50,755 nt of DNA. Origin: a filamentous cyanobacterium CCT1 (GTDB lineage: Bacteria > Cyanobacteriota > Cyanobacteriia > Phormidesmidales > Phormidesmidaceae). Made by a program: the position numbers and the translations under genes. Below are positions 1 to 50,755 of this stretch, one piece after another; the first letter of the stretch is position 1, and each line of letters begins with the position of its first letter. The DNA lies in assembly GCA_003017855.1 (NCBI GenBank), contig PYER01000013.1, forward strand, positions 1 through 50,755. Direction: 5' to 3'. Under the pieces are notes generated by a model, which was not told the DNA's origin, searched no databases, and saw nothing but the letters and a program-made list of their open reading frames with translations.

Positions 1-10
1 CATCCCCTCA

Positions 11-997
11 TCACGCGGCGATCGCCGCAGGTCTCCGCGTCCCCTCCGCCCGGCGAATGTCGCGCCAGATCTGGGTAGCGGCCTGGGCACCGTCGGCGGC
101 GGCGATCGCGACCTGGTTCATGCCCACCTTCAGGTCGCCCACAGCGAAGATGCGGGGGTGGGAGGTGCGGTTCATGGGGTCGGTGACCAGGTTGCCGCCG
201 TTGTACTCCAGCTCAATGCCCTTGAGGTAGTCGGCGTGGTACTTGGAGCCCATCGAAATTAGGCCGGTGTCGAGTTCGACGATGGTTCCGTCAGCTAGTT
301 CAACTCCAGACATGACGTGGTTTTCGCCGAGGAATTGCTTGATCGGCTGCTCGATCAGGCGGTAGCCAGCGTCGGAGAAGCGATCGCGCCGCTCCTGATC
401 CACCTCAAAGTCGCCGTTGGTAAACAGCGTGATGTGGGGCGTAAACCAGCCCAGGGGGAAGGCCACCTCCAGGCTGCCGGGGCTGCTGCCAAAGACCCCG
501 GCCCGCTGGTCGCGCATTTCGTAGCCGTCACAGATCAAACAGACGTGCAGGTTGTGGCCAGCGTAGTCAAACACGTTTTGCATGTTGGCCAGCTGGGGCA
601 GGTGGTCGATGATGCCGCTGGCGGCGATCAGGTAGCGGCTGCGGAAGGTGCGGTACGTGGGGTTTTGGCGGCCCAGGCGCACGCGCACCGCAAAGGTTTC
701 GCCCTCATCGATCACCTCTTCCACATAGGCGTTGAGGTAGTCGCCGTCGAGGTCGAGGTAGTGGGCTTTGCCCTGCTTCAGCACCTCACGACCGGGGGTG
801 TCGGGGGGCAGGCCCAGGTAGTTGTGCAATTCCTGCATCCAGAACGATCGCGCTTTGCCCTTGTCGACAATCAGCGTCGAGAGCAGGTAGCGCTGGAGAT
901 AAATGCCCGCCGAGAGCCCAGCGGCTCCGCCGCCAACGACGAGAACATCGTAAACCTGGTCAGCCCGCTGGTTGAGCATGGCTTTGGTGAGTTGCAT
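11..997 (-). CDS. Thioredoxin-reductase-like NAD(P)/FAD-dependent oxidoreductase
   Basis: A 328-aa two-dinucleotide-domain flavoprotein, probably a cytosolic disulfide reductase. The FAD-binding loop GGGAAGLSAG lies at residues 22-31. A CLICDG motif (C153/C156) matches the redox CxxC of thioredoxin reductases. A second Rossmann motif, GVFGSSPGS, begins near 167, and a C-terminal FAVGD flavin motif sits near residue 295. I chose the ATG at 997 because AGGAGGTG lies just upstream. The frame stays open to 1111, but that stretch runs through the shared promoter and into the divergent regulator gene. It faces a TetR gene across two operators, so repression by that regulator is likely. The electron donor and the disulfide substrate cannot be read from the sequence. 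The second nucleotide loop departs from canonical TrxR, so NADPH preference is uncertain. Confidence 0.85.
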   Translation of the reverse strand: MQLTKAMLNQRADQVYDVLVVGGGAAGLSAGIYLQRYLLSTLIVDKGKARSFWMQELHNYLGLPPDTPGREVLKQGKAHYLDLDGDYLNAYVEEVIDEGETFAVRVRLGRQNPTYRTFRSRYLIAASGIIDHLPQLANMQNVFDYAGHNLHVCLICDGYEMRDQRAGVFGSSPGSLEVAFPLGWFTPHITLFTNGDFEVDQERRDRFSDAGYRLIEQPIKQFLGENHVMSGVELADGTIVELDTGLISMGSKYHADYLKGIELEYNGGNLVTDPMNRTSHPRIFAVGDLKVGMNQVAIAAADGAQAATQIWRDIRRAEGTRRPAAIAA

Positions 998-1024
998 AGA
1001 CACCTCCTGGAGGTGATGAATTAG

Positions 1025-1040
1025 TACCGAACGCTCGGTA
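1025..1040. promoter_or_regulatory. Putative TetR operator 1
   Basis: TACCGAACGCTCGGTA is an inverted repeat with 6-bp arms TACCGA/TCGGTA and a 4-bp centre. It lies between the divergent flavoprotein and TetR genes, nearer the flavoprotein start. A near-identical second copy lies 28 bp away centre to centre. The size and placement are typical of autoregulated TetR-family operators; binding is inferred. Confidence 0.7.
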
Positions 1041-1052
1041 CAATAATTACTG

Positions 1053-1068
1053 TACTGATCGTTCGGTA
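1053..1068. promoter_or_regulatory. Putative TetR operator 2, overlapping a -10 box
   Basis: TACTGATCGTTCGGTA has the same arm pattern as operator 1 with one arm mismatch (C to T). It overlaps a TATAAT hexamer at 1067-1072 that fits the -10 box of the plus-strand TetR gene, so occupancy should block that promoter. Together with operator 1 this supports joint control of both divergent genes. Confidence 0.7.
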
Positions 1069-1110
1069 TAATGTCAAGAGGGTTCCAAAACGTTCTGGAG
1101 ACACACCGCA

Positions 1111-1668
1111 ATGCCTAAGCAAACTCTGGCTAAACAGAGCTACGTGCCAACCCTGCTCGACCTGTTTCGGCAGTACGGCTACGACGGGGTCAGCCTGTCC
1201 AAAATTTCTGAGGCCACTGGCCTGGGCAAGGCCAGCCTCTACCACCACTTTCCCGGCGGCAAAGACGACATGGTTGAGACCGTCCTAACCAGCCTCGATC
1301 GCTGGCTGCGAGAGACGGCAGAGGATGCCCTCGACGGTGAAGGGGATGCGCTAACGCGATTGGGGCGAATGGGCGATCGCATCGCTACTGCCTACAGCCA
1401 CGGCGAAAAGCCCTGTATGCTGGCCTCGCTGATGCTGGGCTCTGCCAAAGACGACTTTCAGCCCCAGGTGAAGGCGATGCTGGAGCGCTGGATGGGGGCG
1501 ATCGCCGCCGTTTTGACCCAGGGCGGCATGGACGCAGCTCTGGCTCAGGACCGCAGCGAAGAGGCGCTGGTGATCATTCAGGGAGCGCTGATTGTGGCGC
1601 GGGCGCTGAACGATCCGGCTGTGTTCGAGCGCGCCATGGAGCGCCTGCCCCAGCAGCTCTGTCGCTAG
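1111..1668 (+). CDS. TetR/AcrR-family transcriptional regulator
   Basis: A 185-aa one-component repressor. Residues about 8-54 form the N-terminal DNA-binding domain, with the helix-turn-helix around GVSLSKISEATGLGKASLYH and the typical YHHFPGGK end of helix 4. The rest is a ligand domain resembling the LmrA/YxaF branch; that placement is from residue feel, not a search. It is divergent from the flavoprotein and separated by two palindromic operators, so it probably represses both genes. Its stop codon overlaps the end of the convergent OsmC gene by 4 bp. The neighbouring TrxR-like and OsmC proteins suggest a signal tied to thiol stress, electrophiles or peroxide, which is inference. The ATG at 1111 is preceded by a weak GGAG. 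Confidence 0.88.
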   Translation: MPKQTLAKQSYVPTLLDLFRQYGYDGVSLSKISEATGLGKASLYHHFPGGKDDMVETVLTSLDRWLRETAEDALDGEGDALTRLGRMGDRIATAYSHGEKPCMLASLMLGSAKDDFQPQVKAMLERWMGAIAAVLTQGGMDAALAQDRSEEALVIIQGALIVARALNDPAVFERAMERLPQQLCR

Positions 1669-2066
1669 GTCAGCACGGTTTGAATGTCGGTGGTGGCGCT
1701 GAGCAGGCGGTGCACCGGGCAGCGATCGCCGATCTCTCGCAGGCGATCGCGCTGCTCGGCGCTGAGGTCGCCCGCCAGGGTGAGGTAGGCCTTGATCACC
1801 GCCTGCTTTTCTCCCGACGAATTTTCTATGGTGTGCAACTCGGCTGCTACGTAGACATTCTCGACGGGCCAGCCCTTGCGCTCGGCATACATTTTGATCG
1901 TGATCGCCTTGCAGCTGCCCAACCCAGCCAGCAGCAGTTCGGTCGGGGTTGGTCCCTGGTCATTGCCGCCCACCGAGGCGGGTTCGTCGGCAGTCAGCTC
2001 AAACTGGCGAATGGCGATGTCCTGGCCATAGCGCGATGCATTTGACGAAACCTGAACTGAGGTCAT
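1665..2066 (-). CDS. OsmC-family protein (thiol peroxidase-like)
   Basis: A 133-aa OsmC/Ohr-superfamily protein. The conserved cysteine pair is visible: C52 in GLGSCKAITIKMYA and C116 in DRCPVHR. In this family these two cysteines reduce organic hydroperoxides in the cytosol and are recycled by lipoylated proteins or dithiols. The RCPVHR ending resembles the YhfA-like subgroup, where the physiological peroxide is less certain. It is convergent with the TetR gene (4-bp overlap) and close to a TrxR-like flavoprotein, so a shared oxidative-thiol role is plausible. The length is normal for the family. Confidence 0.87.
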   Translation of the reverse strand: MTSVQVSSNASRYGQDIAIRQFELTADEPASVGGNDQGPTPTELLLAGLGSCKAITIKMYAERKGWPVENVYVAAELHTIENSSGEKQAVIKAYLTLAGDLSAEQRDRLREIGDRCPVHRLLSATTDIQTVLT

Positions 2067-2120
2067 ACCAGTAGATGAGTTTGAAAGCTTAGCTAGAATT
2101 CGCGATATAAAATTCGGCGA

Positions 2121-2864
2121 TTAAACCAGGGTTTGTACCCAGGCAAAGTCAGCCTCTGTCAGGGCTGGTGTGGGCTGCTGGCTGTAGTCAATTACCGACT
2201 CCAAGGCAGCGGCGGCGTAGATATCTTGCAGGAGTTGATGTAGATCAATGAGCGGCTCCTCATCGCTTGGTTGCAGAGGCAGCGGCAATTGAGGCATAGG
2301 GTCTCGCAGGTTGAACGGGTAAAGCTCAGCCTCGGGGCGATCGCAGGCGCGGCTGACTAGCAGGCGATAGTCAGAGGGCACATTGCCCGACATCGGCAGC
2401 GGTTCCCCGGCTCTTAACAGGTCGATTTCAATCAGGTGGCTGCGGCTTTCTAAAACCCTAAGACGCTTGGCATTGTATTGATTTCGTCCCTCGCCAGGAC
2501 GCTTATTTTTAGGCGACAGCACTTCTACCACCGTTACGACCTGTCCAGTACCAATCTGCTGAATTTCGAGAAATGTTTCTCTCACCTCCTCTGGCATGGG
2601 CAGCGTAACTTTAATTGGCTGACTGAGGGTCGCCATAGTGGTTGGGGCCAATCGCTGGGGCGACTGAGCCTGCACCACCGACACATCGGGAATGCCCACC
2701 AGCAACGCATCGGTATAGACGCGTTGCTCAACCGCTGCCCGGTACTTGGGCTGTAAAACCGGGTTTAGGGTGCGGGCTAGTTGCACAATCAGCCAGGCAT
2801 GGACCTCAGGCCAAAGAACAGGGTTCTCCAGGTAGGGGTTCATGCCGGGAAAGTTGAGCGACAT
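2121..2864 (-). CDS. DUF4058 family protein
   Basis: A 247-aa protein recognised by its opening, MSLNFPGMNPYLENPVLWPE, and by the later YRLLVSR segment, both characteristic of DUF4058. This family is strongly expanded in cyanobacteria and has no established function. It has no signal peptide or membrane segment. A VVEVLSPKNKRPGEGR stretch around residues 110-130 resembles the core of Uma2/restriction-like nuclease folds, so a nuclease-like fold is possible but unproven. It stands alone between OsmC and the phosphorylase gene, on the same strand as both. Confidence 0.8.
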   Translation of the reverse strand: MSLNFPGMNPYLENPVLWPEVHAWLIVQLARTLNPVLQPKYRAAVEQRVYTDALLVGIPDVSVVQAQSPQRLAPTTMATLSQPIKVTLPMPEEVRETFLEIQQIGTGQVVTVVEVLSPKNKRPGEGRNQYNAKRLRVLESRSHLIEIDLLRAGEPLPMSGNVPSDYRLLVSRACDRPEAELYPFNLRDPMPQLPLPLQPSDEEPLIDLHQLLQDIYAAAALESVIDYSQQPTPALTEADFAWVQTLV

Positions 2865-3023
2865 AGAGCATCAGGGGCGGGGGTGGCCCAGGGGCTACGA
2901 GCAAAAGGGCAGGCCTATGCCAGCTATTCTAAGCCTCAGCTGAGGGAAAGCGCGGTTGTCGGTTTCAGGCGCGGGCGAGATCTGGGGCATGGCCTCGCCG
3001 CTGGTTGAGCTGCTGCTGAGCTT

Positions 3024-5642
3024 CTAGAGGGCGATCGCAGGCGCGACGACTCCCGAGCTGACGTGTACTGAGTCGGGGTCGGCCCAGAGCACCAGTTTGG
3101 GGTCGTAGGGGCTGTTGAGGTACCTGTGGCGGGGCAAAATCCGCAGCGAAAGGCCCTGCAATCCGCTGGCGGTGTACTGCATCTCCAGGGCGTAAACGCT
3201 TCTGCCCTGGTCGTCGTGGCCCTGGTAGGCCATCGGCACCGCCAGCCCGGTGTGAATTTCGCCATCGATGGCGACGTTGCCCTGGTACAGCTCGACCTGC
3301 ACATCGTCGGGGGTAAGCGCCCCGAGGCGAATGGCGGCTGTCACCTTAAAGGGCTGGTTTACCCGCAGATCGCTCGTGTCGGAAATGGCGACTTCCTCAA
3401 AGCGCACTTCGTACCACTGCTCGGTGATGCGGGCCTGCCAGGCGGTCAGTTCTTTGCCGGGGCCGTAGTCGTCGGTTGCCAGGGTGCGAGCGCGATCGCT
3501 GGCCGCAAAGTAGCCCCGATTGGCGTAGTCTTTCACCATGCGGGCGGTGTTGAACCGGGGCGTGTTGAGGTAAATAGCCTCCTTCATTTTGGCCACCCAG
3601 CCGCGCGGAATCTCGTCCTTGTCGCGCTCATAGAACAGGGGCACGACTTCTTTTTCCAGGATGTCGTAGAGGGCGTTGGCCTCCACGTCGTCCTGGTAGT
3701 CGGGGTCGTCGTAGTCTTCGCCGTGGCCGATGGGCCAGCCGGTGCGAATGTAGTCGGCCTCATCCCACCAGCCGTCGAGCACGCTGAGGTTGGGCAGCCC
3801 GTTCATGGCCGCTTTCATGCCGCTGGTGCCCGAGGCCTCGCGGGGGCGGCGGGGGTTGTTGAGCCACACGTCGCAGCCCGCCACCATATCCCGCGACAGG
3901 TGAATGTCGTAGTTGGGCACAAACACAATCGAGCGGCTCAGCCCTTCGTCGCGAGTGAAGTGAACGATGCTGCGGATCAGTTCTTTGCCGGGAATGTCTT
4001 TGGGGTGAGCCTTACCCGCAATCACAAACTGCACCCGCCGCCCGCTGCCATTGCCGGTGATGATCTGGCGAATGCGCTCCAGATCATGGAGAAACAGCGT
4101 CGCCCGTTTGTAGGTGGCAAAGCGGCGGGCAAAGCCAATGGTGAGCACAAAGGGGTCGAGGCATTCCTGAGCCTCGGAAAGCTCGCGGGGTGAAGCTCCC
4201 CTATCCTGCATGCTGCGGGTGAGGCGATCGCGTACGGCCACCACCAGGTGCGATCGCCGCTGCTCGTGGTTGCGCCACAGCTCGTCATCAGGAATCGCAA
4301 AGACTCGCTCCCACAGCGATGCGCCGGGGCTGGCCTCAGCCCAGTTGGGGCCAAGGTAGCGATCGTAGAGCGTTTGGGTCGAGCGGGCCACGCAGCTGCG
4401 GGCGTGCACGCCGTTGGTAATGGCGGTAATCGGCACCTCGCCCGGGGGCAACCCGGTCCACAGTTCGCCAAACATATCGCGCGACACCTCGGCATGGAGC
4501 TGGCTCACCCCGTTGATAAAGGTCGCGGTTTTAATCGCCAGCACCGCCATGCTAAATGGGGCCGCAAAGTCGCCCGTATCGGTGCGGCCTAGGGCCAGAA
4601 ATTCGGCATCGCCCAGGCCAAAGCGCTGGCGGTAGTGGCCCAGGTAGTGCAGCACCTTTTCTGGCGGAAACAGGTCAATCCCGGCGGGTACGGGAGTGTG
4701 GGTGGTAAACATCTGGCTGGTTTGGGCCACCTGCAATGCTTCAGCAAAGCTCAGCCCCGCTTCATCCATCAGCACTCGCATGCGCTCCAGCGCCATAAAG
4801 GCCGAGTGGCCCTCGTTCATGTGGTAGGCGGTGGGCACAATGCCTAAAGCCTTCAGCATGCGAATGCCGCCAATCCCCAGCATGATCTCCTGGTGAATGC
4901 GCATGTCGATGTCGCCGCCGTAGAGGCGATCGCAGATGTCCTGGTCGTACTGGCTGTTGGGCTCAATGTTGGTGTCGAGCAGGTACAGGGGCACCGTGCC
5001 CACCTGCACCCGCCAGATCCGGGCGTAAACCTGGCGACCGGGGTACTCCACTGCGATCCGCAGCTCGTTACCCTCGCCGTCGCGCTCTGGGTGCAGGGGC
5101 ATGTTGTAAAAGTCGTTGATCGGGTAGCGCTCCTGCTGCCAGCCGTCGGCATTCAGGTACTGGGCAAAGTAGCCCTCCTGGTACAGCAGCCCCACCGCCA
5201 CCAGGGGCAGGCCCAGATCGCTGGCGGACTTGAGGTGATCGCCCGCCAACACCCCCAAACCGCCCGAGTACACCGGCATACAGGTGGTGAGGCCAAACTC
5301 CATTGAGAAGTAGGCGTAGCGCTCGCCCGCGACGGGGGCTTTGCGGTGCTTCTTGTACCAGTCGCGATCGCGCAGATAGTCCTCTAGCCGCTGGGCCGCC
5401 CGGTCCATCTGGGCCAAAAACCCCTCGTCTTCGGCAATCTCGTTCAGCCGTGCCTGGCTGATCGTGCCCAGCATCAGCACCGGGTTGTAGCGGCTCGACT
5501 CCCACAGGTCGCTGTCCAGCCGCCGAAACAGGTCCACCATCTCCACATCCCAGTCCCAGTGGAGGTTGTAGGCCAGGGTGCGCAGCGCCTCCAGGCGCTG
5601 GGGCAGGGCGGGCGTAACGTTAAAGGTGCGGATGGGGCGCAT
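3024..5642 (-). CDS. glgP: Alpha-glucan (glycogen) phosphorylase
   Basis: An 872-aa enzyme releasing glucose-1-phosphate from glycogen in the cytosol. The N-terminal block (residues 1-110, NLHWDWDVEMVDLFRRLD) is the DUF3417 domain that marks the alpha-glucan-family branch of GT35 phosphorylases. A catalytic-domain segment YSGGLGVLAGDHLKSASDLG follows. The pyridoxal-phosphate lysine is K610 in EASGTSGMKAAMNG. The start at 5642 (MRPIRTFNV) fits the family N-terminus; 52 further in-frame codons upstream look like untranslated leader. It shares a roughly 280-bp divergent region with a 47-aa gene. This is a key step in night-time glycogen use in cyanobacteria, though nothing here shows its regulation. 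Confidence 0.93.
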   Translation of the reverse strand: MRPIRTFNVTPALPQRLEALRTLAYNLHWDWDVEMVDLFRRLDSDLWESSRYNPVLMLGTISQARLNEIAEDEGFLAQMDRAAQRLEDYLRDRDWYKKHRKAPVAGERYAYFSMEFGLTTCMPVYSGGLGVLAGDHLKSASDLGLPLVAVGLLYQEGYFAQYLNADGWQQERYPINDFYNMPLHPERDGEGNELRIAVEYPGRQVYARIWRVQVGTVPLYLLDTNIEPNSQYDQDICDRLYGGDIDMRIHQEIMLGIGGIRMLKALGIVPTAYHMNEGHSAFMALERMRVLMDEAGLSFAEALQVAQTSQMFTTHTPVPAGIDLFPPEKVLHYLGHYRQRFGLGDAEFLALGRTDTGDFAAPFSMAVLAIKTATFINGVSQLHAEVSRDMFGELWTGLPPGEVPITAITNGVHARSCVARSTQTLYDRYLGPNWAEASPGASLWERVFAIPDDELWRNHEQRRSHLVVAVRDRLTRSMQDRGASPRELSEAQECLDPFVLTIGFARRFATYKRATLFLHDLERIRQIITGNGSGRRVQFVIAGKAHPKDIPGKELIRSIVHFTRDEGLSRSIVFVPNYDIHLSRDMVAGCDVWLNNPRRPREASGTSGMKAAMNGLPNLSVLDGWWDEADYIRTGWPIGHGEDYDDPDYQDDVEANALYDILEKEVVPLFYERDKDEIPRGWVAKMKEAIYLNTPRFNTARMVKDYANRGYFAASDRARTLATDDYGPGKELTAWQARITEQWYEVRFEEVAISDTSDLRVNQPFKVTAAIRLGALTPDDVQVELYQGNVAIDGEIHTGLAVPMAYQGHDDQGRSVYALEMQYTASGLQGLSLRILPRHRYLNSPYDPKLVLWADPDSVHVSSGVVAPAIAL

Positions 5643-5920
5643 AGGTCGAGCAGCAGCAAGAGTTTTATTTTGTCTAGAGCCATTTTGCCCTCTATCGAAC
5701 TCATATCGGGTACCGGGCCATAGCTTGTAATACTCTCTTGGCCTACAATTCCTGGCCCTGACGAGATCGGTGGAGCTAGAGCCGCGCAACCAGAGCAAAT
5801 AGATGTTAGGGCTTCTCCCCCAGCGCAGGTTATGAGATCCCTACCTAAAGGCGTAGTTTAGGGCGATCGCTCCAGGGAATAATAGGCAGGTAAGGAGATT
5901 TTAAAACCGCTTTAGAGGAC

Positions 5921-6064
5921 ATGACCATGACGCAGGATAGGAAACCCCAGGGACGCGGAGCCGCCTTAGAAAAAGGCGATCGCCCCGAGGTTGAGTTTGA
6001 TCAGTGGGCCAGTGCCGTGCGCCAGCAAATGGTTGCCGCCCTCAAGCGCCGTGGTAATAGCTAG
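5921..6064 (+). CDS. Small 47-aa protein, unknown
   Basis: A short open frame with clear coding character, including a HIP1 octamer read in frame. Residues 1-25 are polar and Gly/Arg/Lys-rich. Residues 26-45 (FDQWASAVRQQMVAALKRRG) should form an amphipathic helix with a basic end. The purine run AGAGGA at 5914-5919 is too close to the ATG at 5921 but well spaced for a second in-frame ATG at 5927, so the product may be 45 aa. It is divergent from glgP. I know no function; the helix suggests a protein- or membrane-surface-binding small protein, which is inference. Confidence 0.55.
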   Translation: MTMTQDRKPQGRGAALEKGDRPEVEFDQWASAVRQQMVAALKRRGNS

Positions 6065-6320
6065 CTCAACCAGGGCCAAAGGTTAGGCCCAGAAGTCGAC
6101 CCATAATTAAGTCCAAAGCCAAACCCAGAGGGTTCAGTCCGTAGGGTGTGAGACCAGCTCCACCGCCCTACACGCTGAGCCCTCTTCAGCTTTAAACCCT
6201 TTTTCCCCAACCCCCAAACCTCCCCATCTACCGCTTGCCTCCGTTTACTCTTGGTAAACTACGGTGCACCTGCCCCGCGCAGTCGTACTCTACAATCGCC
6301 AGTCCTGTGGCGCCAACCCT

Positions 6321-6623
6321 GTGGCTACCAAAAAACCTACCGGCAAAAGCAGCGGCAAGCCCAGCGAAGGTCCCCTCTCTACTCCTGCCAGTTCTGGTCA
6401 GGGGTTCAAGGTGCAGGTGTTTTACCTGGCCGCCAGCAGCAATAATCCCAAAGCGCCCCTCAAAGATGCCCTCTGGTTTGCCACTTACCCAATCATTCCG
6501 CGCATTGGCGACTGCGTTTTTAGGGATGGTGTGTACTACCGGGTAGAGCGCGTTTTTTTGTACGAAAATTTAGCCGCTGGGTGGTGTGCCGATGTCGAAG
6601 TTTCGTTCTACAGCAGGCGCTAG
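6321..6623 (+). CDS. Conserved hypothetical protein, about 100 aa
   Basis: A small protein with two parts. A Lys/Ser/Pro/Gly-rich, probably disordered N-terminus (residues 1-28) precedes a compact, probably beta-rich domain (FKVQVFYLAAS ... PRIGDCVFRDGVYYRVERVFLYENL ... ADVEVSFYSRR). I placed the start at the GTG at 6321 (VATKKPTGKSS); the frame continues upstream to an alternative GTG at 6264, and neither has a strong ribosome-binding site. It has no signal peptide or membrane segment. The domain looks like a small barrel in which a GD-x-VFRDG-x-YYRV turn is prominent, but I cannot assign a family. Confidence 0.6.
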   Translation: MATKKPTGKSSGKPSEGPLSTPASSGQGFKVQVFYLAASSNNPKAPLKDALWFATYPIIPRIGDCVFRDGVYYRVERVFLYENLAAGWCADVEVSFYSRR

Positions 6624-6690
6624 TCACGGCCCCGCTAACGGCTCGTAATCCAGTGTTACAAAACTTATGAAAAGTCCCGGCCCTAGGGGC

Positions 6691-6717
6691 TGTAAACACT
6701 GCTGCCACAGTGTTACA
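6691..6717. other. Hairpin with repeated CAGTGTTACA motif upstream of the RRM gene
   Basis: TGTAAACACTG (6691-6701) pairs with CAGTGTTACA (6708-6717), giving a 10-bp stem with one bulged base. The same decamer CAGTGTTACA also occurs at 6651-6660. There is no T-tract beyond the stem, so it is not a convincing terminator. It lies before a TATGCT-like -10 element near 6740 for the RRM gene and may be an operator or an RNA element. Confidence 0.4.
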
Positions 6718-6878
6718 GAAGCATTTATCTTCAGAAAGCTTATGCTAAAGTAAGCGGGTAACATGTTTGGCTTTCGGTAGGCTGGTTAATCACAGTCTGA
6801 TCTCAGTTTTCGGGTAATCGGTGTGTACCACTCCGAATCGAACTTGTCTACATCACATGTCTAATTTGGAGTTGTGCC

Positions 6879-7208
6879 ATGTCGATTTATGTAGGAAACC
6901 TTGCCTACAATGCTACGGAGGGGGACATCACCGAAGTCTTCTCCGAGTACGGAGCCGTTAGCCGAGTAACGGTACCCACCGATCGCGAAACAGGTCGCCC
7001 CCGTGGCTTTGCTTTCGTCGAGATGGAAAAGGAAGCCGACGAAGACGCTGCGATCGAAGCCCTCGACGGCGCTGAGTGGATGGGCCGCGAGCTGCGGGTC
7101 AACAAGGCTCGTCCCAAAGAGAAGCGCGCTGGTGGCGGCGGCCCCCGCGGCAACTTCGGCGGCGGCGGCGGCAGAGACGGCGGCAACCGGGAATTCTCCC
7201 GCTGGTAA
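6879..7208 (+). CDS. Glycine-rich RRM-type RNA-binding protein (cyanobacterial Rbp)
   Basis: A 109-aa RNA chaperone-like protein. It has one RNA-recognition motif (residues 2-78) with RNP2 IYVGNL at 3-8 and RNP1 RGFAFVEM at 42-49. A Gly/Arg-rich tail (88-105) follows, as in cyanobacterial RbpA-type proteins. These bind single-stranded RNA, and many family members are cold-induced through their long leaders. Here the gene is preceded by about 255 bp of non-coding DNA, with a TATGCT-like -10 near 6740 that would give a leader of roughly 125 nt. GGAG precedes the ATG. A terminator hairpin follows at 7245-7277. Cold induction is inferred from the family. Confidence 0.93.
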   Translation: MSIYVGNLAYNATEGDITEVFSEYGAVSRVTVPTDRETGRPRGFAFVEMEKEADEDAAIEALDGAEWMGRELRVNKARPKEKRAGGGGPRGNFGGGGGRDGGNREFSRW

Positions 7209-7244
7209 GTGACCCGTTCACCACCCTAAATATTAAGACGTTGC

Positions 7245-7277
7245 AATGGCAGAGGATGAGTATCCCCTGCCATTTTT
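7245..7277 (+). terminator. Rho-independent terminator of the RRM gene
   Basis: The arms AATGGCAGAGGAT and ATCCCCTGCCATT pair at 12 of 13 positions around a 5-nt loop, and five T residues follow immediately. It lies 37 bp after the RRM stop codon, between two convergent genes. The run of A/T on its left side is weak, so it should act mainly on plus-strand transcripts. Confidence 0.8.
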
Positions 7278-7308
7278 GGTTAGCCTATAGCACTGGCCCA
7301 CACATCCG

Positions 7309-8181
7309 TCAGTAAGGGGTGGCAGGGGGCCACTCCAGCACCCACTGACCCAGCAACCCGGTGCGAAAGTCGTTGAGAATGCGCTTGGCGGTGCGTTCAG
7401 AATTGTCCTGAAATTTTTGGGCCGCCACCTGGGCGACAAAGCCCTCCCCGGTGTAGTCATCCAAGGCGACCCCGTAGCGGGCCTGCAGAATCTCCTGGTA
7501 CTGGTCTGGGGCCTTGCCCTGCTGCAAACCCTTGAGCAAGTCTAAAAACGCCGCTGCTGTGCGCTGGGTGTCATAGGAGGCTTCGCCAATATCGTCACAG
7601 ATGGCCAGCTTGATCGCCGCCGCCTGATTATCCAGCCGGGCAGGAATTACCCCCGGCGCATCGAGCAAATCCAAATCGCCCGAGAGACGAATCCAACGCA
7701 GCTGACGCGTGACCCCGGCCTTGCGGGCGCTGGCCACCACCTTGCGGTTGAGCAGACGGTTGATCAGCGCCGACTTGCCGACGTTGGGAAAGCCAATCAC
7801 CACCGCGCGAATGGGGCGGGGCTTCATGCCGCGAGTCTGGCGGCGCTGATTGACGGCCTCGCCTGCGCTCTGAGCTGCTTTTGCGATCGCCTTGACCCCC
7901 TTACCCTGCTGCCCATCGGTGAAGTAGGGCACCTCCCCCTGCTGGCGAAACCAGGTTTCCCAGGCAGTGCGCGCCTCGGGGGAAATCATATCGACCCGGT
8001 TTAGCACCAGCACGCGAGGTTTTTCGCCCACCCAGTCATCGACTTTGGGGTGCCGCGTCGAGATCGGAATGCGGGCGTCGCGCACCTCCAGCACCAAGTC
8101 TACCCGATTGAGCTGATCGACCAGGGCTTTTTCTGCCTTGGCGATATGGCCGGGGTACCACTGAATTTCGGGGGTGGACAT
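7309..8181 (-). CDS. rbgA: Ribosome biogenesis GTPase RbgA/YlqF
   Basis: A 290-aa circularly permuted GTPase that helps mature the 50S ribosomal subunit. The motif order is diagnostic: G4 NRVD (61-64) comes before G1 GFPNVGKS (130-137) and G3 DAPG (174-177). The N-terminus IQWYPGHIAKAEK is typical of YlqF. The start at 8181 (MSTPEIQWYPGH) fits the family; a 25-codon in-frame extension upstream reads through tandem DNA repeats and gives a Pro/Leu/Thr-rich sequence that is unlikely to be translated. No Shine-Dalgarno sequence is visible at 8181. The C-terminal domain ends with a short extension (LEWPPATPY). Confidence 0.92.
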   Translation of the reverse strand: MSTPEIQWYPGHIAKAEKALVDQLNRVDLVLEVRDARIPISTRHPKVDDWVGEKPRVLVLNRVDMISPEARTAWETWFRQQGEVPYFTDGQQGKGVKAIAKAAQSAGEAVNQRRQTRGMKPRPIRAVVIGFPNVGKSALINRLLNRKVVASARKAGVTRQLRWIRLSGDLDLLDAPGVIPARLDNQAAAIKLAICDDIGEASYDTQRTAAAFLDLLKGLQQGKAPDQYQEILQARYGVALDDYTGEGFVAQVAAQKFQDNSERTAKRILNDFRTGLLGQWVLEWPPATPY

Positions 8182-8194
8182 GGGGAGGATAGGG

Positions 8195-8240
8195 GGTGGA
8201 TAGGTAGGCAGGTGGATAGGTAGACGGGTGGATGGGTGGG
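8195..8240. repeat. Tandem 16-bp repeat in the rbgA leader
   Basis: Three head-to-tail units start with GGTGGAT: GGTGGATAGGTAGGCA at 8195-8210, GGTGGATAGGTAGACG at 8211-8226, and a partial GGTGGATGGGTGGG at 8227-8240. They sit directly upstream of the rbgA start, so the rbgA mRNA leader would be C- and T/A-rich on the minus strand. The array also lies within 25 bp of the mazE operator. It is a probable length-variable minisatellite. Confidence 0.75.
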
Positions 8241-8263
8241 AGGAGACTATGTCCACTGAGGGT

Positions 8264-8290
8264 GACGGGATATACTTTGAATATCCTGTC
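8264..8290. promoter_or_regulatory. Putative MazE operator over the mazEF promoter
   Basis: An inverted repeat with 10-bp arms GACGGGATAT and ATATCCTGTC (9 of 10 positions pair) separated by 7 bp. It contains a TATACT hexamer at 8271-8276 that could serve as the -10 box of mazEF. MazE-type antitoxins repress their own operon through such palindromes; here that is inferred from position and symmetry. Confidence 0.6.
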
Positions 8291-8313
8291 GTTGCTAGGA
8301 ATTGGGTATAGCC

Positions 8314-8556
8314 ATGCGATCGCAGATTGGTCAGTGGGGTAATTCCTTAGGGCTCAGGATTCCTAAATATATCGTTGAGGCGCTACACCTTCAGGTCAAC
8401 GATGCAGTGGAGTGTTCAGTGGAAAATGGAGCGCTGGTCATCAAGCCAATTCAAGCTTTGCCTGAGCTCAGTTTAGACGAACTTTTAGCCGAGGTCGTCG
8501 AGTCACCCGACCCAGAAGTAGATTGGGGCGGTCCGGCTGGGGAAGAGGTATGGTAG
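8314..8556 (+). CDS. mazE: AbrB/MazE-type antitoxin
   Basis: An 80-aa antitoxin. Residues 1-45 (SQIGQWGNSLGLRIPKYIVE ... NGALVIKPI) form the swapped-hairpin SpoVT-AbrB DNA-binding domain. The acidic tail (ELSLDELLAEVVESPDPEVDW) matches toxin-neutralising tails of MazE. I prefer the ATG at 8314; a TTG at 8302 is in frame but lies 1 nt from the nearby AGGA. The gene overlaps the toxin gene by 7 bp, which suggests coupled translation. It probably represses itself through the inverted repeat at 8264-8290. Confidence 0.88.
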   Translation: MRSQIGQWGNSLGLRIPKYIVEALHLQVNDAVECSVENGALVIKPIQALPELSLDELLAEVVESPDPEVDWGGPAGEEVW

Positions 8557-8885
8557 CCTACATTCCCAATCGGGGGGATTTTATCTGGTTGAGCTTTGAC
8601 CCTCAAGCAGGACATGAGCAGATGGGTAATCGCCCTGCCCTAGTAGTGAGCCAAACCGGCTTTAACGCCAAAATGGGGTTTGTCTTCGTTTGCCCCATCA
8701 GCAATACCCAACGGCGAAATCCCTTTTATGTGCCGGTGCCAGCGGGGGAAGCCGTGACCGGGGTGATTATGGCTGACCAGGTGCGATCGCTCGACTACAA
8801 AGCCAGAAAAGCCCGCTTTATTGCCTCCTGCCCAGACCTGTTACTTCAGGATGTCTTGAGACGCATTAAGCCCATTCTGTTCTGA
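8550..8885 (+). CDS. mazF: MazF/PemK-family mRNA interferase toxin
   Basis: A 111-aa ribosome-independent endoribonuclease toxin. Family features are GDFIWLSFDPQAGHEQMGNRPALVVS at residues 9-34, where the RPALVVS strand is diagnostic, CPISNTQRRNPFYVPVP in the middle, and the C-terminal DQVRSLDYKARK segment carrying the Ser/Asp-Arg patch. The ATG at 8550 lies inside the end of mazE, behind GGAAGAGG. The gene looks intact, so the pair may be active. The cleavage site cannot be predicted from sequence. No other accessory genes flank the pair, so its role (persistence, phage response or selfish maintenance) is open. Confidence 0.9.
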   Translation: MVAYIPNRGDFIWLSFDPQAGHEQMGNRPALVVSQTGFNAKMGFVFVCPISNTQRRNPFYVPVPAGEAVTGVIMADQVRSLDYKARKARFIASCPDLLLQDVLRRIKPILF

Positions 8886-8922
8886 CCCGCTCATCTGATC
8901 CCTTTACTGAAGTTAGGCTGCG

Positions 8923-9468
8923 CTACTCAGCAGAAAACGTCTCCAGGGTAGCCAGGGTTTCGTCGCACCAGGCTAGCCAGCTAGTTTCATAGTGCATGCC
9001 GTTGCGCAGGGTGATGTACTGAAAGCGGGCCGCCAGGGGCATGGTATCGGGGTCGGCAAAGTACCTCTGCTCAATATCTCGGTAAGCCTCCAGCGTAGCA
9101 ACATGCTGGGCGCGTTCGTGCTCAAGGGTAGCCCGCATCGTTTCGGGCGGTACCAGGTAGCCCACAAACAGCTTCACCAGCAGATCGTCTTTGGTGGGCG
9201 CACATTTAGACGGTTGAGCAATCCACTCTTTTAGAACCATTTTGCCGGTCTCGGTGACGCGGTAGATCTTTTTATCGGGCTTGCCCTCCTGGGCAACGGC
9301 TTCGGCGGTAACCTGCTCCTGCTGCTCTAGCTTGGTCAGCTCACGGTAAATCTGCTGATGACTGGCGTGCCAGAAAAACCCGACCGAGCCATCGAACTGC
9401 TTAGCCAGATCGTAGCCGCTGCACGGGCGATCGGTGAGGGCAGACAAAATTGCGTGGGAAAGCGCCAT
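8923..9468 (-). CDS. PadR-family transcriptional regulator
   Basis: A 181-aa repressor. Residues 1-75 form the PadR winged helix (LSHAILSALTDRPCSGYDLAKQFD, then HQQIYRELTKLEQQEQV and the wing KKIYRVTETGK). The C-terminal helical domain (about 90-175) matches the longer PadR subfamily, which dimerises and often senses aromatic or phenolic compounds. It is divergent from a Coq4-family gene. The space between them carries two palindromes of PadR type (ATGCA/TGCAT), so joint control is likely. The Coq4 neighbour makes a quinone or phenolic precursor an attractive ligand, but that is inference. Confidence 0.88.
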   Translation of the reverse strand: MALSHAILSALTDRPCSGYDLAKQFDGSVGFFWHASHQQIYRELTKLEQQEQVTAEAVAQEGKPDKKIYRVTETGKMVLKEWIAQPSKCAPTKDDLLVKLFVGYLVPPETMRATLEHERAQHVATLEAYRDIEQRYFADPDTMPLAARFQYITLRNGMHYETSWLAWCDETLATLETFSAE

Positions 9469-9522
9469 GGCACCAATTCACAAAACTCCAATTCACAAAA
9501 CTAAATATGCAAATTATTGACC

Positions 9523-9538
9523 ATGCACAGAAGTGCAT
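9523..9538. promoter_or_regulatory. Putative PadR operator 1
   Basis: ATGCACAGAAGTGCAT is a perfect inverted repeat with 6-bp arms and a 4-bp centre. The ATGCA/TGCAT form is close to known PadR-family operators. It lies between padR and the Coq4-family gene. A partial third copy, ATGCAA followed 4 bp later by TTG, begins at 9507. Confidence 0.7.
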
Positions 9539-9556
9539 ATAAGATGAGGGCATTAA

Positions 9557-9572
9557 ATGCAAAGAGTTGCAT
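9557..9572. promoter_or_regulatory. Putative PadR operator 2
   Basis: ATGCAAAGAGTTGCAT is a second perfect 6-4-6 inverted repeat, 34 bp from operator 1 centre to centre. That is about three helical turns, compatible with two dimers binding on one face of the DNA. It lies on the Coq4 side of the divergent region. Confidence 0.7.
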
Positions 9573-9662
9573 ATTCACTCAGTTGCACTCTCATTATGTC
9601 GCTTCTGGGCAGCCGCCTGATGTCGCGATCGCATTTGTTCACATCCTCCCTGGAGAACTGCC

Positions 9663-10322
9663 ATGATTAGCCGCATTCAGCCATTTTCCAAGCGTCAGCG
9701 CAGTTGGTCGCCCCTGACCGGTATCGACTGGTCGGAGCTGGGGGCCGCCTACCGCGCCTTTTTGAGCAATCCCGCTGCTGGCATTCTGCACATTCTCGCC
9801 GCCGGACGCCGCAGCCAGTGGCAGCGCTGGGTCGATAACCGGCTAGAGCGGCAGGCGGCTCACCTGGCCCACCGCACGATTGCCGTCGATCTCGATGCCC
9901 TGGTGCAGTTACCGCCCGATACCCTCGGCGGTGCCTATGCTCGCCACATGCTTCGCTGCGGATTTGACCCAGCAACCTTTATGACCGACGAAGCCAACCG
10001 CGAGTGGCTGCGCCAGCGCACGGCGATCAGCCACGATATTTACCATATCTATACCGGGTTCGATGCCTCACCGATCGGCGAGTTTGGAGTGGCGGCCTAT
10101 ACCCTGGTACAGTACCGCGACTTGCTCAATGTATTTGTGCTGTCGTTTGTGCCGTTGAGCCTGACCAACCCGCTCTGGACGGTGCCGCTGCTGCGGGCGT
10201 TGGGGCGGGGTTTTCGCATGGGGATGAAGGGCAGGGCTGCGATCGCCTACCCGCCCGAACTCAACTGGGACAAACCGCTCGCGATCGTGCGACAGGAGCT
10301 AGGGTTGGGAGAATTTTTCTAA
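9663..10322 (+). CDS. Coq4-family protein
   Basis: A 219-aa homologue of COQ4, the eukaryotic and bacterial ubiquinone-pathway protein recently linked to oxidative decarboxylation of the quinone ring. The metal site is complete: H124-D125-x2-H128 followed after 11 residues by E140 (HDIYHIYTGF ... SPIGE). The length fits the family core. The ATG at 9663 is preceded by CTGGAG. Cyanobacteria are known to make plastoquinone rather than ubiquinone, so the substrate here is not obvious: a plastoquinone intermediate or another prenylated phenol is possible. Its likely control by the divergent PadR regulator suggests induction by a small phenolic compound. Confidence 0.85.
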   Translation: MISRIQPFSKRQRSWSPLTGIDWSELGAAYRAFLSNPAAGILHILAAGRRSQWQRWVDNRLERQAAHLAHRTIAVDLDALVQLPPDTLGGAYARHMLRCGFDPATFMTDEANREWLRQRTAISHDIYHIYTGFDASPIGEFGVAAYTLVQYRDLLNVFVLSFVPLSLTNPLWTVPLLRALGRGFRMGMKGRAAIAYPPELNWDKPLAIVRQELGLGEFF

Positions 10323-10372
10323 GCCTACGATGATAGGTGGGCCAAGGTGATCTGAGCGAGGCTAGAGACTCT

Positions 10373-10389
10373 GGTGGGCATTGCCCACC
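10373..10389. repeat. Short palindromic GGTGGGCA-T-TGCCCACC element
   Basis: A 17-bp element with perfect 8-bp arms and one central base, followed by CTACAC. The wider form GTGGGCATTGCCCACCCTAC is one I recognise as a dispersed intergenic repeat in many cyanobacteria. It lies between the convergent Coq4 and stress-protein genes and could form an RNA hairpin, but no T-tract follows. Confidence 0.55.
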
Positions 10390-10414
10390 CTACACACCCG
10401 CGCACCCACGTTCC

Positions 10415-10822
10415 CTACGGGATAATCAACACCGGACAGGGCGACAGGTTAATCACCCGCATAGTCACACTCTCGTTCTGCACGTCTTCGATCAGGCCCA
10501 CGCCCCGGCAGCCCATCGCAATTAAGTCGGCGTTGAGTTCGTCGGCTACATCGCAGATGACAAAGGCGGGCTGGCCCTCGCGCTCAACCACTTCGGCCTC
10601 GATCGCCTGGGCAGAAAATAGTTCCTTGGCCTTGTTCAGCAGCTGGGCCACGGCCTCGGGCGACGACTGCCCCTCAGGCTGGGGCTTCTCGGGGGTGCTG
10701 GATTCGACAACCGACAGCAAGACCAGCCGACTCTGGTGAGTTTTGACCAGTTCTGCCACCTTGGGCGCTGCCTGCTGCGCCTCAGAACTCATGTCGATGG
10801 GAAATAAAACCGTCTTGAACAT
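10415..10822 (-). CDS. Universal stress protein, UspA family
   Basis: A 135-aa single-domain Usp. The N-terminal strand FKTVLFPIDMSSEA carries the conserved aspartate, and the C-terminus has NADLIAMGCRG ... SPCPVLIIP. The ATP-binding signature G-2x-G-9x-G-S/T is only partly present: after GCRG, the third glycine position is glutamate (NES instead of NGS), so ATP binding may be weak or lost. The ATG at 10822 gives the normal N-terminus; seven upstream codons are in frame but unnecessary. It is convergent with the Coq4 gene and divergent from pgk. The function within stress physiology is unknown. Confidence 0.88.
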   Translation of the reverse strand: MFKTVLFPIDMSSEAQQAAPKVAELVKTHQSRLVLLSVVESSTPEKPQPEGQSSPEAVAQLLNKAKELFSAQAIEAEVVEREGQPAFVICDVADELNADLIAMGCRGVGLIEDVQNESVTMRVINLSPCPVLIIP

Positions 10823-11016
10823 GGCGTATCGAAGGGAACTCACACTCCGGTAAAATGAGGGCGGCCATAAGTAAATATTACGACAGACACAGCCGCTGGG
10901 TTGAGCTGCATCATCCGCCTCAAATCTACCTTAGTCAAGGTTGAGGCCGCTGCCACCCATGCGCTGCATAACGTAATAAATGCAAAGTCTTAACCCGTTT
11001 TAGGAGGTATTTTACA

Positions 11017-12222
11017 GTGACTAAAAAATCGGTGGCGAGCCTGTCGGCAGCTGACGTTTCGGGCAAGCGGGTACTGGTGCGGGCCGACTTCAACGTGCCC
11101 CTCGACGACCAGGGTGCCATTACTGACGACACCCGCATTCGGGCCGCCCTGCCCACCATTCAGGACCTTACCGGCAAAGGAGCTAAGGTCATTCTGACCA
11201 GCCATTTTGGCCGCCCCAAGGCCCAGGTGGTCGACAGCATGCGCCTCACCCCCGTGGCCAAGCGCCTGAGCGAGCTGCTGGGGCAAGAGGTAATCAAGTG
11301 CGACGACTGCATTGGCGATGAGGTCGCCGCCGCCGTAGGTGGAATGGAGAATGGCCAGGTGGCCCTGCTCGAAAACGTGCGCTTTTATGCAGGTGAAGAG
11401 GCCAACGACCCCGAGTTTGCCAAGCAGCTGGCCGCCAACGCCGACCTGTACGTAAACGATGCCTTTGGCACCGCCCACCGCGCCCACGCCTCGACGGAAG
11501 GGGTGACCAAGTACCTCAGCCCCTCGGTGGCAGGCTACCTGATCGAGAAAGAGCTGCAGTATCTGCAAGCGGCGATCGAAAATCCCCAGAAGCCCCTGGC
11601 GGCCATCATCGGTGGCTCTAAGGTCTCCAGCAAAATCGGCGTGATCGAGACCCTGCTTGACAAAGTCGACAAGCTGCTGATTGGCGGCGGCATGATCTTC
11701 ACCTTCTATAAAGCGCGGGGCCTCAACGTGGGTAAGTCGCTGGTCGAAGAAGACAAGCTAGAGCTGGCCAAAGCTCTGGAGGCCAAGGCCAAAGAGAAAG
11801 GTGTTGACCTGCTGCTGCCCACTGACGTGGTGCTGGCCGATAACTTTGCCGCTGATGCCAACGCTCAAACCGCCAGCGTTGACGCCATCCCCGACGGCTG
11901 GATGGGTCTCGATATTGGCCCCGACTCGATCAAGGTGTTTCAGGATGCGTTGAAGCAGTGCAAGTCGGTGATCTGGAACGGCCCCATGGGCGTGTTCGAG
12001 TTCGATAAGTTTGCGGCAGGTACCGAGGCGATCGCCCACACCCTGGCCGAGCTCACCGATCAAGGCGTGACCACGATCATTGGCGGCGGCGACTCAGTAG
12101 CTGCGGTTGAAAAGGTGGGTGTGGCCGATAAAATGAGCCACATTTCGACCGGCGGTGGCGCTAGCCTCGAACTGCTCGAAGGCAAAGAACTGCCCGGCAT
12201 CGCGGCCCTCGACGAGGCCTAG
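11017..12222 (+). CDS. pgk: Phosphoglycerate kinase
   Basis: A 401-aa enzyme of the Calvin cycle and glycolysis that interconverts 1,3-bisphosphoglycerate and 3-phosphoglycerate with ADP/ATP. The N-terminal signature [13 protein letters not shown] and the substrate-binding HFGRPK are present. The C-terminal nucleotide domain carries [16 protein letters not shown] and [11 protein letters not shown]. The start is a GTG at 11017 with TAGGAGGT well placed upstream. The length is standard. It stands alone, with its own leader and a strong terminator at 12280-12313. Confidence 0.97.
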
Positions 12223-12279
12223 GGCTATCCGCTGCTGTCTTCAGCTACCGGGCCAACGCAGTAGTTCAAATTGATGCTC

Positions 12280-12313
12280 AACAGGGATGGGGGAGTGTTC
12301 CTCATCCCTGTTT
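12280..12313. terminator. Terminator between pgk and the flippase gene
   Basis: The arms AACAGGGATG (12280-12289) and CATCCCTGTT (12303-12312) pair perfectly over 10 bp around a 13-nt loop, and T residues follow. A residues flank the other side, so it could serve both convergent genes. Confidence 0.8.
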
Positions 12314-12336
12314 CGTTCATACCCTGGGGCGATCGC

Positions 12337-13881
12337 CTAGCGATCAATACGCTTTGACACCAGCAGGTGCAGCGCTTGATAGGCATTGCGCACCTCCTGC
12401 CACCCGCCTGGTAAAAGAATGAAGCTACCGACGTAGGCAACAGCAAAAAGGGCGGCGCTGAGCACCAGATATAGCCCGGCATTGGCGGGGAAGCCCAGCC
12501 ACATTTCACCGGCCACTAGCGATACTGCGGCGGCAAGCGATGCGATTGTGGGTCGCCAGACCGCGCCCACAAAATCTCCCATGGTAAGGGGGGTTTCGGT
12601 GAGACAAAAGGCGATCGCAGGGTAGGTCAGCACCAGTGACGCCAGGGTGACCCCCCAGGCTACCCCTAGCGGCCCCCAGTAGGTGCCTACAGCGGCGGCA
12701 GCTACAACTATTGGTGTGTGCAGCAGGCTCCACCTCAGCTGGCGGTGGGTCTGCCCCGTCGACAGGTAGATCCACTTCGTTACCCGGTAAAAGCCGCCGA
12801 CAAACACCGACAGCACCAGCACCCGAAAGATCGGAAACGACTCGATCCACTGATTGCCCAATAGCAGCAGCAGCAGCTGGTCGCCAGACACCCCCAAAAA
12901 CGCCAGGGCGGGCAAACACAGGCCAAACATCAGCATCAAAATCTGGCGGCTCTGGCTGCGGTACTGGCTGTCTTCACTGGCCGCTCGACTGAGGCTAGAA
13001 ATAGCCACGTTGATCAGCGGCAAATACACCTGGTTGAAGGGAAAGTAGGCCCAGTTGTAGGCGACCGAGTAAAGCCCCAGGGCGCTAGCGCCATTGAAGT
13101 AGCCCACCAGCACCCGATCCATTTCCATGCCCACCCGGTTGATCAGGTGAAAGCCGCTGAGGTTTGCCCCGTAGGACAACATCGTGCGAATATCGCGGCG
13201 TGTCTTTGCTCTCAGTTCGCTGAGACTGCTCAAACTGGAAGGTCGCCAGCGGCAGGCAACCCAATAGCTCAGACTTTGGGCGACCTGGTAGGTTACCAGC
13301 TGCAGCACCAGAGCCCAGTAGCTCCAGCCGCTCAGCGCTGCGACCAGCGCCACCCCGGCCCCCAGGGCCAGAGACCCCACCTCAATGACGGTGAGCATTC
13401 CAAATCGCATCTGTCTGGCCAGCAGCGACTGATGCTGAAACGAGATAAACAGGCTGGCCATCCCCAGGGCCATAACTGGAATAATTAGCACCAGCCGGGG
13501 TTCCTGATAAAACCAGGCGAAGGCGGGGGCTGACAGCAGCAGCCCGATCATCAGGAGGATGTTAATGCCAAAGGAAAGCCAGAAGACAGCGCTGGCCTGC
13601 TGCTGATTCAGGTGCGATCGCTGCACCGTGGCCGTCCCCAAGCCCAGCGAATTGACGCTCTCCATGAGGGCAAACCAGGGCAGGGCCATGGCTACCAGGC
13701 CAAAGTCGCTCGGTGTGAGCAAGCGCGCCAAGATCGAGGTGGTACCGATCCCAATCAGCAGCTTGAGCGGCTGCGAGCCAAAGGTTATTAAGCTGGACTG
13801 CAGCGATCGCCGCTGCAGGTAGGCTTGCGAAGCACTAAAGTTCAACTCTTGGGAAGGTGGCTGCCGCTGACGTATAGCCAT
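12337..13881 (-). CDS. Polysaccharide flippase (MOP/Wzx-like, WzxC type)
   Basis: A 514-aa integral membrane protein with about 12-14 hydrophobic segments from residue 40 to 490. The opening RRSLQSSLITFGSQ ... TSILARLLTPSDFGLVAMA is typical of lipopolysaccharide-biosynthesis flippases of the WzxC/Polysacc_synt_3 type, which move lipid-linked oligosaccharide units across the cytoplasmic membrane. It is the second gene of an apparent operon, 66 bp downstream of an FAD oxidoreductase. No glycosyltransferases flank it, so the two genes form an isolated envelope or exopolysaccharide module. The cargo cannot be predicted. Confidence 0.87.
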   Translation of the reverse strand: MAIRQRQPPSQELNFSASQAYLQRRSLQSSLITFGSQPLKLLIGIGTTSILARLLTPSDFGLVAMALPWFALMESVNSLGLGTATVQRSHLNQQQASAVFWLSFGINILLMIGLLLSAPAFAWFYQEPRLVLIIPVMALGMASLFISFQHQSLLARQMRFGMLTVIEVGSLALGAGVALVAALSGWSYWALVLQLVTYQVAQSLSYWVACRWRPSSLSSLSELRAKTRRDIRTMLSYGANLSGFHLINRVGMEMDRVLVGYFNGASALGLYSVAYNWAYFPFNQVYLPLINVAISSLSRAASEDSQYRSQSRQILMLMFGLCLPALAFLGVSGDQLLLLLLGNQWIESFPIFRVLVLSVFVGGFYRVTKWIYLSTGQTHRQLRWSLLHTPIVVAAAAVGTYWGPLGVAWGVTLASLVLTYPAIAFCLTETPLTMGDFVGAVWRPTIASLAAAVSLVAGEMWLGFPANAGLYLVLSAALFAVAYVGSFILLPGGWQEVRNAYQALHLLVSKRIDR

Positions 13882-13947
13882 AACGATAAAACCAGATTGC
13901 CTTAGAAAAACACATCAATTGAACTACCGTGCTTATCTGACGCTGTC

Positions 13948-15459
13948 TTAGGCAACTGTCGGTAGGGGTTCAGCCGTTGGCACTTGACCTGCAGAGCTTT
14001 GCCGCAGCTTAGTCCACTCCTCGTCGGTGAAGTTTTCGTGATAAGAGCGCTCCACATTCACGTCCCACAGGCTGTGGTTTTCACCCAGAACATTTTTGGC
14101 CGCCAGCAGCGCCGTCAGCATGGAGTGATCCTGGTTGTTGTAGCGGTGCATGCCGTTGCGACCTACCGTTTGCAGGTTCTCAAAGGTCTCGATATAGTCC
14201 TGTAGCACCTGCAGGTGCCGGCGGTAGTCGCCGTCATACACTGGGTAGGCTTTGTACTGGCGAATGACGCAGCCGTCTTCGATATCTTTGAGCTGTACGC
14301 CGAGATTCAGGCGGGAGATTTCCTGGGCGGCCAGCTCCATCAGGGCCGAGTCAGGCATTTCCCAAAGCTCGTCTCCCTCGCTGCAAAAGTACTCCATGCC
14401 CAGGCAGGTTTTGCTGGCATCGGGCACCATCGCCGGGCTCCAGTTCTTAAAGTTTTGAATGCGGCCGACCTTAAACTCAGGGCTGTGGATGTAAAGCCAG
14501 TTGTCGGGAAACAGGTCGGGCCGATCGATAATCAGCGAGACAATTAAAAAGTCGCGATACTTTAGCCCCCGGGCCGCCTCTAGCACCTCCGGCGGTGGCG
14601 GCGGGTCAAGCCGGTGCACCAGGGCAGAAATGGGCATAGAGTTGATCACCTGATCGCCGCTTAGCTCAAAGGTGCGATCGGGCAAATTCCCAGCGGGGTC
14701 AACCTGCTTGGCAATGACCCTGGTGACAAAGGTGCCCTGGTGCTCGATGCGAACAATTTCTGTGTTTAATTGCACCACGGTTCCCCGCGCTGCCAGTAGA
14801 TCCTGGCAGCGCTCCCACATCATGCCAGGGCCGAGGCGCGGGTAGTCAAAGGTTTTGATCAGGCTCTTGGCGTTTTGGCTACCAAATAGGGCATTGATCA
14901 CCACCCGCTTCAGCGACATATTTTGAATGCGCTGGGCCGCCCAGTCGGCCCGAATTTGACTGCAGGGGATGCCCCACACTTTTTCGGTATAGGTCTTAAA
15001 GAAAGTCTTATACAGCCGTTCGCCAAAGCTGTCGGTAACCCATTCCTCAAAGGTTTCAGGTTGAAAATTGGGGTGGAGCCGCTTTTTGATTTTGGCCTTC
15101 AGGTAGCTGATGACCATTAGAGCGCTGGCTACTGGCCCCAGATTTTTCAGCGTTTTCAGCAGTGACAGCGGATAGTCGTAGAACTTACCCTGGTAGTAAA
15201 TTCGCGATAGCCGCGGCACCTGGATAAAGTCATCGCCCAAAATTTCGGCCCAAATGGTGTTAACTTCTCCCACTTTGGTAAAAAAACGATGACCCCCGAT
15301 GTCAAAACGGTAGCCCTTGTACACCTCCGTTCGGGAGATGCCGCCAACTTTCTCGGCCTTCTCCAAAATGATCGATCGCACACCCTGTTTGATCAGTTCG
15401 TAGCCTGCGGTCAACCCCGCAGGTCCGGCACCGATGATGACGACTGGGTAACGAGACAT
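13948..15459 (-). CDS. FAD-dependent oxidoreductase, UDP-galactopyranose-mutase/amine-oxidase-like
   Basis: A 503-aa flavoprotein. The FAD-binding GAGPAG (10-15) is followed by LEKAEKVGGISRTEVYKGYRFDIGGHRFFTK, the GG-doublet and GGHRFF arrangement seen in NAD(P)-binding Rossmann-like proteins related to UDP-galactopyranose mutase and protoporphyrinogen oxidase. The ATG at 15459 follows AGGAG. It lies 66 bp upstream of a Wzx-type flippase on the same strand, which suggests a sugar-nucleotide or lipid-linked sugar substrate rather than porphyrin. This group is common in bacterial polysaccharide loci but its exact reaction is not established. Confidence 0.8.
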   Translation of the reverse strand: MSRYPVVIIGAGPAGLTAGYELIKQGVRSIILEKAEKVGGISRTEVYKGYRFDIGGHRFFTKVGEVNTIWAEILGDDFIQVPRLSRIYYQGKFYDYPLSLLKTLKNLGPVASALMVISYLKAKIKKRLHPNFQPETFEEWVTDSFGERLYKTFFKTYTEKVWGIPCSQIRADWAAQRIQNMSLKRVVINALFGSQNAKSLIKTFDYPRLGPGMMWERCQDLLAARGTVVQLNTEIVRIEHQGTFVTRVIAKQVDPAGNLPDRTFELSGDQVINSMPISALVHRLDPPPPPEVLEAARGLKYRDFLIVSLIIDRPDLFPDNWLYIHSPEFKVGRIQNFKNWSPAMVPDASKTCLGMEYFCSEGDELWEMPDSALMELAAQEISRLNLGVQLKDIEDGCVIRQYKAYPVYDGDYRRHLQVLQDYIETFENLQTVGRNGMHRYNNQDHSMLTALLAAKNVLGENHSLWDVNVERSYHENFTDEEWTKLRQSSAGQVPTAEPLPTVA

Positions 15460-16257
15460 AAGACGGGAACTCCTGTATTAAACCGATACAATCACCGGAG
15501 CGGGCATGGCGCTGTTGGCGATCGCCTCAGGCGGTCTGTGCTCCTCAATATCTGGCTCGGATAGGCTTCTCCGCCGACAGCTATTGAAGCACATAACCCC
15601 CGCTCGCCAAACCCCTCTGCGATCGACTGAGAACTCTGTAAATCACCATGGGCAGCGCCGATTGCCCTATAGGGTGGCAGCAAACCGTAGAGAACGTTCG
15701 CTAGACCGGGCTGAAATGCCGCGCCGCCGCAGTAAATCGCAATAACACCTGCAAGACTCGTCTGAACTCAGCCATTTAGAAATACCCGCGCCCCAAAGCA
15801 TTGGTGCCCATGCTGCCTTGACGATCGCTGACCCGCTGTTAGTGCCCAACTTTGAGAAGAAAAACGGTTAGCAAACTGAATGACTCACCTGGTAATCTAA
15901 CCCCTTCACGTTTGTCCAAATACTTCCGGAGAAATACTGACTGGTTTACCATTCTCTTACCAACCTTAAAAACTCGGCGGCGGAACGGCTAGCGAGGCCT
16001 AGGTGTTTTCATGGAAAATTCACGCTGTCAATATAGAAGCTTAACCAAAAGCCATTCGAGAACGCTGCTACAGCTGTAGCCAGTCTAAAACGTTGAAACG
16101 TTTGAACGTTTTGAGGGGCTTAATGCCCTCAGCAACGTGACTCAGACTACGCAGCTTTTGAAAGGCGTTACCCCTTGTTTGGATGATCTAACTGCGATCG
16201 CGCCCTGGCCACCGCCACAGGTTCAAAGCTTTTGGCGATTGTGTCAGGCCACCAGCC
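15460..16257. other. Gene-free interval of about 800 bp
   Basis: No convincing protein gene. Short open frames occur on both strands but lack recognisable domains. The interval carries the FAD-gene promoter side at its left and ends at the stop of the AI-2E-family permease. Near the right end, AACGTT recurs three times at 16088-16113, followed by a weak TGAGGG/CCCTCA hairpin around 16112-16133. It may hold a small RNA or the remains of a decayed gene; the sequence shows neither directly. Confidence 0.5.
16088..16113. repeat. Triple AACGTT-centred repeat
   Basis: Three adjacent units AAACGTTG, AAACGTTTG and AACGTTTTG, each built around the palindrome AACGTT. They lie in a gene-free interval about 145 bp from the end of the AI-2E-family permease gene. 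They could be binding sites for a regulator, but no gene starts nearby on either strand. Confidence 0.5.
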
Positions 16258-17361
16258 TCAAACGTCGGGCTGCGATCGCACGTAGTCTGGCGGGGCGGGG
16301 GCAGGGGCGGCATCCTCCGGCTCGCGAGCGCCCGCGCGATCGAGCACATCGATAACCCAGGCCTCCTCAATCCAGGTCTTGCAAATCACCGCCAGGGGCA
16401 GCGCCAAAATGAGTCCCACCGGGCCAAAAAAGGTGGCAAAAAAGATTTGGGAAATTAGCGTGGCGGCAGGCAGCAGATCCACCTGCTTCTGCATCACCAT
16501 GGGCGAAAACCAGTAGCTCTCAACATTTTGAATCAGCACGTACAGCACAATTACCGCTAGCGCTGTGCCCGGTGACTGCAGCAGCGCCACAAATACCGGA
16601 AAGACTGCGCTCAAAGTCGGGCCGAGGTTGGGAATAAAGTTAAATAGCCCAGCCAGCACGGCATGGGCAAAGGCATAGGGAACATCCAGCAGCACCAGTC
16701 CCGTGAAGCTGAGCGTAGCCACAAAAATTGAGCTGAGGGCAACGCCACCCAGCCAAAACATCAGAGACTTTTCGCACTTCGTTAAGATTTCATCGGCGCG
16801 GCGGCGATAGCCCGACGGAAACAGCCGCAGCAGCAGCCGTCGATAGGCCGCCGGGTTGGCCAGCATCATCAGGGTGAGGACGACCAGCAGCAGCACCTGC
16901 AGCAAAATAGCGACAGAGCTGGAGAAAAACGTCAAAAAGTTGCCAAACACCGTAGACCCAATTGACGCGACCTGACGGAGCAAATCGGGCAAACCCGGTA
17001 CCAGGCTCAGGTCTTGCTCAGGAAACCAGTCTGGAGGGTTGGCCTGAAAGGCATCAAACCAAACGCCAAGCTGTTCAAACCCCTTGGGGGTCAGCAGCAG
17101 CAGCTCCTGGAACTGGCTGACAAACAAAGGCAGCACCAGACCCAGAAAAATAACGCCGCCCAGCAGCACTAATGCCCCGGTCACCAAGACCGATCGCGGC
17201 CGAGGCCAGCCATACACCCTTGAAAACAGCCGCACCAGGCTGTTGAGGGCAATGGTAATCACCACCGCCGCAAAGATGAGTAAGACAATCTGGCGAAACT
17301 GCCACAAAATGACCAGGGCAATACCCAGGGCAACCAGGTTAATCCAATCGGTTAGCTTCAC
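16258..17361 (-). CDS. AI-2E family transporter (PerM-like membrane protein)
   Basis: A 367-aa membrane protein with about eight hydrophobic segments. A paired segment lies at residues 8-42 (LVALGIALVILWQFRQIVLLIFAAVVITIAL), then the central extramembrane loop and several C-terminal helices, including the conserved GLFNFIPNLGPTLSAVFPV. This is the UPF0118 family, whose members are variously described as AI-2 exporters, Na+/H+ antiporters or general permeases. Cyanobacteria carry many copies without known substrates. The C-terminus is a short Ala/Pro/Glu-rich tail. It is divergent from pcyA across a 125-bp gap. Confidence 0.88.
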   Translation of the reverse strand: MKLTDWINLVALGIALVILWQFRQIVLLIFAAVVITIALNSLVRLFSRVYGWPRPRSVLVTGALVLLGGVIFLGLVLPLFVSQFQELLLLTPKGFEQLGVWFDAFQANPPDWFPEQDLSLVPGLPDLLRQVASIGSTVFGNFLTFFSSSVAILLQVLLLVVLTLMMLANPAAYRRLLLRLFPSGYRRRADEILTKCEKSLMFWLGGVALSSIFVATLSFTGLVLLDVPYAFAHAVLAGLFNFIPNLGPTLSAVFPVFVALLQSPGTALAVIVLYVLIQNVESYWFSPMVMQKQVDLLPAATLISQIFFATFFGPVGLILALPLAVICKTWIEEAWVIDVLDRAGAREPEDAAPAPAPPDYVRSQPDV

Positions 17362-17486
17362 GGCAAGGGCACCTTACGCGGTTGATACCTCTGGGTCCAA
17401 ATTGTAGCTGGCTCTAGCGCCAGAGAGTTCTAGTATCGCCAGATGGGCTGGTATGCTGAGAACTTATCATCATTTTTTTGGGTGTT

Positions 17487-18218
17487 ATGGTAGCCCCAAT
17501 TCCAATCTCTCTACGCGACCAGCAGCACCCGATGATTCGGGGCCTGGCCGATCGCATTGAAGCCACCTGGCAGCAGTACCTCGACCTGTCGCCCTACCGT
17601 CTGCCAGAGGACCTGGGCTACATCGAGGGCCGTTTGGAGGGCGAAAAGCTCACCATTGAAAACCTGTGCTACCAGACGCCTCAGTTTCGCAAGCTGCACC
17701 TGGAGCTAGCCCGAGTGGGGGCAAACCTCGACATTTTGCACTGCGTTATGTTTCCTCGCCCGGAGTACGGCCTGCCGATGTTTGGCTGTGACCTGGTCGG
17801 CGGGCGGGGCCAAATTAGCGCTGCCATTATCGATCTCTCGCCGATCACCGGGGCACTGCCCGAGGGCTACACCGACGCCCTCGACCAGCTGCCCGCCCAG
17901 ACCTTTGCCGAAGAGCGCGGCCTGCCCGGCTGGGGCACTATTTTTTCGCCCTACTGTCGGTTTATCCGCCCCGCCAGCCCGACCGAAGAGACGGCCTTTG
18001 TACAGCTGATTGCCGACTATCTGGCGCTGCACTGCCAGCAGGCGGTAGCGACCCCGGCTACACCTGACCAAAAAACGACAATTATGGCAGGCCAGCGCCA
18101 CTACTGCGAGCAGCAGCAAAAGAACGACAAAACCCGTCGCGTGCTCGAAAAAGCCTTTGGCGAAGCCTGGGCCGAGCGCTACATGACCACGGTGCTGTTT
18201 GACCTGCCCGAAACTTAG
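17487..18218 (+). CDS. pcyA: Phycocyanobilin:ferredoxin oxidoreductase
   Basis: A 243-aa bilin reductase that converts biliverdin IXalpha to phycocyanobilin with four electrons from ferredoxin, supplying chromophore for phycobilisomes and phytochromes. The three catalytic residues of PcyA are present at E73, H85 ([18 protein letters not shown]) and D102 (GCDLVGG), each offset by three from the Synechocystis E76/H88/D105. I use the ATG at 17487; a TTG at 17478 is in frame but lies within a T-rich run. gmk follows 94 bp downstream. The gene supports a phycobilisome-bearing cyanobacterium. Confidence 0.96.
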
Positions 18219-18312
18219 CCTGGAATTTAGGTTAATTAGCGGAATTTCATCCGTCCGTTGGTAGAGGGTTAACTAGAATAAGAATCTCTGTCGTACACAA
18301 CCAGCGATCGCT

Positions 18313-18933
18313 ATGACCGTCAGCTCGACCGCCCCGCTCAATACCCTCAGCCTGGACAAAACGCCCGATCTGACTGCACCTCGGCTGGGTCGGTTAATTG
18401 TCTTTACAGGCCCCAGTGGGGTGGGCAAAGGCACACTGCTGCGATCGCTGCGTCACCGCTACCCCATGCTCAAGCTGTCGGTGTCGGCCACCACCCGTGC
18501 GCCCCGCCCTGGCGAGGTCGATGGTCAGGACTACTTCTTTGTTAGCCGTGAAGCGTTTCAGGAGATGGTGGCGCGAGGCGAACTGCTGGAGTGGGCCGAG
18601 TTTGCGGGCAACCTCTACGGCACCCCCAAGGCTCCTGTGCTGCGAGAGATCGAAGCAGGCCACTGGGTGATTTTAGAAATTGAGCTAGAGGGTGCCCGCC
18701 AGGTGCGCGAGACGTTTCCCGACGCCCTTCAGCTCTTTGTGCTGCCCCCCTCTATTGAGGAGCTAGAAAGCCGCATTCGCCTGCGAGGCAAAGATGCCGA
18801 CGATGCCATTGAGCGCCGACTGCAGCGGGCCCGAGTAGAGATTGATGCCGCCTCAGAATTTGACGAGCAAATTGTTAACGACGACCTCGAAGTCGCCCTT
18901 GAGCATCTCGAGAACGCCATCTTCAAAGACTGA
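18313..18933 (+). CDS. gmk: Guanylate kinase
   Basis: A 206-aa enzyme that phosphorylates GMP to GDP in the cytosol. The P-loop GPSGVGKG is at residues 33-40. The GMP-binding segment [19 protein letters not shown] follows, and then the [15 protein letters not shown] motif. A 24-residue Ser/Thr-rich N-terminal extension precedes the catalytic core; a shorter start cannot be excluded, but no other ATG lies close to the core. The gene is on the same strand as pcyA but is probably separately expressed. It is followed by the convergent DUF1499 gene after 27 bp. Confidence 0.95.
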
Positions 18934-18960
18934 TACAGCAGATCTCACTTTGGTCGGCTG

Positions 18961-19482
18961 TTACGAACTCTGCAGCGCCTGGCGAATAGCCTCGACCCGC
19001 TGGCGGTTAACGCCCAGGTCAGACTGACCCATGCGCGAGGCCGACCGCACCTGAATCACCGAATTGGCTGGGTCGAGGTAAAACTCTACATCGTCCACAA
19101 AGCCCATCAGCTTGCTGGCAAACTCGGTGTAGAGGTAGTTGTCGGTCGACTCCACAATCGTCGTGCGGGGCATAGACTGGACCACCGCCACCAGCTGAGC
19201 CATCGCCTCCGCTGGGTCACCGCTGTAGGTTAGAGGCGCGATCGCATGTTCGGCATCGGTGTCGCCCTGGCTGACCACGCAGTTGGGAGAACTGGGGCAG
19301 GGGGCGAGCTTGCCCGCTTTAACGCCTAAGTTTGTGGGGCGATCGCCAGCCAGATTAATAAACGGAAGTGCGCCCATGGGACTAAGATCCAAAGAAACAG
19401 CAGCGCCGGGGCTAGCATTGCCCAGCAGCGTGAGCATAACCAGAGCAGCCCCAAGCAAATGTCTAAAAACTGATTTCAGCAT
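18961..19482 (-). CDS. DUF1499 family exported protein
   Basis: A 173-aa protein. Residues 1-30 (MLKSVFRHLLGAALVMLTLLGNASPGAAV) form a clear signal peptide, which decides the start at 19482; an upstream in-frame ATG at 19545 would bury it. The mature part carries the DUF1499 signature PCPSSPNCVVSQG near residue 62 and YLYTEFASKLMGFVDDVEFYLD further on. The family is widespread in cyanobacteria and plastids, with no established function. Export to the periplasm or thylakoid lumen is predicted. It is divergent from the aldehyde dehydrogenase gene. Confidence 0.83.
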   Translation of the reverse strand: MLKSVFRHLLGAALVMLTLLGNASPGAAVSLDLSPMGALPFINLAGDRPTNLGVKAGKLAPCPSSPNCVVSQGDTDAEHAIAPLTYSGDPAEAMAQLVAVVQSMPRTTIVESTDNYLYTEFASKLMGFVDDVEFYLDPANSVIQVRSASRMGQSDLGVNRQRVEAIRQALQSS

Positions 19483-19571
19483 AATGACAACGATCAAACC
19501 ATCAGGTAGCTCTCCTGTAGGATAGAGCAGATGGATTAGCTCCAAAACCCTCCCCCTCGCCAGAGGTTACC

Positions 19572-20957
19572 ATGTCTACCCTTGCCGCTGCTCCCGTTGC
19601 CGATTTACTGCGCCGCCAGCGGGCCTACTGGGCCACGGGGGCGCCCCGCAGCCTTGATTTTCGTCTCGACCGGCTCAAGGCTCTGCGAGCGGCGATCGTA
19701 AAGTACCAGGCCGAGATCATCGATGCGGCAAAGCACGATCTGGGCCGTCCTGAGTTCGAGGGCTATATCGAAGTCGCAGTCATCGGCGAGCTTGACTATG
19801 CAATTAAGCACCTGCGCCGCTGGGCCAAACCGCGCCGCGCCTCTATAGCCCTCAGCCAAATGCCTGGTTCGGCCTGGGTGCAGCCCGAACCCCTGGGGGT
19901 GGCTTTAATTATTGGCCCGTGGAACTACCCATTTCAACTGATCATTTCGCCGCTGATGGGGGCGATCGCGGCGGGCAACTGCGCCATTCTCAAACCTTCA
20001 GAGCTGGCCCCAGCCACCTCTACGGTGCTGGCCCGGCTGATTGAAGAAACCTTTGACCCGGCCTATGTCGCCCTGGTCGAAGGCGGGGTAGACACCGCCC
20101 AGGCCCTGCTGGCCGAAAAATTTGACCACATTCTATTTACCGGCGGCGAGCGGGTCGGCAAGATCGTCATGCAGGCGGCGGCCCAGCACCTTACCCCGGT
20201 CACGCTGGAGCTAGGCGGTAAAAGTCCCTGCATTGTCGATGTCGACGTGAATGTGGAGGTGGCGGCCCGGCGCATTGTGTGGGGCAAATTTCTTAATGCG
20301 GGGCAAACCTGCATTGCGCCCGACTACCTGCTGGTCGATGAGCGAGTCAAAGCCGACCTGATGACCGCGCTGAAGCAGAGAATGGCCGAGTGCTACGGCG
20401 AGAACCCCGCTCATAGCCCCGACTTCTCCCGGGTGGTCAACGAGCGCCAGTTTGACCGCCTGGTGGGTCTGCTTGGCCAGGGGAATATTGTGATGGGCGG
20501 TGAGCACGATCGCAGCGATCGCTACATTGCCCCCACGCTGATCGACGGTGTCAGCTGGGATGACCCGATTATGCAGGAGGAGATTTTTGGCCCCATTTTG
20601 CCGATTCTCACCTACAGGGATCTGGATGAGGCGATCGCCAGCCTCAGCCAGCAGCCCAAGCCCCTGGCCCTGTACGTATTTTCGCGCGATCGCCAGGTGC
20701 AGACCCAGGTGCTCGATCGCACCACTGCTGGGTCGGTTTGCATCAATGACGTCATTCTGCAGGTTGCCGTTTGGAACCTGCCCTTCGGCGGCGTGGGCAG
20801 CAGCGGCATGGGACGCTACCACGGCCAGTACAGCTTTGACACCTTCTCTAATCTCAAGAGCGTATTCAAAAAACCCTTCTGGCTCGACATGGACTGGCGC
20901 TACCCCCCCTACGAGAGCAAGATAAAGCTGTTTCAGAAAATGATGGGGTTGTCTTAA
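19572..20957 (+). CDS. Class-3 (fatty) aldehyde dehydrogenase
   Basis: A 461-aa NAD(P)+-dependent dehydrogenase oxidising aldehydes to acids. The catalytic set is complete: N118 in GPWNYP, E213 in LELGGKSP, and the nucleophile C247 in NAGQTCIAPDY. The absence of the class-1/2 N-terminal extension and the short length place it in class 3 (ALDH3). In cyanobacteria this group includes an enzyme acting on long-chain aldehydes from the acyl-ACP reductase pathway. The C-terminal end, DMDWRYPPYESKIKLFQ, resembles the membrane-proximal tail of such enzymes but lacks a clear transmembrane helix. The substrate is inferred from class only. Confidence 0.92.
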   Translation: MSTLAAAPVADLLRRQRAYWATGAPRSLDFRLDRLKALRAAIVKYQAEIIDAAKHDLGRPEFEGYIEVAVIGELDYAIKHLRRWAKPRRASIALSQMPGSAWVQPEPLGVALIIGPWNYPFQLIISPLMGAIAAGNCAILKPSELAPATSTVLARLIEETFDPAYVALVEGGVDTAQALLAEKFDHILFTGGERVGKIVMQAAAQHLTPVTLELGGKSPCIVDVDVNVEVAARRIVWGKFLNAGQTCIAPDYLLVDERVKADLMTALKQRMAECYGENPAHSPDFSRVVNERQFDRLVGLLGQGNIVMGGEHDRSDRYIAPTLIDGVSWDDPIMQEEIFGPILPILTYRDLDEAIASLSQQPKPLALYVFSRDRQVQTQVLDRTTAGSVCINDVILQVAVWNLPFGGVGSSGMGRYHGQYSFDTFSNLKSVFKKPFWLDMDWRYPPYESKIKLFQKMMGLS

Positions 20958-21078
20958 AGAACCGACTGGCTGTCGCCTTGGGCATTCATTCTGCTAATTT
21001 TGCATAAGCGAAAACATTAGCCCTGGAGAGCAACCTGATATAGTCCCAGGCAAATGTTCGCTGCGGGGGTGCCCCACT

Positions 21079-22437
21079 GTGCCAACTCTTCTAGTCAAAA
21101 ATAGTCACACCCTGGTCACGATGGATGACGAGCGGCGCGAGATCCGTTCTGGGGCGCTGTTCATTCGCGACCACGTGATTGAGCAGGTTGGTACCACAGC
21201 CGACCTGCCCGCCGAGGCTGACCGGGTGCTGGATTTGGGCGATCGCCATCTGGTGCTCCCCGGTCTAGTCAATACCCACCACCACTTCTACCAAACCCTC
21301 ACCCGCGTGGTGCCGGGGGCGCAGAACTCGTCCCTGTTCAACTGGCTCAGCTCGCTCTATCCGCTGTGGCAGCGGTTCACTCCCGAAGCCATTCGTCTCA
21401 GCGCCCAGGTCGCCGCCGCTGAGCTAATCTTCTCGGGCTGCACCACCGCCAGTGACCACCTCTACATCTTCCCCAACGGCTGCACCCTGGACGACGAAAT
21501 TGAGGCCGTGGCCCAAACCGGGCTGCGGTTCCACGCCAGCCGGGGCAGCATGAGCGTGGGCGAAAGCAAAGGCGGTCTGCCTCCCGACTCCATCGTCGAG
21601 GCCGAGGCCGACATTCTCAAAGACTCTCAGCGGCTAATCGAGCAGTACCACGATAACGATCCCTATGCCCTGGTGCGCATTACCCTGGCCCCCTGTTCGC
21701 CCTTTAGTGTGTCTACCGACCTGATGCGCGAGTCGGCAGTGCTGGCCCGCAGCTACCCCGGCGTGCGCCTGCACACCCACCTGGCCGAAAACAACTCCGA
21801 CATCACCTACAGTCTCGATACCTTTGGCCTTACCCCCGGTGACTATGCCGCCTCCGTCGGCTGGCTGGGCGACGACGTGTGGCACGCCCACTGCGTCAAG
21901 CTCGACGACAGGGCGATCCACAGCTTTGGTCAGACGGGTACCGGGGTGGCCCACTGCCCCTGTAGCAACATGCGCCTGGCCAGCGGTATGGCCCCCATCC
22001 GCAAAATGCTGGACCATAACGTACCCGTGGGTCTGGGGGTGGACGGGTCGGCCTCTAACGACGGCAGCCACCTGCTGGCCGAGGCCCGCCAGGCATTCCT
22101 GATGGCCCGCGTGCGCGAAGAAGACCCCGCCGCCCTGACTGCCCGCGAAGCTTTAGAGATTGCTACCCGAGGCGGCGCAAAGGTGCTGGGCCGCAGTGAT
22201 ATTGGCCACCTGGCCCCCGGTATGGCAGCGGATTTTGTCACGGTGAATCTCGATCGCCTCGCTCTCTCCGGCACCGCCTACGACCCGGTGGCGGCGCTAA
22301 TTTTCTGCATGGTCGATCGCGTTGACTACAGCTTCATCCACGGCAGAGAGGTGCTGAACCCGGAGGGCCTGCTGACGCTGGATTTGCCGGTGGTGCTGGA
22401 GAAGCATGGGGTAGTGGCGCGATCGCTTGCCGCCTAA
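21079..22437 (+). CDS. 8-oxoguanine deaminase-like amidohydrolase
   Basis: A 452-aa metal-dependent deaminase of the amidohydrolase superfamily. Zinc-site elements appear in order: PGLVNTHHHF (H67/H69), HTHLAEN, DVWHAHCVKL, and GLGVDGSASNDG with the catalytic aspartate. The NTHHHFYQTLTR and VDGSASND signatures match 8-oxoguanine deaminases, which turn 8-oxoguanine into urate and ammonia; guanine deaminase or a hydroxy-s-triazine hydrolase are close alternatives. The start is GTG at 21079. It follows the aldehyde dehydrogenase by 121 bp on the same strand. A role in oxidised-purine salvage would suit a phototroph under photooxidative stress, which is inference. Confidence 0.83.
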   Translation: MPTLLVKNSHTLVTMDDERREIRSGALFIRDHVIEQVGTTADLPAEADRVLDLGDRHLVLPGLVNTHHHFYQTLTRVVPGAQNSSLFNWLSSLYPLWQRFTPEAIRLSAQVAAAELIFSGCTTASDHLYIFPNGCTLDDEIEAVAQTGLRFHASRGSMSVGESKGGLPPDSIVEAEADILKDSQRLIEQYHDNDPYALVRITLAPCSPFSVSTDLMRESAVLARSYPGVRLHTHLAENNSDITYSLDTFGLTPGDYAASVGWLGDDVWHAHCVKLDDRAIHSFGQTGTGVAHCPCSNMRLASGMAPIRKMLDHNVPVGLGVDGSASNDGSHLLAEARQAFLMARVREEDPAALTAREALEIATRGGAKVLGRSDIGHLAPGMAADFVTVNLDRLALSGTAYDPVAALIFCMVDRVDYSFIHGREVLNPEGLLTLDLPVVLEKHGVVARSLAA

Positions 22438-22459
22438 TCCTCCAATCCCCGACCCGCGC

Positions 22460-23224
22460 CTACCGCGCCTCAATCAGCAAAAAGCCCCGCGTCTTGCCCG
22501 AAACCGAATCCGTTGTATTGATCGACTCCCACAGGGTTTCTGCCTGCACCCATACGGGTGGGTACTTGTAGCGCGACACATCTAAAATTAAGAACTGGTC
22601 GGTGTCGGCATCGTAGGCCGCCAGGGGCGAAATATGGCCGCCTCGCTCCTGACCGATCGCGCGGCGCAGATAGTTGATCAGCACGTAGTTGCCCGGCGTT
22701 TCCAGATTGGTGCGAATCAGGTTACGAAACTCCTCTAGACTCACATCGCTGCCGTAGTGGATGTTAGCGCTGACGGGATAAGTTTCGAGAATGCCCGAGA
22801 GTTCAGCCAGGGTGAGGCCTTGACGGGCGATCGCATCCTGGCCAATAATCGCCTCCGTCTGCTCGTTAAACAGATTCTCCTGAGTAAAGTAATTGCGCTC
22901 CCACTGCGGGGCTAGCGGAGCCGGAACACCCAATGCGTTGAGCACCATCGCCATACTCGCCACCCCGCAAAAGGCCTGGTTAATCTGCGTCACAAACTGA
23001 GCGGTCAGCGGAACGTAGTCGGCTAATGCCTCGCTGTCGCGCAGCAGCACCTGCCCCTCTGCCGAGGTCAGCGGAACCAGTTGGTCTGGCAGAGGCAGCG
23101 TTTGGGAAGCCAGCGGTCGGGCGATGCCGATGAGCCCGACGGTCGCCATCAGCAGAGCAATGAATTTAGACGAGTGAAAAGTAGTTCGAGACCGATCAGA
23201 GAGAACAAACGCAGGTTTCATCAT
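22460..23224 (-). CDS. Phytochelatin synthase-like protein (primitive type), exported
   Basis: A 254-aa papain-like peptidase of the phytochelatin synthase family. The Cys-His-Asp triad is visible at C86 (NQAFCGVASMAMVLNALG), H197 (RGGHISPLAAYD) and D215 (FLILDVSRYKYPPVW). The C-terminal regulatory domain of the plant enzymes is absent, as in cyanobacterial homologues such as Alr0975, which mainly cleave glycine from glutathione. Residues 20-40 form a hydrophobic signal-like segment, so it may act outside the cytoplasm. The ATG at 23224 overlaps the stop of the upstream Uma2 gene (ATGA) behind AGGAG, indicating translational coupling. Confidence 0.9.
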   Translation of the reverse strand: MMKPAFVLSDRSRTTFHSSKFIALLMATVGLIGIARPLASQTLPLPDQLVPLTSAEGQVLLRDSEALADYVPLTAQFVTQINQAFCGVASMAMVLNALGVPAPLAPQWERNYFTQENLFNEQTEAIIGQDAIARQGLTLAELSGILETYPVSANIHYGSDVSLEEFRNLIRTNLETPGNYVLINYLRRAIGQERGGHISPLAAYDADTDQFLILDVSRYKYPPVWVQAETLWESINTTDSVSGKTRGFLLIEAR

Positions 23225-23907
23225 GGCTGCTCCTGGCCCAAGTTGGTCATCTGCTGGCTTAGCCACGCAGCCGCGCTGGTATTAGTGCCCTGAGCCAGCC
23301 GCTGCAGGGTCTCATCCAGCAGAGCGATAGGCAGACCGGTCAGCGCCTGGGAGGTGTCACAAGCCAGGTACTCACCATTCTCCTGCAGTAAAAACGCAAA
23401 TACCCGCTGCCCCCGCACATCGACTACCCAATATTCAGGAATGCCGAGAGCGGCGTAAAGATGCTTTTTCTCGTCCAAATCACTGGCCAACGTGGTGTCA
23501 GAGATTTCGCCCACCAGGTCAGGCACACGGGTTTGGTTCAAATCAATTCGGCGGGGTTCGCCTCGCTGCCACTGGGGGTAGTCAGGCCCAACGTAGAGCA
23601 CCAGGTCGGGCGCGCTGGCCCTCACCTCAGCCCGCTCCAGCAGGCACCGCCCCAGGGAACTGAATGCTCGATCGGAGTGCTGTATAGCCCAAAAACTTAG
23701 AATCATGACGAATAAATCGCTGACTGCTGCGTGACTAATTCCTTCTGCACCCATCGTGACCCACAGCCATCCGTCGTTAAAGGCTAATCTGATGCGTTCT
23801 GGGCTAGGGTCATCCCGCAGCGCCATGTATTCGGCCCAGGTCGCTCGATGCCACTGGTTCTGAAGCAGCGTAGACGTGGCGGTCTTTGTGGGGGATGTAG
23901 TCGTCAT
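23221..23907 (-). CDS. Uma2 family (restriction-endonuclease-like) protein
   Basis: A 228-aa DUF820/Uma2 protein, a PD-(D/E)XK-like family greatly expanded in cyanobacteria and without known function. Core motifs are APDLVLYVG, VPDLVGEISDTTLASDLDEKKHLYAALGIPEYWVVDVRGQRV; the E of VGEIS, the D before the LYAALGI helix and the PEYWVVD strand form the predicted active-site region. The start at 23907 (MTTTSPTK) follows from family length; the frame stays open further upstream. It is coupled by a 4-bp overlap to the phytochelatin-synthase-like gene. The nuclease activity is predicted, not shown. Confidence 0.85.
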   Translation of the reverse strand: MTTTSPTKTATSTLLQNQWHRATWAEYMALRDDPSPERIRLAFNDGWLWVTMGAEGISHAAVSDLFVMILSFWAIQHSDRAFSSLGRCLLERAEVRASAPDLVLYVGPDYPQWQRGEPRRIDLNQTRVPDLVGEISDTTLASDLDEKKHLYAALGIPEYWVVDVRGQRVFAFLLQENGEYLACDTSQALTGLPIALLDETLQRLAQGTNTSAAAWLSQQMTNLGQEQP

Positions 23908-24025
23908 GGCAGTATCCCAATCCGTAGTAAATACTGTAAGCCATCGCACTCTCCGCAGCGGCATGTATAGGTTAAGAGTCGCTACAGTGGAAGAGCGATC
24001 GCACGTTTTCCCGATAGCTACTCCT

Positions 24026-24931
24026 ATGCCGACCCTCAACCAGCCCAGCACCACTAAAGCCCTGCTCAGCATTCAGCGCACCGAAGGTCGCCACTGGGTA
24101 GGCGACGGTTTCCCAGTGCGAACGCTGATGGCCTACAACAGTCTGGGCCAAACCATCAGCCCCTTTTTGCTGCTCGATTACGCGGGGCCAGCGCAGTTTT
24201 CGCCCACCACAGCCCGGCGCGGCGTGGGTGAGCACCCCCACCGGGGTTTTGAGACAGTCACCATCGTCTACGACGGCGAAGTTGAGCACCGCGATTCCGC
24301 TGGCGGCGGCGGTATCATTGGTCCTGGAGATGTGCAGTGGATGACGGCAGCGGCGGGGCTGGTGCACGAAGAATTCCACGGCCCCAACTTTGCTCAAACC
24401 GGCGGCCCCTTTGAAATGGTGCAGCTGTGGGTAAATTTGCCCGCCAAAGACAAAATGGCCACGCCCCGCTACCAGGGCATTACTGCTGCACAAATTCCTG
24501 TCGTCGAGCTACCTAACGACCAGGGAAGCCTGCGGGTAATCGCCGGAGACTTTGACGGTGCCCAGGGGCCAGCGCAGACCTTTACCCCCATCAACATGTG
24601 GGATCTACGGCTCAACGGGGACAAGCAGGTCACCTTGAATGTCGCCGAGGGCCACACCACGCTCCTGGTCGTTCTGAAGGGATCGGTACGAGTAGGTGAT
24701 TCAGAGGCCGTCGATGGGGCGATCGCTGAGGCTGAGATCGGCATTTTTGACCCCGCTGGCACCACCCTCACGCTCCACACCCAGCAAGACACCACCGCCT
24801 TGCTGCTCTCTGGCGAACCCATCGATGAACCGATTGTGGGTCACGGCCCCTTTGTGATGAACACTACCGCAGAAATTTACCAAGCCATAGCCGATTATCA
24901 AAGCGGTAAAATGGGTGCTTTGGTCCGATAG
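24026..24931 (+). CDS. Pirin family protein
   Basis: A 301-aa bicupin. The iron-binding set of the N-terminal cupin is complete: H70 and H72 in GEHPHRGFETVTIVYDGEVEH, and H114 and E116 in AGLVHEEFH. Bacterial pirins include quercetin 2,3-dioxygenases and proteins that modulate metabolism through metal redox state. The C-terminal cupin continues to RPIDEPIVGHGPFVMN-like sequence (residues about 265-285). The ATG at 24026 gives the family N-terminus; the open frame continues upstream through the divergent Uma2 start and is not needed. Convergent with bioA. Substrate unknown. Confidence 0.9.
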   Translation: MPTLNQPSTTKALLSIQRTEGRHWVGDGFPVRTLMAYNSLGQTISPFLLLDYAGPAQFSPTTARRGVGEHPHRGFETVTIVYDGEVEHRDSAGGGGIIGPGDVQWMTAAAGLVHEEFHGPNFAQTGGPFEMVQLWVNLPAKDKMATPRYQGITAAQIPVVELPNDQGSLRVIAGDFDGAQGPAQTFTPINMWDLRLNGDKQVTLNVAEGHTTLLVVLKGSVRVGDSEAVDGAIAEAEIGIFDPAGTTLTLHTQQDTTALLLSGEPIDEPIVGHGPFVMNTTAEIYQAIADYQSGKMGALVR

Positions 24932-24956
24932 GCGCGCTCGAGCAACGCGATCGCCC

Positions 24957-26249
24957 CTAAGTTAGCCCAGCTACAACGATATAGATAGCTTCAGTAACCT
25001 GCCTGAGCTGCGGTGGCTCAATGATGTAGGGCGGCATAGTGTAGATCAGGCGGCCAAATGGGCGCAGCCACACCCCTTGGCTCACCAACTGGGGCTGCAC
25101 CACCGCCATATCCACCGGGTCGTGCAGCTCGACCACACCAATCGCTCCCAGCACCCGCACATCCTTCACCGCTGACAGTTTGCGACAGGGGGCTAGCTCC
25201 TGCTTTAGCTGTGCCTCAATGGCGAATACCCTAGCGGCCCAGTCATAGCTTTCCAGCAGGTTCAGGTTCTCCAGCGCCACTGCGCAGGCTAGCGGATTAC
25301 CCATGAACGTGGGGCCGTGCATAAACACCCCGGCTTCTCCCTGGGCAAAGGTTTCGCTAATATGGCTGGTGGTCAGGGTGGTCGCCAGTGACATAAAGCC
25401 CCCCGTCAAGGCCTTGCCCACGCACATAATGTCTGGAGCCACACCTGCGTATTGGCAGGCAAACAGCTTGCCGGTGCGACCAAAACCGGTGGCGATTTCG
25501 TCGAGAATGAGCAGTATCCCATACTGGTCGCACAGATCCCGCGCCCGGCGCACATACTCTGGGCTGTAGAATCGCATGCCTCCTGCCCCCTGCACCACTG
25601 GCTCAAAAACAGCGGCGGCGATCTCGCCGTGGTAGCGCTCTAAAATGGCCTCAAAACTGGCAATATCCTCCTCCTCCCACACCCCCTCGAAAGGAATTTG
25701 GGGCGCATCGGCAAAATACTGTTCTACCAGGCTGCGGCGAAACAGGTGGTGCATGCCGTTGACCGGGTCGCACACCGACATGGCCGCAAAGGTGTCGCCG
25801 TGGTAGCCGTTTCGCAGCGTCAAAAAGTGCTGCTTCTCAGGCTTGCCCCGGTTGTGCCAGTACTGAATCGCCAGCTTCATGGCTACTTCTACCGATACCG
25901 ACCCCGAATCGCAGAAAAAAACCTTCTGCAAGGGTTCCGGCATCATCTGCACCAGCTTGCGGGCCAGCTGCACTGCCGGTTGATGGGTCAGCCCCCCAAA
26001 CATGACGTGGCTCATGTGCCCCATCTGTTTCTGGGCCGCCCGGTTCAGCCGCGGGTGGTTGTACCCGTGAATGCAGGTCCACCACGACGACATGCCATCG
26101 ACCAGTCGCTCCCCCGTTTCCAGCTCTAGGTAGACTCCCTGGGCCGATCGCACCGCAAACACAGGTCCAGTTCCCGGCATCGCCGCGTAGGGATGCCACA
26201 CGTGGCGGCGATCGAGTGCCAAAAGTTTATCGATGGGCAAAGACTTCAT
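24957..26249 (-). CDS. bioA: Adenosylmethionine--8-amino-7-oxononanoate aminotransferase
   Basis: A 430-aa class-III PLP aminotransferase catalysing the antepenultimate step of biotin synthesis, using S-adenosylmethionine as amino donor. Diagnostic segments are RHVWHPYAAMPG at the N-terminus, DGMSSWWTCIHGYNHP, the phosphate loop CDSGSVSVEVAMK, LILDEIATGFGRTG, and the Schiff-base lysine K279 in CVGKALTGGFM. These WHP and SSWW signatures separate BioA from ornithine and GABA transaminases. No other biotin gene lies in the window. It is followed by the convergent pirin gene. Confidence 0.95.
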   Translation of the reverse strand: MKSLPIDKLLALDRRHVWHPYAAMPGTGPVFAVRSAQGVYLELETGERLVDGMSSWWTCIHGYNHPRLNRAAQKQMGHMSHVMFGGLTHQPAVQLARKLVQMMPEPLQKVFFCDSGSVSVEVAMKLAIQYWHNRGKPEKQHFLTLRNGYHGDTFAAMSVCDPVNGMHHLFRRSLVEQYFADAPQIPFEGVWEEEDIASFEAILERYHGEIAAAVFEPVVQGAGGMRFYSPEYVRRARDLCDQYGILLILDEIATGFGRTGKLFACQYAGVAPDIMCVGKALTGGFMSLATTLTTSHISETFAQGEAGVFMHGPTFMGNPLACAVALENLNLLESYDWAARVFAIEAQLKQELAPCRKLSAVKDVRVLGAIGVVELHDPVDMAVVQPQLVSQGVWLRPFGRLIYTMPPYIIEPPQLRQVTEAIYIVVAGLT

Positions 26250-26277
26250 AAGGCTTAAGACCGACGCACAGGCTAAT

Positions 26278-26616
26278 TCATGAGCTTTCTTCAGCTAGCA
26301 GCGGTTCTAGAATGGCAATCAACTCTGGAACGTCGATATTGACTGCATCCCACACAATATCTACATCAACCTGGTCATACTGGTGGGTCAAAATATTACG
26401 CATCCCCACAATGCTTTGCCAGGGAACATGGGAATAGCGCAATTTAAACGCATCTGATAATCGGTTGGCTGCTTCCCCAATGACGATAATCTCATATAGA
26501 ATCGCAGAACAAGTGCGGCGATCGCTCTCTAAAGCAGCACGATCAAACCCTTCGGCAAAACTCAAGATTTCTTGTGCTGCCCGCAGCATGTCAACAATCC
26601 ACTGCTGGTCACGCAC
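26278..26616 (-). CDS. hepT: HepT-like HEPN ribonuclease toxin
   Basis: A 112-aa HEPN-fold (DUF86) toxin of a type VII toxin-antitoxin pair. The catalytic motif RX4HXY is complete: R73, H78 and Y80 in GMRNILTHQYDQ. In characterised systems the toxin cuts RNA (tRNA in some cases) and MntA silences it by adding AMP units to this tyrosine. I chose the GTG at 26616 because it overlaps the end of mntA by 8 bp and gives the usual HepT opening RDQQWIVDMLRAAQEIL. The frame runs further upstream inside mntA but would add non-family sequence. Confidence 0.88.
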   Translation of the reverse strand: MRDQQWIVDMLRAAQEILSFAEGFDRAALESDRRTCSAILYEIIVIGEAANRLSDAFKLRYSHVPWQSIVGMRNILTHQYDQVDVDIVWDAVNIDVPELIAILEPLLAEESS

Positions 26617-26947
26617 TGTAAATAACCAGAGCAGATGATAGGATTGCCTGACGGCGGATAGAGTTATGACTACGCTCAACAGACTTTTTGCTAATTAAAT
26701 CGACCTTGCGCTTGAGTAAGGTCTCCAACTCGTTCTGCATTTTGGCAAGGGTGAGGAGTCCCTTGCGTGCATGAGGCGCAAAGGTAATTAATAAATCCAC
26801 ATCGCTATCATCTCGAAAATTGTCATGTAGTACAGAGCCAAAGAGGGAAAGCTCAGAAATACCCCAGTGCTCACAAAATTCTACTAATTGAGTAGGAGAG
26901 ACGCCGAGACGTTTATACAGTTGAGTCTTTAAATTAGCTAAAATCAT
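26609..26947 (-). CDS. mntA: MntA-like minimal nucleotidyltransferase antitoxin
   Basis: A 112-aa polymerase-beta-type nucleotidyltransferase. The signature GSx10DxD is exact: G37-S38, then D49-x-D51 (LFGSVLHDNFRDDSDVDLLI). This family adds AMP to the conserved tyrosine of HepT toxins, neutralising them. The gene precedes hepT and overlaps it by 8 bp. The pair lies between bioA and an alpha/beta hydrolase gene with no other mobile or defence genes. The catalytic residues are intact, so it is probably functional. Confidence 0.88.
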   Translation of the reverse strand: MILANLKTQLYKRLGVSPTQLVEFCEHWGISELSLFGSVLHDNFRDDSDVDLLITFAPHARKGLLTLAKMQNELETLLKRKVDLISKKSVERSHNSIRRQAILSSALVIYSA

Positions 26948-26983
26948 GGCTCAAAGGGCATTGGCCCGGGGAAAATAAAGCGG

Positions 26984-27838
26984 CTAGGAGAGAAACTCGT
27001 TGACGTATTCCAGGTAGGTCGCCGGATCTTCCAACATGGGAAAATGGCCCGTGTTTTTCACCAGGGCGTACTCAATTTTAGGGTTCAGATCGGCCGCCGT
27101 CCGCCCCATATCGGCTGGAGTAATTTTGTCGAATTCGCCCGCTACTAGCAGCGTTGGTACCCTAATTTTGGCAAACTCGGCAGGCATTACTTCCGTCGCT
27201 TTTTTGCTCACCGAGGTAAAAATAGTGCCCAAGGCGGTGTCGTAGTCGGCGTTTAAGAAATCTTCTAGAAATGCCACCTTCTCTGCTTCGGGGATGGGGC
27301 GCTTGAGAAATCGCGCCATAAAAAAGCGTGGGGCCAGCGGTATTTTTGCCAGCCACTTGGGGCGAAAGGCCACAACATAGCCGCCAAATTTGTAAAACGC
27401 CTCAAAAGCCGCTTTGTCGTACTCAAAAATGCCGTTGCAGGTGAGAATTGCTCGCTCTACCAGGTGCGGATACTGATTCAAAAAGTACACCGCCACCGAT
27501 GCCCCCATCGAGTGAGCATTGATAGAAACCTTGGGCAGGTTTAGCGCCTTCAAAAGCTCGGCTAAATCGTCAGCGTAGGTGTCTAGCTCGTAACCTCGCG
27601 CCTCCATCGCCGCTTGCTGGTCAGGGGCAATGGTCGATCGCCCAAACCCGCGCATGTCGTAGAGCAGGCAATCGTAGCGATCGCTCAATGCTGCCGCCGT
27701 GCTCTGCCAATAGCGAGCCGATCCGGCCCAGCCGTGGATAAACACCATGACGGGTTTAGCAGAGGCTGGGTCGCGCGGGGTATCGGTACCTACCCACTCG
27801 TAGTAGTGGTTGACTTGGTTGATTTCAACGTAGGGCAT
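26984..27838 (-). CDS. Alpha/beta-fold hydrolase
   Basis: A 284-aa hydrolase. The oxyanion segment is FIHGWAGSARYW (33-44), and the nucleophile elbow is AHSMGAS with S110. The acid D237 in GEFDKITP and the histidine H265 in NTGHFPMLEDP complete the triad. A lid region of about 70 residues (135-205, rich in aromatic residues, KFGGYVVAFRPKWLAKIPLAPRFF) separates the two halves, suggesting a hydrophobic substrate. The stop codon lies 37 bp upstream of mntA and the start is 3 bp from the end of clpX; with all on the same strand, co-transcription after clpX is possible but unproven. Confidence 0.85.
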   Translation of the reverse strand: MPYVEINQVNHYYEWVGTDTPRDPASAKPVMVFIHGWAGSARYWQSTAAALSDRYDCLLYDMRGFGRSTIAPDQQAAMEARGYELDTYADDLAELLKALNLPKVSINAHSMGASVAVYFLNQYPHLVERAILTCNGIFEYDKAAFEAFYKFGGYVVAFRPKWLAKIPLAPRFFMARFLKRPIPEAEKVAFLEDFLNADYDTALGTIFTSVSKKATEVMPAEFAKIRVPTLLVAGEFDKITPADMGRTAADLNPKIEYALVKNTGHFPMLEDPATYLEYVNEFLS

Positions 27839-27840
27839 GG

Positions 27841-29181
27841 CTAAGCAGACTCGGGCTTAGGCATCGACGAGGGATGCAGCAGCAGATCGGCGGTAGAGCG
27901 CTGCTCCACCATTTCGCGAGTAATCGTGCAGCGCTTCAGATCTTTGCGAGAGGGCAGCTCGTACATGATGTCGAGCATCAGTTCTTCAATAATGCCGCGC
28001 AGGGCGCGAGCACCGGTCTTGCGGCGGTAGGCCTCACGGGCGATCGCCCGCAGGGCATCCGACTTAAACTCCAGCTGCACGTTGTCCATCCGCATCAGCT
28101 TCTGGAACTGCTTCACTAATGCATTCTTCGGCTCAGTGAGAATTGCCATCAGCGACTCTTCGTCGAGCGGATCCACTACCGATGTTGCGGGGATGCGGCC
28201 AATAAATTCCGGAATCAGGCCAAACTTGACCAGATCGTCAGGTTCCAGGTGACGCAGCACGTCGGCGGTACGCTTCTCACGCGAGAACTGACCCTCGCCG
28301 GGCTGCACAAAACCGATCGACTTTTTGCCAATCCGTTGCTCAACAATTTTCTCTAGGCCGACAAAGGCCCCGCCGCAGATAAACAGAATATTGCTGGTAT
28401 CAATCTGAATGCAGTCCTGGTAAGGGTGCTTGCGGCCACCCTGGGGTGGCACATTGGCCACGGTGCCCTCCAGCATTTTTAGCAGCGCCTGCTGAACGCC
28501 TTCGCCCGACACGTCACGGGTAATCGAGGGGTTCTCGCTCTTACGGGCAATTTTGTCAATTTCGTCGATGTAGATAATGCCGCGCTGGGCCTCTTCCACA
28601 TCTAAGTCAGCCACCTGCAGCAGCCGCAGCAGAATGTTTTCGACATCCTCACCCACATAGCCCGCCTCGGTAAGCGTTGTAGCATCGGCAACCGCGAAGG
28701 GCACTTCCAGAATGCGGGCCAGGGTTTGGGCTAGCAGAGTTTTACCGCAGCCTGTAGGGCCAATCAGCAGAATGTTCGACTTTTGCAGCTCAATCAGGTC
28801 TTCGGGCGCTTCGCCCTCGACCCCCTGGAGGTAGCTGAGGCGCTTGTAGTGGTTGTACACCGCTACAGAAAGCACTTTCTTGGCTTCGTTCTGGCCAATT
28901 ACGTGCTCATCGAGGTAGTTCTTGATTTCGCGGGGTTTAGGAATCTGGCTGAGGGAAATAGCTGGCGCTGTTCTGGGGCGATCGGCGGCGGGAGTATCGC
29001 GGCGGGGCACCGGCTGGGCGATCGCGGTACCCGAATCAAACAGCTCTTCGTCTAAAATTTCGTTACATAGGTCAACGCACTCGTCACAGATGTAGACCCC
29101 CGGCCCCGCAATCAGCTTGCGCACCTGCTCCTGAGACTTACCGCAAAACGAGCATTTTAGATGGGAGTCGTACTTAGACAT
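27841..29181 (-). CDS. clpX: ATP-dependent Clp protease ATP-binding subunit ClpX
   Basis: A 446-aa AAA+ unfoldase feeding substrates to ClpP. The N-terminal zinc-binding domain has four cysteines at 10, 13, 32 and 35 (CSFCGKS ... CDECVDLC). The Walker A motif GPTGCGKT is at 141-148, and the Walker B region [10 protein letters not shown] ends near residue 211. The C-terminal D2-small domain includes the [12 protein letters not shown] sensor-2 helix. The linker at 48-75 is Pro/Ala/Arg-rich. It follows clpP by 9 bp, forming the conserved tig-clpP-clpX order. It can work in ClpXP or as a stand-alone chaperone. Confidence 0.97.
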
Positions 29182-29190
29182 AAAATGACC

Positions 29191-29874
29191 CTAATTGAGT
29201 GCAGTCATAGCGGCTGAGAGGGTTTGTCTCTCTACAACATCGTCGATGATGCCGTAGTCTTTGGCCTCGGCGGCAGACATGTAGAAGTCGCGCTCGGTGT
29301 CGGTCTCAATGCGATCGATGGGCTGCCCTGTATGATAAGCAATTAGCTCATTGAGACGGGTCTTGTGGTAAAGAATTTCCCGCGCCTGAATCTCAATGTC
29401 TACCGCCTGCCCCTGGGCACCACCCAAAGGTTGGTGAATCATGATTCGAGAGCTGGGCAGCGACAGCCGCTTGCCCTTGGCCCCTGCACAGAGCAGAAAC
29501 GCCCCCATACTAGCCGCTAGGCCAAAGCAAATGGTTACTACGTCAGGGCGAATTTGCTGCATAGTGTCGTAAATAGCCATGCCCGCCGTCACCGACCCGC
29601 CAGGAGAGTTGATGTACAGCTGCACATCCTTCTCGGGCTCTTCGGCATCCAGGTAAAGCAGCTGCGCCACGATGGAGTCGGCAACTTCGTCGGTAACCGG
29701 GGTGCCCAGAAAGACAATGCGCTCCCGCAGCAGGCGAGAGTAAATGTCAAAGGCTCGCTCACCCCGCCCCGATTGCTCTACAACAACGGGCAGCATGCTG
29801 CGAACCTGGTTGGTGTTCAGGGCAGACTGGCTCAAGCTCAAGATCGGGCTACTCAAAGGGTTCGATGCAATCAT
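29191..29874 (-). CDS. clpP: ATP-dependent Clp protease proteolytic subunit ClpP
   Basis: A 227-aa serine peptidase subunit. The triad is intact: S122 in [12 protein letters not shown]147 in [10 protein letters not shown], and D196 in TERDFYMSA, each offset by 11 from the E. coli numbering. About 25 N-terminal residues precede the processed core ([26 protein letters not shown]). Cyanobacteria have several clpP paralogues; pairing with tig and clpX marks this as the ClpX-partner copy, in the position that clpP2 holds in Synechocystis as I recall it. It lies 9 bp upstream of clpX and 226 bp downstream of tig. Confidence 0.96.
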
Positions 29875-30024
29875 AGTGGGTTTGGGCGAGATTTCAAGGG
29901 TTTAAGGATATTGCTTTACAGCAGCGCCAAGATCTGAGCTTGGGCTAGACCAACCAGGCGCGACTCGCTTAACGAACGACTGGTCGGCCTAATCGACATT
30001 ATGCCCCAAATTTTTGGGTTCACG

Positions 30025-30076
30025 GGGTGGGTTCCCCCCAGTCGGCCCTACAGTTAGCTCCACAAGCAACCCACCC
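30025..30076. repeat. GGGTGGGTT/AACCCACCC inverted repeat between tig and clpP
   Basis: A perfect 9-bp inverted repeat (30025-30033 and 30068-30076) with a 34-nt interior. The composition resembles the short GGTGGGC palindrome at 10373-10389, so both may belong to one dispersed cyanobacterial repeat family. It lies just beyond the tig stop codon, and on the minus strand a hairpin here could attenuate read-through into clpP. Confidence 0.5.
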
Positions 30077-30100
30077 TAAGTAATCCCATCAACTTGACCC

Positions 30101-31618
30101 CTAGCTACCTTTGCCAGACTTCTTGCCTTTAGATGCTTTTTTGGCCGGTTCTTCGGTGTCTTCAGTGGCTTCGTCTTCGGCCTCTTCGCTGGCTTCGGTG
30201 GCTGCAACATCTATGGTCGCAGTCCCAGCGGTCTCAGTTTCCTCAGCGTCAGGGGCTTCAGCCTGTTCGGCCTCGGCCTCCTCGGCGGTTTCGGTTTGTA
30301 GGCTGCCTTCGGGCACTAGCTCAACGGTATTGTTTTCTTCGAGCCAGGCCAGGATTTTTTCCTGCAGCAGCTCTTCAGTAAGCACCTGCTTGAGGCGATC
30401 GGGGTCGATCTGGCTAGGGTCTTCTACCGTAGCCATGGCCTCTTTAGTCTTTTCTCTCAGGGCTTCCTCTTCAATTTGAATGCCCTCCTGCTTGGCGACT
30501 TCACCTAAGGCTAGGGTACGGTTCAAGCGATCGATCGCCTCGGGGCGGGTGCGCTGGCGCATGCCGTCGACCAACTCACGGGTCAACATTTTGTTGACGT
30601 CAATGCCCTGGCGGCTGAGCTGCATAATGGTCTGGGTGAGCAGGAAGTCTACCTCTTTTTGCACCAGGGTGTTGGGAATTTCGGCTTCCAAATGCTCAAC
30701 CAGGGCTTCGATCAAGGCTGCGTCTTTGTTGGCTTTGGTTTTCTCCGCCGCTTCTTCCTCGTAGCGCTCGGTCAGCGATGTCCGCAGGGCTTCAATGGTT
30801 TCAAATTCACTAATTTCCTGGGCAAAGTCGTCGTCTAGATCGGGCAGCTCTTTCTCTTTGATTTCCTTCAGGGTGATGGAAAACACGGCAGGTTTGCCCG
30901 CTAGCTCTGTCTGAGAGTAGTCGTCAGGGAAAGGAATTTCGACATCTTTTGACTCCTCAAGGGCCATGCCGACAATGCCCTCCACAAAGCCGGGGATGAA
31001 GCGCCCTTCCTCTAGCTCCACTTGAAAATCGGTGCCTGAACCGCCCTGAAACTCCTCAAACTCACCGCTCTCGTTTTGGACCTTGCCCACAAAGTCGATC
31101 ACGGCCACATCGCCCTGCTGGGCGGGCCGGTCCTCAATGGGTACCAGGGTAGCCAGGTTGTTCTGGTACTGGCTCAGGGTGGCATCGACCCGCTCGGGGT
31201 CGGGCAAGATCTCTTCAGCCTGCACTGACAACCCCTTGTACTGCTTGAGGGTGACGCGGGGTGGTACATCGACCGATGCCTGAATGGTGATCGGCTGACC
31301 CGGTTCGTAAGCCCCAATCAAGTCCTCGAAGGAGGTTTTGAGCTGGTAGTTTCCGATCGCATCGATTTCTTCTTGAGCGATCGCCTTATCTACGGCATTT
31401 TGCACTAGCTCTTCCAGCACCGCCGCCTTGAACTGGGTTATCCCTACCCGCTGCAAAAAGACCTGCTTGGGCACCTTACCCTTGCGAAAGCCCGGTACGT
31501 TGACCGTCCGCATCATCTTGCTCAGCACCTGATCGTAGGTTTTTTGAGACAGATCGGCGGGAACTTCGATTTCTAGTCCTACCTGGCTATCGGGCAGTAC
31601 TTCCTGGGTAACTTTCAT
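30101..31618 (-). CDS. tig: Trigger factor
   Basis: A 505-aa ribosome-associated chaperone. The ribosome-docking signature GFRKGKVPK starts at residue 43. The FKBP-type PPIase domain lies at about 165-255 (GDVAVIDFVGKV ... SKDVEIPFPDDY). The helical arms of the substrate cradle continue to about 430. The C-terminus is extended by about 70 residues: an acidic Glu/Ala/Thr-rich stretch (435-490), then a basic Lys/Gly/Ser tail. This low-complexity extension is longer than in typical bacterial trigger factors. It is the first gene of tig-clpP-clpX and is divergent from asd. Confidence 0.96.
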   Translation of the reverse strand: MKVTQEVLPDSQVGLEIEVPADLSQKTYDQVLSKMMRTVNVPGFRKGKVPKQVFLQRVGITQFKAAVLEELVQNAVDKAIAQEEIDAIGNYQLKTSFEDLIGAYEPGQPITIQASVDVPPRVTLKQYKGLSVQAEEILPDPERVDATLSQYQNNLATLVPIEDRPAQQGDVAVIDFVGKVQNESGEFEEFQGGSGTDFQVELEEGRFIPGFVEGIVGMALEESKDVEIPFPDDYSQTELAGKPAVFSITLKEIKEKELPDLDDDFAQEISEFETIEALRTSLTERYEEEAAEKTKANKDAALIEALVEHLEAEIPNTLVQKEVDFLLTQTIMQLSRQGIDVNKMLTRELVDGMRQRTRPEAIDRLNRTLALGEVAKQEGIQIEEEALREKTKEAMATVEDPSQIDPDRLKQVLTEELLQEKILAWLEENNTVELVPEGSLQTETAEEAEAEQAEAPDAEETETAGTATIDVAATEASEEAEDEATEDTEEPAKKASKGKKSGKGS

Positions 31619-31998
31619 GGGGTCTTTTGCTAACTAGACGGCGACTGCGCGTGCTTCCAAGCGGCCTGGAGAACTTTTGGCGCAATTTATAAGCATACTC
31701 TATCGCTACGGCCAAGGAAGCATCCCTTTGCTTGAGTTCACCCTTCTAAACCGCCAGCTGTTGGTTCTGTAGGCTTTGAGTAGAGTACCGAAGAGAGCGA
31801 TTTGTCGGTTTAGCGTTTTGGCTTTTCCTTATATTCTGTGGGTATGTGTTGCTATGTTGCGGCAGAGGGTAGGGCTTTTGGGGATAAAGCCAAAGTGTTA
31901 GTATCGGCTGATGCCATTATGTTTTGGTCAATGTTCTGGGCAACTTTGGTCAACACATCTTTATAAAGACTTGTTTTGAAGATTGATGAGGTAGCGCT
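31619..31998. other. Divergent promoter region between tig and asd
   Basis: A 380-bp interval without a gene. It must hold promoters for tig on the minus strand and asd on the plus strand. TATAAA at 31962-31967 is a possible -10 for asd, but no well-spaced -35 is visible. TTTGGTCAA recurs at 31922-31930 and 31945-31953, a 9-bp direct repeat with 23-bp spacing that could be a regulator site. Confidence 0.45.
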
Positions 31999-33027
31999 GT
32001 GTCGAACGGGTTGCGGGTTGCGGTTTTAGGGGCCACGGGGGCGGTTGGGGCAGAGCTTTTGGCGCTGCTAGAACAGCGATCGTTTCCCCTCAAAGACCTG
32101 ACCCTGCTGGCCTCGCCGCGATCGGCGGGCACAAAGCTGACCTTCAAGGGCGAGCAAATTCCCGTTCAGGCACTGGGCGAAAATTCTTTTGATGGCATCG
32201 ATCTAGTGCTGGCGTCAGCGGGCGGCTCGGTTTCCCAAGAGTGGCTGCCCAAAGCGGTAGCGGCCGGGGCCGTCTGCATTGACAACTCCAGCGCCTATCG
32301 AATGGATCCTACCGTGCCTCTGGTTGTGCCCGAGGTCAACCCCAAGGCAGCTCAGACTCACCAGGGCATTATCGCCAACCCCAACTGCACCACCATTCTG
32401 ATGGCTCTGGCCGTGTGGCCGCTGCATAAGGTGCAGCCCGTGCGGCGGCTAGTGGTAGCCACCTATCAGTCAGCCAGTGGGGCCGGTGCTCGCGCCATGG
32501 AAGAGGTCAAGCAGCAGGCCCGCGCCATTTTGGCTGGAGAAGAGCCGGTGACAGAGGCGTTTCCCTATCCCCTAGCGTTTAACCTGTTTCCTCACAACTC
32601 GCCGCTCAACGAGCAGGGCTACTGCCAGGAAGAAATGAAGATGGTGAACGAGACCCGCAAGATTTTTGGCGCTGCCGACCTCAAAATTTCGGCTACCTGT
32701 GTGAGGGTTCCCGTACTGCGGGCTCACTCTGAAGCGGTTAACATTGAATTTGAAGCACCCTTTGCGCCCCAGGATGCCAAGGCGTTACTGGCCAAAGCCC
32801 CCGGAGTGAAGGTAGTCGAAGACTGGGGTCGCAACTACTTCCCCATGCCTTTGGAAGCCAGCGGTCAAGACGATGTGCTGGTGGGCCGCATCCGCCAGGA
32901 TATCTCCAACCCCAACGCGCTAGAGCTCTGGCTCAGCGGGGACCAAATTCGCAAGGGGGCAGCCCTCAACGCTGTTCAAATTGCGGAACTGCTGCTGGTA
33001 CCCCAAACCGTAGGGGCGAGCCACTAA
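31999..33027 (+). CDS. asd: Aspartate-semialdehyde dehydrogenase
   Basis: A 342-aa NADPH-dependent enzyme that reduces beta-aspartyl phosphate to aspartate semialdehyde, the branch point to lysine, methionine and threonine. The dinucleotide loop GATGAVG is at 11-17, and the catalytic C130 is in IIANPNCTTILM. Substrate-binding RVPVLRAHSEAVNIEF is present. The GTG at 31999 is the start that matches the family. dapA follows after 95 bp, which itself takes the product of this enzyme. Confidence 0.96.
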   Translation: MSNGLRVAVLGATGAVGAELLALLEQRSFPLKDLTLLASPRSAGTKLTFKGEQIPVQALGENSFDGIDLVLASAGGSVSQEWLPKAVAAGAVCIDNSSAYRMDPTVPLVVPEVNPKAAQTHQGIIANPNCTTILMALAVWPLHKVQPVRRLVVATYQSASGAGARAMEEVKQQARAILAGEEPVTEAFPYPLAFNLFPHNSPLNEQGYCQEEMKMVNETRKIFGAADLKISATCVRVPVLRAHSEAVNIEFEAPFAPQDAKALLAKAPGVKVVEDWGRNYFPMPLEASGQDDVLVGRIRQDISNPNALELWLSGDQIRKGAALNAVQIAELLLVPQTVGASH

Positions 33028-33063
33028 TCTTTCCCAGGGTCAGCCCGACAAGAGCGAACTTGG

Positions 33064-33069
33064 TATAAT
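33064..33069 (+). promoter_or_regulatory. -10 box of a dapA promoter
   Basis: A consensus TATAAT lies 54 bp before the dapA start codon, implying a leader of roughly 45-50 nt and some dapA transcription independent of asd. The -35 region is weak (CCGACA at 33045-33050 with only a 13-bp spacer). Confidence 0.5.
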
Positions 33070-33122
33070 CTCAGGGACGTTGGGCTCAACAACATTAGAT
33101 TTCGTAGGACGCAAGGCATTCG

Positions 33123-34028
33123 GTGACGTATTTTGGCAAAGTGCTAACGGCAATGGTGACGCCATTTTCTGAAGATGGCTCCGTCGATTATGCTGTGGCC
33201 GAGCGCCTGGCTGACTACTTGGTGAGTAACGGCAGCGATGGGCTAGTGGTGTGTGGTACCACGGGTGAATCGCCTACCTTGAGTTGGCAAGAAGAGTACC
33301 AGCTGTATAAGGTGGTTAGAGAGGCCGTAGGGGGCCGCGCCCAGGTAGTGGCGGGCACCGGGTCTAACTCTACGTCCGAAGCCATTGAGGCTACTCGCCA
33401 TGCGGCTGATCTGGGTGTAGATGGCTCGCTCCAGGTTGTTCCCTACTACAACAAGCCCTCTCAGGAGGGGCTTTACCAGCATTTCAGCCAGATTGCGGCA
33501 GCGGTTCCTGATTTGCCCATCATGCTGTACAACATCCCGGGACGTACCGGTTGTGCCCTGGCGGTGGAAACGACTGCCCGGTTAGCCGAAATATCGAATA
33601 TAGTGGCGATTAAGGAGGCCAGTGGAAGTTTAGATTACGCTAGTCAGGTTCGCTATCATACCCCTACTGAGTTTGGCATCTACTCTGGGGACGACTCATT
33701 GACGCTGCCGATGCTTGCTGTTGGCGGCTGTGGAGTAGTGAGTGTGGCCAGTCACCTGGTTGGCCCTCAACTTCAAGCAATGGTGCAGGCCCACGAAGCG
33801 GGAAAGACCCGTTTGGCCACTGAAATTCATTTGCAGCTGTTGCCTTTGTTTAAGGTATTGTTTTTGACCACTAACCCGGTACCGCTTAAGGTAGCGTTGG
33901 CTCAGCAGGGATGGTCGGTAGGCGCGGTGCGATCGCCTCTGTGCATGCCCGATGAGTCTGTAAGTATTGCGATCGCAGAGGTGCTGCAGCAGCTCTCTGC
34001 CCAAGGTATTCTCGTTAAACACCTCTAG
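33123..34028 (+). CDS. dapA: 4-hydroxy-tetrahydrodipicolinate synthase
   Basis: A 301-aa aldolase condensing pyruvate with aspartate semialdehyde, the first committed step to lysine and diaminopimelate. The Schiff-base lysine is K164 in VAIKEASG. The catalytic residues T46/T47 (CGTTGES) and Y136 ([10 protein letters not shown]) are present, and R141 binds the substrate carboxylate. The start is GTG at 33123, preceded by a weak AAGG. It is downstream of asd, with its own TATAAT, and upstream of rnj, the asd-dapA-rnj order I recall from Synechocystis (slr0549-slr0551). Confidence 0.96.
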
Positions 34029-34454
34029 GTTGGGCGGCGACTAACTCGCCCTAGCTGGATCGCTCGTCTCTAAAGCACCACTTCAAGTAGCCACCTCCAA
34101 AAAGCTCTTAGCCAGGCCTGCAAACGCGATCGCTCGATTTCTTTTAGCTTTCAACAACTGAATAACCCGTTTGTTCTCTCTACCTGTGTGACCTTAATCT
34201 ATGGATTTATCTGTACTGTCTATGGCCCTCGCTGCTCTATCTGTCGATGTTGCGACATCGACCTGGGCCTCAACGGTTCCTATCGCTGCTACTACCAACA
34301 CCTAGCGCCTCAGTTGTGCGCTCTATCGACGAAATAGCGGCTGCACCCAGTGGGGTGTTGCATCTTCGCCGAATGCTGTGCGCGGTTTAGCTTTAGCTAG
34401 CATTTGTTACTTTTTCAAATTTTTCACAACGATTGTTTACTGACGAGATTGTTT
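34029..34454. other. Intergenic leader of rnj with a possible 34-aa open frame
   Basis: A 426-bp interval between dapA and rnj. A 34-codon frame (34201-34305, opening MDLSVLSMALAALSVDV) lacks a ribosome-binding site and a recognisable domain, so I do not call it a gene. A perfect 8-bp inverted repeat at 34243-34262 lies within it. From about 34380 on the sequence is T-rich up to the rnj start, as expected for a long RNase J leader. Confidence 0.45.
34243..34262. other. 8-bp perfect hairpin upstream of rnj
   Basis: GTCGATGT (34243-34250) pairs with ACATCGAC (34255-34262) around a TGCG tetraloop. It lies about 190 nt before the rnj start and has no T-tract, so it is more likely part of an mRNA leader structure or a protein-binding site than a terminator. 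Confidence 0.45.
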
Positions 34455-36332
34455 ATGACTTCAAATTCTGCCAATAACGCCCTGAAAATCATTCCTTTGG
34501 GGGGGCTGCACGAGATCGGCAAGAACACCTGCGTCTTCGAAATCAACGACGAAATTATGCTGCTCGACGCAGGGCTAGCCTTCCCCACCGACGGAATGCA
34601 CGGGGTCAATATTGTGCTGCCCGACGTAACCTACCTGCGAGAAAATCGCCACAAGATCAAGGGCATGATTGTCACCCACGGTCACGAAGACCACATCGGC
34701 GGCATTGCCTTTCACCTCAAGCAGTTTGATATTCCGGTGATCTACGGCCCCCGTCTGGCGATGGCGCTGCTGGAGGGCAAGCTGGAAGAGGCGGGCATGA
34801 GCGATCGCACCGAGCTGCGTCAAGTGCGCCCCCGCGAAACCGTGCGGGTGGGCAACTCCTTCCTGGTTGAGTACATTCGCAACACCCACTCCATTGCCGA
34901 CAGCTGTTCGGTAATCATTCACACCCCCGTGGGCATCGTGATCCACACGGGCGACTTCAAGTTTGACCACACCCCGGTTGACGGCGAAACCTTCGATATT
35001 CAAAAGCTGGCAGAGGCGGGCGAAAAGGGTGTGCTTTGCCTGGTCAGCGACTCCACTAACTCAGAGGTGCCTGGCCATACGCCCTCCGAGCGATCGGTGT
35101 TTCCCAACCTCGATCGCGAGTTTGGCAAAGCTGACGGCCGGCTGATTGTCACCACCTTTTCGTCGTCGGTGCACCGGGTCAATATGATTTTGGAGCTGGC
35201 CCAAAAGCACAACCGCAAGGTGTTTGTGGTGGGCCGCTCCATGCTCAACGTGATCGCCCACGCCCGCGACCTGGGCTATATCAAGTGCCCCGAGAGCCTG
35301 TTTGTGCCGCTCAAATCCCTCGGTCATACCGCCGATGAGAACGTGCTGATTTTGACCACCGGCTCCCAGGGCGAGCCGATGGCGGCCCTCACCCGCATTG
35401 CCGACGACTCTCACCGGCAGATCAAGGTTAAGAAAGGTGACACCGTCGTATTCTCCGCCAACCCCATCCCCGGCAACACCATCTCAGTGGTCAACACCAT
35501 CGACAAGCTGATGATGCGCGGGGCCAAGGTGGTCTACGGCAAAGACAAGGGCATTCACGTCTCCGGCCACGGCGCTCAGGAAGACCAAAAGCTGATGCTG
35601 GCTCTCACCCGGCCCAAGTATTTTCTGCCGGTGCACGGCGAGCACCGCATGCTGGTCAAGCACTCTGAGACTGCCCAGAGCATGGGCGTACCTGCCGAAA
35701 ATATGGTGATTATTAACAATGGCGACATTGTCGAAGTCAACCCAGCGGGCATTCGCATTGCCGGTCAGGTGCCCTCGGGCATTGAACTGGTTGATGCCTC
35801 TCGCGTTGGGGTTGTGGGCCGCGACGTACTCAAGGAACGGCAGCAGTTGGCGGAAGATGGCGTCGTTACCATTGCCGCCACCGTAGGCAATAACGGCAAG
35901 CTAGTGGCCGACCCCATTGTGCAGATTCGCGGGGTTGCTCAGTCGATTTCCCAGGAGCGCTTCCAGGGTCAGGTGAAGCAAATTATTGCCCAGGTGCTAG
36001 CCAACCGTGGCGCTGAGCTGGTGGTGTCTAACGGCAATGGCAAAGCAGCCCTTGATCTGGATGCCCTCAAAGCCGCCCTCGACCAAGATCTGCGCCGCCT
36101 GGTCCGGCGCGAGCTAGACAAGCGCGACCCCATGCTGATTCTGCTGATTCAGGGCGCTGGTGTAGAGGGCTCGGTGCAATCGCAGCCCCAGGCCGAGCCC
36201 AGGCCTAAGGCCCAGTCGAAGCCTAAGGCTGAACCAAAGCCCAAAGCAGAACCTGAGCCCAAAGGAGAGCCTGAGGTTGTGGTGACCGAGCGCCGCACTC
36301 GCACCCGGGCCACGGCGGCTTCGGCCTCTTAA
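34455..36332 (+). CDS. rnj: Ribonuclease J
   Basis: A 625-aa metallo-beta-lactamase/beta-CASP nuclease with 5'-exonuclease and endonuclease activity in RNA decay and rRNA maturation. The metal motif HGHEDH is at 75-80. VGNSFLVEYIRNTHSIADS and the HTGDFKFDHTPVDG segment follow, and the beta-CASP signature STNSEVPGHTPSERSV is present. The C-terminus ends in a Pro/Lys/Glu-rich repeat ((A/E)-P-K-A/G units, about residues 570-605) and an Arg-rich tail, the disordered extension usual in cyanobacteria. The ATG at 34455 fits the family N-terminus. A perfect 42-bp palindrome terminator follows. Confidence 0.95.
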   Translation: MTSNSANNALKIIPLGGLHEIGKNTCVFEINDEIMLLDAGLAFPTDGMHGVNIVLPDVTYLRENRHKIKGMIVTHGHEDHIGGIAFHLKQFDIPVIYGPRLAMALLEGKLEEAGMSDRTELRQVRPRETVRVGNSFLVEYIRNTHSIADSCSVIIHTPVGIVIHTGDFKFDHTPVDGETFDIQKLAEAGEKGVLCLVSDSTNSEVPGHTPSERSVFPNLDREFGKADGRLIVTTFSSSVHRVNMILELAQKHNRKVFVVGRSMLNVIAHARDLGYIKCPESLFVPLKSLGHTADENVLILTTGSQGEPMAALTRIADDSHRQIKVKKGDTVVFSANPIPGNTISVVNTIDKLMMRGAKVVYGKDKGIHVSGHGAQEDQKLMLALTRPKYFLPVHGEHRMLVKHSETAQSMGVPAENMVIINNGDIVEVNPAGIRIAGQVPSGIELVDASRVGVVGRDVLKERQQLAEDGVVTIAATVGNNGKLVADPIVQIRGVAQSISQERFQGQVKQIIAQVLANRGAELVVSNGNGKAALDLDALKAALDQDLRRLVRRELDKRDPMLILLIQGAGVEGSVQSQPQAEPRPKAQSKPKAEPKPKAEPEPKGEPEVVVTERRTRTRATAASAS

Positions 36333-36347
36333 GATAATTTAGGACTT

Positions 36348-36389
36348 AAAAGGGAGGGGCGATCGCAGCTGCGATCGCCCCTCCCTTTT
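36348..36389. terminator. Perfect 42-bp palindrome after rnj, containing two HIP1 sites
   Basis: The two 21-bp arms are exact reverse complements with no spacer. Each arm has the A4/T4 end, GGGAGGGG and one GCGATCGC octamer. It begins 16 bp after the rnj stop codon and is followed by TTTT, so it should form a very stable hairpin and terminate rnj; its symmetry means it could also act on minus-strand transcripts. Confidence 0.85.
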
Positions 36390-36497
36390 GCTTATGGAGC
36401 GATCGCCTGTGCCATATGGAGCGACATTGCAGGTGCAGATTTTGCCTACTTGTGGTAAAAAGGTACGCAACATCATGTTGCTGCTTCTGCTTGACGC

Positions 36498-36503
36498 TAT
36501 AAT
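36498..36503 (+). promoter_or_regulatory. -10 box of the rne promoter
   Basis: A consensus TATAAT with ATGTTG 17 bp upstream as a weak -35 (36475-36480). It would start transcription near 36510 and give rne a leader of about 370 nt. Confidence 0.55.
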
Positions 36504-36881
36504 GCACTCAGCAGGAGCTGATGTACCTGAGCAAAGGTGCATAGCAAGTGTCTTAAGCAGCTACACATCCTTAGCGCTCAAGGCTTCTGTCAGAATTTTT
36601 GTTCAGCTTGTGCGGTTTACCCAAGCAGATCTAGCGCAAACGAGATCCAATCCGAACAAGAATTCCCAGAGTCGCCCAGCGAGTTAGGTGATCTGTGCAT
36701 GCCCTTAGGAAGCAAAAGTTCATTGCGGTGTCGCAATGGTCTTGATTGCAAAGCCTTTGCAAACGAGTTTTCCGACGACCCGGTGGCGGTGTTGACGTGG
36801 CAGGTGAATGGCCAAATCACCCACTCAGGGCAGGAAAAGCAGACTTTATTCGCCCCGGTGAGCGTTGTATGAGGAATTTGA

Positions 36882-39053
36882 ATGCCGAAGCAGATTGTTA
36901 TTGCTGAGCAAAACCGAATCGCTGCGGTTTTTTCTGAAGATCAGATCCAAGAGCTGATTGTGGCTACAGGTAGCCACCAGGTTAGCGACATTTATTTAGG
37001 CACGGTAGAAAACGTGCTGCCCGGCATCGATGCCGCCTTCGTCAATATCGGCGACAGCGAGCGCAACGGCTTCATGCACGTTACCGACCTGGGCCCGCTG
37101 AAGCTCAAGCGCAGTGCCGGTTCCATTACCGAACTCGTGGTGCCCCAGCAAAAAGTGCTGGTGCAAATCATGAAAGAGCCCACGGGCAACAAGGGCCCTC
37201 GTTTGACGGGCAACATCAGTCTGCCGGGGCGCTACCTGGTGCTCATGCCCTCTGGACGAGGGGTCAATCTGTCACGGCGCATTCGCAGCGAGAGCGAGCG
37301 CAACCGTCTGCGGGCGTTGGCCATTCTAGTGAAGCCTGCGGGTATGGGGCTGTTGGTGCGCACCGAGGCCGAGGGCATCAGCGAAAATGCCATCATTGAA
37401 GACTTAGAAACGTTGCAAAAGCAGTGGGAGAGCATTCAGCAGCAGGCGTTAGCCACTCGGCCCCCTGCCCTGCTCAACCGCGACGACGACTTCATTCAGC
37501 GGGTGCTGCGTGACGCCTACAACGCCGATGTCAACCGCATTGTGACCGACTCCAGCGTCGGTATGAAGCGGGTGAAGCAGCATCTGGCCAACTGGAGCGA
37601 TGGCCAGGTACCGACTGGGGTACTGATCGATCATCACCGCGAGCGCACTCCCATTCTGGAATATTTCCGGGTTAATGCGGCTATTCGTGAAGCCCTCAAA
37701 CCCAGGGTAGATCTGCCTTCTGGCGGCTACATCATCATTGAGCGTACCGAGGCGCTAACGGTTATTGACGTTAACTCTGGCTCCTTCACCCGCTCGGCCA
37801 CTGCCCGCGAAACGGTGCTGTGGACCAACTGCGAAGCGGCGACCGAAATTGCGCGACAATTACGCCTGCGCAATATTGCCGGGGTGATTGTGGTCGACTT
37901 TATCGACATGGACTCCCGGCGCGACAAGCTGCAGGTGCTGGAGCACTTCAACAAAGCCCTGCGCTCTGATAAAGCTAGACCCCAAATTTCTCAGCTTTCT
38001 GAACTAGGGCTGGTTGAACTGACTCGTAAGCGCCAGGGCCAAAATATCTATGAGCTGTTTGGTCGGCCCTGCCCGACCTGCGGCGGGCTGGGCCACCTGG
38101 TACATCTGCCCGGTGAAGCTCTGAGCGAGAGTGGGCAAGATGTCCCTCGGGCACTGGCCTCTGGTGGTGGGGCTGCTCCTCAGCTGGCACCGCCCCTAGG
38201 AGATACAGACAGCCTGGATGGTCGCCCCGATCTGCAGGAGCTCGATCTGGTAAACCACCCGAGCTACCAGGACCGCTCAGGGCGGGGCAACAATCGCCGC
38301 CGTCGCCGTCGTGACCCCTTACCCACCACGCGGAGCAACGGCAGAGATATGCCCGTGGCGAAAGAGGCTGGGCCAGGGCCTAATCTTGAGGTGAAGGAGC
38401 CTGCTGAGTCGGTGGCACCGGTAGTGATTGGTAAGGCTGAGGACGATAAAGCGCCGCCTCGTGGCCGAGGGCGAACCGGGGGCCGCAGTGATGCTCAAAG
38501 CGACCCATCCCGGAATCGTAAGACCGCTGCCGCACCTCAGGTGGTAACGGTAGAGATGACCCCCGACGAGCAGCGCATCTACGCCATAATGGGAATTTCG
38601 CCGATGGTGCTATCGACGCAAGAGGTGTCTGACCCCCGAAATGTGGTGGTATCGGTGGTGCTGCCGGGCCAAGCGCCGCCAGAAGTGGTTTTGCCTCCCG
38701 AAGAAGCGACAGTCTCAATGGCGGCTCCAGTAACCCCGGCCGAGCTGTCAACAATGGCGATCGCAGATTCCACTCCGTCGTCTAAACCATCTCCCAGTCG
38801 TACGGTGCGCACTCGGGCCGCTCGCGCCAAAGCCCAGGAAGCTGACACATCCGATAGTGGTACCGCACTGCCAGATGCGCAACCAGAAGCGATCGCAGGC
38901 ATTCCCGAGCCGGTTACTGAAACCCAAGCCACTGCCGAACCCAGCTCTGTCGAAGCGGCACCTGAACCCCAGATCGAAGCCACCAGCACTGTCCGTCGTC
39001 GTCGCCGCCGTCGCTCTTCCGCTGCGGATGGCGACGATGGCGGTGACGAGTAA
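36882..39053 (+). CDS. rne: Ribonuclease E
   Basis: A 723-aa endoribonuclease of the RNase E/G family, the central enzyme of cyanobacterial mRNA decay. The S1 domain (about 35-120, QVSDIYLGTVENVLPGIDAAFVNIG) is followed by the RNase H-like and DNase I-like catalytic parts with VIDVNSGSFTR and VVDFIDM. The zinc-link cysteines are C397 and C400 (RPCPTCGG). The C-terminal half is disordered, with Arg6 near residue 470 and the end VRRRRRRRSSA (R705-R711, S712-A714), which matches the nonapeptide that binds PNPase in cyanobacteria. A YAIMGISPMVLS segment near residue 565 resembles a conserved cyanobacterial subregion. Confidence 0.96.
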   Translation: MPKQIVIAEQNRIAAVFSEDQIQELIVATGSHQVSDIYLGTVENVLPGIDAAFVNIGDSERNGFMHVTDLGPLKLKRSAGSITELVVPQQKVLVQIMKEPTGNKGPRLTGNISLPGRYLVLMPSGRGVNLSRRIRSESERNRLRALAILVKPAGMGLLVRTEAEGISENAIIEDLETLQKQWESIQQQALATRPPALLNRDDDFIQRVLRDAYNADVNRIVTDSSVGMKRVKQHLANWSDGQVPTGVLIDHHRERTPILEYFRVNAAIREALKPRVDLPSGGYIIIERTEALTVIDVNSGSFTRSATARETVLWTNCEAATEIARQLRLRNIAGVIVVDFIDMDSRRDKLQVLEHFNKALRSDKARPQISQLSELGLVELTRKRQGQNIYELFGRPCPTCGGLGHLVHLPGEALSESGQDVPRALASGGGAAPQLAPPLGDTDSLDGRPDLQELDLVNHPSYQDRSGRGNNRRRRRRDPLPTTRSNGRDMPVAKEAGPGPNLEVKEPAESVAPVVIGKAEDDKAPPRGRGRTGGRSDAQSDPSRNRKTAAAPQVVTVEMTPDEQRIYAIMGISPMVLSTQEVSDPRNVVVSVVLPGQAPPEVVLPPEEATVSMAAPVTPAELSTMAIADSTPSSKPSPSRTVRTRAARAKAQEADTSDSGTALPDAQPEAIAGIPEPVTETQATAEPSSVEAAPEPQIEATSTVRRRRRRRSSAADGDDGGDE

Positions 39054-39064
39054 CTCCGGAATGA

Positions 39065-39658
39065 GTGCCTGTGGAGCTCATTCATGACCCGGCAACCAGA
39101 GTAGCCGGGGTAGACGAGGTGGGCCGGGGGTGTCTGTTTGGCCCCGTGGTGGCGGCCGCGGTCGTACTGCGACCCAGCGCCTGTGAGCAACTCCGGTCGT
39201 TGGGGGTAACCGACAGCAAGCGGCTCAGCCCAGCCCGGCGCGAAAGCCTGGTGGTGCCGATCCAGACCCTGGCGACAGACTATGCCCTGGGATTAGCCAC
39301 CGTCTACGACATTGAACGATTAAACATTCTCCACGCCAGTCTTCTGGCTATGACGCGGGCGCTACGGCGCCTGAGCGTGCAACCCGACCTCTGCCTAGTA
39401 GACGGTAATCAGCCCATTCCTAACCTGGGCCTACCGCAGCAAACGGTGGTGCAGGGCGATCGCCTGCGCATCGAGATAGCGGCCGCCAGCATTCTGGCAA
39501 AGGTCTGGCGCGATCGCCTGATCGTGCGTCTCGATCGCCGCTACCCCGGCTATCATCTAGCTCGCAATAAAGGCTACGGTAGCGCCGCCCATCGGCTGGC
39601 CCTGCAAACCCTGGGGCCGACTCCCCAGCATCGGCGATCCTTTAAGGGCTGTGGTTAA
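39065..39658 (+). CDS. rnhB: Ribonuclease HII
   Basis: A 197-aa RNase HII that removes ribonucleotides from DNA and RNA primers from hybrids. The active-site start GVDEVGRG carries D17 and E18, VTDSKRL follows, and a CLVDGNQPIP segment carries the third acidic residue. The start is GTG at 39065, 11 bp after rne, so the two are probably co-transcribed. It overlaps the convergent sensory-module gene by 4 bp at its end. The length is slightly short of the usual 200-215 aa but all motifs are present. Confidence 0.94.
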   Translation: MPVELIHDPATRVAGVDEVGRGCLFGPVVAAAVVLRPSACEQLRSLGVTDSKRLSPARRESLVVPIQTLATDYALGLATVYDIERLNILHASLLAMTRALRRLSVQPDLCLVDGNQPIPNLGLPQQTVVQGDRLRIEIAAASILAKVWRDRLIVRLDRRYPGYHLARNKGYGSAAHRLALQTLGPTPQHRRSFKGCG

Positions 39659-40413
39659 CGCAGTGCCGGCGTGGCCAAAGCGACCTGTTCGGCAAACGTA
39701 CTGGCCCGATCAAACCCCTCAATTGCAATGCGGACGTAGGCCGAAAGCCACCGAAAGCGATTGGCCGTTTCCAGGGGAATCGGCACCTTGCTAAACAAAA
39801 TCACCGCAAACAGCTCTCCAGCGGGGGTCAACCCCCCAAAGCCAAGTACCGACTTAATCCCGTAGGGCTTTACAAACTGCTTCTGAGCCGGAATGTAGGG
39901 GCTGTCTAGCGCCGTAGGTACATAGAACACATTAAATGCCCTGTGGGGTGTCTCGGTAATCAACGTGGGTACGGTTTCAATCACTTTGCTCACCTCTAGA
40001 CCAAACTGCTGAATTAGCTGCAAGATCATCGGTGCCCGGTGCACAAAGTCCTGGTCGAGCAGCGGAATGCCCTGGTGGCCGGTAGAGTCCTGGCGGTGGT
40101 TCCACTGGGGCTCGTCGCCGGCGGTAGCCAGCAGCGTCAGGCACTTGGTGGCCGAGGGCACGTACTGCCCCTGAAGAACACCCCGAGCCGATTCCTGTAC
40201 CGTCGCCGGCAGAAAGCCAAAGGGATGGGTGACAAAAAATCGGGTGAGGGCGCAGGCGGGCTTACCGGTGCGGGGGTCGACAAAATTCTCATACAGATAG
40301 CGCACTACACGGCTAGCGGTCTCCTCCATACTCTGCGATCGCTCGTCCATATTGCGCAGCGTGACCGCACACTGACACATATCGGCCTTAGAAAATTGCT
40401 CAAAGTTATACAT
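39655..40413 (-). CDS. Orphan GAF-like sensory module, cyanobacterial
   Basis: A 252-aa protein with no kinase, cyclase or DNA-binding domain. The sequence LRNMDERSQSMEETASRVVRYLYENF, CLTLLATAGDEPQWNHRQDSTGHQGIPL, SPYIPAQKQF and KSVLGFGGLTPAGELFAVILFSKVPIP matches a domain I know as the N-terminal part of cyanobacterial PAS/GAF histidine kinases and adenylate cyclases. Here it is a stand-alone protein. C-x-C at residues 13-15 near the N-terminus might bind a metal or cofactor. No signal peptide or membrane segment. It is followed downstream by the convergent rnhB, and upstream by the repeat-rich gap. Confidence 0.72.
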   Translation of the reverse strand: MYNFEQFSKADMCQCAVTLRNMDERSQSMEETASRVVRYLYENFVDPRTGKPACALTRFFVTHPFGFLPATVQESARGVLQGQYVPSATKCLTLLATAGDEPQWNHRQDSTGHQGIPLLDQDFVHRAPMILQLIQQFGLEVSKVIETVPTLITETPHRAFNVFYVPTALDSPYIPAQKQFVKPYGIKSVLGFGGLTPAGELFAVILFSKVPIPLETANRFRWLSAYVRIAIEGFDRASTFAEQVALATPALR

Positions 40414-40747
40414 TTCTCACCCCCATGATGGAACCGGCCTATGGGTCAATCATGGAGCGGGGATTGAGGTGTTAGTGTTCATGAAAAACACTTTTATTGA
40501 ATCAGCAATAACTCTACGCCATCTTAGCTGACACTTTATGAAATGAAGCTTTTGTAATGTTTTCAAAATTTTCCGGATTGCTATTCATCAATTTAGATTT
40601 AGTTTTTCCTATTCCGAAAACTGTGTTCAAATGGGAAACTATCAGAATACAGTATATCAAAAGCAAAAATAAAATAGAATTTGCCTAGCTGTCCTGGTTG
40701 GGCGCATCCCAAACTAGCAAGTTTATGAATTCGATGAACGATTGGTC

Positions 40748-40824
40748 CGTCATGCCCGTGCAAACGGGCATCCAATCAAGAGCAACTGCTACCAAATGGA
40801 TTCCCGCTTCCGCAGGAGTGACGG
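40748..40824. repeat. Inverted pair of REP-like palindromes
   Basis: The left unit (40748-40774) is CGTCATGCCCGTGCAAACGG plus GCATCCA, with a 6-bp stem GCCCGT/ACGGGC and a GCAA loop. The right unit (40797-40824) is TGGATTCCCGCTTCCGCAGG plus AGTGACGG and is its inverted counterpart. The two share outer arms CGTCA/TGACG and TCCA/TGGA. This is the architecture of the widespread CGTCAT-TCCCGC...GCGGGA-ATCCA REP element family, here diverged. Confidence 0.65.
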
Positions 40825-41083
40825 GCTTGATTCTTTTCCAAAATCAATAACGCAGCACATTTGTAAAACTGGGACGCACCCGTTCTGTTTGTTCGAAATC
40901 ATTCAAAATACTAATCTTAAAAAACTTCGGATTTTGTCAAATCCTTATTTATTGAAGTTTTACTGTAAATAAAAAGTAATAACAATGTCAGAGGCACAGC
41001 TTGAAGCAAATGTGTTGAATAGTTTTTCGATCTTCTAGAGCAGCGGTACAGTATCTAGATGACAGCCCCACTCTAGTGCCCTA

Positions 41084-41195
41084 GCTCCGCTTGGCACCCT
41101 GGCATCCTGGTTTTGCGTCTCCACCGCTCTTTTTAGGAAGCAGAGCCTCCGATGAGCATTCCACTGCAGAGCACTGAAGGGACAGCGAATACTGA
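41084..41195. repeat. Degenerate cyanobacterial intergenic repeat
   Basis: The succession GCTTGGCACCCTGGCATCCT, GTTTTGCGTCTCCACCGCTC and GCAGAGCCTCCGATGAGCAT matches by memory a non-coding repeat found in many filamentous cyanobacteria (its usual form includes TCCCAGTCTCCGACTGGGA and AGGCAGAGCCTC). The central palindrome has decayed. No open frame. The identification needs an alignment. Confidence 0.4.
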
Positions 41196-41261
41196 ACCGG
41201 CGTTCTAGAATTGTGTAGTTGCTTCTAATCAACCTCAAGAGCGCTGTGCTAACCGAGTTAG

Positions 41262-41284
41262 GCAGGGCAGGTATTCTGTCCTGT
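41262..41284. other. Small hairpin left of a structured G+C-rich stretch
   Basis: GCAGGGCAG (41262-41270) pairs with CTGTCCTGT (41276-41284) over 9 bp including two G-U pairs. It is followed by further potential stems: ACAGG/CCTGT then TTTT at 41369-41388, and GGTACT (41404-41409) with AGTACC (41434-41439). Together they could mark an unannotated structured RNA in about 41260-41480. No known RNA family was recognised. Confidence 0.3.
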
Positions 41285-41566
41285 CAATTTCCACGGGTCA
41301 TGCAGAATTGCCGCATTGGGGCCGCTGCCTCCGGTAATCTTTTGCTCCAGGGGACTTGGTGGGGGCGCACAGGTTGATAGCCTGTTTTCTCTAGAGGGAT
41401 GTAGGTACTGAGCGGGATACGTCTTACCCTGGGAGTACCTTGTACCCTTGGTCCCGGTGGAGCCAGCCGGCTAACAAAACGAGTGCATTTCAGCCCTACC
41501 AGCTCAGCAATATTACAAAATAGGTTCCCACAGTCCTCAGTTGTTTGCTATGCTAGGAGGCCGAAC

Positions 41567-41648
41567 GCGGATGTGGCGGAATTGGTAGACGCGCTAGATT
41601 TAGGTTCTAGTGTCCTCGGACGTGAAGGTTCAAGTCCTTTCATCCGCA
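41567..41648 (+). tRNA. tRNA-Leu (anticodon UAG)
   Basis: An 82-nt class-II tRNA. Acceptor arms GCGGATG (41567-41573) and CATCCGC (41641-41647) pair fully, followed by discriminator A at 41648. GGTAGACGC forms the D-loop, the anticodon stem CTAGA/TCTAG (from 41594) holds the TTTAGGT loop with anticodon TAG at 41601-41603, a long variable arm TGTCCTCGGACGT follows, and GGTTCAAGTCC is the T arm. The 3' CCA is not encoded. TGTGGCGGAATTGG is a typical tRNA-Leu D-region. Confidence 0.96.
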
Positions 41649-41692
41649 TACAATATCTCTCGCCAAAGGCGCAGAGCTAAAATACGATACCC

Positions 41693-41710
41693 TGGCGGCA
41701 TCGGCCGCCA
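41693..41710. other. Hairpin downstream of tRNA-Leu
   Basis: TGGCGGC (41693-41699) and GCCGCCA (41704-41710) pair perfectly with an ATCG loop, 45 bp after the tRNA. No T-tract follows, so it is at best a weak terminator or a processing structure. Confidence 0.4.
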
Positions 41711-41898
41711 CTTGCGGGGCTAAGAAGGGTGTTAGGGGTAATATTTGACTCTCACAGCCCCAAATTGCGGTAATTGCGGTTAGGAATATTCCTTAGTGCC
41801 GCTCACGCGATCGCATCGGATCCTACCCGTGAACAGTAGGCAGAGTTCTTGCGATCGCACTGCTATGCCGCTTTCGTCGAGTGTATAGCTGTCGCCCA

Positions 41899-42171
41899 TC
41901 ATGGGCCAGAGAAAATGGCTTCTTCTAAATCCTGGCGGCTGAGGGAATATTTGAACACCCGCTGAATATCTTTTTCATCGGCTCCTGCACCGATGTAGCG
42001 CACCACAATGCAGTCTGTTTCGAGCACAATCTCAGCTTCCCAGCGGGGACGGACTACGTGCCAACTGTGGAGCTCTTCGTTGTCCTGGGTGCAGCCCTGT
42101 TGACGCAGCCAGACTTCTATGTCGGGTAGGGGATGGTTGTAGAGGGGCGTAGCGGCTGAGGGAAGTGCCAT
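41899..42171 (-). CDS. DUF3143 family protein
   Basis: A 90-aa cyanobacterial/plastid protein of unknown function. It is recognised by LYNHPLPDIEVWLRQQGC near the N-terminus and the C-terminal VFKYSLSRQDLEEAIFSGP. Compact alpha/beta fold predicted; no signal or membrane segment. It is the last gene of a three-gene minus-strand cluster with a J-domain protein (70 bp upstream) and a YaaW protein. This neighbourhood with a DnaJ-like gene is one I recall from other cyanobacteria and suggests a chaperone-linked role, which is inference. Confidence 0.85.
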   Translation of the reverse strand: MALPSAATPLYNHPLPDIEVWLRQQGCTQDNEELHSWHVVRPRWEAEIVLETDCIVVRYIGAGADEKDIQRVFKYSLSRQDLEEAIFSGP

Positions 42172-42241
42172 AGGATATTAAGGAATGAGTAAAAAAACAG
42201 TAGGTCAGGTCGACAGAGAACGATGGGCTACAGCCAGTGGG

Positions 42242-42871
42242 CTATAGCCATTTTGGGGGTGAAGCGGCCGAGGGATGTGCGGACCTTGGCTCGGTAGGAA
42301 GCGCAGGCACCACCTGGGAGAATGGTTCTGAATAGTGGGTCTGGGGAGCGGCAGGTACTTCAATCTCGGGAAGGGGCTGCTCAAGTGGAGCCTCTAAGTT
42401 TGGGCCTAAGTCTGGCTCCGCCAGCTTGGCGGCATACTCACCACGGGTGAGGCTAACGGTGACAACCAGGGCCAGGCAGGCCACGAAGGTGAGCCCCAAA
42501 ATAAAGAGGGCAAAAATTTCTCCTGCTGAGAGAGGGCGATCGGTAGGGTCGAGGTACATATTGGCAGGCTCACGCCGCTGTGCAGCAGATGGAGTCTGCC
42601 GCAGCGGCTCTAGAGGTTGCATAACCGAAATGCGGGAGTAGCCCACCTGCTGATCGTAGGCCCAGCGGCGATCGGGGCTGCTGAGAATGGCATAGGCATC
42701 GTTGAGCTGCTGAAACTTCTCAGTGGCTTCAGCGGCCGGTAGCTCAGTAGTATCGGGATGGTAGAGCTTGCTCAAATCACGAAAGGCGCGTCGAATCTGC
42801 TGGGGGCTAGCGGTTGGCTTGACCCCCAACTGGTCGTAGTGGGTTTTGGGCTTTGGGTTTGAGTCAGGCAT
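42242..42871 (-). CDS. J-domain protein with C-terminal membrane anchor
   Basis: A 209-aa Hsp70 co-chaperone. The J domain is at residues 11-75 (HYDQLGVKPTASPQQIRRAFRDLSKLYHPDT, with HPD at 38-40). A linker carries RISVMQPLEPL at 80-90. One transmembrane helix follows at 119-141 (IFALFILGLTFVACLALVVTVSL). The C-terminal 65 residues are Pro/Glu-rich. It would recruit a DnaK paralogue to a membrane, with the J domain in the cytosol. The flanking genes are YaaW (upstream) and DUF3143 (downstream), an apparent operon. Confidence 0.88.
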   Translation of the reverse strand: MPDSNPKPKTHYDQLGVKPTASPQQIRRAFRDLSKLYHPDTTELPAAEATEKFQQLNDAYAILSSPDRRWAYDQQVGYSRISVMQPLEPLRQTPSAAQRREPANMYLDPTDRPLSAGEIFALFILGLTFVACLALVVTVSLTRGEYAAKLAEPDLGPNLEAPLEQPLPEIEVPAAPQTHYSEPFSQVVPALPTEPRSAHPSAASPPKWL

Positions 42872-42919
42872 AGCATCCCACTGGCAGGGCGGTTGGCAAG
42901 AGGCAGGGGCTAGGAACCA

Positions 42920-43786
42920 TTACCCTGGGGCCAGTTCCCAATCTTCAAAGGATTGAGCTTCAAACGATCGAGTCAGGCGAATCTGGGCCAGGGTAAACAC
43001 GACTGGAATAACGCGGCTGTAGTTGGTAGCCACGGCCCGCCAGCCCAGGTCAGCTAGAAACCAGCCCCACAGTGCCGGTCCCAGCACCGAAAAAACGGCC
43101 CGAGTAGCTCCGTAGCGAGCGGCGCTGACGGCCACCCCCCGAGATGCCATTCGCAGAGTAACGCGCTGGTGAATTTGAGCGATAACTGCACCGCCCCCCT
43201 TCATCATCGCCTGACGAGCTACTTCATAGCGGGCCAGATGAAAGGCCATTTGTCGGGCAATTTGCTGGAGGAGCCAGGGCCGCAGCACGGCGCTGACGGC
43301 TATGGCACCACTGCCCTTGGCCAGCAAACCCAAAGGATTTGCCTGTAGGGCAAGCGGCAGGGCCTGAAACTGAACTGACCCTGCTAGAGACTGCTTTAAG
43401 GACTGCTGGAGGCGATCGCGCTCGACCTGAGGCAGCTTCTTCCAGTTGCTGCGCAGCAGGTGCAGAAAGACCTCTGCCTCCAGGTCATCAGTAGACCAGG
43501 CCTTGGCGTAGGGCAGCTTGAGGTAGTGGCAGACTTGAACCAGCACCTGACGGTAGGTCACCCGCTGGCTTTGGCCGTGGATAACCGTCAGGCCGTCAGC
43601 GGCCAGAAACCGAAAGCGTTGCTCTAGACGGTCGAGCCACTGCTGTCGAGTTCCGCTCTGAACGGTCAGCGGGTCAGTATTTTGCAAGTAATCTAGCGGG
43701 TTAAACCGTGGCCGAAACAGCATGTCTGTCAGGGCCAAGAGTTCGTCATCTGTCGCTAGCTCCAGGGCAGACCGCAGCTCATCCAC
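42920..43786 (-). CDS. YaaW (UPF0174) family protein
   Basis: A 288-aa protein whose opening MDELRSALELATDDELLALTDMLF and the motif LEQRFRFLAADGLTV match the YaaW/UPF0174 family. Function is unknown. Residues 95-140 are helical and charged; the C-terminal half is hydrophobic, with weak helices (AIAVSAVLRPWLLQQIA, AVFSVLGPALWGWFLADLGW) that may associate with a membrane. It heads a three-gene minus-strand cluster with the J-domain protein (gap 48 bp) and DUF3143. It is divergent from the renalase-like gene across 99 bp. Confidence 0.85.
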   Translation of the reverse strand: MDELRSALELATDDELLALTDMLFRPRFNPLDYLQNTDPLTVQSGTRQQWLDRLEQRFRFLAADGLTVIHGQSQRVTYRQVLVQVCHYLKLPYAKAWSTDDLEAEVFLHLLRSNWKKLPQVERDRLQQSLKQSLAGSVQFQALPLALQANPLGLLAKGSGAIAVSAVLRPWLLQQIARQMAFHLARYEVARQAMMKGGGAVIAQIHQRVTLRMASRGVAVSAARYGATRAVFSVLGPALWGWFLADLGWRAVATNYSRVIPVVFTLAQIRLTRSFEAQSFEDWELAPG

Positions 43787-43885
43787 CGGACGTCACCGTT
43801 TAAAAACTGTCTTACATTTTTACACAATTCCCCAAGATAGGATGTTGGGCAATGGCGGCAGGGCAAAATTCTAGGAGAAATTGGT

Positions 43886-44956
43886 ATGGAAGACGTGGTC
43901 GTGATTGGGGCGGGGCTAAGCGGGTTGACGGCAGCCCAGGCGCTGCATCAGGCCGGCTACCGGGTTGTGGTAGTCGATAAGTCACGGGGGCTGGGGGGGC
44001 GACTCGCAACCCGCCGGATTGGCAGTACGGCCATAGACCACGGCTGTCGCTACCTACAGCCCATTGAAAACTCAAATCATTCTTCCAAGCATCACTCAAA
44101 CCTGAGCCTTATCTCTGACCTGGTAGCAGCAGGTATTCTTCAGCCCTGGCAGCCAGAGAGTTTTGAACTCGGAGCCGATGGAGAGCTGAAAGCTACGGCA
44201 AAAGTTACGCTCTACGCTGCTCCCCAGGGGATGAGTTCAATGGCTAAAGCCCTGGCACCAGGGCTAACGATTCATCGGCAGTGGCGAGCTACTGCTATAA
44301 CCCCGATACCTCAAGGATGGCAGGTTGAGGGAGACGTTTTGGGAGCAGCTGGACAACCCAAGGCATTCACCGCCAGGGGGCTAGTAGTGGCTATTCCTGC
44401 ACCTCAGGCAGCTGCGCTAATGCACAGGGCCGCTCAAGTCAGTGAAGGGGTGCAAGCGCTACTGTGCCAGCTTTCATCGGTTGTCTACGATGCTGTGGTC
44501 ACGGTTATGGCAGGCTACGGCTCAGGGGAATTGGCTCGTTTGCCTGGGCAAACTGACTCAGGCGGTTGGATGGTTTCTAGCGATGCCCACCCAACCTGGC
44601 GGTGGATAGCCCTAGACAGCAGCAAACGTACCGATCCACAGGAACCGGTGGTTGTGCTTCACAGTAGCCCGACGTTTGCGGCTAATTCTCTAGATCAAAA
44701 CGACCTTGAACCTTTAGGCCAAGCGCTACTGTTAGAGGCGGCACACTTAGCGGTCTGGATGCTTTCCCCTAATTGGAGTCAGGTCCATCGATGGCGCTAC
44801 GGGTTTGTGCATCAAGCATTAGGTGCCCCATTCTTGAGCAATCCCGCAGTGCCGAACCTGGTAGGCTGCGGCGACTGGTGTAACGGAGGAAATGTAGAAG
44901 GGGCGATCGCCTCCGGTCATGCCGCCGCCGCCGCCTTGGCCAAAACCTTAGGCTAG
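43886..44956 (+). CDS. Renalase-like FAD-dependent oxidoreductase
   Basis: A 356-aa amine-oxidase-superfamily flavoprotein. The FAD motif GAGLSGLTAAQAL begins at residue 8, followed by DKSRGLGGRLATRRIG, the GGRLATRR element typical of bacterial renalase-like proteins, and DHGCRYLQP. The C-terminal flavin motif GCGDWCNGGNVEGAIASG is intact. The characterised bacterial relatives oxidise abnormal dihydro forms of NAD(P)H; that activity is a family-based guess here. The ATG at 43886 follows AGGAGAAATTGGT. The downstream gene is on the other strand. Confidence 0.88.
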   Translation: MEDVVVIGAGLSGLTAAQALHQAGYRVVVVDKSRGLGGRLATRRIGSTAIDHGCRYLQPIENSNHSSKHHSNLSLISDLVAAGILQPWQPESFELGADGELKATAKVTLYAAPQGMSSMAKALAPGLTIHRQWRATAITPIPQGWQVEGDVLGAAGQPKAFTARGLVVAIPAPQAAALMHRAAQVSEGVQALLCQLSSVVYDAVVTVMAGYGSGELARLPGQTDSGGWMVSSDAHPTWRWIALDSSKRTDPQEPVVVLHSSPTFAANSLDQNDLEPLGQALLLEAAHLAVWMLSPNWSQVHRWRYGFVHQALGAPFLSNPAVPNLVGCGDWCNGGNVEGAIASGHAAAAALAKTLG

Positions 44957-44975
44957 TAAAAGCTTTGGAGTTGGC

Positions 44976-45155
44976 TTAGTTGTTATTGCTAGAATAATCG
45001 CTACTCTCTTTATCTTCGCTACTCTCTTCATCAGTAGCGCCAGAGTTGTTGCGGCGGAAGAAGCGCTGATTACCGGAGCGCTTCTTGCGAAACTTGCGGG
45101 CGTAGGCCTGGTTACGTAGGGCTTTTTCTTTTTTAGGATTGCGACGTTTAGACAT
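44976..45155 (-). CDS. Small basic/acidic 59-aa cyanobacterial protein
   Basis: A short gene below common annotation size limits. Residues 1-37 are strongly basic (MSKRRNPKKEKALRNQAYAR, KFRKKRSGNQRFFRRNN), resembling a ribosome- or RNA-binding segment. Residues 38-59 are Ser/Glu/Asp/Asn-rich and acidic. The N-terminal motif RRNPKKEKALRNQAYARKFR is one I recognise from small conserved cyanobacterial proteins with no named function. GAGG lies 8 nt before the ATG at 45155. It ends 19 bp from the convergent renalase-like gene. RNA or ribosome association is inference. Confidence 0.75.
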   Translation of the reverse strand: MSKRRNPKKEKALRNQAYARKFRKKRSGNQRFFRRNNSGATDEESSEDKESSDYSSNNN

Positions 45156-45489
45156 TCAATAACCTCAGACAACAGGGCAGGTGTGATCAGCAAACAAAGA
45201 ATGGCAGTTACATGAGGGGTTTCCCCACGTTGGGAGGCGCTATCTGCGCGAGACAAATCAGCAGATATGGCGGCACTTGCCCACCAGACACTCTGCCCGC
45301 ACTGGCATCGCCACTGACGACGTGCCATGACCAAAGATTAACTGTAACACATGAAGATACCAGGGCCGAGACCAAAGGAGGGCTTGAATTTGAGAAGGGG
45401 AGCTATTCCTCCTGCCATTCTCGCCCCATCCTCTTATGCTTTCGTGCCCACCTAGTTGGCTTTGGGCTTAACCCGGTATCCTGGACTGG
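45156..45489. other. Interval between the small basic gene and gltS
   Basis: A 334-bp interval between two minus-strand genes. It must hold the promoter of the 59-aa gene and the end of the glutamate synthase transcript. A GGGG-TTT-CCCC hairpin lies near 45214, and a weak interrupted stem (GAGAA/TTCTC with GGAG/CTCC) lies around 45395-45425. No gene was recognised. Confidence 0.4.
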
Positions 45490-48400
45490 CTACGACTGAC
45501 TGGAGCTCAGGATCTTCTCGGCGCTGGTCGTGTCGGGGGTTGCCTCCGGCGTGTCGGCCTCAGAGGGCGGCACCACCTGCCAGAACTTGGGCAGGTACTC
45601 GCTCCAGTGGGTCAGGATCTGCTGGGCTTTAGGGCTACCCGTGTGGGCCAGGTGGGCTTCGATTAAAGCCTTCAGCTGAGCTTCTCCGGCGGGGGTGATG
45701 ACCCGCTGAACCTTGACAATTTCGGGGTTGACCCGCACGGGGAACCGGCCGTCTTCGTCTAGGAAGTAGCCGAGGCCGCCGGTCATACCAGCGCCCACGT
45801 TGCGACCTACCGGCCCCAGCACCACGACCACGCCACCGGTCATGTACTCGCAGCAGTGATCCCCGGCTCCTTCGATCACGGCCTGGCCCTTGGAGTTGCG
45901 GACGGCGAACCGCTCTCCGGCGGTGCCCAACGCGTACAGGGTGCCACCGGTTGCTCCGTAGAGACAGGTGTTGCCAACAATGACGTTAGTCGAAGGGTTG
46001 TAGGTAACCCCTGCCGGGGGCTTGACTACGATTTCGCCGCCGTGCATGCCTTTGCCCACGTAGTCGTTTGACTCGCCAATGAGGGTTAGAGTCATGCCGG
46101 GCAGGTTAAAGGCCCCAAAGCTCTGACCAGCGCTACCCTCAAAGGTGAGGTTGAGCTGCCCTTCAAAGCCTGTGTTGCCGTACTTCTCGGCGATTGCTCC
46201 GGCCACCCGAGCGCCAATCGTGCGATCGGTATTGACTACGGTGTAGGTCTTGGTGGCGCTGCCCTGGGTTTGGATAGCCTGCTGAATGTCGGCATCGGCC
46301 AGCATATCATCGTCGAGTACGGGGCCATTGCTGTGGATGGCCTCGTGGTTAAGCCAGGCGCGATCGCCACGCCCGTCGGGCAGCGCCATCAGGGTGGTCA
46401 GGTCTAGCCCGTTGGTCTTGGCCAGTGCAACCCCGGCGCGGGGCTTGAGCAGATCGGCACGTCCGACAATGTCGAGCAGCGAGGTGTAGCCCAGGCGGGC
46501 CAGCAGCGATCGCACCTCTTCGGCAATGTAGTAGAAGAAGTTGACCACATGCTCGGGCACGCCGGTAAACCGCTGGCGCAGCTCTTCTTTTTGGGTGGCG
46601 ACGCCCACCGGGCAGTTGTTGGTGTGGCAGACCCGCGCCATAATGCAGCCCTCGGCAATCATAGCGATGGAGCCAAAGCCAAATTCCTCAGCCCCCATCA
46701 GCGCGCCCATGACTACATCCCATCCGGTTTTGAGTCCGCCGTCAACGCGCAGGGTGACGCGATCGCGCAGCTCGTTGTCCATCAGCACTTTGTGCACCTC
46801 GGTCAGGCCCAATTCCCAGGGCACCCCAGCGTGCTTGATCGAGCTGAGCGGCGAGGCCCCCGTGCCGCCGTCGTGGCCCGACACCTGAATTACGTCGGCG
46901 TTGGCTTTGGCGACTCCGGCTGCGATCGTGCCAATGCCAACTTCTGACACCAGCTTCACCGACACCCCCGCCCTGGGGTTGATCTGGTGCAGGTCAAAGA
47001 TCAGCTGAGCCAGGTCTTCAATCGAGTAAATATCGTGGTGGGGCGGCGGCGAGATCAGGGCCACGCCAGGCTTGGAGCGGCGCAGCATGGCAATGTAGGG
47101 GCTGACCTTTTTGCCAGGCAGCTGACCACCCTCGCCGGGCTTGGCCCCCTGGGCCAGCTTAATTTCAATCTGGTCGGCGTGCATCAGGTACTCAGGAGTT
47201 ACCCCAAAGCGGCCCGAGGCCACCTGCTTAATGGCCGAGCTGGCGGTGTCGCCGTTTCTTAGCCCGTGCAAGTGAGGGAAGGTAGACGAATTGCCATCGC
47301 CATCGACGTCGGAGAGCACCTTGAAGCGCACTGGGTCTTCGCCACCCTCCCCGGAGTTCGACTTGCCGCCGATCCGGTTCATGGCGATCGCCAGCACTTC
47401 GTGGGCTTCGCGCGACAGCGCCCCCAGCGACATGCCCCCGGTGCAGAAGCGGCGCATGATGGTCTCAACCGATTCGACCTCATCCACAGAAATCGGCTCG
47501 CGATCGCTCTCAAAGTCGAGCAGATCCCGCAGAGCGGTGATCGGTCGATTTTCGAGCTGGGCGCGGTACAGCTCGTAGTGGTCGTACTGGCGATCGGCCA
47601 CCGCCTTGTGCAGCAGTTTCGACATGGCGGGGTTGTTCATGTGGTACTCGCCGCTGGGCCGCGACTGCACGAAGCCCATATTTTGCAGCCGCTTGGCCGA
47701 TAGCTCGGGGAACGCCCGCTGGTGGAATCGAACGGTTTCCTGGGCCAGATCGCTCAGAGAAATGCCGCCCAGACGCGAGGTCGTCCCTCGGAACGCCAGA
47801 TCGAGCAGGTCAGAACCAATGCCGATCGCCTCAAAGATCTGGGCCCCCCGGTAGCTGGTAATCAGCGAAATTCCCATCTTGGAGAGAATTTTGAGCAGGC
47901 CCGCATCCACGGCCTTGCGGAAGTTATCCTGAGCGCCGTTGAGGGTGGTTACAGGCAGCTTTCCCGTCTCCATCAGCTTTTGGGTGCGGCTGTCATTCCA
48001 CCAGTGGCGCACCGACTCCAGGGCCAGATAGGGGCATACAGCGCTGGCTCCGTAGCCGATCAGGCAGGCAAAATGATGGGTGCTCCAGCACTGGGCCGTC
48101 TCGACCACCAGGGAGGTGTGCATGCGCAGCCCGTTGCGAATCAGGTGGTGGTGCACGGCCCCTATGGCCAGCAGCGGAGGAATGTAGCTGGTTTCAGCAG
48201 CGAGGGGCGCGGAATTGCCCTGGTCGTCGACGCGATCGCTGAGCACCAGAATGGTCTTGCTCGCCTTGACCGCCTCGTCAGCGCGATCGCACAGGGCCTC
48301 CACCGCTGTTTTCAGCCCAGTCGGGCCATCGGCAATGGAGTACAGCGTCGACAGGGTGGCCGTGGCAAAGCCCGACGCGTGAATCTGCTCCAGCTCAACC

Positions 48401-50172
48401 TCGTTAATTACCGGGCTTTCTAGCTTTAGCAGCCGAGCATACTCGGGCTGCTCATCCAGCAGATTGCCCTGGGAGCCGAGCTGAGTGGCCAGCGACATCA
48501 CCAGCCGCTCCCGCAGGGGATCGATCGCCGGGTTCGTGACCTGGGCAAAGCGCTGCTTGAAATAGTCATAGAGCAGGTGCGGCTTCTCTGACAGCACCGC
48601 ATGAGGCGTATCGTCGCCCATACAGAAGGTGGGCTCTTTGCCCTGAGCCGCCATATCCTGAATGATCATGTCGACGTCTTCGAGGGTGTAGCCGAAGGCG
48701 CTCTGCTGACGCAGCAGGTCATCAGATGGATAGAGCGTAGCTTCCCTAAACAGCTGGGGCTGCAGCTCGGCACGGTTTGCCTTGAGCCACTGACCGTAGG
48801 GGTGACGGGTGGCCACTCGCTGCTTAATTGCCCAGTTTTTGAGAATTTCCTGGCTGTGCAGGTCGACGGCAATCATTTGGCCGGGGCCCAGCCGACCTTT
48901 TTCGAGAATGTCCTCGGGGGCAACATTCAGTACCCCGGCTTCCGACGACACCATAAGCAGATCGTCTTTGGTGATCACGTAGCGGGCCGGGCGCAGACCG
49001 TTGCGATCGAGCGTTGCGCCCACCTGGGTGCCGTCGCTAAAGACGATCAGCGCCGGGCCATCCCAGGGCTCCTGTAGACCGCTGTAGTACTCGTAGAAGT
49101 CGGTAATTTCGGGGTAGGCGTCCAGTTCGGGCTGGTTGTTGTAAGCCTCGGGCACCATCATCATCAGCGCCTCCTGGGGAGAACGCCCCGATCGCACCAG
49201 CAGCTCCATGACGTTGTCGAGGTTGGCTGAGTCGCTGTTGTCGGCGTTGACAATCGGCTTCAGCAGCTCAAAGCGATCGCCCCAGACTGGATGGTACAGA
49301 TCCGCCTGCCGCGCCACCATCCAGTTAATATTGCCCACCAATGTATTAATTTCGCCGTTGTGGCCCAGCAGCCGCATGGGGTGCGCCAGGGGCCACTTGG
49401 GCATGGTGTTGGTGCTAAAGCGCCGATGGTAGACCGCAAAGGGGCTGACGTAGTCGGGATCGCGCAGGTCGGTATAGAACGCTGCCAGCACGGCCGAGCG
49501 CACCATGCCCTTGTACACGATGGTGCGACAGGAGAACGAGCAGACGTAAAACTCCTTGAGTCCTGCCACTAGCTCCGCTGTCAAATCACCGGGGTTGGCC
49601 ACGGCCTTCGCCACCAGGTGCAGCACCTGGCGACGCACCAAGTACAGACGTCGCTCCAGGTCCGCTCCAGTTTCGGTCGCCGCCGTCACAATTAGCTGCT
49701 CAATCCGAGGCTGGTATTGCTTCGCCAGTGCCCCCAGTACCTCTGGCCGCACGGGCACGACACGCCAGCCGATGGCCTGCAAACCTTCTGCTTCAACAAC
49801 CTGGTTAAAGGTGTCGCGCACAAAAGCCGCAGCCCCCTCGTGGTTGGGCAGAAACATCATCGCTACCCCGGTGCTCTCGCTCTCCAGCGACCCGTGCCCC
49901 TGAGCCTCTGCCCAGCGGTTGAGCACCGCCCACGGAATCGCCGTCATCACCCCGGCCCCGTCGCCAGAGTCCTGGTCGGCACAGCGCCCCCCCCGGTGCT
50001 CCATGCAGTCGAGGGCGGCTAGGGCCTTCAACACCAGGTCGTGGCTGGAACGATTCTGCCGATCGGCTAAAAAGCCTACGCCGCAAGCATCCCGTTCTTC
50101 GACCAGTGACTTGGGTCCCCAGTTGGGCCATTCAGAACGGGTATGCTGCCGGGGTTGATAGGGTTGATTCAC
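45490..50172 (-). CDS. gltS: Ferredoxin-dependent glutamate synthase
   Basis: A 1560-aa enzyme that makes two glutamates from glutamine and 2-oxoglutarate. The glutaminase nucleophile is C30 in [12 protein letters not shown], so a 29-residue propeptide is expected to be removed. A central domain follows, then the FMN-binding synthase domain with [15 protein letters not shown]. The [3Fe-4S] ligands are C1176, C1182 and C1187 ([16 protein letters not shown]). The C-terminal GXGXG beta-helix includes GGEIVVKPP and NVGAGMTGG. No gltD-like small subunit lies next to it and the length suits the ferredoxin type, but separating it from NADPH-type GltB needs an alignment. The start is GTG at 50172. 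Confidence 0.93.
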
Positions 50173-50490
50173 AGGGGTACGTCCTACGGAAGAGCAAAAC
50201 TAATATATTGAGTAGCGAGCAAAAAACTGTGTCCGGGGGGCTAGCAGCATCGCCCTATAGCAGCGACGCACCAGGGGTTGAACTAGGCTAGGGACCAAAG
50301 AACCTGGCCAGAAAAACTAACTGACCTAAACCTGATTTGAGCATGATGGGAGCTATCCAGTCTGGGCCTGGGGCAGTGCCTGCAGCTGGCTCGGCTCGCC
50401 ATACCCTGAGTCGTGTTCCAATTGAGGAAGCTGAAAGCAACAGCCGCTGACCAAGAGAACTAGCCAAGAAAGCATTAGCGCATGCTGCGC

Positions 50491-50530
50491 TTTATCTGTA
50501 ATTTACAGACTTTATCAGTAGTTTACAAAC
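50491..50530. repeat. Tandem 20-bp repeat containing TTTACA
   Basis: TTTATCTGTAATTTACAGAC (50491-50510) is followed directly by TTTATCAGTAGTTTACAAAC (50511-50530), differing at 3 of 20 positions. The first unit contains the palindrome CTGTAATTTACAG (50496-50508). The near two-turn period suggests side-by-side protein binding. Confidence 0.75.
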
Positions 50531-50658
50531 CTTAGGCTCAGCATTTAGTCACAGCTTCTTAGAATTAAGCAATCGCAACGGTAGCCATTGTTTCAAAACT
50601 GCCTGCAATCGTTTCTAAACGACCTGGGGCACAGCCAGCTATCTTCATAATACTCAGA

Positions 50659-50682
50659 CATTTACACAATCATTTACACAAT
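50659..50682. repeat. Perfect tandem 12-bp repeat containing TTTACA
   Basis: CATTTACACAAT occurs twice in a row (50659-50670 and 50671-50682). The TTTACA core is shared with the 20-bp repeats at 50491-50530. HLR1 elements bound by RpaB are direct TTACA repeats with a 10-bp period, so this 12-bp spacing is related in sequence but not a match. Confidence 0.7.
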
Positions 50683-50755
50683 TTTCCTATGGTTAAACTG
50701 TCAGGCTTAGCTTTGTTCCCCGGCCCTGTTCGCCGTAGCTTTCCCTGGGCTGCGG

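Follow-up and report, generated by a model that had tools for sequence, protein, structure and literature searches.

The padR-coq4 Locus and Its Surroundings

The window, i.e., the whole analyzed stretch of 50,755 bases from the cyanobacterium CCT1, contains a divergently oriented gene pair for an AphA-type regulator of the PadR family and a Coq4-like protein (Table 1); the closest named relatives are Nodosilinea and related filamentous cyanobacteria. The interval that an earlier, sequence-only reading had presented as the center of a divergent PadR/Coq4 unit is exactly the gap between both start codons, and the two perfect palindromes described there were recovered. Articles are cited below by their PMC numbers, and the statements attributed to them refer to passages of their text.

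Genes for Usp and PGK are located 3' of coq4 in seven of the eight listed PadR-coq4 loci of the genus, the exception being L007. Neither a carotenoid oxygenase (CCD) gene nor a monooxygenase gene adjoins the unit in the window, according to the listed translations and the Pfam assignments of the flanking genes. Between padR and the ylqF GTPase gene, a MazE/MazF-type toxin-antitoxin pair occupies positions 8314-8885; no ORF of its size is listed at that place in loci L005-L008 and L011-L013, and thus the pair looks like a recent insertion.

Table 1. Genes and predicted regulatory elements of the padR-coq4 locus (positions in the window).
Feature	Position	Strand	Evidence
padR, AphA-type PadR regulator, 181 aa	8923-9468	-	PF10400 92.6 bits, PF03551 54.8 bits
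Regulatory region common to padR and coq4, 194 bp	9469-9662	.	footprint alignments
Lone half-site ATATGCAA, 5' of the coq4 -35 box	9505-9512	+	sequence, alignment of 11 loci
Predicted -35 box of the coq4 promoter, TTGACC	9517-9522	+	promoter scan, 9/12 matches
Putative operator 1, ATGCAC-AGAA-GTGCAT, within the -35/-10 spacer	9523-9538	.	pattern count and alignment
Predicted -10 box of the coq4 promoter, TAAGAT	9540-9545	+	promoter scan, alignment
Putative operator 2, ATGCAA-AGAG-TTGCAT, ~12 bp beyond the predicted -10 box	9557-9572	.	pattern count and alignment
Third site, degenerate, 8/10 positions	9573-9588	.	alignment
coq4-like gene, 219 aa, metal motif HDIYH-x11-E intact	9663-10322	+	PF05019 47 bits

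Predicted Operators and Promoter of coq4

The pattern ATGCAN6TGCAT is found twice in the window, both times in the padR-coq4 gap, against 0.08 occurrences expected from shuffled sequences (a count of two was reached in 1 of 100 shuffles). Exact copies occupy four places in the 6.85 Mb genome (G000), two of them in this gap, and the reversed control pattern has none; one of the two other sites is within a coding frame and the other is between listed ORFs. A global AphA-like regulon in this genome was considered and is unsupported as far as exact sites are concerned, since the other two make no clear operator. In passages of the AphA ChIP-seq study, the consensus and preferred site is the palindrome ATGCAA-N4-TTGCAT (PMC6855506), to which operator 2 is identical and with which operator 1 agrees at 10 of 12 positions, and the box of the Vibrio AphA orthologs is given elsewhere as ATATGCAN6TGCATAT (PMC3440409).

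The predicted coq4 promoter encloses the first of the two sites. TTGAC followed after 17 nt by TA is present in 18 of 20 aligned rows, several of which represent one genome under two records (an earlier alignment comprised 11 loci), and operator 1 is inside this 17-nt spacer. The promoter scan of the window placed the same -35/-10 pair at 9517-9545, and thus operator 1 has a position fit for a repressor. One other plus-strand candidate was listed, at 9638-9667 and overlapping the start codon of coq4; on the minus strand, the scan predicted no promoter for padR. In the 11-locus alignment, operator 2 is better conserved than operator 1, which is degenerate in L009 and L013. Alignments with relatives from the genus and from other families, where a promoter/operator layout similar to that of the window recurs, identify the palindromes as conserved predicted operators. 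Their proposed distance of about three helical turns stands for the window itself, where the sites are 34 bp apart from start to start (3.2 turns); however, the spacing varies from 29 to 37 bp among relatives, so strict helical phasing was rejected and the helical-turn argument is weak. A 16-bp element with a TTGCAT half-site is tandemly repeated in the operator region of L009 (~793-830) and in the same region of L017.

The PadR Regulator

Both PF03551 and PF10400 (Vir_act_alpha_C) are found in the regulator above the Pfam cut-offs. Its best match among solved structures is AphA (1yg2, the V. cholerae protein; E = 6.9e-40, aligned over 1-177, nearly the full length); the two proteins have a common recognition region and share ASHQQ(I/V)YREL. 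Nearly as close is the second match, 8ioi, another PadR protein (E = 2.6e-38), and the PadR structure 5x11, from B. subtilis, is a weaker one (E = 2.5e-18). The predicted types of regulator and operator are in agreement, an AphA-like protein being combined with AphA-like sites. The structure model of the PadR monomer has a mean pLDDT of 71.5. Median dN/dS values of 0.138 for padR and 0.128 for coq4 (36 pairs from 9 sequences each) indicate purifying selection on both genes.

The sensing of phenolic compounds, which the sequence-only reading took over from the PadR family, is not specific for this protein, whose best characterized match is AphA and whose sister PadRs adjoin carotenoid-oxygenase-like genes. 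The AphA ChIP-seq study that was searched lacks the word 'ligand'; AphA is described there as binding single sites, or adjacent sites cooperatively (PMC6855506). The resemblance to AphA has a limit in scope: AphA controls many genes in quorum sensing, whereas two of the four exact sites in the present genome adjoin the regulator itself. The same genome encodes a second, more distant PadR of the PF10400 type on contig C33 (L111 381-2438), divergent to an HlyD/RND-type exporter adaptor gene, with no AphA-type site of at least 8/10 between them.

The Coq4-like Protein and Its Subfamily

The product of coq4 matches PF05019 over profile positions 72-217 (47 bits vs. a cut-off of 22.9) and aligns over approximately residues 74-216 with the solved relatives 3msq (E = 1.7e-18) and 6e12/Alr8543 (E = 2.7e-9). 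The HDx2H-x11-E metal motif, correctly read as complete in the window (HDIYH...GE), is also conserved in relatives, being invariant in the 11-row and 13-row alignments and present in 10 subfamily loci. A structure model built from 11 similar rows was too poor for use (mean pLDDT 46.6).

Coq4-family genes in general are common (30 of 57 genomes), and the window's protein shares with COQ4/Alr8543 the Pfam match, the metal motif and the alignment just described. It differs from them in belonging to a separate subfamily: in 388 genomes of the class, the profile of the PadR-linked Coq4 proteins (A3) gave at least 228 bits for subfamily members and at most 110 for the other listed Coq4s, fragments aside, since the subfamily fragments in G004 and G280 likewise have low scores. 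A tree of Coq4 proteins sets the subfamily apart on one side of a branch, whose support is modest (77/87). The difference extends to the regulatory sites, since none of 12 non-subfamily Coq4 genes is preceded by a site of at least 9/10, the 12 being those of 15 checked loci that gave an ORF with the motif. On contig C407 (L001 39-1974), the window's genome has a second Coq4 gene, which overlaps a cytochrome P450 gene at the end of the latter; the combination was dropped as a functional clue because the close relatives L035, L038, and L039 are without such a P450.

Linkage of PadR and coq4 Across Cyanobacteria

The linkage seen in the window extends beyond its genome, both to the same genus and to other families. 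Two conditions that the sequence-only reading had named as refuting it, an absence of linkage elsewhere and a loss of the metal motif in cyanobacterial orthologs, are thus contradicted by the data. Among 26 genomes of the genus, 16 encode a full or nearly full subfamily coq4 (in G024, matched only from residue 33), three contain a remnant or a truncated gene (G004, G019, and G023), and seven gave no match, four of these being at least 99% complete; the unit is therefore absent or defective in 10 of the 26, some of which are incomplete assemblies or have the break close to a contig end. PadR adjoins coq4 divergently in all 16 genomes having the gene, although the contig of G005 ends inside padR.

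Outside the genus, we found nine intact copies in seven families (f1, f7, f11, f15, f23, f24, and f32), and a tenth one with a broken frame, located at the edge of a contig and preceded by a 10/10 site (G280, L055). A divergent PadR adjoins six of the nine (G268, G204, G118, G145, G144, and G210), and the neighborhoods of these six loci differ. In G039 and G313, coq4 is preceded by AphA-type sites with no adjacent PadR, and the G033 copy has a divergent TetR regulator and no AphA-type site. Sites of at least 9/10 were counted upstream of seven of the ten outside-genus subfamily genes (L047, L048, L049, L050, L051, L053, and L054); in L052 (G145), there is a single 8/10 site upstream of coq4, and L055 was missed in this count because it was read from a truncated frame.

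The phylogeny of the regulators suggests that the pairing arose repeatedly. We placed 93 of 94 examined PadR loci (L123, with less than 150 aa, was left out) together with seven Coq4-linked rows in a tree of 100 rows obtained by a quick search, where the 13 rows linked to Coq4 are distributed over four places, one of these rows, L120 (G210), being on a long, poorly resolved branch. A single clade of all 13 rows was rejected (p-AU 1.8e-56), as was the addition of G144, G145, or G210 singly to the main Coq4-linked group (p-AU 0.004, 1e-6, and 0.007, respectively). Two genomes of one genus, G145 and G134, have flanks of ~80% DNA identity, and the distance from padR to the PF13826 gene is 860 bp with coq4 in G145 vs. 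115 bp in G134. With Coq4-linked PadRs coming from several lineages, the same Coq4 subfamily appears to have been combined with different PadRs having one operator type in common.

Sister PadR Loci and Their Neighbors

The set of sister PadR loci comprises 94 members, namely 80 selected by score and 14 chosen for interest. The former are the best-scoring PadR matches outside the window's genus down to G137, minus the chosen ones and G336, which is located at a contig edge; the latter come from 15 chosen regions, one of which (L115) has no PadR. Of the 94 loci, 57 (48 of the 80) have a site of at least 9/10 no farther than 250 bp from the start of padR; among 4109 windows drawn at random from these loci, 19 have one.

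The largest neighbor cluster is that of the CCD genes, found near 41 of the 94 loci (39 of the 80), which are not independent, many being from one family, f23. In 38 of the 41 loci (36 in the 80), the CCD gene is on the divergent side, in the divergent direction and within four ORFs. Two members of the cluster were confirmed as PF03055, the others having been assigned by BLAST clustering. These two match apocarotenoid-15,15'-oxygenase, the Synechocystis enzyme, with E = 2.6e-79 and 1e-71, vs. 2.4e-34 and 6.8e-31 for the best lignostilbene dioxygenase, and neither reached the curated NCBIfam cut-off. The other neighbors are cupin genes (19 of the 94 loci), epimerase-like genes (14), PF13826 genes (13, 9 of them in the 80; the gene is absent from the window's genome), a weaker PF13826-like second group (11), flavodoxin-fold reductase genes (5), and ABM-like genes (4). 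The Coq4 subfamily occurs near six of the 94 loci, all of them among the chosen 14 and none among the 80 selected by score. In G039, the search found just one PadR of this type, which is divergent to a CCD gene, and coq4 with its AphA-type sites is on another contig, which suggests possible control of coq4 in trans. No site of at least 8/10 was detected in the padR-CCD gap of this genome, which counts against a simple common regulon there.

Proposed Regulation and Function

The padR-coq4 unit is real, conserved, and readable on its regulatory side, and the interpretation given to it by the sequence-only reading is supported in part. Its genes, operators, promoter geometry, conservation, and repeated pairing can be read from the sequences compared here, and the predicted wiring of the unit is well supported. 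We infer from this layout that PadR would bind both sites, repress, and be released by a ligand. In the best reading, to which we assign a probability of roughly 0.64, the regulator is a repressor of the AphA type that acts locally on its own gene and on that of a metal-dependent Coq4-like protein, a small molecule being the inducer. A dimeric PadR dedicated to the padR-coq4 locus would bind the two ATGCA-N6-TGCAT palindromes; at site 1, between the -35 and -10 boxes of coq4, it would exclude RNA polymerase, at site 2, just 3' of the promoter, it would form a second block, and from the common gap it would also restrain padR. A small molecule would release PadR, coq4 would then be expressed, and the Coq4-like protein, with its HDxxH-x11-E site intact, would act on the inducing molecule or a close relative of it. 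Because AphA activates as well as represses, as passages of two articles describe (PMC3440409, PMC6855506), coq4 could also be activated in some state.

Apocarotenoid- or isoprenoid-like lipids are our tentative first choice for both inducer and substrate, a phenolic compound or a plastoquinone/quinone precursor being less probable. This ranking of lipids is guilt by association, as it proceeds from the sister PadRs that have the same operators and adjoin apocarotenoid-oxygenase-like and monooxygenase-like genes. In a wider and more doubtful version, a cyanobacterial AphA-type PadR family would sense an apocarotenoid or isoprenoid and derepress interchangeable clearing enzymes (an apocarotenoid oxygenase, an af470-like monooxygenase, or Coq4), and Coq4 would be an apocarotenoid/prenyl-acid enzyme that such promoters captured repeatedly. 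We know of no role of the Coq4 family in apocarotenoid or prenyl-acid metabolism. The origin of all Coq4 cases among the 94 loci from the chosen set and the lack of a site in the padR-CCD gap of G039 slightly reduce our confidence in the best reading and in its wider version.

Another explanation, which we consider unlikely, is that PadR senses 4-hydroxybenzoate or a p-hydroxy aromatic acid and that Coq4 is an inducible C1 decarboxylase, e.g., of the prenylated 4-hydroxybenzoate of plastoquinone synthesis, which would parallel the classical PadR-phenolic acid decarboxylase pair. According to passages of a 2024 article, the ancestral COQ4 reconstructed for animals catalyzes a Zn-dependent C1 decarboxylation in vitro, and mutants in its HD-xx-H-x11-E site, a motif intact here, lose activity (PMC7615680); for a human cell line, a review mentions an oxidative decarboxylation in a single step (PMC11495197). 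The accessible account of cyanobacterial plastoquinone synthesis leads from chorismate through UbiC, UbiA, and UbiX-type steps and includes a putative 4-hydroxy-3-solanesylbenzoate decarboxylase; the pathway is described as incompletely known, and loss of sll0936 as merely lowering plastoquinone (PMC7133116). A Coq4-type decarboxylation is thus conceivable in this pathway, and the contrast that the sequence-only reading drew between a ubiquinone enzyme and plastoquinone-using cyanobacteria is softer than it looks, as it overlooks such a reaction. The flavodoxin-fold reductase and ABM-like genes at five and four sister loci, respectively, are possible quinone/quinol enzymes and would also fit. 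However, UbiD (PF01977) is present in 26 of 27 tested genomes, including that of the window (the exception, G023, has a truncated coq4), and Coq4 as a replacement of UbiD was therefore rejected; an essential ubiquinone-like role of the COQ4 type is likewise unlikely here. The seven genomes of the genus without a coq4 match also speak against this explanation, and no annotated neighbor cluster contains an aromatic-acid gene, the largest being that of the CCDs. Taken with the loss or breakage of coq4 in 10 genomes of the genus, the distribution of UbiD argues that coq4 is not a core quinone step and favors an accessory inducible reaction on a lipophilic compound.

Coq4 could instead be a non-enzymatic, metal-dependent lipid-binding or carrier protein, whose supply PadR would set under membrane or lipid stress. 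Such a role would be consistent with the structure of Alr8543, a Coq4 relative from Nostoc, in which, according to the accessible passages, Mg ions are accompanied by a lipid, initially modelled as geranylgeranyl monophosphate and subsequently as oleic acid (PMC9774615), and with the organizing role proposed for Coq4 in a review (PMC11495197). We regard it as improbable, since the metal motif, invariant in 13 rows and present in the 10 subfamily loci, is conserved as for a catalyst, although the metal may be structural. The explanation that padR and coq4 are neighbors through vertical inheritance only, with the true PadR targets elsewhere, is very improbable: the largely syntenic locus within the genus (Usp and PGK, as above) and padR autoregulation, which alone could preserve sites in the gap, would agree with it, but the neighborhoods differ outside the genus, several PadR lineages are involved, sites are retained at coq4 genes with no adjacent PadR, the exact sites of G000 include no other clear operator, and site 1 is inside the predicted coq4 promoter.

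Comparison With Known Systems

A local PadR regulator next to an enzyme gene is a known arrangement, the classical pair being PadR and phenolic acid decarboxylase, an enzyme that is non-homologous to Coq4. The padR-coq4 unit resembles this pair in having a local PadR beside a single enzyme gene, and Coq4 could also be a decarboxylase; it differs in its regulator, to which the PadR structure 5x11 is the weaker match. The cyanobacterial CCD genes of the apocarotenoid-15,15'-oxygenase type, an assignment tested by sequence for two of them, are comparable in being located near sister PadRs with the same operators, but none adjoins the window's unit. The strongest new lead is the operator common to Coq4 and to the apocarotenoid-oxygenase-like and monooxygenase-like operons: one operator type and one PadR group beside these three kinds of genes across cyanobacteria point to a regulated response to small lipophilic compounds.

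Among the papers listed in searches of the openly licensed literature, none joined Coq4 with PadR or treated a regulator of a cyanobacterial Coq4, an absence that is weak evidence given that only openly licensed papers were covered. In one of these listings, PadR has a single mention, in a rhodopsin study, and the accessible passages of PMC7660261 mention a Nostoc punctiforme PadR-like regulator with no link to Coq4. Structures of bacterial Coq4 homologs have been solved, a settled function was not found in the same literature, and it is only in recent work that COQ4 chemistry itself was described, as passages of PMC7615680 (2024) indicate. A Coq4 gene under a dedicated repressor would offer a genetic handle, as the inducer would point to a candidate substrate class.

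Gene Remnants and Local Variants of the coq4 Locus

The three genomes of the genus with broken genes differ in what is left. In G023 (L014, L032/L123), padR and coq4 both lack their N-terminal parts and the operators, as if through one deletion, which is near a contig end, so that an assembly fault is possible. In G019 (L034/L122), padR is intact and only residues 171-214 of coq4 were matched, near a contig end, and in G004 (L033), what remains of coq4 contains a stop and the genome yielded no PadR of this type. A second C-terminal fragment of coq4 lies ~2 kb 3' of the intact gene in two further genomes (G007:C8:40611-40691 and G010:C21:36509-36592).

Outside the genus, the G033 locus (L046 2133-2354) has in its gap TTCATCA...TGAA-like repeats, identified by eye, around a TTGACA box, and a zinc-type dehydrogenase gene is located 3' of coq4. 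In G313 (L051 367-1104), a chorismate-binding ORF, isochorismate-synthase-like by family, is upstream of coq4 in the same direction. In G144 (L109 2461-5767), coq4, an ORF whose match to Mpo1-like falls just short of the Pfam cut-off, one more ORF, and a monooxygenase-like PF13826 gene are codirectional and divergent to padR.
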